A DNA stretch of 40,761 nucleotides from Clostridia bacterium (GTDB lineage: Bacteria > Bacillota > Clostridia > TANB77 > CAG-465). The stretch spans positions 1-40,761 of the forward strand of contig JAQUWH010000010.1 of NCBI GenBank assembly GCA_028692955.1, in the 5' to 3' direction. A program made the translations under genes and the position numbers. Every line of letters starts with the position of its first letter. Position 1 is the stretch's first letter. A model generated the notes under the pieces. The model made no database searches. It was not told where the DNA came from and saw nothing but the letters and a program-made list of their open reading frames with translations. Positions 1 through 40,761 of this stretch are shown piece after piece.

Positions 1-853
1 TTTTAGTAATCATTTTTGAGAATGTCTTTCCTTTTGATATTTTCTCTACTAATAAGTATAATAAAGTGAACAATAAACTTGTTGTAATCCCTGCTAGTAT
101 CGTATTAAAATCTAATATAGTTGTTTTTTGTTCATATACTTTTACTTCTGCGTTAGGATAGGTATCCTTAACTGCTAAATTTTGATTATATGTCATGAAA
201 AATATATTTCCATTTACTTTATTTCCATCGACTAATTCAACATTACTTACTTTTACTCTCAAATCTTTTTCTATTGTTCCTGCTAATGTTAAATTTTGTA
301 CTGCGCCTATCATATTTCCTTGAATAGTGCCTTTAATTTCAGCATTATTTCCATAGAATATGACATCCCCCGCTATTTTTGCATTTTCACCAATTGTTAA
401 TTTACCACCTGAAAATACAATTAAATCTTTGGTAATGTTCCCTTCCACTATTACATTTGTACTAGAAAAAACGACAGCATATTCCATATCAGAGTTGATT
501 CTAACAGTATCGGTTCCAAATAAAACCTGTATCCCAGTCGTTGGTGCTATTACATCAATTGTTTTATTTGATATAATAGTCCCCATACCTGATAATTCTC
601 TATCTACAATAACTCTTTCAGCCATATAACGAATAAATGGTCCTCTTGGTGGCTTCTTTTCACTAAATTTGTAGGCATTTGCGCTTGCATCTATATCAAA
701 TATATTACTAATTTTTGTGTCTTCCACCTTATTGGTATTGGCATCTACATTTTCCTCTGCAAATACATTGTTTTTAAATATGATAAATGAAAAAAATATT
801 AGGCATATAAAACAAATTGATTTTATAGCATAACGATTCTTACTTTTTTTCAT
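1..853 (-). CDS. Exported bactofilin-like membrane protein, 3' end cut off
   Basis: The frame is open from the ATG at 853 to the window edge (284 codons, no stop), so the C-terminus is missing. It starts with a signal peptide or membrane anchor (basic MKKSKNR, then a hydrophobic stretch to about residue 32). The middle, about residues 75-220, is a run of short β-strand-like repeats such as TKDLIVFSGGKLTIGENAKI and GDVIFYGNNAEIKGTIQGN, like the polymer-forming β-helix of bactofilins. A second membrane segment (ILAGITTSLLFTLLYLLVE) follows near residue 255, then a basic tail. Bactofilins are usually cytosolic scaffolds; exported ones with a C-terminal membrane segment are seen in Firmicutes, but their role is unclear. 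The ribosome site TGGGGGAAT lies just before the ATG. Family placement is by fold pattern only. Confidence 0.7.
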   Translation of the reverse strand, partial: MKKSKNRYAIKSICFICLIFFSFIIFKNNVFAEENVDANTNKVEDTKISNIFDIDASANAYKFSEKKPPRGPFIRYMAERVIVDRELSGMGTIISNKTIDVIAPTTGIQVLFGTDTVRINSDMEYAVVFSSTNVIVEGNITKDLIVFSGGKLTIGENAKIAGDVIFYGNNAEIKGTIQGNMIGAVQNLTLAGTIEKDLRVKVSNVELVDGNKVNGNIFFMTYNQNLAVKDTYPNAEVKVYEQKTTILDFNTILAGITTSLLFTLLYLLVEKISKGKTFSKMITK

Positions 854-883
854 ACTGATTCCCCCATCTCTTTGATGCTATCT

Positions 884-912
884 ATTTTATATCAAATGGC
901 ACAAAAAATCAA
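884..912 (-). promoter_or_regulatory. Likely σA promoter of the bactofilin-like gene
   Basis: Reading the minus strand, TTGATT (912-907), a 17-base spacer and TAAAAT (889-884) lie about 30 bases before the start codon. TATAAA with a 15-base spacer is an overlapping alternative. Confidence 0.5.
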
Positions 913-1013
913 GGAAAAAATCATGATATTCATACTTCAACATCTTTTTGCTATTTTAATACAATATTATTGAAAATATATTATTTTTATTTTGTATTTT
1001 AGGAGGGGCGTTA

Positions 1014-1053
1014 TATAAAAAATGTTTAGAAATTAATTTTTCTAAACACTTTT
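1014..1053 (-). terminator. Rho-independent terminator after gpr
   Basis: On the minus strand the 9-bp stem GTTTAGAAA/TTTCTAAAC (1024-1032 with 1039-1047) is followed directly by a T-run (ATTTTTTATA). It starts a few bases after the gpr stop codon. Confidence 0.8.
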
Positions 1054-1055
1054 TC

Positions 1056-2003
1056 TTACATCGCTAAATTAATACCACCAGATATAATATCTGCCACACT
1101 ATCTATTACGTCATCTATTTCTTTTGGTGTAACAATATAATTTTGTGTATTTAATACGTTAGCAATCATATCATATCTAGTATCCTGTTCTAATGCCTCA
1201 AATACTTTCAGCATCTCTTTATTTCCTTCATTGTCTAATTCATTTTTTGCGTTATCTATCATTTTATCTATTGCTTCATTTGTAATAGTAGCCATATCTA
1301 CTACTGTTGGTACTCCAACTGCAATAACTGGTATTCCCAGGGTTTCCTCGTTTAATTCTTCTCTTTTATTTCTCACTCCTTCACCAGGTGTAATACCAGT
1401 ATTACTAAACTGTATTGTATTTCCAATTCTATGGATACTGCCAGATGCTAAACTATCTATTACAATTAGCATTTCAGGTTTTGTTTTTTCTGTGACAGAA
1501 TGAATAATTTCAGATGTTTCTATCCCTGTTGTTCCTAAAACACCAGGTGATATCGCACTAACTTCTCTTGTATCTTGGTCTACTAGTTCTTTAGCAAATT
1601 TAATTAAATGCCTTGTGATATCAATATTTTTCACAACTTTTGGTCCAAGTGCATCGGGAGTCACAGCAATATTTCCAAGTCCTACTACCATGATAGTCTT
1701 TTTTTTATTTTCTCCAATTAATTCCTTGATAACAGACGATACTTGTTTCTTTACATCTTCTTTTTCATTCTCGTCTAGATAATTCATATCCGATATTTCC
1801 ATTGTAACATATTTACCTATTTTCTTTAATACTGCCTTTTCTCCATTTTCATTTAATACTTCAACTACAGTAGTGATTACGCCATTTTTATTATCTGATG
1901 TCACCTTAATACCATCTACTTCACTTAAATTGTGTACCCTTTTATAGGTATCTACACGTTCATCGGCCATATCGGTTCTAAAGCTTAAATATTTTTTATT
2001 CAT
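1056..2003 (-). CDS. gpr: Spore germination protease GPR
   Basis: Aspartate-type endopeptidase (MEROPS family A25) that starts breakdown of the α/β small acid-soluble spore proteins during germination. It is made as a zymogen in the forespore and self-processes. The 315 residues align end to end with the family: the N-terminal FRTDMADE propeptide region, then VGLGNIAVTPDALGP, SAISPGVLGTTGIETSE, LIVIDSLASGS and IPVIAVGVPTVVD. The two Asp residues in TPDALGP and VIDSLA correspond to the conserved acidic active-site positions. A TTG lies one codon upstream at 2006, but the ATG at 2003 sits 8 bases from AGAGGTG and is preferred. It is a single-gene unit with its own σG-like promoter and terminator, and it marks the host as a spore former. 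Confidence 0.95.
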   Translation of the reverse strand: MNKKYLSFRTDMADERVDTYKRVHNLSEVDGIKVTSDNKNGVITTVVEVLNENGEKAVLKKIGKYVTMEISDMNYLDENEKEDVKKQVSSVIKELIGENKKKTIMVVGLGNIAVTPDALGPKVVKNIDITRHLIKFAKELVDQDTREVSAISPGVLGTTGIETSEIIHSVTEKTKPEMLIVIDSLASGSIHRIGNTIQFSNTGITPGEGVRNKREELNEETLGIPVIAVGVPTVVDMATITNEAIDKMIDNAKNELDNEGNKEMLKVFEALEQDTRYDMIANVLNTQNYIVTPKEIDDVIDSVADIISGGINLAM

Positions 2004-2025
2004 CAATCATACACCTCTTCCTCAA

Positions 2026-2055
2026 TAGTATGAAATATTTTCCAATATTTTATAC
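2026..2055 (-). promoter_or_regulatory. σG-type forespore promoter of gpr
   Basis: On the minus strand GTATA (2055-2051), an 18-base spacer and CATACTA (2032-2026) fit the σG pattern GHATR-N17/18-CATWHTA at every position. Transcription would start near 2019, leaving a leader of about 16 bases that still contains the AGAGGTG ribosome site. gpr is a known σG/σF-type gene in Bacillus, which supports the call. Confidence 0.65.
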
Positions 2056-2069
2056 TTGTTGATTAAAAT

Positions 2070-2098
2070 TTGTTTTTTTCATTATTTTATGATATACT
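2070..2098 (+). promoter_or_regulatory. σA promoter of the only plus-strand unit
   Basis: TTGTTT (2070-2075), a 17-base spacer and TATACT (2093-2098) precede the 8-codon ORF by about 47 bases. It is divergent from, and close to, the gpr promoter. Confidence 0.6.
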
Positions 2099-2145
2099 AT
2101 CATACATAAGATTAAATTATTCACACTTAATTAAGGAGGTTAATC

Positions 2146-2172
2146 ATGCCATGCAAATGCTACTTCTGGTAA
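2146..2172 (+). CDS. Eight-codon ORF encoding MPCKCYFW
   Basis: AAGGAGGT (2133-2140) is a full match to the 16S anti-Shine-Dalgarno and lies 5 bases before this ATG, so translation is likely. The peptide MPCKCYFW has two cysteines and an aromatic C-terminus, then TAA. It is the first frame after the promoter at 2070-2098 and ends 33 bases before the next gene, which has its own weaker site. It could be a leader peptide controlling the downstream gene, a signalling peptide, or a metal- or thiol-binding micropeptide. I do not recognise it. The peptide is too short to align reliably, so comparative evidence is needed to prove it is a gene. Confidence 0.5.
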   Translation: MPCKCYFW

Positions 2173-2205
2173 AAAATATTAATTTTGTAAAGGAGATTAA
2201 TAAAT

Positions 2206-2628
2206 ATGGAATTGCAAATTTTAAAAGATGGTAAGATAACACGGAGCGAGTTAATCAGGTCTCTCATCACCTTGATATTGATTGATAACGCACTGATTTG
2301 CAAATCATGCAAGAATTCTTTTAGTGAAAGTCGTTTAATTGGAGATTTTCTTGGTTGTAGGTTAAATCTCCTCTCCCCTTATTCATATAATAAGTACTCT
2401 AGTAAATTAAGTACCTATATAACCAGTAACTATCCAAAAGATCACCTTATTTCTTTAAACCTAGAAGGATTAAACATATTAAGTGAAATGATAAATATAG
2501 GTTATATTCCTCATGAAAATGAAGAGACTATTCTTTCTGAAATAGCTGAATTTATCAAAAATACTCCTTTTACTTACATAAACGTAAGTGATAATTTTGA
2601 TTTTTTTCATATCACAACAACAGATTGA
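2206..2628 (+). CDS. Unknown 140-residue protein
   Basis: A mixed α/β-looking soluble protein with no signal peptide or clear membrane segment. It has an ICKSCKNSF stretch (a CxxC pair near residues 32-35) and a third cysteine near residue 51 (LGCRL). The C-terminus is acidic and ends FHITTTD. The ribosome site AAGGAG lies about 10 bases before the ATG. It shares a promoter with the 8-codon ORF and is closed by a strong terminator, so the two form an independent unit opposite in direction to everything else here. I do not recognise the family and assign no function. Confidence 0.7.
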   Translation: MELQILKDGKITRSELIRSLITLILIDNALICKSCKNSFSESRLIGDFLGCRLNLLSPYSYNKYSSKLSTYITSNYPKDHLISLNLEGLNILSEMINIGYIPHENEETILSEIAEFIKNTPFTYINVSDNFDFFHITTTD

Positions 2629-2632
2629 AACC

Positions 2633-2681
2633 AAGTCACCGATATTACATTGTAAAATCGGTGACTTTTATTTTCTTTTTA
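2633..2681 (+). terminator. Strong rho-independent terminator
   Basis: A perfect 11-bp stem AAGTCACCGAT/ATCGGTGACTT (2633-2643 with 2657-2667) is followed by TTTTATTTTCTTTTT. It lies just after the 140-residue ORF and also separates it from the convergent holA gene. Confidence 0.9.
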
Positions 2682-2687
2682 TTCGGG

Positions 2688-3596
2688 TTACATCGCACAA
2701 ATAATTTTTTTAAGTCCTATCTCAAAATCCATTTCTCCTAATTTTGTTTTCTCATCATATTCATCAAAACAATGAAGTATTTCCTTTAACTTTTCTAGCG
2801 TATATTTATCAGAACTACTAGCCAAATTTTTATATACAAAAGGATGAATTCCAAATAATTTAGCAGCATCCAATACATTATGTTGTTTTGCTTGTTTAAT
2901 GATATACATTTGATAGACTTGTTTATACAACATGATATATATTTTAATAATTGGTTCTCTTTGTTCCAACAAATCATTGAGTAAACTAATTGCTTTTTCT
3001 TTATTTTTATTTACAATTAAGTTTAACACATCAAATATTTTTGCATTTAATGTTCTGGCACAAATCTTATCAATGATTTCTTTTGTGACACTATCTCCTT
3101 TTTTTAAATAGGTGACTATCTTTTGTAATTCATTAATATTGTTGGATTTATCTTCACCACAAACACTACACATATAGGCAGCATCTTCATAAGATATTAC
3201 AAGACCATATCGTTTTATCATATTGTATAGATAGTCAGCCATCTGATTTTGATCCAAATGTTTATATTCAATGCATTCTGCTATTTTGGATAGCTTTTTG
3301 TATTCAGTAAGTCTTTTATCTACTGAATTTTCAATTATAACATAGGTAGTATCCTCATCATTTTCTTCCAATAAATTAATGTTAAATTTTAGCCCTGTTT
3401 CTTTTAGAATAATTAGTTTTTTAGTACCAAAAAAAGTAACACCTTGTGATACGGTATCTAATTCGTCTATATTTTCTTTTGTGATATAAAATAAGTTAAG
3501 CCCTACCTGTAAATTTTCAAATTCCTTTTCAATGCTTTTCACTTTTTTATTTAGATCATACTTTTCTTCACCGTATAATAGATAAATTTTACTCAC
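2688..3596 (-). CDS. holA: DNA polymerase III δ subunit
   Basis: Clamp-loader subunit that opens the β sliding clamp and helps load it on primed DNA. The 302 residues start with the family's KIYLLYGEEKYDLNKKVKSI, followed by the domain I/II layout; the C-terminal domain III ends FDEYDEKTKLGEMDFEIGLKK. Length is somewhat below the E. coli δ but normal for Firmicutes. The start is GTG at 3596, placed by GGAGGTGGAACT directly upstream. It lies 20 bases behind trmFO and is probably co-transcribed with it. Confident family assignment. Confidence 0.9.
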   Translation of the reverse strand: MSKIYLLYGEEKYDLNKKVKSIEKEFENLQVGLNLFYITKENIDELDTVSQGVTFFGTKKLIILKETGLKFNINLLEENDEDTTYVIIENSVDKRLTEYKKLSKIAECIEYKHLDQNQMADYLYNMIKRYGLVISYEDAAYMCSVCGEDKSNNINELQKIVTYLKKGDSVTKEIIDKICARTLNAKIFDVLNLIVNKNKEKAISLLNDLLEQREPIIKIYIMLYKQVYQMYIIKQAKQHNVLDAAKLFGIHPFVYKNLASSSDKYTLEKLKEILHCFDEYDEKTKLGEMDFEIGLKKIICAM

Positions 3597-3616
3597 AGTT
3601 CCACCTCCCTTTTAGG

Positions 3617-4939
3617 TTATAATTGTTTTTTTAATTCTTCCATGTCTGCTATTGATTTAGTTGCAAGTCTTGTATATTTTTCTTTTTTATCTTTTATTTT
3701 TTCTTCTAATGGTTCAATAATGCCAAAGTTGGCATTCATAGGTTGATAATTTTTGTTTTCAGTAGAAATATATTTTGAAAGGGATCCAAGCATAGTTGTG
3801 CTAGGAAATTCGATTTTTTTATCTTTTAATTGATTTAAAATATGATAGGCGACCATTAATCCAGACGCAGCTGATTCAACATATCCTTCTACTCCAGATA
3901 TTTGCCCAGCAAAATATATATTACCATTATTCTTCATAGAAAAGTCTCTATTTAAAAGCTTACCACCATTGATATATGAATTTCTATGCATTACTCCATA
4001 TCTAACAAAACTTGCCTCTTTTAGACCTGGTATCATACTAAAGACTCTCTTTTGTTCTCCAAATGATAAACTTGTCTGAAATCCCACCATATTATATAAT
4101 GTTTTTGCTTCGTTTTCTGCTCTTAATTGAACAACTGCATAATTTCTTTCCCCTGTTTTTGGGTTATCTAACCCAATTGGTTTCAATGGCCCGAATGTTA
4201 ATGTTTTTTCTCCTCTTTTGGCCATATACTCTATTGGCATACAACCTTCAAATAATTGTACATCATCAAATTCATGACGATTGGCAGTCTTCGCATTGAT
4301 TAATTCATGATAGAAATCCAAGTATTCCTCTTTATTCATCGGTAAATTAATATAGTCACCAGTTTCACTTTTTCCATATCGATCCATGATATATCCTACG
4401 TTCATATCAATAGAATCCGCTTCAATAATAGGGGCGGCAGCATCATAAAAGTATAGACTATCACTACCTACTAACTTTTGGATATGACAAAGTAATGCTT
4501 CACTAGTAAGTGGTCCCGTTGCTACTACAATAATTCCATTTAACTTACTTAAATCTTCCACTTGTTCATAGATAATTTCAATATTTTTATTTGTTTTTAT
4601 TTCTTTTGTTATTTCTTCAGAAAACTTTTCTCTATCTACAGCCAACGCTTGTCCAGCTGGTATTCTTGTTTGATGCGCTACTTTTACAAATAGACTATCC
4701 AATAATTCCATTTCTTTTTTTAATAATCCGCATGCATTGGTTATATCATCCGATTTTAGTGAATTGCTGCAGACTAGTTCAGCAAAAGTATCTAGCATAT
4801 GTGCTTTAGATTTTACTTTTGGTTTCATCTCATATAATTTCACTTTTATTCCATTTTTTGCTAAAATATAGGCACACTCGCAACCAGCAAGCCCCGCCCC
4901 AATGATATTAATATTTGTTTTTTGTTCTAAATTTTGCAT
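3617..4939 (-). CDS. trmFO: tRNA (uracil-54-C5) methyltransferase TrmFO
   Basis: Folate- and FAD-dependent enzyme that makes ribothymidine at position 54 of tRNA, using methylenetetrahydrofolate as the carbon source. The 440 residues open with the FAD-binding motif INIIGAGLAGCECAYILAKNG (GxGxxG type) and the family block ELVCSNSLKSDD. HQTRIPAGQALAVDRE and the C-terminal YFAGQISGVEGYVESAASG follow; the Cys in VCSNS is the conserved one. The ATG at 4939 has GAGGAG 7 bases upstream. It heads a trmFO-holA unit read from two tandem promoters. The gene is typical of Firmicutes, which use TrmFO rather than TrmA. Confidence 0.95.
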   Translation of the reverse strand: MQNLEQKTNINIIGAGLAGCECAYILAKNGIKVKLYEMKPKVKSKAHMLDTFAELVCSNSLKSDDITNACGLLKKEMELLDSLFVKVAHQTRIPAGQALAVDREKFSEEITKEIKTNKNIEIIYEQVEDLSKLNGIIVVATGPLTSEALLCHIQKLVGSDSLYFYDAAAPIIEADSIDMNVGYIMDRYGKSETGDYINLPMNKEEYLDFYHELINAKTANRHEFDDVQLFEGCMPIEYMAKRGEKTLTFGPLKPIGLDNPKTGERNYAVVQLRAENEAKTLYNMVGFQTSLSFGEQKRVFSMIPGLKEASFVRYGVMHRNSYINGGKLLNRDFSMKNNGNIYFAGQISGVEGYVESAASGLMVAYHILNQLKDKKIEFPSTTMLGSLSKYISTENKNYQPMNANFGIIEPLEEKIKDKKEKYTRLATKSIADMEELKKQL

Positions 4940-4980
4940 TATTACTCCTCATTAACTATTTTTTGACATCATAACATCCT

Positions 4981-5010
4981 ATTATATAGCAGCTAATTAT
5001 TACAAAACAA
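4981..5010 (-). promoter_or_regulatory. Proximal σA promoter of trmFO-holA
   Basis: On the minus strand TTGTTT (5010-5005), an 18-base spacer and TATAAT (4986-4981) lie about 40 bases before the trmFO start. Confidence 0.55.
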
Positions 5011-5060
5011 GTTGATTTTTTCGCCATTTGACACTAGAAAATAACAGGATTCTTAACACT

Positions 5061-5089
5061 ATTATATTATAATTTAAGCGTATTTACAA
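5061..5089 (-). promoter_or_regulatory. Distal σA promoter of trmFO-holA
   Basis: On the minus strand TTGTAA (5089-5084), a 17-base spacer and TATAAT (5066-5061). It is the better of the two tandem sites in the 221-base gap between hflX and trmFO. Confidence 0.6.
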
Positions 5090-5123
5090 TACATTGCTTA
5101 AAATTCCTATTCGTTTACAAACG

Positions 5124-5160
5124 AGAAAAGAGATAATAGCCAATTATCTCTTTTATTTTA
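5124..5160 (-). terminator. Terminator after hflX
   Basis: A 12-bp stem AAAAGAGATAAT/ATTATCTCTTTT (5126-5137 with 5143-5154) with a 5-base loop starts right after the hflX stop. On the minus strand it runs into a broken T-run (TTTTCTCGTTTGT). Confidence 0.7.
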
Positions 5161-6420
5161 TTATTTTTTTTCAAATTCTTTATATTTGTTATAATCTGCT
5201 AATTTACACTCTACAAAAAGCATAGTACCTTCTTCAACATATTCCACTTTATTTATTGTTGCATTACCATTAAAATGTGCCACAACATCAGATTTATCAT
5301 AAGGTATTAAGAATTTAGTTTTAATAATAGCTTTAAATATATTTTTTTTAATTATTTCTACAAGTTCTTCAATGCCAATTTTATTTGACGCTGACATATA
5401 AATAGCACGATCTTCTAGTTTAGGCAATTCTTTTAGTACCAAATCTGCTTTATTATATACATAAATTAAAGGTATTTCATCCGCCCCTAGTTCTTTTAAC
5501 GTTTGATTGGTTACTTCAATATGTTGTTTATAATTCTCATCTGCAAAATCAACCACTTCTAATATTAAGTCTGCTTGTTTTATTTCTTCTAGTGTTGATC
5601 GAAAAGCTTTTACAAGATTATGTGGTAGTTCGGAAATGAATCCTACCGTATCAGATAACAAAAATTCTTTTTTATCTGGTAAAGTGATATTTCTAACAGC
5701 TGTATCCAGTGTTGCAAACAACATATTTTTTTCTTCTACTTTTTTACTTTCATCTTTTTTATAGGTGTCTACTAATGCATTCATCAAAGTAGATTTGCCA
5801 GCATTTGTATACCCTGCTAAAGATACAAGTGGTATCCCTGTTTTCTTTCTTTGTTTTCTTTGAACATCTCTTTCATTTTCTATATTTTTTAACTCTTTAT
5901 TTAATTCTGTTATTTTATCTTCAATTCTTCTACGATCTAGTTCTAACTTCTTTTCTCCAGATCCTTTATTGCTAAGGCCTGCACCACTTCCTTGTCTACC
6001 CAAGGAAGAATGTAATCCTACTAACCTTGGTAACATATATTGTAATTTAGCAACTTCTACTTGTAATTGTGCCTCTTTTGTTTGAGCTCTTTTAGAAAAA
6101 ATTTGTAAGATTAATCCTGTTCTATCCAATATTGGCAAATCTAGCACCTTTTGCAAATTTCGAAGTTGTGATGAGGAAAGTTCATTGTTAAAAATAACTA
6201 AATCTGCATTCATATCTTTTGCTTGTTTTTTTACTTCATCTGCTTTTCCTTTTCTAATATATGTCGAGTTGTTAGCAGTTTCTAAATTTTGAACTACAAC
6301 ATCTAAAACATCCATGTTACAAGCATAGGTTAAATTTCTTAATTCTTCAACAGAATTTAAGAAAAATTTTTGATTATCTATATTCACAGCAACTAAAAGT
6401 GCTTTTTCAATTTCATCCAT
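5161..6420 (-). CDS. hflX: Ribosome-associated GTPase HflX
   Basis: Translational GTPase that binds the 50S subunit and splits or rescues stalled ribosomes under stress. The N-terminal HflX domain (about residues 20-170) ends with the glycine-rich LVGLHSSLGRQGSGAG block. A helical linker rich in Lys/Glu follows, then the GTPase domain with GYTNAGKST (G1), DTVGFISELP (G3) and YNKADL (G4). An in-frame ATG at 6435 would add five residues, but its following bases GGAGGAAG are the ribosome site for the ATG at 6420, which I take as the start (419 residues). It appears to be a single-gene unit with an extended -10 promoter and its own terminator. Confidence 0.93.
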   Translation of the reverse strand: MDEIEKALLVAVNIDNQKFFLNSVEELRNLTYACNMDVLDVVVQNLETANNSTYIRKGKADEVKKQAKDMNADLVIFNNELSSSQLRNLQKVLDLPILDRTGLILQIFSKRAQTKEAQLQVEVAKLQYMLPRLVGLHSSLGRQGSGAGLSNKGSGEKKLELDRRRIEDKITELNKELKNIENERDVQRKQRKKTGIPLVSLAGYTNAGKSTLMNALVDTYKKDESKKVEEKNMLFATLDTAVRNITLPDKKEFLLSDTVGFISELPHNLVKAFRSTLEEIKQADLILEVVDFADENYKQHIEVTNQTLKELGADEIPLIYVYNKADLVLKELPKLEDRAIYMSASNKIGIEELVEIIKKNIFKAIIKTKFLIPYDKSDVVAHFNGNATINKVEYVEEGTMLFVECKLADYNKYKEFEKK

Positions 6421-6452
6421 TTTTTCTTCCTCCATTTATTATTATATTACTA

Positions 6453-6461
6453 ATTATATCA
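6453..6461 (-). promoter_or_regulatory. Extended -10 promoter of hflX
   Basis: The minus strand reads TGATATAAT, the TGnTATAAT extended -10 pattern, about 35 bases before the hflX start. The -35 box is poor. Confidence 0.5.
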
Positions 6462-6493
6462 TGTAATGCTGGAAAATAAAAGCAGAATTTTTC

Positions 6494-6548
6494 AATAATA
6501 ATACACTTCCATTTTTCAATGAAAGTGTATTATTGTTATTTTTTAACT
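6494..6548 (-). terminator. Hairpin after the thioester adhesin gene, probably bidirectional
   Basis: A long stem pairs AATAATACACTT.. with ..AAGTGTATTATT around a short loop. The T-run is better on the plus strand (TTATTTTTT) than on the minus strand (GAAAAATTCTG), so as a minus-strand terminator it is imperfect. It is the only hairpin between the adhesin stop and hflX. Confidence 0.5.
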
Positions 6549-6570
6549 TCAACTAATAACTTTTTTAATT

Positions 6571-8124
6571 TTAAAAACCAGTTTTTGGCAGTTCTTTTTT
6601 CATACTTTTGTTATACAGTGTAATTTTATTAGTAGAATTATGCTCTAAAATATTAATCTCATATATCGTATTATCTAAAATATAATAATCATTTGTTTTT
6701 GTTTCTTTGATATAATAATTACCTATTTCTAATCTACCTGTATTGGCACATCCATTTTTATCTGTTAATACTTTCTCTATTAAATTCATCTCTTGATTAT
6801 ATATTTCAAACTCACAATCTTTAAGCGGTGTATTTTCTTTAACGTTGTTATAGGGATTATAATCAAGGGATTTTTTTACTATTTGAATTGTTCCAGTTGA
6901 TTTCTCATTTTCTATGATTACCTCATTTTTTTCGTTATATTTTAATATCCATTCTATTTTATTATGATCTGGATTAATAAAATATTGATTTGGAGCACTA
7001 ATTTCTTCTATTATAATTTTATCGCCACCAGTTAATCCAAGTTCCTTTTGATAATCCAGTGATATAATCCCATATTCATCAGTAACATATTCTCCTAATT
7101 CATTTCCAAGTTCATCATATAATTTAAATGTTACATTTGCAATAGGGACATTTTCATTTCCTTTTTCTACTTTTTTTATAATGAATTGATTTTCAATATA
7201 GCTAATATTAAAATCTTTACTAACGACTCTGTCTTCTCTCACATTTTTAATTAAAACTAAATCCTGCATACCAGTAATTTGAGCAACTCCAAACATAAGA
7301 CTTGCATTTCTTGCTTCGTAATCTAATGATATTGTTACAGAGGTATCTTTTGTAATATCCTCTCTTGGTACTAATATCGTAAAATCTTTAATACCATACA
7401 TGGCATCTGGAAATATTTGCATATTGGTATTAGTATCTAATAGCACATATTTGTCTAGTCCATGAACTGTTAAAGTATCTTTATATACATTTTCCATGTT
7501 ATAATCTAATTTTACTCTCACGGTATAAAAATTCGGATTATCATCGTATATTTTTGATTCATCCACTTGTATTTTTATCAATCCATTTGTATTACTTTTG
7601 TTTTCTAGTCCATTATGATATATATTTTTAATTGCTTTGACCACATTTTCATATTCTGGTTTTGTAGCAGTAATTTCATTTAAATCTAAATGTGATAAAT
7701 AAGCCCAAATAGCAAATTGTGTACAATAAGAAGCTTGCGCATCACTCGGCAATCCCAATTCATATGGCGTAATATATGGATATCCATTTAATAATATACT
7801 GCTTGCAATTTCATCTTCTAACGCTTGTTGTACATTTACGTAATATTCATCATTGGTCTCTGGCCCATTTGCCCCTAAATTAACGCAATAAGCGGGCATT
7901 CTTTCATTATTACTGTTTAAGTAATAATATTCATAGTTAATCTGTATTTTATCTTTATATTTGATATAATGCTCTGTATCTTCTGCACAATATATTCTAT
8001 ACTTTCCTAAATCAGTTTCATCTATTTCAGATGCAAATATCGAAAAGCTATTCATAGCAATAAGCATAATAGCTATCAATGCTGTTATTTTTTTAAATTG
8101 ATTTCTTGTTTTTTGTTTTTTCAA
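6571..8124 (-). CDS. Thioester-domain surface adhesin with Cna-B domains and terminal LPKTGF
   Basis: Predicted cell-wall adhesin able to bind host amines covalently. Residues 1-32 form a signal peptide (KKITALIAIMLIAMNSF). Residues about 45-175 look like a class of thioester domain: Cys80 in AYCVNLG and Gln136 in YCTQFAIW (the TQxAIW motif) would form the internal thioester. Two SpaA/Cna-B Ig-like modules follow, about 320-410 (VPIANVTFKLYDELGNELGE) and 413-510 (TPLKDCEFEIYN). The protein ends KKELPKTGF-stop, a sortase motif without the usual membrane segment and basic tail. Its start overlaps the sortase stop by 4 bases, so the two are coupled. The thioester call rests on motifs only. Confidence 0.82.
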   Translation of the reverse strand: MKKQKTRNQFKKITALIAIMLIAMNSFSIFASEIDETDLGKYRIYCAEDTEHYIKYKDKIQINYEYYYLNSNNERMPAYCVNLGANGPETNDEYYVNVQQALEDEIASSILLNGYPYITPYELGLPSDAQASYCTQFAIWAYLSHLDLNEITATKPEYENVVKAIKNIYHNGLENKSNTNGLIKIQVDESKIYDDNPNFYTVRVKLDYNMENVYKDTLTVHGLDKYVLLDTNTNMQIFPDAMYGIKDFTILVPREDITKDTSVTISLDYEARNASLMFGVAQITGMQDLVLIKNVREDRVVSKDFNISYIENQFIIKKVEKGNENVPIANVTFKLYDELGNELGEYVTDEYGIISLDYQKELGLTGGDKIIIEEISAPNQYFINPDHNKIEWILKYNEKNEVIIENEKSTGTIQIVKKSLDYNPYNNVKENTPLKDCEFEIYNQEMNLIEKVLTDKNGCANTGRLEIGNYYIKETKTNDYYILDNTIYEINILEHNSTNKITLYNKSMKKELPKTGF

Positions 8125-8738
8125 TTGTTTCCTCCTTTATTTTTAATTGCTCTTACACATAATCTTTTATCTGGTCTATTATTAATGCAAGTTATACACG
8201 TAATCCACTCTTCTTCTGTATTTTTCAAATAGCTCCAATCACTATTTAAAATTTCATCAGAGAATACCACGATATACGCACTTATTTTTTCTTTAGTTCT
8301 AATGATCATTTCGTCTCCTGCTGTCAACATCCATAATTGATTAAAGTAATCAACCGTATCGCTCCTATTATGTGCTGCTAAACAAATATTCCCATACGAT
8401 ATATTACTATGTGAAAATAATCCAATCGCTCTTGATAACACAAGACTAGTAGTGCCACATTCAATTGGTGCGTTATATAATCCTATTTTTGGTATACTCA
8501 AATAACCAATTATAGAATCATTAAATTGACGAATTGAAATATGATTTGGAATTGCCCCAGAATTTAGTGGATTTAAATATTCTTTTGAATCAATAACTTT
8601 TTTTGAAAGAATGAAATTATTTTGATGAGATAAATTTGCTTCTTTACTTAATAAAAAGAAATAACAGATTAAGAAAAAAATAGAAATTATAATAAAAAGA
8701 GCTAATATATATTTTAAATAAATATTCTTTTTTGACAT
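8121..8738 (-). CDS. Sortase family cysteine transpeptidase
   Basis: Membrane transpeptidase that cleaves LPXTG-like signals and attaches the protein to the wall or to another subunit. The 205 residues have an N-terminal membrane anchor (about 8-30) and an extracellular sortase fold: GYLSIPKIGLYNAPIECG, catalytic His123 in CLAAHN, Cys184 in the TCITC (TLxTC-type) motif, and Arg192 in RLCVRA. Layout and size resemble class D or small class C sortases; I cannot settle the class. The ribosome site GAGGTGAG is 2-5 bases before the ATG. It lies directly upstream of, and overlaps, the thioester adhesin gene, its probable substrate. Confidence 0.9.
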   Translation of the reverse strand: MSKKNIYLKYILALFIIISIFFLICYFFLLSKEANLSHQNNFILSKKVIDSKEYLNPLNSGAIPNHISIRQFNDSIIGYLSIPKIGLYNAPIECGTTSLVLSRAIGLFSHSNISYGNICLAAHNRSDTVDYFNQLWMLTAGDEMIIRTKEKISAYIVVFSDEILNSDWSYLKNTEEEWITCITCINNRPDKRLCVRAIKNKGGNN

Positions 8739-8777
8739 TGCTCACCTCGCATATGATACTTACTGTAAATAATCCTA

Positions 8778-8820
8778 TTTTATACTATTGATAGAATTTT
8801 AATGAATTTATTCTATAGAA
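8778..8820 (-). promoter_or_regulatory. Possible promoter and palindrome upstream of the sortase gene
   Basis: On the minus strand TTCATT (8806-8801), a 17-base spacer and TATAAA (8783-8778) form a modest σA promoter. Just upstream of the -35 box is the perfect palindrome TTCTATAGAA (8811-8820) with a partial second copy next to it, a possible operator. The rest of the 317-base gap 8739-9055 is AT-rich, apart from the terminator at 8985-9027. Confidence 0.4.
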
Positions 8821-8984
8821 CTATAGAGATATGGTTATAAAAAAATTTTAAAATAAATGATTAAAATTAACAGAAATAAAATGATAATAACTACGACCTT
8901 ATTATATATTCGTCTTATCCATTTGTCAAGAAAAATCGTTCTACAAATACTGACATATACACCTTTTTTATATCTTCATTTTGT

Positions 8985-9027
8985 GTCAAAAAATAACTAG
9001 TTAAATAATATATCTAACTAGTTATTT
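8985..9027 (-). terminator. Terminator after the unknown membrane-anchored gene
   Basis: A perfect 13-bp stem AAATAACTAGTTA/TAACTAGTTATTT (8991-9003 with 9015-9027) runs into TTTTTTG on the minus strand, 29 bases after the stop of the gene at 9056. Confidence 0.85.
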
Positions 9028-9055
9028 CCTATTTTTTACTATGTTATATAATTGC

Positions 9056-10105
9056 CTATCGTATCTCTTTTTTATTTTGAAAATCGTAAACGATACCAAC
9101 GTCCTTCATTGTAATGTACGTACCATCTTTAAATAAAACTTTTATAGTGGAAATTCTTGAATCATAAGATATATCGGAAACTTTCTTTCCTTCAGCTTCA
9201 TAATATACGCCTGCAACCATTAATGTAGTGTCAGAAAAATGCAATAAATTATCGTTTTCATCTATAACATAAAAATGATCATGTGACGTTCCTTCATATC
9301 GAGTAGTATTTTCATTAAATATCTTTTTTATTTTAACTTGCTTTCCTTGAGAATCTAGAACTTTTATATAGTTACCATCTGTTCTTTCCGAATCTACTGT
9401 TCCATCATCACATACATACACACGTAATCCCAAACCACCTATTACTGCTATATGATTTTTATTTATTTCTTCGTATGTTTTATTTTCTTTTGTTACTAAA
9501 TCTCCATTTTCTAATAAGAAATATATTTGCCAATGTATTGGATCATAAGTGATAACATCAACCACTTTTGCAGAAAAATTAACTTTATCAAATGTAAGCT
9601 TCTTTCCTTCTTCTATTTCCCAAGCCAAGTTTTCACTAGCATCATATCTAGATACTTGAGCACTATAGGCCTCACCCGATTCAGTGACTACTATAATTTC
9701 AGATAAAGCGCCTCCTCCAATAACCCCAAACACATATTTTGGATTACCATAGGTAAATGGTATCTCTACAGATCTTGTTGCATTATTATCCGAAACGTTG
9801 CTATATATTTTTGCATCTTTAATAAATATACCGGATTTACTCATATCTCTTTTACTTAACCAATTTGCATCTGGTAATTTTGCATAAACAGCATCTATTT
9901 TCTGTTTATTGACATCTGGTTTTGTTTCTTGATTGACGTCATTTTGATTATTTTCATTAATCGTATTATTTTGATTATTCCCCGAATTTTCTATGGCTCC
10001 ATTATCCGTTTTCTTTTTAATAACAATAACAAATAAACAAGCCGCAATTGCTAAAATAAGCAATATGACAAGGACACCAATTATAATATTCTTTTTATCT
10101 TTCAT
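9056..10105 (-). CDS. Membrane-anchored extracellular protein of unknown function
   Basis: 349 residues: a short basic N-terminus, one membrane helix (about 7-30), then a low-complexity Asn/Gln/Glu linker (about 35-68, NNQNNTINENNQNDVNQE). A β-rich extracellular domain follows, about 70-349. That domain contains repeated strand-turn-strand units such as VFGVIGGGALSEIIVVTESG, IYFLLENGDLV and HFYVIDENDNLLHFSD, reminiscent of β-propeller or RCC1-like sensors. I do not recognise a named family. It lies 112 bases after cpsB and ends at a strong terminator, so it may be read through from the polysaccharide control operon or be on its own. Confidence 0.75.
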   Translation of the reverse strand: MKDKKNIIIGVLVILLILAIAACLFVIVIKKKTDNGAIENSGNNQNNTINENNQNDVNQETKPDVNKQKIDAVYAKLPDANWLSKRDMSKSGIFIKDAKIYSNVSDNNATRSVEIPFTYGNPKYVFGVIGGGALSEIIVVTESGEAYSAQVSRYDASENLAWEIEEGKKLTFDKVNFSAKVVDVITYDPIHWQIYFLLENGDLVTKENKTYEEINKNHIAVIGGLGLRVYVCDDGTVDSERTDGNYIKVLDSQGKQVKIKKIFNENTTRYEGTSHDHFYVIDENDNLLHFSDTTLMVAGVYYEAEGKKVSDISYDSRISTIKVLFKDGTYITMKDVGIVYDFQNKKEIR

Positions 10106-10217
10106 ATATTTTCCCTCACTTTTTAAGTTATATCAAATGCATAAACCTAATTTTCAAAAAGAATAATAAAACACTCTCCCTTCTCCTCTATTCAATAAAA
10201 TTTTGGATATTTTGCAT

Positions 10218-10937
10218 TTAATTAATGGATTTATCTTTTAGTACATTATTTGGATTATCAATTAAAATTTCATGTAATTTTTTATCTGATGTTTTCTTCG
10301 TAATTAATTTTAAAGCCTTTTCGTGTATATCATAAATGGAATGACTATCGTGTGCATCAGTACCGATAAAATGAACTAAATTATTTTTCAGCAATTTCTC
10401 AACACATTTCTTTGGTTTATTCCCATAATATCCCGTAATACTTGCTAAATTAATTTGTAATAAAGCTCCTTCTTGAATGAAAGGAAGCACTCTTTTATAA
10501 TCCTTTGAAATAAATTCGTATCTTTCAGGATGTGCCAAAATAGGTATATACCCAACATGAGAAAGTTCAGAAATGATTTCCTTTAAATTTAATACTTCAC
10601 CCGAAAAAGGTAACTCAAATAATATATACTTTGACTTACCTAATGTACATACTTTATGGTCTCTTACTATTTCTAATAATTCATTACAAATATAAATTTC
10701 ATTTCCTTCATATATGGTGATACTTATATTTTTCTCTTTTAACATTTTATTTAATACTGCCACACTATTTTTAATATCTATCTTATCCGTCTCATGTCTA
10801 TTTTCTATATAATGTGGTGTAGCATAGATACCTGTATAACCAAGACAAGATGCTTTTTTTGCCATTTCTAACGTTTCTGTAATATTTTGTGAACCATCAT
10901 CTATATTGGGTATAATGTGACAATGCATATCAATCAT
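10218..10937 (-). CDS. cpsB: PHP-type protein-tyrosine phosphatase CpsB/YwqE
   Basis: Metal-dependent phosphatase of the PHP family that removes phosphate from the tyrosine cluster of the CpsD kinase and so tunes polymer length. The 239 residues begin with MIDMHCHIIPNIDDGS, the HxH and DDG metal-site motifs. ATPHY, a metal-ligand Glu in IYEGNEI, ILAHPERY and a C-terminal GTDAHD motif follow, so all expected metal ligands are visible. It is last in the cpsC-cpsD-cpsB order, 32 bases after cpsD. The ribosome site AGAGGAAT precedes the ATG. Confidence 0.92.
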   Translation of the reverse strand: MIDMHCHIIPNIDDGSQNITETLEMAKKASCLGYTGIYATPHYIENRHETDKIDIKNSVAVLNKMLKEKNISITIYEGNEIYICNELLEIVRDHKVCTLGKSKYILFELPFSGEVLNLKEIISELSHVGYIPILAHPERYEFISKDYKRVLPFIQEGALLQINLASITGYYGNKPKKCVEKLLKNNLVHFIGTDAHDSHSIYDIHEKALKLITKKTSDKKLHEILIDNPNNVLKDKSIN

Positions 10938-10969
10938 TGTTTATTCCTCTTTCATTTTTACATACTATT

Positions 10970-11683
10970 TTATTTTTCTTCTGCATAATGTGAATAATAT
11001 TTGGTATAATCTTTTCTCTTTTCTATTGGCATTTTATTAAGTACTACGCCCGCTATTTTCCCACCAACTTGTTGAATATTCTTTTGTGCCTCCAAAAGCA
11101 TATCCTTTTTAGTTGATTCAGAAGCAGTAACAAGTATCGTATAATCCACTTTTTTACAAATAATTAAACTATCTGCAACAATACTCACTGGTGGTGTATC
11201 AAATATAATAATATCAAAATTCTGTTTTACTATTTGTAAAAAGTTATCCATACCTTCACACCCTAATAATTCTGAAGGATTAGGTGGAACTTTTCCACAT
11301 GGTACTAAAAATAAATTTTTGATTTCAGTAGTAGTAATTGATTTCATTAAAGCATCTGCTTGATACTCTAAATTCTCTTCTTCGCCAATAGTGCTTTGTA
11401 AAAAGTCAGAAAATCCTCTAGTGTTAAATCTACTAAATATTCTATGAAGTCTACCTTTTCTTAAATCAGAGTCTACTAATAGCACTTTTTTACCAGTTTG
11501 AGCATATGCTACTGCTAAATTAGCAGAAACCCAACTTTTACCATCTCCTGGTGCAACACTAGTCACTAGCAATACTTGATTTTTCTTTTTACCACACATA
11601 AAAGTAAGATTCGTTCTTAATAATCTGATAGATTCAGAAACTGGATCTTTTGGGGATTCATGTACGATTAATTCTTTACTCAT
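10970..11683 (-). CDS. cpsD: Bacterial tyrosine kinase CpsD/Wze
   Basis: BY-kinase that autophosphorylates a C-terminal tyrosine cluster and works with the CpsC membrane adaptor to control polysaccharide synthesis. Walker A is SVAPGDGKSWVS, Walker A' is VLLVDSDLRKG and Walker B is IIIFDTPP. The C-terminus carries four close tyrosines (DYTKYYSHYAEEK). Kinase and membrane activator are separate proteins, the Firmicute arrangement. A GTG at 11689 is also in frame, but AAGGAGAG lies 9 bases from the ATG at 11683 and only 3 from the GTG, so I use the ATG (237 residues). Confidence 0.93.
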   Translation of the reverse strand: MSKELIVHESPKDPVSESIRLLRTNLTFMCGKKKNQVLLVTSVAPGDGKSWVSANLAVAYAQTGKKVLLVDSDLRKGRLHRIFSRFNTRGFSDFLQSTIGEEENLEYQADALMKSITTTEIKNLFLVPCGKVPPNPSELLGCEGMDNFLQIVKQNFDIIIFDTPPVSIVADSLIICKKVDYTILVTASESTKKDMLLEAQKNIQQVGGKIAGVVLNKMPIEKRKDYTKYYSHYAEEK

Positions 11684-11698
11684 TGACACTTTCTCTCC

Positions 11699-12382
11699 TT
11701 ACGCTTTATATTTAGGTATTACTGCAAGAACAGGTAATCCCAATAATTTTTCAACTTCTTCTGGACTTTTAATAGTATTATTAAAATACACTCCGACAAA
11801 TACAACAAAACAAGCTACAAATAAAGCTCCAATTGCAAATATTGCAACTGTTTTTGTTAAATTAATATTATATGGTTTGATACTAATCTCTGCTTTATCA
11901 ATAATTGATACATTTTCAATTTTATATACTTCTTTTACTTTATCTGTAAACACTTCTGCTAAAGTATTCGCAATATCAGAAGCTATTTTTGGATCTTCAT
12001 TTGAAATAGAAATTTCAAGTAATTCAGTATCTTTTTTTGATTGTACATTAATCTTTCCAATTAGTTCTTCTTCGGTTAAATTTAATTTTAATTTTTCTAT
12101 AACCTGTTTTGCAACCGTTCTACTTTTCATAATCTCGCTATAAGTTGAGACCAATTTTTGATTTAAAGTAACATCTGTTTGAGTAATTGATCCAGAAGAG
12201 ATAGAACCATTATCCTGCGTTGCTTTTGACAGTACCAGTGTTGTTACCGATTTATATAACGGTTTAACAACAAAAGACGAATATAGCATACCAACAGCAA
12301 TTCCTACTACCACAATAATGATAATAAAAAATTTCTTTTTCCATAATTGATAAAATAATTCTTTTATATTTAACTCTTCCAT
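11699..12382 (-). CDS. cpsC: Chain-length determinant and kinase adaptor CpsC/Wzz
   Basis: Membrane protein that sets polymer chain length and activates CpsD. 227 residues with two membrane helices, FFIIIIVVVGIAVGMLYSSF near the N-terminus and AIFAIGALFVACFVVFVGVYF near residue 190. They flank an extracellular domain with the Wzz-type KPLYKSVTTLVLS and ISNEDPKIASDIANTL motifs. The tail ends EKLLGLPVLAVIPKYKA. A TTG-initiated longer frame exists from 12403, but GGAGG immediately before the ATG at 12382 fixes the start there. First gene of the cpsC-cpsD-cpsB unit, with its own strong promoter. Confidence 0.92.
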   Translation of the reverse strand: MEELNIKELFYQLWKKKFFIIIIVVVGIAVGMLYSSFVVKPLYKSVTTLVLSKATQDNGSISSGSITQTDVTLNQKLVSTYSEIMKSRTVAKQVIEKLKLNLTEEELIGKINVQSKKDTELLEISISNEDPKIASDIANTLAEVFTDKVKEVYKIENVSIIDKAEISIKPYNINLTKTVAIFAIGALFVACFVVFVGVYFNNTIKSPEEVEKLLGLPVLAVIPKYKA

Positions 12383-12413
12383 TTTTCCTCCAAATTCAAT
12401 CAAAATTTATATA

Positions 12414-12442
12414 ATTATACCATACTTAATAAAATTATACAA
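12414..12442 (-). promoter_or_regulatory. σA promoter of cpsC-cpsD-cpsB
   Basis: On the minus strand TTGTAT (12442-12437), a 17-base spacer and TATAAT (12419-12414), about 32 bases before cpsC. Confidence 0.7.
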
Positions 12443-12455
12443 GTATTCAAATAGA

Positions 12456-12491
12456 AAAGATACAAATATACTATTGTACACTTGTATCTTT
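12456..12491 (-). terminator. Terminator between the LCP ligase gene and cpsC
   Basis: A 10-bp stem AAAGATACAA/TTGTATCTTT (12456-12465 with 12482-12491) with a loop partly paired inside. The minus-strand tail is CTATTTG after TTTT, a weak T-run, so partial read-through into cpsC is likely. Confidence 0.55.
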
Positions 12492-12516
12492 GCAATCGCT
12501 TCAGATTAACATAATA

Positions 12517-13521
12517 TTATTTTTCATATATATAACTATACATCTCTTGTTTTGATTTTTCTAAATCACTTACAAAGTAATATATGCCATCAATCATTTT
12601 TCCACTTGCATAATCTGTACTAGGTATTTGTACTGATATGACATTATTAAAGTATTTACTATTATTAGTTAATACATTAGTAAGAAGTCCCATATATTTT
12701 GTAACATCTATATTCGTTTTCACTTGACCTAAAAATTCATCTACAAGTCCTAGTATCTTTGTTTTATCTAATGTTGCAATTTTAGCAAATAATGCTTCTA
12801 ATACCTGTCTTTGACGACCCGCTCTTATAAAGTCATTTCCCACCGTTCTATTTCTAGAATGGGTAAGCGCCTGTTCTCCTGTTAAAGTAACCTCTCCATA
12901 ATCAGTGAGCAACGCTTTCTTATTTCCAGTCATATTATATGATTCATAAGAGTATTTGTTTACATAATTCATTTCTTCTTCTGTGATCTTTAATTTAATT
13001 CCTCCAACGTCATTAATAATATTAATAAGCCCAGTAAAGTCAATAGTAGTATACTCCGTTATGTTAAGACCAAAATTGTTATTTATTGTTTTAATACTAA
13101 GTTGCTCACCACCATAAGCATATGCATGATTGATCTTTGTTTTACCATATCCTGGAACAGTAACATAGGTATCTCTTGGTATACTAATTAATTTAATACT
13201 ATTATTTTTGGGATTAATTGATGCTACGATTATAGTATCAGATCTTCCAGCATTTATATTATTCATATCTTTAGAATCAATTCCAAATAATACAAAGCTC
13301 GTAATTTCTTTAAACTCCTCTTCTGTCACAACATCTTTTACATCTTTATATATATCATTATTTACGTCTAAATCAGATTTATCAATATCAACATAATTAA
13401 CTTTTGAAAGTTTTGACCAAACAAAATATATCACAATTCCCACGATAATCAATATAATTGCTACTATAATTGCCATCACAAACGGCCATTTCTTCTTTTT
13501 TTTAATATCTATTCCTTGCAT
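12517..13521 (-). CDS. LytR-CpsA-Psr family glycopolymer ligase
   Basis: Membrane enzyme that transfers undecaprenyl-linked polysaccharide or teichoic acid onto peptidoglycan. 334 residues: a basic start, a membrane helix (about 14-36), then the extracellular LCP domain. That domain has FGIDSKD, the Arg/Asp-rich AGRSDTIIVASINP, ISIPRDTYVTVPGYG, KINHAYAYGG and SRNRTVGNDFIRAGRQRQVL; the conserved Arg residues of the pyrophosphate-binding site are all present. AAGGAGG lies 6 bases before the ATG. Its place between the polysaccharide operon and the cpsCDB control genes suggests it attaches this polymer to the wall. Confidence 0.93.
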   Translation of the reverse strand: MQGIDIKKKKKWPFVMAIIVAIILIIVGIVIYFVWSKLSKVNYVDIDKSDLDVNNDIYKDVKDVVTEEEFKEITSFVLFGIDSKDMNNINAGRSDTIIVASINPKNNSIKLISIPRDTYVTVPGYGKTKINHAYAYGGEQLSIKTINNNFGLNITEYTTIDFTGLINIINDVGGIKLKITEEEMNYVNKYSYESYNMTGNKKALLTDYGEVTLTGEQALTHSRNRTVGNDFIRAGRQRQVLEALFAKIATLDKTKILGLVDEFLGQVKTNIDVTKYMGLLTNVLTNNSKYFNNVISVQIPSTDYASGKMIDGIYYFVSDLEKSKQEMYSYIYEK

Positions 13522-13581
13522 TTTTTCCTCCTTACCATAATTTGGTTACCATATTTTGATTTTATTATTTTTATATTTATA

Positions 13582-13610
13582 ATTGTATAACTTTTAATAA
13601 ATAAAATCAA
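13582..13610 (-). promoter_or_regulatory. σA promoter of the LCP ligase gene
   Basis: On the minus strand TTGATT (13610-13605), a 17-base spacer and TACAAT (13587-13582). It lies in the 113-base gap after the polysaccharide operon. Confidence 0.55.
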
Positions 13611-13634
13611 CATAATTAAACAATTTAGTACGTA

Positions 13635-14702
13635 TTACCCCGACATTTTTGTTCTTTTATTTCCTAACATAGCCGGAAAGAAAATATTTATTATCTTTAT
13701 TATAATATTACACAATATTATTGTAATAACTAATATTAAGAACGATAGAAGTATTTGCATTATTAATGGTCCAGTATTCAATAGTGCCGATATAACGCCA
13801 AACTTAGTTTGAAACACTAACACAAATAGCTTATGAAATATTAATATTCCCAGAGTATTTTTTCCAATATATTCAAATGATTTTTGTGATCCAAATTTAG
13901 AAAACAATAAAAATATTCCTATTATAGTTGCACTAGCTGATAAAGCAAAATACAAATAATTTCCCAAACTACAATTCATGCATAATACAGTAGTATTAAA
14001 GAGTGATATGATATATCCACTTACTATTAATAATGGGATTAATATATTACTTAATGCCTTTTTCTTTTTCAATTTCTTAATTAATATTTTTAAAATTATT
14101 CCTAATTCAAAAAACATACCCAACGTTATTGCTGGCATGATTCCCCATGGTAGAGCGATATCCTTAAAGTTAATATATAAAGTACATCCCGTAACACATA
14201 ATATTAAAAACACAATAAGTTCAGTTCTTATATTTTCTTTTGTGAATTTATTCTTTATCTTATTTATAAAATAAAATAATTGATACATTATAAATAAGCA
14301 AGGTAAAAACCATAGTGGCGCATTTTGTTTTAAAAGATCATCATATCCACTTCCCCAGATAATTCCTATTATACTTTTAAAAAAACCAGTGGAACTATTT
14401 TGATTAATTTCATTAGTGACTGTATTCCCTAGCATGAAATATGGTATCAAGAAAAGAAGTCCAAATATAAAATAGGGTAGTATTATACGTTTTAATTTCT
14501 TTATAGTAAATTCTTTATATCTTTCTACTGGCTTTAATGAAAATAAAAATCCACTTATTGTAAAAAATATTGGCACATGAAAGGAATATATATATTTATA
14601 TATGCCTTGCATTTTATCGGAGTACCCTATTATATGCCCAAAAACAATAAGTAATATAGAAAACGCTCTTAAAGTATCAATCCATTTGATTCTTTCTTTC
14701 AT
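13635..14702 (-). CDS. Membrane O-acyltransferase family 3
   Basis: Integral membrane protein that probably adds acetyl or another acyl group to the surface polysaccharide. 355 residues with about ten predicted membrane helices. The N-terminus has the acyltransferase-3 signature IKWIDTLRAFSILLIVFGHI, whose His is catalytic in the family, followed by SFHVPIFFTISGFLFS and later APLWFLPCLF. The ribosome site GAGGAG lies 7 bases before the ATG. It is the last gene of the polysaccharide operon, 42 bases after the FrhB-like gene. The acyl donor and target sugar cannot be told from sequence. Confidence 0.9.
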   Translation of the reverse strand: MKERIKWIDTLRAFSILLIVFGHIIGYSDKMQGIYKYIYSFHVPIFFTISGFLFSLKPVERYKEFTIKKLKRIILPYFIFGLLFLIPYFMLGNTVTNEINQNSSTGFFKSIIGIIWGSGYDDLLKQNAPLWFLPCLFIMYQLFYFINKIKNKFTKENIRTELIVFLILCVTGCTLYINFKDIALPWGIMPAITLGMFFELGIILKILIKKLKKKKALSNILIPLLIVSGYIISLFNTTVLCMNCSLGNYLYFALSASATIIGIFLLFSKFGSQKSFEYIGKNTLGILIFHKLFVLVFQTKFGVISALLNTGPLIMQILLSFLILVITIILCNIIIKIINIFFPAMLGNKRTKMSG

Positions 14703-14744
14703 ATTTTAACTCCTCATATTTAATATATTAACAATTATATATTA

Positions 14745-15929
14745 TTATTTTTTCATAGACAATTTTATTTTGTTTTTCACTTTGAAAAGTTCGATATTTA
14801 TTTTTCTTACTAGCTTAACAAAAAACTTTGGATCAGCAAAATATTTTTTTTCCAATTCATTGAAATTTAATGAATCTATATCTTTAAAAAACTTTTCTCT
14901 TGATTCATTAGGTTTTACCGAACTGTATATACATGGATTAGCTTTTAAGCCCAATTCTACACTTGTTAAATGAAATTCTGTATATTTATAAATTTCTGTG
15001 ATTATCTCTTTACCTTTACTTGAATTTACTAATATTTCTGAAGTTCCTTTATCATTGTCTAGTTGTGGATTTGTATTTCCAATACCCCAGTAATCACCTA
15101 AAGTAATATCGGCAACTCTAGGTATTGTTGCAAATTTACAACTATGACAAGATGATCTTAAATATATATTGCTTAAAAATCCTTTCATAAAAGCATCATT
15201 TTTTGCATTTTTAAAATACGTGCTATTATCTTTAAATTTAATTTCTATAGAGTGCTTTTTCCATCCATCTTTTTTATTCCTGAATCTTATATCTTGAACT
15301 TGTGAGTTAAATTTCTCTTTTATCGTATTTAAATACATTCTATATACTTTTGGCGAAGGTACTCCATGACAAATTAAGTCTGCTGTTATTAATTTCTCAT
15401 AATTTTTATTATCTAAATATGCATATAACCCAGCTACTTGACATGGTGTTCCAACGAATAACAAATATCTATTATCATCTAATATACTTTTTACTTTCTT
15501 AAATATATCCTTTATATTACTCTGAACATATTTTGAACCTTTTAGCATTGGTAACTCATCTATATTATATATTATTTTATGAACAACATTAAACTCGTTA
15601 TCATAGCCTGCCCCTACAACTGCGCCTTCTTTTTGTATAATTACCTTAGCAATTTCGGAGAATATCCCACCCGAAGAACTGTCTTCTCTATTTTTTTCAT
15701 CTAGACTCCAAGCAGCATATATTGTTGGTTCAAATCTTTCATTATTTTCAAAATCATTTATTTGTGGGCAACATTTTACACATAATCCACATTTGATACA
15801 TTTATCCTTATTGACTATTGGATATTTAAACCCCTCATTATCTTCTAACATAGATATTGCATTTACTGGGCATTTATTATAGCAAGCAAAACATCCCGAG
15901 CATTGACCTTTTTGAGTAATTTTAATCAA
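14745..15929 (-). CDS. Ferredoxin-FrhB family iron-sulfur flavoprotein of a polysaccharide cluster
   Basis: Coenzyme F420 hydrogenase/dehydrogenase β-subunit-like protein. The N-terminus carries two 4Fe-4S motifs, CSGCFACYNKCP and CIKCGLCVKCCP. An FrhB domain follows (about 80-340) with VGTPCQVAGLYAYL, DLICHGVPSPKVYRMYL and a Cys-rich SSCHSCKF. Such proteins are common next to polysaccharide pyruvyl transferases in Firmicute clusters, where they may reduce a sugar intermediate; the exact reaction is not known. The start is TTG at 15929; no ATG exists before the iron-sulfur motifs. The ribosome site AGGTAGG overlaps the end of wzx, so the two are coupled. Confidence 0.87.
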   Translation of the reverse strand: MIKITQKGQCSGCFACYNKCPVNAISMLEDNEGFKYPIVNKDKCIKCGLCVKCCPQINDFENNERFEPTIYAAWSLDEKNREDSSSGGIFSEIAKVIIQKEGAVVGAGYDNEFNVVHKIIYNIDELPMLKGSKYVQSNIKDIFKKVKSILDDNRYLLFVGTPCQVAGLYAYLDNKNYEKLITADLICHGVPSPKVYRMYLNTIKEKFNSQVQDIRFRNKKDGWKKHSIEIKFKDNSTYFKNAKNDAFMKGFLSNIYLRSSCHSCKFATIPRVADITLGDYWGIGNTNPQLDNDKGTSEILVNSSKGKEIITEIYKYTEFHLTSVELGLKANPCIYSSVKPNESREKFFKDIDSLNFNELEKKYFADPKFFVKLVRKINIELFKVKNKIKLSMKK

Positions 15930-15933
15930 ATTT

Positions 15934-17463
15934 CTACCTACCTTTCATAATCTTTTCTTTTATTTTTAACATAGGTTTCATTACTATATTTTTTTCATAT
16001 CCATTCATCGAGAATAAATATACAGTCACAAAATATATGAATGCATAGATTACTACTTTTAAAATTAAATATGACCACGAATATATTGTATTGTTAACAT
16101 TTAAAATATATCCTATAAAAAATATAACACAAATAGGTATTAACATTCTTATAATATTTTTCCAAAATCTAGGAATATCAATTTTTGCTTTTTTATAGTA
16201 GTATATATTCATTATAATTCCATTACCTATAATTAAAGATATTGCCGTACCTATAGCAGAGCCAACACCACCATATAATTTAGCAAGTGGTATGCTCGCT
16301 AAAATATTAAGAATTGCAATCCCTGCATAAACTAAACTTCTAAACTTAATCATATTTTTAGCTTGTAATATTGCTATACCTAAATTTTGTATTAATGGTA
16401 TTGTAACTGGTAACATTAATATACATGCTATCAAATAAGATGTACCATAATCCTTACCTGCCCACAAGTAAATAAACTCTTTACCAAATATGATAAATCC
16501 AGTCATTACTAGTCCCATTACTAACATTTGTAATCTTCCTGTTTTTATAAAGATATCCGATACTTCTTTATCAGAAGATTTATTCTCTATCATTTTAGTC
16601 ACTTTAGGTATTAAAACTCCACTAATTGAGTTAGAAAATGATAAATATATATTATTTATTTGAGATGCTACGGTATATATAGCTACTGCTATTGTGCCAA
16701 CAACAGAGCCTAATATAAATTGATCTACACTCCAATTTGCTTTATCAACTATAATACATAAAAATACAAAAGCCGAATAGCCAAAAATTTCTTTCAACAA
16801 TGATTTATTTGGCTTTTTATATATCATCTTAGTTTTTAACTTTTTATTACAATATATAACATTAGCTACTAAGCATACTATATTCAGTATTGTTACTACT
16901 AAAGTCATTGCTATAGATTTATATCCCATAAGCAATAGAGGAATCATAATAACAGGGTTTAGTAATTGTCTTATAATATTAATTATTTTAGAGTATATAA
17001 ATTCTTCGTGAGCAGTAAGGATGGAACCATATATACTAAGTGGAAATGTAATTGCTAAATTAAATGTTAAAATTAACATCATTATTTTTGCTTTAGATAT
17101 TTCAGATGAAGTCATAGTAGCTCCAAATAAATTTTCAATATTAAAAAATAATATTATGCCAATAACAGCTGCTATTATTCCAATTATTGTATATATAATT
17201 AAAAACATTCCATGCAATTTACTTTCTTCTTCTTTTTTGCCACTAGCAATATATTTAGAAGTGTAAACTATAATTGCATTGCCAAATCCCAAATCTAATA
17301 CGGTTAAATAACCAATAATAGAAGCTACTAAAGAATATAACCCATATTCTGATTGTCCCATATATTTTAGCATAATTGGTGTATACACTAATCCTACAAT
17401 ATTAGTTACAAATAAGGAGATATATGACAATATCACACCTAATTTGATTTGATTTTTTTTCAT
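15934..17463 (-). CDS. wzx: Wzx-type polysaccharide repeat-unit flippase
   Basis: Moves undecaprenyl-linked repeat units across the membrane for the Wzy polymerase. 509 residues with about 12-14 predicted membrane helices, of the MOP superfamily. The N-terminus has the family's NIVGLVYTPIMLKYMGQSEYGLYSLV and LDLGFGNAIIVYTSKYIASG. Length is normal. It lies 15 bases after the pyruvyl transferase gene and 4 bases before the FrhB-like gene within one operon. Confidence 0.92.
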   Translation of the reverse strand: MKKNQIKLGVILSYISLFVTNIVGLVYTPIMLKYMGQSEYGLYSLVASIIGYLTVLDLGFGNAIIVYTSKYIASGKKEEESKLHGMFLIIYTIIGIIAAVIGIILFFNIENLFGATMTSSEISKAKIMMLILTFNLAITFPLSIYGSILTAHEEFIYSKIINIIRQLLNPVIMIPLLLMGYKSIAMTLVVTILNIVCLVANVIYCNKKLKTKMIYKKPNKSLLKEIFGYSAFVFLCIIVDKANWSVDQFILGSVVGTIAVAIYTVASQINNIYLSFSNSISGVLIPKVTKMIENKSSDKEVSDIFIKTGRLQMLVMGLVMTGFIIFGKEFIYLWAGKDYGTSYLIACILMLPVTIPLIQNLGIAILQAKNMIKFRSLVYAGIAILNILASIPLAKLYGGVGSAIGTAISLIIGNGIIMNIYYYKKAKIDIPRFWKNIIRMLIPICVIFFIGYILNVNNTIYSWSYLILKVVIYAFIYFVTVYLFSMNGYEKNIVMKPMLKIKEKIMKGR

Positions 17464-17478
17464 TTTGTTTCTTCCCTT

Positions 17479-18537
17479 TTATTTTATATTTAACGCTTCA
17501 TTTAAAAATAATGTAGCTTTTATATTTTCTTTACTTAATGTTTCATCATAACTTGAAGTATCAATTTCAAATATATTACTTCTTTTCAAGATTTCCGAAA
17601 TATCTTTTATTTTTTGATTTTCAAGACTAAATAACTTTAATAACGTATCAATTCTTGATTGCATATACATGTTTCCATTAACTATTCTATCATATACAAA
17701 AAATGGTTTTTTATAAATTATAGAAAAAATACATGCATGATAAGAATCTGTTATTATCATTTTAGCATTATTAACCAAATATAAATATTCACTAGGTCCA
17801 CAATTATAATAACAAGATTGATTTTTGTTATTAATTTGAATGATATCCAAGCCTAGTTCTTTTTTTAATAATTCAATATCAATACTGCTATCACCTAATA
17901 TATGTACTAATATATAATCTTTTAATAAATGTTTAGTAGGTTTTTTCTCTAATTTTCTCCATTCATTTTTAGTTAACAATAATGTAGGGTCTATAACAAC
18001 TATGCTATCTCTATTTGCCATATCTTTTACAATTCCAACCCCACTAGTCTCTCTAACTGAAATGTATTTTATATTTGTTAGACCTTTTTGATATTTAGTG
18101 ATTTTATCTGAAGGAACTTTATCAAAGCCAAAACTTGCGGCATAAGATATATTTTTACTATACTCTGAAAATAACAGAAAATCTCTATCAGAAAATGTAT
18201 CAAAGTTATAATTCCAAACTTGATCACTGCCAGTTATAAAATAATCAACATTTCTTGTATCTATAGTATCGTCTATATATATTGATTTAGTGAAATGTAT
18301 ATTTTTATTAAATTGTTTGAAGTTTTTTTCTCTTTTAAATCTACCTATATTTAGGTTTATTAATATATTTCTAGCCATATTCTTTAAGATAACTTTAACA
18401 TTCTTTTTTGTATATTTATAATTTAAAGTTTTAACTTCAAACCCCATATCAGATATTTTTTTACTTAAAGCATAATTTTGCAATCTATTTCCATAATTAT
18501 AATCTCCTATTAGAGTCGATATTCTTATTTTTTTCAA
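17479..18537 (-). CDS. Polysaccharide pyruvyl transferase family protein
   Basis: WcaK/PssM-like enzyme expected to add a ketal-linked pyruvate to a sugar of the repeat unit, using phosphoenolpyruvate. 352 residues with the family landmarks GDYNYGNRLQNYALSK, YFITGSDQVWN and, near the C-terminus, ITDSYHACIFSIIYKKPFFVYDR. The start is TTG at 18537. Its ribosome site AAGGAGG encodes the last codons of the acetyltransferase gene, whose stop is one base away, so the genes are tightly coupled. Pyruvylation would add negative charge to the polymer. Confidence 0.9.
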   Translation of the reverse strand: MKKIRISTLIGDYNYGNRLQNYALSKKISDMGFEVKTLNYKYTKKNVKVILKNMARNILINLNIGRFKREKNFKQFNKNIHFTKSIYIDDTIDTRNVDYFITGSDQVWNYNFDTFSDRDFLLFSEYSKNISYAASFGFDKVPSDKITKYQKGLTNIKYISVRETSGVGIVKDMANRDSIVVIDPTLLLTKNEWRKLEKKPTKHLLKDYILVHILGDSSIDIELLKKELGLDIIQINNKNQSCYYNCGPSEYLYLVNNAKMIITDSYHACIFSIIYKKPFFVYDRIVNGNMYMQSRIDTLLKLFSLENQKIKDISEILKRSNIFEIDTSSYDETLSKENIKATLFLNEALNIK

Positions 18538-18538
18538 A

Positions 18539-19168
18539 TTAGTCCTCCTTATTATTTAACATATCATCTATTTTAAAAAAATTATTATAATTTTTTCTTA
18601 ATTTTTCTTCAGGCCAATCCCACCACTTGATTTCCTTTATTTTATCTATTATTTCTTCTTCAAATCTATATCCTATTACTTTGGCAGGAATTCCCGCTAC
18701 AATACTATAGGGAGGTATATCTTTTGTTACCACTGCACCAGCAGCTACTATACTTCCATCTGATACATTTACTCCTGCTAAAATAATAGCTCTTGTCCCA
18801 ATCCAAACATCATTACCTATCATTGTATCTTTGGAAATTTCCTCATGTTTTTGGACATTACATTTTAATTTTTCAGACCAGTTAGTATCATATAAAAAAG
18901 GATGTGTAGATACATAAGATAAAGGATGATTACCAGGCCCTATATATACTTGTGGAGCAATAGAACAAAACTTCCCAATTTTACTGTTTGAATCAATTAT
19001 TGTTTCATAATTAATATAAGAATTTTCTCCTATAACAACATTATTTCCTATCTTCACTTTTTTTCCAATTATAACATTCTTACCTAAAACAACATCTTTG
19101 GAAACTTCATTAGAATAGCATTTAACTTTTTTATTTTTTAACTTAATAAAATATTTTTTACCTATCAT
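18539..19168 (-). CDS. Left-handed β-helix O-acetyltransferase (CatB/Xat type)
   Basis: Acetyl-CoA-dependent sugar O-acetyltransferase. 209 residues with many hexapeptide repeats from about residue 25 (VVLGKNVIIGKKVKIGNNVVI) and a loop GPGNHPLSYVSTHPF holding the conserved active-site His. MIGNDVWIGTRAIILAGV and the C-terminal coil VVTKDIPPYSIVAGIPAKVIG follow. The ribosome site AAGGAG is 4 bases before the ATG. It probably acetylates the repeat unit or a nucleotide sugar. The substrate is not readable from sequence. Confidence 0.9.
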   Translation of the reverse strand: MIGKKYFIKLKNKKVKCYSNEVSKDVVLGKNVIIGKKVKIGNNVVIGENSYINYETIIDSNSKIGKFCSIAPQVYIGPGNHPLSYVSTHPFLYDTNWSEKLKCNVQKHEEISKDTMIGNDVWIGTRAIILAGVNVSDGSIVAAGAVVTKDIPPYSIVAGIPAKVIGYRFEEEIIDKIKEIKWWDWPEEKLRKNYNNFFKIDDMLNNKED

Positions 19169-19177
19169 AATACTCCT

Positions 19178-19927
19178 TTAATCAACAAACACTAATGGTT
19201 CATCCCAACAATGTCCACAATCATAAGCAACTATCCCTTTTTTAGCTAATCTATAAACAAGACATTTAGCTGATGGGCCAGAAGAAATCAATATAGAATA
19301 AGTATTGTCTCCAATTTTTTCAATTTGTTCCAATATATTTCTTTCTATTTCGTCTATTTCGCTATATGAATTTTTGCTAGGGACTTCAATAAATACCGTT
19401 TTTTTATTATATTTGCTTTCAAAGTTATTTGCCCATTTTTCACTATTATGTACAAATATAATATTATCTGTATCTTTCCATATTTCCTTATAGTATACTT
19501 CATTTCCAGATGCAAACATCATTGCATCACCATACTCAACTTTAGTATCCATAAAGTATCTAAAATAAAATCTGAAATCTATAAAATGTGTAAAATACTT
19601 AATAGGATGTTTTAAAAACCAAATAGCATTTTCAACAACAACTGCTCTTGGAATACAAATCAAATAATTGCTACTTTTATCATATTCATGTATGATTTTT
19701 AGCATTTCTTCCCTTAATTCTGGCTCATATTTTTGATAATGTATATCCTTTTTCCTCGCAATCATTCTATATTCACCATCTCCAAAACGAATTATCGATA
19801 ACCTATCCGTTTTTGCTTTTGTAACAGATTGAACTTTATCATACACTATTGTTTTACTTTTAGTAAATGTAAAAATAAGTTTTATAATTCCTAATATAAA
19901 TGCTATTATCCTTTTAATTTTTATCAT
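19178..19927 (-). CDS. GT-D fold glycosyltransferase (DUF1792 type)
   Basis: 249 residues. The segment LSIIRFGDGEYRMI carries the D-x-E metal-binding motif of the GT-D glycosyltransferase fold, first defined on streptococcal glycoprotein and polysaccharide enzymes. Downstream FASGNEVYYKEIW, YSILISSGPSAKCLVYRLAKKG and YDCGHCWDEPL match the C-terminal half of that family. An N-terminal hydrophobic stretch (about 7-21) suggests membrane association. It overlaps the preceding GT2 gene by 4 bases. It probably adds one sugar of the repeat unit; donor and acceptor unknown. Confidence 0.8.
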   Translation of the reverse strand: MIKIKRIIAFILGIIKLIFTFTKSKTIVYDKVQSVTKAKTDRLSIIRFGDGEYRMIARKKDIHYQKYEPELREEMLKIIHEYDKSSNYLICIPRAVVVENAIWFLKHPIKYFTHFIDFRFYFRYFMDTKVEYGDAMMFASGNEVYYKEIWKDTDNIIFVHNSEKWANNFESKYNKKTVFIEVPSKNSYSEIDEIERNILEQIEKIGDNTYSILISSGPSAKCLVYRLAKKGIVAYDCGHCWDEPLVFVD

Positions 19928-20832
19928 ATTTTACCTTCTTGTTTTAATTTCAATATTTTTTTCTTTTTGATTAGATTCCTTACTAATTGTATAATTACAA
20001 AAGGTGTAGAACCAATTTTTATACTAATTCCTACAGTTATTTCATCAAATAATCTCTCTTCAACTTTAAATATCTTTTTTATAGCCAAATACCTTGCATA
20101 GGCATTGATTTTATAACTATATTTAGCACTACAAGAAGATGCTTTAATTAAATTCGAATAGCATGTCCCTTTTATACTGTTATAAAATGTTCTAAACTCA
20201 TTTTGGGTATATCCATCTATTTGATAGTCTGAAATATATATTTTTTTATCCATTGTCATAACAAAATATTTGTCATCCATTTTATCATATATTACATTTT
20301 CTGGAACTAGTTTTTCATCATCAAATTTTGGAAACAAAAAGTTTTTCACTATTTTCATATTTAACAATAAATAAGTTTCACCTATATATTTACATTTCTG
20401 ATATATATCTTGCAATTTAATTTTTTGATTACTTTTGATATTCCAATTTGATTCTAATACGCCATTTTCATGTACTCTAGGTCCAACTAAAGCCCATATA
20501 TCTGCACTAATGTTTTTAACATTTTCATTTAGAGTTTTTATAGCATCAGATGATAAGATGTCATCTGAATCTAAACAAATCATATATTCTGTATGACATT
20601 TTGTTACTGCATTGTTATATGCCATATGTTTTCCTTGATTTTTTTGATAATAATATTCTATTTTAATTTCTTTTTTTTGCTGCATTTTTTCTATCATATT
20701 TTTAGTATTATCTGTAGAGCCATCATCTATAATAAGCCAAATGAAGCCCTTATCTTCTTGACATATCAAACTTTTATATATATTTTCCACATATTTTTCT
20801 CTATTATATGTTGGTGTAAATATTGTTATCAT
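19924..20832 (-). CDS. Family 2 glycosyltransferase
   Basis: Inverting GT-A glycosyltransferase. 302 residues starting with the family's ITIFTPTYNREKYVENIYKSL, then IIDDGSTDNTKNMI and the metal-binding MICLDSDDIL. The C-terminal third carries no transmembrane segment. The ATG at 20832 has AAGGAG 7 bases upstream, inside the last codons of wzy, giving a 29-base overlap. It probably extends the repeat unit on the lipid carrier at the cytosolic face. Confidence 0.9.
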   Translation of the reverse strand: MITIFTPTYNREKYVENIYKSLICQEDKGFIWLIIDDGSTDNTKNMIEKMQQKKEIKIEYYYQKNQGKHMAYNNAVTKCHTEYMICLDSDDILSSDAIKTLNENVKNISADIWALVGPRVHENGVLESNWNIKSNQKIKLQDIYQKCKYIGETYLLLNMKIVKNFLFPKFDDEKLVPENVIYDKMDDKYFVMTMDKKIYISDYQIDGYTQNEFRTFYNSIKGTCYSNLIKASSCSAKYSYKINAYARYLAIKKIFKVEERLFDEITVGISIKIGSTPFVIIQLVRNLIKKKKILKLKQEGKI

Positions 20833-22048
20833 CTTTTTTCTCCTTATTAACTATATATAAATGAAACATTATATAAAAAAATAAATATTGATATGAGCCA
20901 TATACAAAAAATACTGACTCTGATAATGCCATAATTAACATTAAAATAAATAATATATAACATAAAGCTTTATTTTTTTCCAAATATACAACTTTAAACC
21001 TAGTAACCAAAGTAACTATAATGAATGACAGAAACCCTATAGAAATTATGATTCCATAATTAACAAAAAACGAAAGATATGAATTGTGCATGGACGCGTC
21101 TATTCCAGTCTTTTCACTTATCAATTGATTATCTGACCCTAATCCCCCACCTATTAAGTTTACATTTTGTATTTCTTCTATTGCTACTGTCCATGTTATA
21201 TCTCTGCCATTTAAATCTATTTTGTTAGTAAAATAATCTATATTGAGTAAAGCAAAACATCCTATTGCAAACATACCTAGTAATATGATTGGTATTATTC
21301 TATTTTCCTTTTTTTGTACTTTTTTATATATATAAAACAAAATTAAAGTAATTGGAAATAAAATGATAGCTAATCTTGAACCAGATATAAATAATCCAAT
21401 AATCAAGGCGATATACTCAATAACTCCATGAATCTTTTTATTGCTTTTATAAAATAACTTTATTGCTAATGCTATAATGCAAAAATATGAAAGAGTATTA
21501 GGATTGTTCGTAAGCGAACCTACCATAAATCCAAATGTAGGGTCTCCACAAGCAGATTGTGTAAAACTTATCCCTCCAAGAGATAATTTTTGAATATACT
21601 CATTAGCTGACACTTCAGTAATATATTGGTTCCCAAAAACTCTTAAGATAATGCCATACAAGCATAAGAATACAACTATATATAGAAAATAAGCAAACAC
21701 TTTTTTTATGGTATATTCTCTTTCTTTGTCACTAATTATTAATAACATTACTATTCCAATATTTCCTACTATTAATAATGTTGTTTGCAATATATGGATA
21801 CTATTTAAGCTAAATAATGCAAGTAAGATAGATAACATAGAAAATATTATAAATAATAAAATAATATTACTACTAATACCAGTTTTATTCTCGTTTTTTT
21901 TGTAATACTTTATGTTGAGTAAAATCACTAAAATATCAAATAAATTAACAATTAATACTACAAAATATGTTAAATCAAAAATAACCAACGATATAATTGG
22001 AACTAATATAGCCCATATATTTAATTTTTTAATTAGATTCATTTTCAT
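20804..22048 (-). CDS. wzy: Wzy-type polysaccharide polymerase
   Basis: Integral membrane polymerase that joins flipped repeat units into polymer on the outer face. 414 residues, about 10-12 predicted membrane helices. The large loop near residues 270-310 carries the O-antigen ligase/polymerase motif, GGGLGSDNQLISEKTG then ASMHNSYLSFFVNYGI, including the conserved His. Members vary strongly, so assignment rests on topology, that motif and the wzx context. AGAGGAAA precedes the ATG. Confidence 0.88.
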   Translation of the reverse strand: MKMNLIKKLNIWAILVPIISLVIFDLTYFVVLIVNLFDILVILLNIKYYKKNENKTGISSNIILLFIIFSMLSILLALFSLNSIHILQTTLLIVGNIGIVMLLIISDKEREYTIKKVFAYFLYIVVFLCLYGIILRVFGNQYITEVSANEYIQKLSLGGISFTQSACGDPTFGFMVGSLTNNPNTLSYFCIIALAIKLFYKSNKKIHGVIEYIALIIGLFISGSRLAIILFPITLILFYIYKKVQKKENRIIPIILLGMFAIGCFALLNIDYFTNKIDLNGRDITWTVAIEEIQNVNLIGGGLGSDNQLISEKTGIDASMHNSYLSFFVNYGIIISIGFLSFIIVTLVTRFKVVYLEKNKALCYILFILMLIMALSESVFFVYGSYQYLFFYIMFHLYIVNKEKKDDNNIYTNI

Positions 22049-22062
22049 AAATTTCCTCTATT

Positions 22063-23133
22063 CTAATTTTTTATACTATATATATCATACATTATTTGTA
22101 CTAGACTATTAATATTATATTTATTATATTTAAAGCATTCTAGATCTTCTCTATTTTCTTGTATAACATATTTTTTTAATTCATCTATCCATTTTTGCTC
22201 ATTTAATTCTATTTTATTTAAATTATCACTTATTATTGCTTCATCTTGTATTGCCGTACTTACTAAACAAGGTAAATTAGATATTTGTGCCTCAATTAAT
22301 ACTATACCAAGACCTTCGTGAATTGATGGTAATACAAATACATCAAATGCGCTATAATATTCTTCACTGTTTACATTACCAGTTAGAATAACATCTTCCT
22401 TTAAACCAAGACTTTCTATCTTTTTTTCTATCTCTTTTTTTAATTCTCCATCACCACAAAGCATCAATTTTGCATTTGCATTTTCCATTTTATATTTACT
22501 AAACATTTCTATCAACCAGCAATGGTTTTTTTGGTATCTAAAAGCTCCAACATATCCAATAAGAAGAGTTTTGCCATCTATATTATAATGTTGTCTTATT
22601 CTTTTTCTATTACTGATATCGAATTTAAACTTATCTACTTCTATAGAATTAGGTACTATAACAAATTCTTTTTTACTTCCGTATAACCATTTACCAGCAA
22701 TGTCACTGCAAGCCAATTTTGTATTAGAAAATTGGTTTAATAGAAATCTAAAAATGTAATGCAAGAATTTGTAATTACCAATAGAACTATGTGAATGTAT
22801 TATTCTTTTTTGAGCATGAGCTATTTTAGCAATTATCATGTCCATAAAAACAATAGAGCTATTTGTATGACGATGAATTATCTCATACTTATTTTCTTTT
22901 ATAATTTTATATAGTTGTATGCAATGTTTAATAGGGTTTTTAGATATTGGAGAAATCCTATATATTTTCCCACCCAGTTTTTTTATTTCTTCTTCAAAAA
23001 AATTTTTTTCATTTGAGTGTATGACAAAGTCAAATTGAATTTTTTTTCTATCAATATTTCTATATAAATTCATTATAAATGTTTCTTGCCCACCCATATT
23101 CATGGTGCCTGTAATATGCAGAATTCTAATCAT
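22063..23133 (-). CDS. Family 4 glycosyltransferase, EpsF-like
   Basis: Retaining GT-B glycosyltransferase. 356 residues: N-terminal acceptor domain with HITGTMNMGGQETFIMNLYR, and C-terminal donor domain with LIGYVGAFRYQKNHCWLIEMF and the E-x7-E motif around VLPSIHEGLGIVLIEAQ. It overlaps the stop of the preceding gene by 8 bases. Its first 40 codons are nearly identical at DNA level to the start of the second half of that preceding gene, so the two are products of a tandem duplication. Which sugar it transfers cannot be told. Confidence 0.9.
   Translation of the reverse strand: MIRILHITGTMNMGGQETFIMNLYRNIDRKKIQFDFVIHSNEKNFFEEEIKKLGGKIYRISPISKNPIKHCIQLYKIIKENKYEIIHRHTNSSIVFMDMIIAKIAHAQKRIIHSHSSIGNYKFLHYIFRFLLNQFSNTKLACSDIAGKWLYGSKKEFVIVPNSIEVDKFKFDISNRKRIRQHYNIDGKTLLIGYVGAFRYQKNHCWLIEMFSKYKMENANAKLMLCGDGELKKEIEKKIESLGLKEDVILTGNVNSEEYYSAFDVFVLPSIHEGLGIVLIEAQISNLPCLVSTAIQDEAIISDNLNKIELNEQKWIDELKKYVIQENREDLECFKYNKYNINSLVQIMYDIYSIKN
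23032..23104 (-). repeat. Duplicated glycosyltransferase segment, copy 1
   Basis: This stretch matches 24111-24184 at about 90% or better, with an identical 36-base core (23051-23086 against 24132-24167). It encodes MNMGGxETFIMNLYRNIDR in both places. Confidence 0.8.
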
Positions 23134-25318
23134 TACTCTTCTCCTCTATTAACTTTTGATATTTTTCTACAGTTTTATTTATGTTGTATTCATCCAAATC
23201 AATAGAAATATCCATACATTCTCTCAAACAGCTTTCTGATAATTGTTTTATCCATTCGTCCTTTTTTTCTAATTCTATATAGCTTATTAAATTATTACGA
23301 TTAATATCTTTCGTTATATTATTAGAGGCTAACACCTTCAAACCATTACTCATAGCCTCAATTAATGTTAAAGGTACACCTTCGTAAATGGATGGAAATG
23401 CAAAAACGTCAAATATGTTATAATAATCATAATTATTATTTTTAATCCCTAATATTTTTACATTATTATTTATATTTAATTGTTCCATTTTTTGTTCTAT
23501 TTTTTCTCTTAATATTCCATCACCTAATAAAACTAAATAAGATTTTGGATTCATTTTTAAATATTCACTAAATATTTCTAATAAGAACTCATGATTTTTT
23601 TCTTTTCTAAATCCACCAACATGTCCTATCACAATATAATCTTCAGGTATGTTTAATTCATTTCTTAATTCACATCTTTTTTCATTAGAATATTTAAATT
23701 TAGAAATATCAATACCATTATTAATTATAATTGCTCTATTAGCTTCTTTTTTATAAAGCCACTTTGCTGACTCTTCGGAACACGCTAACAGTTCTGTTGC
23801 ATTTTTGTTTATTTTATTCTGTAAATATTTTTTATACATTTTTGCTATAAATCCATTGTTATTAGAAGTAGAGTGGCTATGTGCTAAACGAACTGGAACA
23901 TTGCATTTTTTAGCAGTCTGCAAAATAATTCCAGATACTTGATCTATATGAGAATGTACAATTTTATATTCTTGATGAGTTTTAAAAATTTTTTTTAAAT
24001 TTTTAATATATTCTAATTGTCCTTTATCTGTTAAATATGGTATTTCATAAATCCTACCGCCTAATAATTTTATTTCTTTATCATAACATCCTTCTCTGCT
24101 AGTTAAAAAGTCAAATTGAATTTTTTCTCTGTCAATATTTCTATATAAATTCATTATAAATGTTTCTGCCCCACCCATATTCATAGCTCTTATTACATGT
24201 AATACTCTTATTGGTTCATTATCATTATTAAAATTATATATTTTTTCAATTTTCATCAAGATATCATTTAAATTATACTTATTTTCGTTAGATTTATATT
24301 CTTCAATATTATTTGTAATACTAATAATGCTTTTACACATATTTTGTATATCTCCATTATTAATAATATAACCATTTTTTGAGTTGTTTACAATATCTCT
24401 ATTTCCCCTACAATTTGTTGCAACAATTGGTAATCCACACATACTTGCTTCTATTAAGTTAACAGGTAAGCCTTCTCTTTTACTTGTTGATACTGCTACA
24501 TCCGAAATTTTCATTAATTGTGGAACATCTTTTCTATAGCCTAAAAATTTAATATTTTTTTCTAAATTATATTCTTTGACTTGTTTTTGATATATTCCAC
24601 CGTATGAGTCTTTTCCAACAAATATAAGTTTGTATTTTTTTTCTTCTTTAATTAATGCTTTCATTGCATTAATTGCCATACCTTGATTTTTATTTTTATT
24701 TAATTCTGCTACATATATCAAGACTATATCATCATCTTTTATACTTAATTCTGCTCTTAAATTATGTTTTTCTTTATCAGACATTTCAAAATTAAATTTT
24801 TGAGGATTCACACCTACACCTGGTACATAATGAGTATTTTTAGCATGAAATTTCTTTTTTGCCAATTCATAGTCTTCTTGATTAATAGTAATTAAGTCAT
24901 CTGTAACATAGGAAAGTATTTTCTCAATTGGATAGAACATAATCCAATTTATTAGTGGTGCACCCTTGTAAAAATGGAACCCATGAGCAGTATAAATCAC
25001 TCTAGTCCCATTTTTTCTAGCCTTTATAGCGGCTAATCTAGTTACTACACTTCCCATTGGAGTATGACAATGTATAATTTCAAACTTTTCCTCGTTGATT
25101 ATTTTTTTTAGTTGTTTTATAGCTCTTAAATTATTTACTTTTAAAGGGCTTCTTTCAAAGCTCACCTTATGTTTTACATCACAATAAGGTATTTCTTCTT
25201 CACCATTTGTTGCTACATATACTTCATAACCATTCTCCTTAAATAATTTTAAATAAGGAATATGGAAATGTAAAATATGAGGATCTACTGTTGCAGTAAA
25301 TAATACTTTTTTATTCAT
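23126..25318 (-). CDS. Fused tandem family 4 glycosyltransferases
   Basis: 730 residues holding two complete GT4 enzymes. Domain 1 (about 1-350) is EpsD-like: LFTATVDPHILHFHIPYLKLF, CHTPMGSVVTRLAA, the VIYTAHGFHFYKG motif, and the donor site VSTSKREGLPVNLIEASMCGLPIVATNCRG. Domain 2 (about 366-730) is EpsF-like: IRVLHVIRAMNMGGAETFIMNL, IGHVGGFRKEKNHEFLLEIF and FPSIYEGVPLTLIEAMSNG. Both keep the E-x7-E donor motif, so both may be active. In most clusters these are separate genes of about 360-380 residues. A single enzyme would add two successive sugars. AAGGAG precedes the ATG. Confidence 0.88.
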   Translation of the reverse strand: MNKKVLFTATVDPHILHFHIPYLKLFKENGYEVYVATNGEEEIPYCDVKHKVSFERSPLKVNNLRAIKQLKKIINEEKFEIIHCHTPMGSVVTRLAAIKARKNGTRVIYTAHGFHFYKGAPLINWIMFYPIEKILSYVTDDLITINQEDYELAKKKFHAKNTHYVPGVGVNPQKFNFEMSDKEKHNLRAELSIKDDDIVLIYVAELNKNKNQGMAINAMKALIKEEKKYKLIFVGKDSYGGIYQKQVKEYNLEKNIKFLGYRKDVPQLMKISDVAVSTSKREGLPVNLIEASMCGLPIVATNCRGNRDIVNNSKNGYIINNGDIQNMCKSIISITNNIEEYKSNENKYNLNDILMKIEKIYNFNNDNEPIRVLHVIRAMNMGGAETFIMNLYRNIDREKIQFDFLTSREGCYDKEIKLLGGRIYEIPYLTDKGQLEYIKNLKKIFKTHQEYKIVHSHIDQVSGIILQTAKKCNVPVRLAHSHSTSNNNGFIAKMYKKYLQNKINKNATELLACSEESAKWLYKKEANRAIIINNGIDISKFKYSNEKRCELRNELNIPEDYIVIGHVGGFRKEKNHEFLLEIFSEYLKMNPKSYLVLLGDGILREKIEQKMEQLNINNNVKILGIKNNNYDYYNIFDVFAFPSIYEGVPLTLIEAMSNGLKVLASNNITKDINRNNLISYIELEKKDEWIKQLSESCLRECMDISIDLDEYNINKTVEKYQKLIEEKSND
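24111..24184 (-). repeat. Duplicated glycosyltransferase segment, copy 2
   Basis: Partner of the segment at 23032-23104. It sits at the start of the second enzyme domain of the fused gene. Confidence 0.8.
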
Positions 25319-25334
25319 GCTATCTCCTTGTTAA

Positions 25335-25988
25335 CTATACAACCTTTTCTGAAGCAGCTTCGCTCTCATCTATTTGAGTTACTAAAGATTGTGTGTAATT
25401 TTTCTTTAATTCTTGCAGTTCATCTTGTATCCCTTTTTCAGAGATAGACGCTCCTGTTTTTTTAAATACTAATCCAATAGTCTTCGTTAAAATAGTGAAA
25501 TCTGTTTTAAATGAGATATGATCAACATACCAAGTATCAGCTTTCAATTTTTCTTTTACTGTAATATCGTTCCTTCCTTGTACTTGTGCCCAACCAGATA
25601 AACCCGGTAGAACTTCTGATCTTCTTCTATCTTGTTTCGTAAAATATTTACTATATTCTGCTATCCAAGGTCTTGGCCCTATAAAACTCATTTCGCCTTT
25701 TATAATATTCACTAATTGCGGAAGTTCATCAATACTAGTAGCTCGTAATATTTTACCTAATTTAGTTACAATATTTACTCCATTCTTATCTCTTGCCATT
25801 GTTCTAATCTTATATATTTTAAAGATTTTCTCATCTTTTCCTATTCTATTTTGGGTAAAAATAGGACTAGAAAAGCCATCGAATACTATCGTTAAAAAAC
25901 ATGTGATGATAACAATTGGTAGAGTAATCACAAATAGCAATAAACTTGCTAGCAAATCAAATCCTCTCTTTAAATATTTTTTATACAT
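25335..25988 (-). CDS. Undecaprenyl-phosphate sugar-1-phosphate transferase, EpsL/PglC family
   Basis: Initiating enzyme of the repeat unit: it moves a sugar-1-phosphate from a UDP-sugar to the lipid carrier. 217 residues: one N-terminal membrane helix (LLASLLLFVITLPIVIITCFLTI), then the monotopic catalytic domain with FTQNRIGKDEKIFKIYKIRTM. TSIDELPQLVNIIKGEMSFIGPRP and LPGLSGWAQVQGRN follow, with the conserved DE pair intact. The Glu/Ser-rich tail (about 185-217) is unusual. First gene of the 11-gene operon, with the strong promoter at 26048-26076. Confidence 0.93.
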   Translation of the reverse strand: MYKKYLKRGFDLLASLLLFVITLPIVIITCFLTIVFDGFSSPIFTQNRIGKDEKIFKIYKIRTMARDKNGVNIVTKLGKILRATSIDELPQLVNIIKGEMSFIGPRPWIAEYSKYFTKQDRRRSEVLPGLSGWAQVQGRNDITVKEKLKADTWYVDHISFKTDFTILTKTIGLVFKKTGASISEKGIQDELQELKKNYTQSLVTQIDESEAASEKVV

Positions 25989-26047
25989 TTTTATTCACCC
26001 ATACTTTTATATATACAACATAATAAATCAGTTAGTATATACATTTC

Positions 26048-26076
26048 ATTATACAATATCACCTCCCTTTTTGCAA
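26048..26076 (-). promoter_or_regulatory. Main promoter of the polysaccharide operon
   Basis: On the minus strand TTGCAA (26076-26071), a 17-base spacer and TATAAT (26053-26048). The start near 26041 leaves a leader of about 53 bases before the sugar-phosphate transferase gene. Confidence 0.75.
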
Positions 26077-26084
26077 GCAAAAAG
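26067..26084. repeat. Perfect inverted repeat over the -35 box
   Basis: CTTTTTGC-AA-GCAAAAAG: an 8-bp perfect inverted repeat centred on the -35 box of the polysaccharide promoter. It is a candidate operator for a repressor. As RNA it would lie upstream of the transcript, so it is not an attenuator. Confidence 0.5.
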
Positions 26085-26136
26085 TAACAAAATATCACTT
26101 TTATTGCTATTTTTTTGCTTTCGACTTTTACATAAC

Positions 26137-26180
26137 AATAGCACTTTTTATGTATTTTTATTAACATAAAAAGTTCTATT
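26137..26180 (-). terminator. Hairpin overlapping the vanZ-like stop codon
   Basis: A 16-position stem, AATAGAACTTTTTATG against CATAAAAAGTGCTATT on the minus strand with one mismatch, starts within the stop codon region. The following bases (GTTATGTAAAAG) are not a clean T-run, so termination may be partial. Confidence 0.45.
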
Positions 26181-26667
26181 TGTTACCATATTTTAACTTA
26201 CTCAAAAATCTATTCACCAGGTGCATTGCCATTACTCCTAATATTATTCCTAATGTGTCAATACACACATCTCTAAACTCGCCGCTTCTCCCCGGAATAA
26301 ATAATTGATGTATTTCATCTGTGATAGAATACAAGCACCCGATTAGTATACTGGCAACCCTAGGATATGATGTTTTATTTACTCTCGTTTTAAAATAGTG
26401 GCAAATGAAAGAATAGATGATTATGCCACCAAATGTGTAAAGTGTAAAATGTGCTATTTTTCTTGCTATTGGTTGTAATATTTCCACTAAGCTTTCTAAT
26501 TCTGAATTTGATATATCTTTATTAAATATTGTAATAACTGCTTTTATTGTATTCCCACTCGTTTTACCCGATTGTTCACTTGGTTCATTGGATAGTAAAA
26601 AGACAACTAACATCCAAGATAAAACTAGAATAAGTAAAACAATGTTCATTACCTTTTCTTTTTTCAT
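26176..26667 (-). CDS. VanZ-like family membrane protein
   Basis: 163 residues with four predicted membrane helices. The family signature is present: FLLSNEPSEQSG in the first loop, KIAHFTLYTFGGIIIYSF, and the characteristic SITDEIHQLFIPGRSGEFRDVCIDTLG. VanZ proteins raise teicoplanin tolerance in some species, but most relatives have no known role and often sit near envelope genes. It lies between the tuf terminator and the polysaccharide operon. An extended -10 (TGTTATACT) lies upstream near 26698. Confidence 0.88.
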   Translation of the reverse strand: MKKEKVMNIVLLILVLSWMLVVFLLSNEPSEQSGKTSGNTIKAVITIFNKDISNSELESLVEILQPIARKIAHFTLYTFGGIIIYSFICHYFKTRVNKTSYPRVASILIGCLYSITDEIHQLFIPGRSGEFRDVCIDTLGIILGVMAMHLVNRFLSKLKYGNK

Positions 26668-26715
26668 TTTTAAATCCTTTATTTATTACTAAATAGTATA
26701 ACATATTTAGTAATG

Positions 26716-26754
26716 AAAAAAAAGATGAATACGCATATTTTGCATATTCATCTT
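26716..26754 (-). terminator. Terminator of the str operon after tuf
   Basis: A long stem AAGATGAATATGCA/ATGCGTATTCATCTT (one mismatch region) is followed on the minus strand by TTTTTTT. It is the strongest terminator in the window and closes the str operon. Confidence 0.92.
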
Positions 26755-26782
26755 AATATTTCTAAACTTTGACTAGTTAAGA

Positions 26783-28000
26783 TTAGCCAATGATATTAGC
26801 TACTGAACCAGCACCAACAGTTCTACCACCTTCACGAATAGCGAATTTTAATCCCTTTTCGATAGCGATAGGTGTGATAAGTTTAATTTTCATTGTTACG
26901 TTATCACCAGGCATAACCATTTCTAAAGCTGAACCATCAGATGATTTTAACTCTTCCATGACACCTGTAACGTCAGTTGTTCTGAAATAGAATTGTGGTC
27001 TGTAACCTTTGAAGAATGGAGTATGTCTACCGCCCTCTTCTTTAGTTAGTATATACACTTCTGCTTCAAAAGCTGTATGAGGTTTGATTGAACCAGGTTT
27101 AGCAATAACTTGACCTCTTTCAATTTCTTCTCTTTGAACACCTCTAAGAAGAACACCAGCGTTATCACCAGCTTCTGCTTGAGCAAGTTCTTTTCTAAAC
27201 ATTTCAATACCAGTTACAACTGTTTTTCTTGTCTCTTCAGAAAGACCAACAAGTTCAACTTCTTCAGAAATCTTTAAGATACCTCTTTCAATTCTACCTG
27301 TAGCAACTGTACCTCTACCTGTGATAGTGAATACATCTTCAACTGGCATTAAGAAAGGTTTATCTGTATCTCTTTCTGGATTTGGAATATAACTATCAAC
27401 TGCTTCTAATAAGTCTTTGATACATTTATATTCTGGAGCTTCAGGATCTTTAGAAGTACATTCTAGTACTTTTAAAGCTGATCCTTGAATAATTGGAGTA
27501 GTGTCTCCTGGGAAATCGTATTTTGATAATAGATCTCTTATATCCATTTCAACTAATTCTAATAATTCTGGATCATCAACCATATCACATTTGTTCATGA
27601 AAACAACGATATATGGTACGCCAACTTGTCTTGCAAGAAGAATGTGTTCTCTTGTTTGAGGCATTGGACCGTCAGCAGCAGATACAACAAGAATTGCACC
27701 ATCCATTTGTGCAGCACCAGTAATCATATTTTTTACATAGTCTGCGTGTCCTGGACAGTCAACGTGTGCATAGTGTCTGTTAGCTGTTTCGTATTCAACG
27801 TGAGATGTAGAGATAGTGATACCTCTTGCTCTTTCTTCTGGAGCACCATCGATTTGAGCATAATCTCTAAATTCTGCTCCACCTGTTAAGCTACAATATT
27901 TTGTTATAGCAGCTGTAAGGGTAGTTTTACCATGGTCAACGTGACCAATAGTACCAATATTAGCATGTGGTTTGTTTCTTTCAAACTTTGCTTTTGCCAT
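26783..28000 (-). CDS. tuf: Translation elongation factor EF-Tu
   Basis: GTPase that delivers aminoacyl-tRNA to the ribosome. 405 residues with [10 protein letters not shown] (G1), RARGITIS (switch I), [12 protein letters not shown] (G3), NKCDMVDD (G4) and GSALK (G5). The β-barrel domains 2 and 3 end [13 protein letters not shown]. It is about ten residues longer than the usual 394-397, through a small insertion around [24 protein letters not shown] precedes the ATG. Last gene of the str operon, 148 bases after fusA. The S10 operon that often follows in Firmicutes is not next to it here. Confidence 0.98.
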
Positions 28001-28067
28001 TTTTAAATTCCTCCTTAAATCATATTTTAATGTCTTGCGACATTACTTTGCAAATACTATTCTACTA

Positions 28068-28116
28068 CATTTTAAGGCATTTTGCAATACCTTAAAATGT
28101 TTTTTATGTTTTTTGT
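28068..28116 (+). terminator. Hairpin with T-run on the strand opposite to fusA-tuf
   Basis: A perfect 10-bp stem CATTTTAAGG/CCTTAAAATG (28068-28077 with 28090-28099) in the fusA-tuf gap. The T-run (TTTTTTATGTTTTTT) follows it only on the plus strand, so it would stop antisense transcripts. On the minus strand it is a plain hairpin in the tuf leader, possibly a processing site. Confidence 0.5.
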
Positions 28117-28148
28117 TTATTTTATAATATATTACTTGTCGTAACATA

Positions 28149-30233
28149 TTATTCTTCAGATTTTTTTCTGCTAGCCACGATAGTCTCTAAAACAGATTTT
28201 GGAACTTCTTCATAATGAGAAGGTTCCATAGAGTAAACTCCTCTACCTTGTGTTTTAGATCTTAAATCTGTAGCATAACCAAACATCTCTGAAAGTGGAA
28301 CGAATGAATGTATTGTAGTGGTACCTTGTATTGTATCCATACCTTCCATTCTACCACGTCTTGAGTTTACATCGCCGATAACATCTCCCATATATTCTTC
28401 TGGTACAATGATATCTACTCTCATGATTGGCTCAAGTAGTGCGGCTCCGCCTTGACGACAAGCTTCTTTAAATGCCATAGATCCAGCAACGTGGAAAGCC
28501 ATTTCAGAAGAGTCAACATCATGGTAAGAACCATCAACTAATGCTACTTTAACATCAACAACTGGATAACCTGCTAATATACCTGATTTAAGTGCATCTT
28601 GTACACCTTCGTCTGTTGGTTTAACGTATTCTTTAGGAACAACACCACCAACAATTTTTGATTCGAATGAATAACCTTTACCAGCTTCATTTGGTTCAAC
28701 TTCTAGCCATACATGACCATATTGTCCTCTACCACCTGATTGTCTAATAAATTTACCTTCGACTCTAACAGCCCTTTTAATTGTTTCTTTATAAGCAACT
28801 TGTGGTTTACCAACGTTTGCTTCCACCTTGAATTCTCTTTTCATTCTATCTACTAGTACGTCTAGGTGAAGTTCACCCATACCTGCTATGATAGTTTGAC
28901 CAGTTTCTTGATCAGTCCAAGTTTTAAAAGATGGATCTTCTTCTGCAAGCTTTTGTAAAGCAATACCCATTTTTTCAGAGTCAGCTTTAGATTTTGGTTC
29001 AATTGCAATATCAATAACTGGATCTGGAAATTCAATAGATTCAAGAACAATTGGGTGATCTTCATCACAAATTGTATCTCCAGTTACAACATCTTTTAAA
29101 CCAACAGCACACGCGATATCACCAGCGTAAACTTTATCAATATCTAGTCTGTTGTTAGCATGCATTTGAATAAGTCTTCCTATTCTTTCTTTTTTTCCTT
29201 TATTAGCGTTTAATACATAAGAACCACTTTCTAGTGTTCCAGAATAAACTCTAAAGAAAGTTAATTTACCAACATATGGATCTGTCATGATTTTAAATGC
29301 AAGTGCAGCAAATGGTTGATCGTCTGAAGAAATTCTTTCTTCTTCTGTTCCATCTTCTAATACACCTTTAATATGTGGTACATCAGGTGGAGCTGGCATA
29401 TAATCAACAATATTGTCAAGCAATTCTTGAACACACTTGTTTTTATATGAACTTCCGCAAGTTACTGGAATCATTGTGTTTGCTATAGTAGATTTTCTAA
29501 TACCAGCTTTCATTTCTTCCACTGTAAATTCTTCTCCACCAAGATATTTTTCCATCAACTCGTCATCAGTTTCAGCAATATGTTCGATTAACTCTACTCT
29601 ATACTTTTCAGCCAATTCTTTCATATCATCTGGAATTGCTTCATGTCTTACATCTTTTCCAAGATCATCATAATGTACTAACGCTTCCATTGTAAGTAAA
29701 TCAACAATACCTTTAAAAGTATCTTCTTTACCAATAGGTAAAGCGATTGGAACTGCATTTGCTTGCAATCTTGTTTTTAATTGTTCTACACAATTATAGA
29801 AATCAGCACCTGTAATATCCATTTTATTGACGTATACCATTCTTGGTACACTATATTTATTTGCTTGTCTCCAAACAGTTTCAGATTGTGGTTGAACTCC
29901 ACCTTTTGCACAAAGTACAGTCACTGAACCGTCTAAAACTCTAAGTGATCTTTCTACTTCAATTGTAAAGTCAACGTGTCCTGGAGTATCAATGATGTTA
30001 ATTCTATTGTTATTCCAAAAACATGTTGTTGCAGCTGAAGTGATTGTGATACCTCTTTCTTGCTCTTGTGCCATCCAATCCATGGTAGCTTCGCCTTCAT
30101 GAGTCTCACCTATTTTATGAGTTTTACCTGTATAAAATAGTATTCTTTCAGTAGTAGTAGTTTTACCAGCATCAATATGTGCCATGATACCGATATTTCT
30201 TGTCCTCTCAAGAGGATATTCTCTACCTGCCAT
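28149..30233 (-). CDS. fusA: Translation elongation factor EF-G
   Basis: GTPase that drives translocation and helps recycle ribosomes. 694 residues, full length: [19 protein letters not shown] (G1), [14 protein letters not shown] (switch I), [15 protein letters not shown] (G3) and [10 protein letters not shown] (G4). Domains II-V end with [23 protein letters not shown] precedes the ATG. It lies 24 bases after rpsG in the str operon. No sign of a second, resistance-type EF-G. Confidence 0.98.
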
Positions 30234-30257
30234 TTATTTTCCTCCTTCGCATAAATT

Positions 30258-30752
<495 letters not shown>

Positions 30753-30853
30753 TTAAACTTATATTAAGTTTATAGGTACTCAAAAACTTAAAATTTTTGT
30801 AAGGGCTTTTTGTTTATCATCTATTTCTAAACTTAAGCACCTAACTTAAAACT

Positions 30854-31270
30854 CTATTTTTTCTTTGCTCTTTTTGCACCATATTTTGATTTTGCTTGTG
30901 TACGATTAGCAACACCTGCTGTATCAAGCACTCCTCTAACAATGTGGTAACGAACACCTGGAAGATCTTTTACTCTTCCTCCTCTAATTAAAACAACACT
31001 ATGTTCTTGTAGATTGTGTCCAATTCCTGGAATATAAGCTGTTACTTCCATTGTGTTAGATAGTTTTACTCTGGCTACTTTACGAAGAGCTGAGTTCGGT
31101 TTTTTAGGAGTTTGTGTTTTAACAACTGTACAAACACCTCTTTTTTGTGGAGAAGATTGGTTTGTTGCAGCTTTTTTTCTTGAGTTATATCCTCTTTGTA
31201 AAGCTGGTGATTTAGATTTTGTACTTTTATCTTCTCTACCTTTTCTAACTAATTGGCTAAATGTAGGCAC
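30854..31270 (-). CDS. rpsL: 30S ribosomal protein S12
   Basis: Decoding-centre protein of the 30S subunit. The usual N-terminus [12 protein letters not shown] follows a GTG at 31270 preceded by GGAAGGTGA, giving 138 residues, the family norm. An upstream in-frame ATG at 31321 would overlap the transcription start and add 17 unrelated residues, so I reject it. [19 protein letters not shown] includes the Lys position where streptomycin resistance mutations occur; here it is the sensitive-type Lys. First gene of the str operon. Confidence 0.97.
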
Positions 31271-31324
31271 TTTAAGTTCACCTTCCCTTCTTATACTATA
31301 CCATAAGATATATGATACCATAAC

Positions 31325-31353
31325 ATTATATATGAATTACATTGATTTGTCAA
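31325..31353 (-). promoter_or_regulatory. Consensus σA promoter of the str operon
   Basis: On the minus strand TTGACA (31353-31348), a 17-base spacer and TATAAT (31330-31325): a full match to consensus at both boxes. The start near 31318 gives a leader of about 48 bases before the rpsL GTG. Confidence 0.9.
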
Positions 31354-31446
31354 CTTTTTTTGCTAATTTTTACAGAAATATTACAATGTTTCATGACATA
31401 AATAATAAATTAAATTACTTCTTACTTTTATACCCATTACAACACA

Positions 31447-31480
31447 AAATGTGCCGGAAAAATTAATTTCCAGCACATTT
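31447..31480 (-). terminator. Probable terminator after the lectin-like gene
   Basis: A 14-bp stem with one mismatch, AAATGTGCTGGAAA/TTTCCGGCACATTT, has a T-rich flank on both sides (TGTGTTG on minus, TTTTTAG on plus). It lies between repeat copy A and the str promoter and probably insulates the str operon. Confidence 0.55.
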
Positions 31481-31488
31481 TTAGACAG

Positions 31489-31573
31489 AGTAAAGGATAT
31501 GACTTTAAAATCTTCTCCTTTACTACTTACTCTTATCATTTTTTAAAATTTACACACCAACTATTGACAAATA
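31489..31573. repeat. Direct repeat copy A, after the lectin-like gene
   Basis: About 85 bases that match 33814-33897 in the same orientation at roughly 87% identity. It opens with an imperfect 14-bp inverted repeat (AGTAAAGGATATGA...TCTTCTCCTTTACT) and ends with TTTACACACCAACTATTGACAAA. That ending looks like the tips of some IS256-type elements (from memory, not searched). The match picks up again further on at TTCTTATTTCATATAATT, after about 35 extra bases that contain a small hairpin (31590-31613). Confidence 0.8.
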
Positions 31574-31643
31574 GCCTAGTTACTTTATCATAAGAAGCAT
31601 TTTTTGTTCTTATTTCATATAATTTTTAATGGTTTTGTTCTTC

Positions 31644-33434
31644 TTAAAGTGCCAACCCCACGGCAAGAACGGGACGGAACCCGAAACTGACGTCACTGCC
31701 ACCGTAGGTCGAAGTAGCCGCAAACACACCCGCATAAGAACCGACGCCGAAATGGCTACCACGTAACAGGCAAGGTAGAGAGGCATAACCGACTAGCATG
31801 TAATCTGCATTCCATCCTCTGGTATACTGACTGCCACTTGCTGAATCTCTTGATGTATCTTGTAACCATGCCCAGTCTTCTGTTCCTGAGGTATATTTTC
31901 CATAATAACTATTTCCATTTGATGTTTCCCATAGTGCATCACCTTTTTTGCTTGCAAAATTTGCATACGTTGCTGCTGCTAATCTTTTTCTAATGATATT
32001 TTGTGACTCCGCATTTCCTGAATTCCAAAGATTTACTCCTCCTTGTCCGTAATACGCTCCGCCTTCTTTTTCTTCGTCTCCTGGTTCATATACATCATAA
32101 TATTTCACATATTCTGTTTTTACTTTGTTACTTTGTACATGCTCTGCTTTCATATATGTTCCTATATATGTATTTCCATTATTTAATACAGATGCTACAT
32201 ATTCATATGCTCCTCCTGACATATCATATACCCCAGTTATATTTCCTGTTGTACTTGCTTTTACTCCCTTAGTTGTGTTATATTTTGCTAAATTTGCATT
32301 TCCTTCTACTAATCCGCCACTATCTTTGCTTGCTCCTGCATATCCTGTTTTTAGCTTATATGATCCAGCTGTCCAATCTCCGTATGGGTTATTCCATGGT
32401 TCTTGTCCATATTGACTTTGGCATAGGTATGCTACTGCTCCCCATTCTATATTCTTCATTTGATGTGTATCTATGTTAGTGCTAGTTCCCACACTTCCAT
32501 TACTACTTGTCATATTCATACTTACTGTTTGCATGTTTCCTGTATGAATATTTCTCCAACTATATACATCTGGTAATACTCTTACTTGTAAGGCTGTAGT
32601 ATTTCCTCCTCCAAAATTTGCTCCAGATGAGTCTACTTTATTTGAATCAGAACTACTTGCTTCATACTTTGCTACCCATATTCCTGAAAGTTGTGTATCT
32701 CCAAACGTAAATGCTGGATGTATTGTATATCCTTCTATACTACTTCCATCACTTGCTACATTACTTGTTCCACTTAAAAACTTGATGTTAATTTTCTCTG
32801 CTGTTGTTGTGTGAGGATTATCTATTTTGTATGCATATCTTGGTATCCATACCCAATACGCTTTATTTCCATTATTATTTGTATAGATATTTGCCCATTT
32901 CTTTTGTGCATAGTCATACCAGCTTGAATCTTTATCTGCTGCTGTTATTTCCATCTCTGTTTCTACGTTACTAGCATCCCATTTTACCACTTTTGTTGTA
33001 GCGCTTGGTAAATACGATAGATTTGGTTTGTTATACTTTAATCCACCTACTTCTACTGTACTTGTTTTTCCTATAATCTCCTCTACTATTTGTGATCTTT
33101 TTGTATCTGATCCTGTATATACAAGTTTTCCTTGTTCTACTTTTAATTCACTATCATATTGAGTCACTCCTGGTACATAATCCGATACTTTCCCATTCAT
33201 ACCTGTTATATCGAATGTTCCGTCGTTTTTAGCAAGTTCATTTAGAGCGTATAGATTTAATTGCTCATTAATACTTGCTACATCACTTCTAAAAGTTGCT
33301 TCTTTTGCATTCTCTACTGGATTATTGTTATTTAATGTTAGTATTACTGCAGCTGCCAATATAATCACTACGATTATCGTTATAACTAGCGTGATAAGAC
33401 TAATACCTCTCTTTACATTTCCCTTTGCTTTCAC
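31644..33434 (-). CDS. Pseudopilin-anchored C-type-lectin/FGE-like protein, probable DGR target
   Basis: 596 residues. The N-terminus is a type III (prepilin-like) signal, VKRGISLITLVITIIVVIILAAAVILTL, with Thr instead of the usual Glu at +5. A pilin-like helix follows to about residue 75. The body (about 185-596) has the formylglycine-generating-enzyme/C-type-lectin pattern: AYWVWIPRYAYKI, WVAKYEAS, IEWGAVAYLCQSQYG, GVYDMSGGAYEYVASV. The last 50 residues hold a hypervariable-type segment within the framework LLRG-GSYAGVFA-FGFRPVLAV. Read as the binding module of a surface lectin diversified by a retroelement. An ATG at 33449 overlaps the ribosome site GGAGG; the GTG at 33434 sits 8 bases from it and is preferred. 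No enzymatic role is implied. Confidence 0.85.
   Translation of the reverse strand: MKAKGNVKRGISLITLVITIIVVIILAAAVILTLNNNNPVENAKEATFRSDVASINEQLNLYALNELAKNDGTFDITGMNGKVSDYVPGVTQYDSELKVEQGKLVYTGSDTKRSQIVEEIIGKTSTVEVGGLKYNKPNLSYLPSATTKVVKWDASNVETEMEITAADKDSSWYDYAQKKWANIYTNNNGNKAYWVWIPRYAYKIDNPHTTTAEKINIKFLSGTSNVASDGSSIEGYTIHPAFTFGDTQLSGIWVAKYEASSSDSNKVDSSGANFGGGNTTALQVRVLPDVYSWRNIHTGNMQTVSMNMTSSNGSVGTSTNIDTHQMKNIEWGAVAYLCQSQYGQEPWNNPYGDWTAGSYKLKTGYAGASKDSGGLVEGNANLAKYNTTKGVKASTTGNITGVYDMSGGAYEYVASVLNNGNTYIGTYMKAEHVQSNKVKTEYVKYYDVYEPGDEEKEGGAYYGQGGVNLWNSGNAESQNIIRKRLAAATYANFASKKGDALWETSNGNSYYGKYTSGTEDWAWLQDTSRDSASGSQYTRGWNADYMLVGYASLPCLLRGSHFGVGSYAGVFAATSTYGGSDVSFGFRPVLAVGLAL
31651..31800 (-). 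other. Putative DGR variable repeat (VR)
   Basis: Composition breaks sharply here: about 57% GC (86 of 150 by count) against about 30-35% around it, and only 14 A of 150 on the sense strand. In the two blocks SHFGVGSY and ATSTYGGSDVSF, 19 of 20 codons end in C or T (the exception is TCG), with many GGC, GTC, TTC, GAC and AGC codons this genome otherwise avoids. This is what repeated A-to-N change of AAC/AAT template codons gives. The last about 40 bases (GGGTTCCGTCCCG onward) are GC-rich and A-poor, like an IMH-type end of a VR. Confidence 0.75.
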
Positions 33435-33449
33435 TATCAATTCCTCCAT

Positions 33450-33813
33450 TTTTACATTATTATATTAACTATTGTTTACATTTTTAATAGTTGTATTATA
33501 TAACATATATTATTTATATTTTATCGTATACTACTTCTTTTTGCAACTATTTTCGACATCTTTCTACTCAATTTCGGATTCATTCATTTATTTTGTGTAT
33601 ATTCATTATATTTTATGCGAAGTATCTTTCCCTATAAAAATAATATAATTAATTTGTTAGGAATTTAAGAGAATTTAGTAAAAGAGATTAAAACTAAGCA
33701 CAATTGCATCAATATTTAGTTAAAATTTAGAACTTTAAACTAGAATACATTTATTTTCTCATTTTACTCTCTTGTCATGTCTAAAAATCATGATTTTAAA
33801 GTATTTTAGCAAT
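33450..33813. other. AT-rich upstream region of the lectin-like gene
   Basis: About 360 bases with no ORF I can support on either strand. It holds the promoter described at 33518-33546, a TGTCGAA heptamer at 33552-33558 and otherwise AT-rich sequence without clear hairpins. Confidence 0.6.
33518..33558 (-). promoter_or_regulatory. Promoter of the lectin-like gene with a Spo0A-box-like heptamer
   Basis: On the minus strand TTGCAA (33546-33541), a 17-base spacer and TAAAAT (33523-33518) lie about 80 bases before the GTG. Immediately upstream is TGTCGAA (33558-33552), identical to the Spo0A box core. A few such heptamers are expected by chance in 40 kb, so the regulator link is weak. Confidence 0.45.
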
Positions 33814-33897
33814 AGTAAAGGAGATGACTTCAATATCATCTCCTTTACTACTGCTTTTATTATTTTTAGAAATTTACACCCCAACTATTGACAAAGA
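33814..33897. repeat. Direct repeat copy B, after the transglutaminase-like gene
   Basis: Partner of 31489-31573 in the same orientation. Here the inverted repeat is perfect: AGTAAAGGAGATGA/TCATCTCCTTTACT (33814-33827 with 33836-33849), 14 bp. It may act as a terminator for the gene ending at 33944, though no T-run follows on the minus strand. The shared ATTTCATATAATT continues after position 33903. Confidence 0.8.
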
Positions 33898-33943
33898 GTC
33901 CTTATTTCATATAATTATCTCAAACACTATCTATACGTATCCT

Positions 33944-35146
33944 TTATTTTTTAAATACAATATATGTATCTAAAATATTGTAATAAACAAATTTAGTAGA
34001 GTTTTTTTCTAAATAATTTGTATAATTTCCATTCTTTAGTACACGAATAGTCTTATCTGGTATATCTGATATATTAGACGTTTTAAACTCCAGTAGTTTT
34101 GTATTTTTGTTGTTATCTAATACTTTTTTTAGTATCGTATCAAAAGAGTTGGCATTATCTATAAAGCTTCCTGTTTTTACATAGTAATTATTTGTTGTTG
34201 CAGTTGCTTTTGGCAGCTTTTCCGGTTCATCGATTATATGTGTCTTCTTAATTTCTCCATCCGTTATATTGAAATAAGAATGAACAACTACATTACCCTT
34301 ATCTGATTCGATCGACTTGTTAGAAGTTAAATCTGTATGATACCACTCATTATCAAGTTTAACTAAATTCCAGGCATGAGCTTCCGCTTTTAAATTACCA
34401 GAAACCACAATGGAAGAAACATTTACTTTATCAAGAATGACTTGTAAAGACTTTGCTATTCCATCACATACGGCAGAATTTTCGATTAATGCACCATAAA
34501 TATTATGACATTTATTTGGTATATCACTTATCTTTTCATATTTGTAATAATTGATTTTTTCACCTAAATAATCATGTAGTTTTACTTCGTTATTAAAATC
34601 TTCCCCATCAACAAGGTTACACGCTTTTACTATTTCTTCTATTTTAGTCGATATCTCTTTTACTTTTTCATCTAATTTTTCCACAGTTTCCACAGAATAA
34701 TTTAAATTGATTTTCACTCTTGTTTTAGTAAGAGTTTCAACCGATTCAACAGAGTATTTTTCCTCTAAATAAAATACATCTGGATGATCCAATAAAAATT
34801 TATGAAGAGTGATTTCTATATCTTTCATTGCAGTATCAGAATCAACAAAATTGTATTCTTTGATATCTATTTTGTTTTCTAATGTTTTTACCCCATTAGC
34901 TATTGCAGTATATATTTTTTTTTGTTCATCTGACAATGTATCAAAGTAGAATGTATTGTTAGTGATTCCAAGGTCATTTACTTTAAAATTGGCATCATAG
35001 GCAACATTCTTTTTTGTGGTAAAGCTATCCGCAATATCACTTATCATCAATCTTAAATGATTCGTTATCTTTGGATTTTTATAGACTAAAAACACTCCTC
35101 CAACTAGTATAACGCATATGAAAAAAACAATTAAAAACTTCTTCAT
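33944..35146 (-). CDS. Secreted or membrane-anchored transglutaminase-like protein
   Basis: 400 residues. An N-terminal hydrophobic helix (KKFLIVFFICVILVGGVFLVY) acts as a signal or anchor. The core has the transglutaminase/cysteine-protease-fold triad: Cys in ENSAVCDGIAKSLQVIL, His in EAHAWNLVKLDNEWYHTD, and the Asp of YHTDLT. The N-terminal half (about 60-190) resembles the helical region that precedes such domains in clostridial wall proteins. It probably cross-links or cleaves peptide bonds of surface proteins or peptidoglycan; substrate unknown. It has its own promoter after the rpoC terminator, and sits in the gap between rpoC and rpsL where Firmicutes usually carry an L7Ae-family gene. 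Confidence 0.85.
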   Translation of the reverse strand: MKKFLIVFFICVILVGGVFLVYKNPKITNHLRLMISDIADSFTTKKNVAYDANFKVNDLGITNNTFYFDTLSDEQKKIYTAIANGVKTLENKIDIKEYNFVDSDTAMKDIEITLHKFLLDHPDVFYLEEKYSVESVETLTKTRVKINLNYSVETVEKLDEKVKEISTKIEEIVKACNLVDGEDFNNEVKLHDYLGEKINYYKYEKISDIPNKCHNIYGALIENSAVCDGIAKSLQVILDKVNVSSIVVSGNLKAEAHAWNLVKLDNEWYHTDLTSNKSIESDKGNVVVHSYFNITDGEIKKTHIIDEPEKLPKATATTNNYYVKTGSFIDNANSFDTILKKVLDNNKNTKLLEFKTSNISDIPDKTIRVLKNGNYTNYLEKNSTKFVYYNILDTYIVFKK

Positions 35147-35177
35147 GAATTTCTCCCCTTATTTTAATATATAATCT

Positions 35178-35206
35178 ATTTTATTATATATTCCATTATT
35201 TTTCAA
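35178..35206 (-). promoter_or_regulatory. σA promoter of the transglutaminase-like gene
   Basis: On the minus strand TTGAAA (35206-35201), a 17-base spacer and TAAAAT (35183-35178), directly after the rpoC terminator. Confidence 0.6.
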
Positions 35207-35208
35207 CG

Positions 35209-35246
35209 TAAAAAAAGAAAATTGGCATATTTTTACCAATTTTCCC
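35209..35246 (-). terminator. Terminator of rpoB-rpoC
   Basis: A 9-bp stem GAAAATTGG/CCAATTTTC (35217-35225 with 35236-35244) is followed on the minus strand by TTTTTTT. It starts about 12 bases after the rpoC stop. Confidence 0.9.
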
Positions 35247-35257
35247 TTTTCGCTCTA

Positions 35258-38200
35258 TTATTCCTTGATTTCATCTAATATATATTCTTCTGTTGTAATA
35301 TCTTCTGAAAAAGAACTTTCAGTCTCATCACTTTCAATATCAATATCTTCGTAATCAATAATTCCAGTACCTGCTGGTATTAGACGACCAATGATAACAT
35401 TTTCTTTTAATCCAAGTAATTTATCTACTTTTCCTTTGACAGCAGCGTCAGTTAACACCCTAGCGGTTTCTTGGAAGGATGCAGCAGATAAGAATGAATC
35501 TGTTTGTAACGCAATCTTAGTAATACCCTGTAGAGTTTTATCTCCTTTTGCCAATTTTTTGCCATTTTCAAGTGCATCTTTATTTGCTTGGTTAAACTCT
35601 TTCATATCGACAGTAGATCCAGCAATAAGAGAAGTTTCACCAGCATCAGTTACTAGTATCTTCCTTAACATTTGTCTACCAACAATTTCAACATGTTTAT
35701 CATTGATATGAACACCTTGTGTTCTATATACCTTTTGAACTTCATCAATTAGATAGTTTTCAACAGCGATATCTCCATTAATACGTATAATATCATGTGG
35801 ATCTAAAGAACCTTCTGTAATTCTATCTCCTGCTTTTATTGTCATACCATCAGATACAACAAGTCTCATACCATATGGAATAATATATCTTTCAACATAT
35901 TTATCGTCACGTGTTACAATTACTTCCTTATTAGAACCATGTTCTCCAATTGTTACAGTACCATCAATTTCAGATACCATAGCAACACCTTTTGGCTTTC
36001 TAGCTTCAAACAGTTCTTCAACCCTAGGAAGACCTTGCGTGATATCAGATCCTGCAACACCACCACTATGAATTGTTCTCATCGTAAGTTGTGTTCCCGG
36101 TTCTCCGATAGATTGTGCGGCGATAATACCAATTGCTTCACCTGGTGTAATAGGTTCACCCGTTGCAAGGTTTTTACCATAACATTTTGCGCAAACACCT
36201 CTTACAGATTCACAAGTAAATGCAGATCGAATTTCTACCTTTTCTATTCCTGTTTTTACAATTTGTTCTGCTATATCTTCTGTCACATAAGTATTACGTG
36301 CAAACAATACAGTTCCTTTTTTATCAAGAATATCTTGTGATAAGAATCTACCTTCAATTCTTTCTACTAGTCTTTCAATTGGTTCTCCACTTTCCATGAT
36401 TGCTTCTACAGTAAATCCTTTATGTGTACCACAATCATCTTCCATAACGATAACGTCTTGGTTAACATCTACAAGTCTTCTTGTTAAGTAACCAGAGTCA
36501 GCTGTTCTTAAGGCTGTATCAGCAAGTCCTTTTCTTGCACCATGTGATGCAATAAAGAATTCGATAACATCTAGTCCTTCTTTAAAGTTAGATTTAATTG
36601 GTAATTCAATCGTTCTACCCATTGTATCCGCCATCAATCCACGCATACCACCAAGTTGTCTTATTTGAGTAGGGTTACCCCTTGCTCCTGTATTTGCCAT
36701 CATTTGTAATGGATTCATAATATTAGGATTATTCATGATTTCAGATTGTATTTTATCTGTTGCGTCTGACCATATTTTAATAATCTCGTTATACCTTTCA
36801 TCATTGGAAATAAGACCACGTTTAAAGTTCTTCAATACTTTTTCAGCATCTTCTTCCGCTTTTGCAAGGATTTGAGGTTTACTTTCTGGTATTTCAATAT
36901 CAGAAACTGATATGGTAACAGCAGCCTGAGTTGAGTATTTGTATCCTTTTTCTTTAATATCATCCAAAACAACTGCAGTTCTTGCAATACCATGTTTTGC
37001 AATACATTTATCCACAATTTGACCAAGTTGCTTTTTCTTAACTTCAAAATCTATTTCTAATTTTAAGAAATTTTCTTCTTTACTTCTATCGATATAACCC
37101 ATATCTTGTGGAATATAACTATTAAAAATTAATCGTCCAGCAGTTGCATCGATGATCCCTGTATACACTTTACCATTTACTTCTTTTGATACTCTTACTT
37201 TAATAGGTGCATGCATACCAATGATTTTCTCATCATAGGCCATCATAACTTCATCGACAGTTGAAAATACTTTTCCACTACCAGGTTCAGTATCAATGAC
37301 TACTGTTAAGTAAAAACTACCAAGTATCATATCCATTGATGGAACCGCAACCGGCTTACCATCTTGTAGTTTTAATAAGTTATTAGAAGCAAGCATCAAC
37401 ATTTTTGCTTCTGCTACCGCCTCCGGTGATAATGGAACGTGAACGGCCATTTGATCACCATCAAAGTCAGCATTAAACGCTGTACAAACAAGTGGGTGAA
37501 GTTTAATTGCTCTACCTTCGACTAAAACAGGCTCAAAAGCTTGAATGCCAAGTCTATGTAGCGTTGGAGCACGGTTTAATAGTACTGGTCTGTCTTTGAT
37601 AACATCCTCTAGTACATCCCATACTTCAACAGCAGTTCTTTCAACCATTCTTTTTGCATTTTTTATATTAAAAGCAATGCCTCTTTTTACTAATTCTTTC
37701 ATTACAAATGGTTTGAATAATTCAAGTGCCATTTCTCTTGGTAATCCACATTGGTGAATTTTTAGTGCAGGCCCAACAACGATAACAGAACGTCCAGAAT
37801 AGTCCACACGCTTACCAAGTAAGTTTTGTCTAAATCTACCTTGTTTACCTTTTAGCATATCTGATAGAGATTTTAAAGCTCTACCGCCAGCACCAGTAAT
37901 TGGTCTGCCACGCCTACCATTATCAATCAAAGCATCTACTGATTCTTGAAGCATTCTTTTTTCATTTCTTACAATGATATCAGGTGCTTCTAACTCTAGT
38001 AGTCTTTTTAATCTGTTATTTCTGTTTATAACTCTTCTATATAAATCGTTAAGATCAGAAGTAGCAAATCTTCCACCATCTAATTGCACCATCGGACGCA
38101 AGTCTGGTGGTATAACAGGTAACGCTTCTAGTATCATCCATTCTGGTTGATTACCAGATTCGATGAATGCTTCAACTGTTTCCATTCTCTTAATTAATTT

Positions 38201-38815
38201 AGCGCGTTTAGCACCGGTTGCTTTTTCTAAGTCTTTTTTAATTCCTTTTTGTAATTTTAGTAAATCTATCTTTTGTAATAGTTCTCTAATTGCTTCAGCA
38301 CCCATGCCAACTCTAATGCCATTTGTGCCACATTTTTCTAGAACTTCTCTATACTCTTTTTCATTGATGACGTCACATTCTTTAAACCCACTTTCCTTTG
38401 CTTCTAATACAACGTATGAGGCAAAGTACAACACTTTTTCTAATGCTTTTGGTGACATATCTAAAATAAGAGCCATTCTACCAGGAATACCCTTGAAAAA
38501 CCAGATGTGAGATACAGGGCATGCAAGTTCAATATGCCCTAATCTTTCACGTCTTACTTTCTTTTTTGTAACTTCAACACCACATCTGTCACAAATAATA
38601 CCCTTATATCTTACTTTTTTATATTTACCACAATAACATTCCCAATCTTTTGTTGGTCCAAATATCTTTTCACAAAATAGACCATCTCTTTCAGGTTTTA
38701 AAGTTCTGTAGTTGATAGTTTCTGGTTTCTTCACTTCGCCTTTAGACCATTCTCTAATCTTTTCTGGAGAAGCAAGACCAATACTTAATCTATCAAAATT
38801 ATCCATATCTTGCAT
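35258..38815 (-). CDS. rpoC: RNA polymerase β' subunit
   Basis: Catalytic clamp subunit of RNA polymerase. 1185 residues, full length for Firmicutes. Landmarks in order: the N-terminal zinc site [37 protein letters not shown]; the clamp helices with [28 protein letters not shown] with the Mg-binding aspartates; the bridge helix/trigger loop region [25 protein letters not shown]; the second zinc site with [13 protein letters not shown]; and [15 protein letters not shown]. The C-terminus ends in an acidic tail ([14 protein letters not shown]). AAGGAGG lies 10 bases before the ATG. It starts 21 bases after rpoB. Confidence 0.98.
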
Positions 38816-38836
38816 ACTTTAAATTCCTCCTTAAAC

Positions 38837-40761
38837 CTATTCTTCGTCTTCTACAACATCAATGAATTTTTCATCTAATGTATCGTCATCCTCAATTAAT
38901 TCGCCTTCCTCATCCTCTAAAGACATTCCAGCAAAGTCATTATCTGTCACAGCTAATTCTTCATCTTCATCAAAATTTGGTTCAATACCATCAGTGTCAT
39001 CTTCCATTGATTCTCTTAATTCAAGTCTTTCATCTTCTCGATACATTTGAAGATCTAAGCCTAAACTTTGCAATTCCTTTGTAAGTACTCTAAATGATTC
39101 AGGAATTCCAGGTTTTGGTATACTTTCACCTTTTACAATGGCTTCATATGTTTTTAAACGACCTACGATATCGTCTGATTTTACAGTAAGCATTTCTTGT
39201 AGTGTATAAGAAGCTCCATAGGCTTCCAATGCCCATACTTCCATCTCACCAAATCTTTGGCCACCAAATTGCGCCTTACCTCCAAGAGGTTGTTGTGTTA
39301 CTAGCAAATATGGTCCTATCGAACGAGCATGTATTTTATCTTCAACCATGTGATATAGTTTTAGCATATACATATACCCAACTGTTACTTCTGCATCTAA
39401 TAACTCGCCTGTTCTTCCGTCACGAATTGGGAATTTACCAGTAGGATTTAATCCTTGTTTTTTAAATAGTTCTATGATATCAGATTCTTTTGCACCATCA
39501 AATACTGGTGTTGCTACTTTCCACCCAAGTTGTTTTGCAGCATAGCCAAGATGTACTTCAAGCAGCTGACCAACATTCATACGAGAAGGTAGTCCAAGTG
39601 GATTTAACACAATCTGTAATGGAGTACCATCTGGTAAATACGGCATATCTTCTCTTGGTAATATTCTAGAGATAACACCTTTGTTACCATGTCTACCAGA
39701 AAGTTTATCACCAACAGAAATTTTTCTTTTTTGTGCAATATAAATTCTAACGACTTTATGAACACCAGCAGATAATTCATCGCAATTATCTCTTGTAAAT
39801 ATTTTTACATTAACAATGGTACCTGATTCACCATGTGGAACTCTAAGAGAGGTATCTCTTACTTCTCTAGCTTTTTCACCAAAGATAGCACGTAGTAATT
39901 TTTCTTCAGCAGTAAGTTCTGTTTCACCTTTTGGAGTTACTTTACCAACAAGAATATCTCCTGGTCTTACTTCTGCGCCGATACGAATAATTCCGTTTTC
40001 ATCAAGATCTTTTAAGACATCGTCACCAACATTTGGAACTTCTCTTGTAATTTCTTCAGGTCCAAGTTTAGTATCTCTTGCTTCACAATCATAATCTTCA
40101 ATATGTATTGTGGTAAGCACATCATCTCTTACTAAGTCTTCAGAAATTAATATAGCATCTTCATAGTTATAACCTTCCCATGTCATAAATCCAACTAGTA
40201 TATTCTTACCTAATGCTAATTCTCCATTTTCAGTTGATGGTCCGTCTACTATAACGTCACCTTTTTTAACTTTTTCACCTTTTATAACAATAGGTTTTTG
40301 GTTAATACAAGTTCCTTGGTTTGATCTTTGATACTTTATCAAATGATACTCATCTTTTCCAGTTTTAGTATCAATTATAATTTTATTTGCATCAACATAA
40401 GATACGACACCATCATTTTTTGCAGTTAATACAATTCTTGAGTCTACTGCCGCCTTATATTCTATTCCTGTTCCAACAATTGGGCTTTCAGCTTTTATTA
40501 ATGGAACAGCTTGACGTTGCATGTTTGCACCCATAAGTGCACGTTTTGCATCATCGTTTTCAAGGAATGGTATCATAGCAGTTGCAACTGAAACAAGTTG
40601 TTTTGGAGATACATCCATTAAATCAACTTTTTCTTTTTCTGTTTCAAATATTTCATCTTGAAATCTAACTTTAACTCTTTTATTCAAAAATCTATTTTCT
40701 TCATCGAGTGGTTCATTTGCTTGTGCAACTATATATCTATCTTCATCTTCTGCAGTCATGT
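38837..40761 (-). CDS. rpoB: RNA polymerase β subunit, N-terminal part outside the window
   Basis: The frame is open to the window edge, so about the first half of the protein is missing, including most of the rifampicin cluster. Visible landmarks: [81 protein letters not shown] and the C-terminal [21 protein letters not shown]. An unusual acidic tail of about 58 residues ([13 protein letters not shown]...DVVEDEE) follows the conserved end. The ATG at 40759 is internal, not the start. Co-transcribed with rpoC. Confidence 0.97.

What the first reader, a model, noticed from the sequence alone, without database searches (positions are those of the whole stretch)
31651..31800. Variable-repeat signature of a diversity-generating retroelement at the 3' end of the lectin-like gene
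Seen: a 150-base island of about 57% GC with only about 9% A on the sense strand, in AT-rich DNA. Codons at the presumed binding positions end in C or T in 19 of 20 cases. The framework RG-GxxAGVFA-GFRPVL is kept. Known: DGRs rewrite the last about 100-150 bases of C-type-lectin-fold target genes by changing adenines of AAY template codons to any base. Inferred: this is a DGR target, and repeated rounds have used up its adenines.
Basis: partly seen in the sequence, partly recalled or inferred. Interest (0 to 1): 0.92.

Follow-up and report, generated by a model that had tools for sequence, protein, structure and literature searches.

The report
Self-mutating surface-lectin gene, confirmed (DGR)
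A small-genome bacterium with gut-type relatives carries a built-in mutation machine that rewrites the binding face of at least seven surface proteins, the window's gene among them, by copying one adenine-rich template with deliberate errors; the machine is of a known type but has unusual reach and an overlooked RNA part.

Summary
The variable repeat is window 31647-31786 (-), the last 140 coding bases of a 601-aa gene (31644-33449, -). Its template (TR), reverse transcriptase, Avd and MutS-like accessory genes lie on another contig of the same genome (C5). Window VR versus TR: 17 of 30 template adenines changed, 1 of 110 other bases changed (p = 6e-13). Six further genes fit the same TR; pooled, 108/210 A changed versus 29/770 other bases. 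Six more paralogs lack a matching TR; two still carry the footprint of a second, missing template. The target is a type IV pilin N-terminus, 68% identical over 65 aa to a pilin of the genome's own pilus operon, joined to a C-type-lectin domain whose best structural match is the DGR protein TaqVP (Z 19.5). New here: a covarying ~150-nt RNA directly 3' of the TR resembles Rfam's unassigned RT-14 family and sits there in 39 of 47 related DGR loci; some relatives carry tandem arrays of 8-11 or more template units.

The parts
31647..31786 (-). Variable repeat (VR), 140 bp, last coding bases before the stop codon; 17/30 TR-adenine positions changed, 1/110 other positions changed
31644..33449 (-). 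DGR target gene, 601 aa: type IV pilin-like N-terminus plus C-terminal C-type-lectin (FGE/TaqVP-like) domain
33219..33413 (-). Class III prepilin-like N-terminus (residues 13-77, KRG|ISLITLVITIIVVIILAAAV...), 68% identical to a pilin of the genome's own type IV pilus operon
   Evidence: profile hits to solved pilins
31650..33020 (-). Predicted C-type-lectin fold region (residues 144-600); TaqVP Z 19.5, TvpA (2y3c) 11.7, Mtd 9.8

Best explanation
Window 31647-31786 is a variable repeat, served in trans, of a multi-target diversity-generating retroelement. A template repeat on contig C5 is transcribed together with a conserved ~150-nt structured RNA immediately 3' of it. The DGR RT with Avd (and perhaps the MutS-domain protein) copies it into cDNA with random bases opposite template adenines. 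The cDNA replaces the 3' end of any of at least seven dispersed target genes. AAY codons in the template become NNY codons, so about 15 positions of a C-type-lectin domain are randomised without making stop codons. The lectin is carried on a type IV pilin N-terminus and so is most likely displayed on the cell surface or in the pilus, where variants bind different ligands. Shown: TR/VR adenine pattern, complete cassette, multiple targets, fold match, pilin N-terminus and pilus operon, RNA covariation. Inferred: present-day activity, joint transcription, surface display, ligand binding.
For: TR at C5:54358-54498 next to a cis target. Window VR: 17/30 A versus 1/110 non-A changed, p 6e-13. Seven VRs pooled: 108/210 A versus 29/770 other. 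RT with RVT_1, IGNYTSQ and YMDD, best solved relative 8ub7. Avd over NCBIfam and Pfam cut-offs, and MutS_I. Window and cis genes differ at 16% of third codon positions upstream but at 1 of 110 non-A VR positions, so the VR was overwritten recently relative to the age of the duplication. TaqVP Z 19.5, TvpA 11.7, Mtd 9.8. Pilin N-terminus and own T4P operon. Homologous RT loci with an A-biased TR/VR pair: 46 of 80 found, plus the own locus.
Against: No reads or second isolate were available, so present activity and within-species variation are not shown. A hairpin 3' of the VR is weak (z -1.4). None of 27 congeners has these target genes, so the variation could not be followed in close relatives. 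The pilin Glu5 is missing, though the genome's own operon pilins lack it too. The AlphaFold model is of medium confidence (mean pLDDT 69).
Confidence: 0.96

Rival explanations
1. Relict DGR: the VRs were written by this system in the past but it is no longer active.
For: Five VRs carry 4-7 non-A changes, and four of the six group-2 paralogs show heavy third-position divergence and no TR. The TR-RT spacing is about 0.9 kb longer than in most convergent relatives; a TfoX_C ORF and an ssNA-helicase RNA lie between.
Against: RT, Avd and MutS_I frames are intact. The cis VR has 0 and the window VR 1 non-A change, against ~16% third-position divergence upstream.
Confidence: 0.15
2. Ordinary diversifying selection or gene conversion among lectin paralogs, with no RT involved.
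For: The targets are an expanded paralog family.
Against: Changes fall on template adenines (51% versus 3.8% elsewhere) and a template copy outside any target gene sits beside a DGR RT. Conversion between paralogs cannot give that asymmetry.
Confidence: 0.01
3. The GC island is foreign DNA (recent transfer), not a DGR product.
For: It is the most GC-rich 150 bases of the window.
Against: The same island recurs in seven genes and in the TR with the adenine pattern; the rest of each gene is AT-rich and shared.
Confidence: 0.01

Closest known systems
Bordetella phage BPP-1 DGR (Brt/Avd/TR/mtd)
   Same: RT is homologous (best solved relative 8ub7; that this entry series is the BPP-1 complex is from my own knowledge); Avd; A-specific TR to VR; C-terminal VR in a C-type-lectin fold (Mtd Z 9.8).
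   Different: On the chromosome contigs of a bacterium, with no exact match in viral contigs; at least seven targets in trans or cis; RT convergent with the TR; MutS_I accessory; pilin tether.
Treponema denticola TvpA and Thermus aquaticus TaqVP DGR variable proteins
   Same: C-type-lectin VR fold (TaqVP Z 19.5, TvpA 11.7). T. denticola is known, from my own knowledge, for several remote VRs.
   Different: Here the lectin is joined to the host's own pilin N-terminus.
Multi-VR and inverted-RT (G5) DGR cassettes, PMC6642488
   Same: 28.6% of non-redundant DGRs have several VRs, and RT inversion is a known minority pattern.
   Different: Here convergence is concentrated in one clade of Clostridia loci, with a conserved RNA between TR and RT.
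Rfam RT-14 RNA (RF02921)
   Same: Same structure, directly 3' of the TR.
   Different: Rfam names it only RT-14 RNA; a link to the DGR template transcript was not found in the papers available here (the original description was not held).

Membership tests
Diversity-generating retroelement | DGR-type reverse transcriptase | tested here: met
   RVT_1 1.7e-18; IGNYTSQ and YMDD motifs; best PDB relative 8ub7 E 6e-46
Diversity-generating retroelement | Template repeat near the RT, outside the target gene | tested here: met
   C5:54358-54498, 1.16 kb from the RT gene
Diversity-generating retroelement | TR-VR differences confined to template adenines | tested here: met
   Window 17/30 A, 1/110 other; pooled 108/210 versus 29/770
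Diversity-generating retroelement | VR at the C-terminus of a C-type-lectin-fold target | tested here: met
Diversity-generating retroelement | Accessory Avd | tested here: met
   NF033474 82.0 bits over cut-off 80; PF22296 72.4 over 40
Diversity-generating retroelement | IMH and hairpin 3' of the VR | tested here: inconclusive
   TR/VR homology ends at GCACTT, then TAA versus CGA; hairpin z -1.4
Diversity-generating retroelement | Mutagenic retrohoming shown in vivo | not testable with these tools
   No reads, isolates or cultures available
Type IV pilin (N-terminal part of target) | Class III leader and hydrophobic N-terminal helix | tested here: met
   68% identity over 65 aa to a pilin-like protein beside pilB/pilT/pilC genes; profile hits to solved pilins
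Type IV pilin (N-terminal part of target) | Glu at mature position 5 | tested here: not met
   Thr in the target; the genome's own operon pilins have Val
Rfam RT-14 RNA | Covariance-model score at or above gathering | tested here: not met
   Own copy 37.3 bits versus cut-off 48.1; six relatives' copies are above it

The most novel reading that the evidence does not exclude
Rfam's unassigned RT-14 RNA is the 3' structural module of the template transcript of a large clade of Firmicutes DGRs (the working counterpart of the spacer RNA in BPP-1). In some relatives the complete unit (leader, TR, RNA) is multiplied into tandem arrays of 8-11 or more non-identical templates served by one RT, with some VRs paired to individual templates and the templates themselves varying chiefly at adenines. 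If so, these bacteria keep a library of templates, and templates can be gained, diversified and lost. That would also account for the template-less group-2 genes in the window's own genome.
Probability: 0.75. Interest if true: 0.75.

Novelty: new member of a known kind. Interest (0 to 1): 0.6.

Why it matters
It is a clean case in which a DGR target was recognised from raw sequence and then shown to be one by finding its template elsewhere in the genome. A 1.25-Mb genome devotes at least 13 genes to lectins of this hypervariable type on a pilin scaffold, which points to surface recognition (host, diet, neighbours or phages) as a main concern of these uncultured Clostridia. The covarying RNA 3' of the template gives an assignable part for DGR biochemistry outside BPP-1, and the template arrays make template turnover testable.

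Tried and rejected
Looking for a second template for the six group-2 paralogs: none by DNA match, and only one copy of the 3' RNA in the assembly; lost or in a gap. Phage origin: no exact match to the VR framework in viral contigs. Target genes in 27 congeners: none. Pfam on the window target: no family; weak FGE-sulfatase and N_methyl hits in some relatives, N_methyl over cut-off in two. Single-sequence folding of the own 3' RNA is not better than shuffles (z 0.23); the evidence for it is comparative. DNA hairpin after the VR: not significant. Rfam searches failed on size and were rerun smaller.

Full report
OBSERVATION. The island is real: on the sense (-) strand of 31651-31800, GC is 57.3% and A 9.3%, and no other 150-base window of the 40.8 kb reaches either value. 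It is the 3' end of a 601-aa gene at 31644-33449 (-).

TEMPLATE AND MACHINE. The window is contig C13 of a 1.25-Mb, 97.7%-complete genome that has one RVT_1 match, on C5. Next to it lie an Avd gene (NF033474 82.0 bits, above cut-off; PF22296) and a MutS domain I gene, in the order MutS_I, Avd, RT. MutS_I ('MSL', PF01624) is a recognised DGR accessory (PMC10053308). About 1.2 kb beyond the RT's 3' end, on the opposite strand, is a 140-bp template repeat reading RGSNFSNGSNAGVFAANSNNGNSNVNNGFRPVLAVGLAL, rich in AAY codons, just downstream of a cis target gene. The RT has IGNYTSQ and YMDD; its best solved relative is 8ub7 (E 6e-46).

TR VERSUS VR. The window VR (31647-31786) differs from the TR at 17 of 30 adenines and 1 of 110 other bases (p 6e-13). 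Seven VRs match the TR at 83-91% identity: C13 (window), C5 (cis), C16 (two), C18, C14, C20. Pooled, 108/210 adenines versus 29/770 other bases are changed, with A>G 52, A>T 37, A>C 19. The window and cis genes differ at 16% of third codon positions upstream of the VR, yet at only 1 of 110 non-A VR positions, as expected if both VRs were overwritten from one template long after the genes duplicated.

GROUP-2 PARALOGS. Six more genes (C12 and five on C6) have the same architecture but a VR that does not fit this TR. C12 and C6a differ at 2 of 47 third positions in the VR against 22% upstream, the mark of a shared second template; C6b-e are diverged at all positions. No second template is in the assembly.

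TARGET PROTEIN. Residues 13-77 are 68% identical to a pilin-like protein encoded beside pilB, pilT and pilC genes on C17 (the pilC name is mine, by sequence); a prepilin peptidase match is on C3. A profile of the window target and 18 targets from related loci hits solved pilins at the N-terminus and 5vf4 in the lectin part. The AlphaFold2 model (mean pLDDT 69, pTM 0.72) matches TaqVP (Z 19.5, 277 residues), TvpA (Z 11.7), formylglycine-generating enzymes and Mtd (Z 9.8). So the variable domain is a C-type lectin on a pilin stem. Neither the target nor the operon pilins have Glu5. Display on the surface or in the pilus is inference.

RELATIVES. RT homologues were taken from 80 related loci, mostly Clostridia and Bacilli MAGs, several from gut by their record titles. 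A repeat scan found an A-biased TR/VR pair in 47 of 81 loci, the own one included. Avd is present in 80 of 81 and the MutS-like gene in 53 of 81. The convergent TR/RT layout is concentrated in the clade that includes the window's genome; most others are co-directional. Targets in the convergent Clostridia often begin with a similar pilin-like helix; two relatives (L072, L080) pass Pfam's N_methyl cut-off.

RNA 3' OF THE TEMPLATE. Rfam's RT-14 RNA matches 27 bp beyond the TR in the own genome (37.3 bits, below the gathering score of 48.1) and above it in six relatives. A model from seven sequences (22 pairs, 18 with two-sided changes) finds 95 copies in 81 loci, and in 39 of 47 loci with a known TR it starts within 120 nt of the TR's 3' end, on the TR's strand. 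89.3% of pair cells are standard versus at most 49.2% when partners are slid (the alignment was fitted to the structure). I infer it is the 3' part of the template transcript.

TEMPLATE ARRAYS. L053, L076 and L073 carry 8, 11 and at least 11 such RNAs in tandem, in L053 and L076 each preceded by its own TR. In L076, 27 of 37 A-majority TR columns vary against 33 of 112 others (RNA part: 28/67 versus 34/91). Some VRs fit one particular unit: L157 with TR484 (1 non-A mismatch, next best 11), L153 with TR2345 (3, next 8), the L053 cis VR with TR6600 (2, next 11); most other VRs fit none well.

VERDICT. The finding is a true DGR target: a new member of a known kind. The RNA assignment and the template arrays are the less expected parts and need experiments.

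Noticed in passing
L076:638-4531 (+), L053:3345-7595 (-), L073:42-7268 (+): Tandem arrays of 8-11 or more template units (TR plus RT-14-like RNA) beside one DGR RT; TR variation is enriched at adenines and some VRs fit one unit only.
   Followed up: partly
L002:6526-6678 (+), i.e. G000:C5:54525-54677: Structured RNA directly 3' of the template repeat, related to Rfam RT-14 (RF02921); conserved next to the TR across the related DGR loci.
   Followed up: yes
G000 C6:63.5-66 kb and 102.7-108 kb, C12:8.5-10.3 kb: Six paralogous pilin-lectin genes with no matching template; C12 and C6a carry the footprint of a second, missing template.
   Followed up: partly
L002:6946-6995 (+) and L002:7160-7399 (+): An Rfam ssNA-helicase RNA (43.1 bits, above cut-off) and a TfoX_C-domain ORF lie between TR and RT; most convergent relatives have the TR about 0.9 kb nearer the RT.
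   Followed up: no
G000 C12, C14, C16, C18, C20 contig ends: Several contigs end at or near a target gene, so the assembly seems to break at this gene family and the true number of targets may be higher.
   Followed up: no
window 6571-8738 (-): A surface-protein-like ORF ending in LPKTGF lies next to a sortase-like ORF, beside a polysaccharide-synthesis cluster (about 10.2-26 kb).
   Followed up: no
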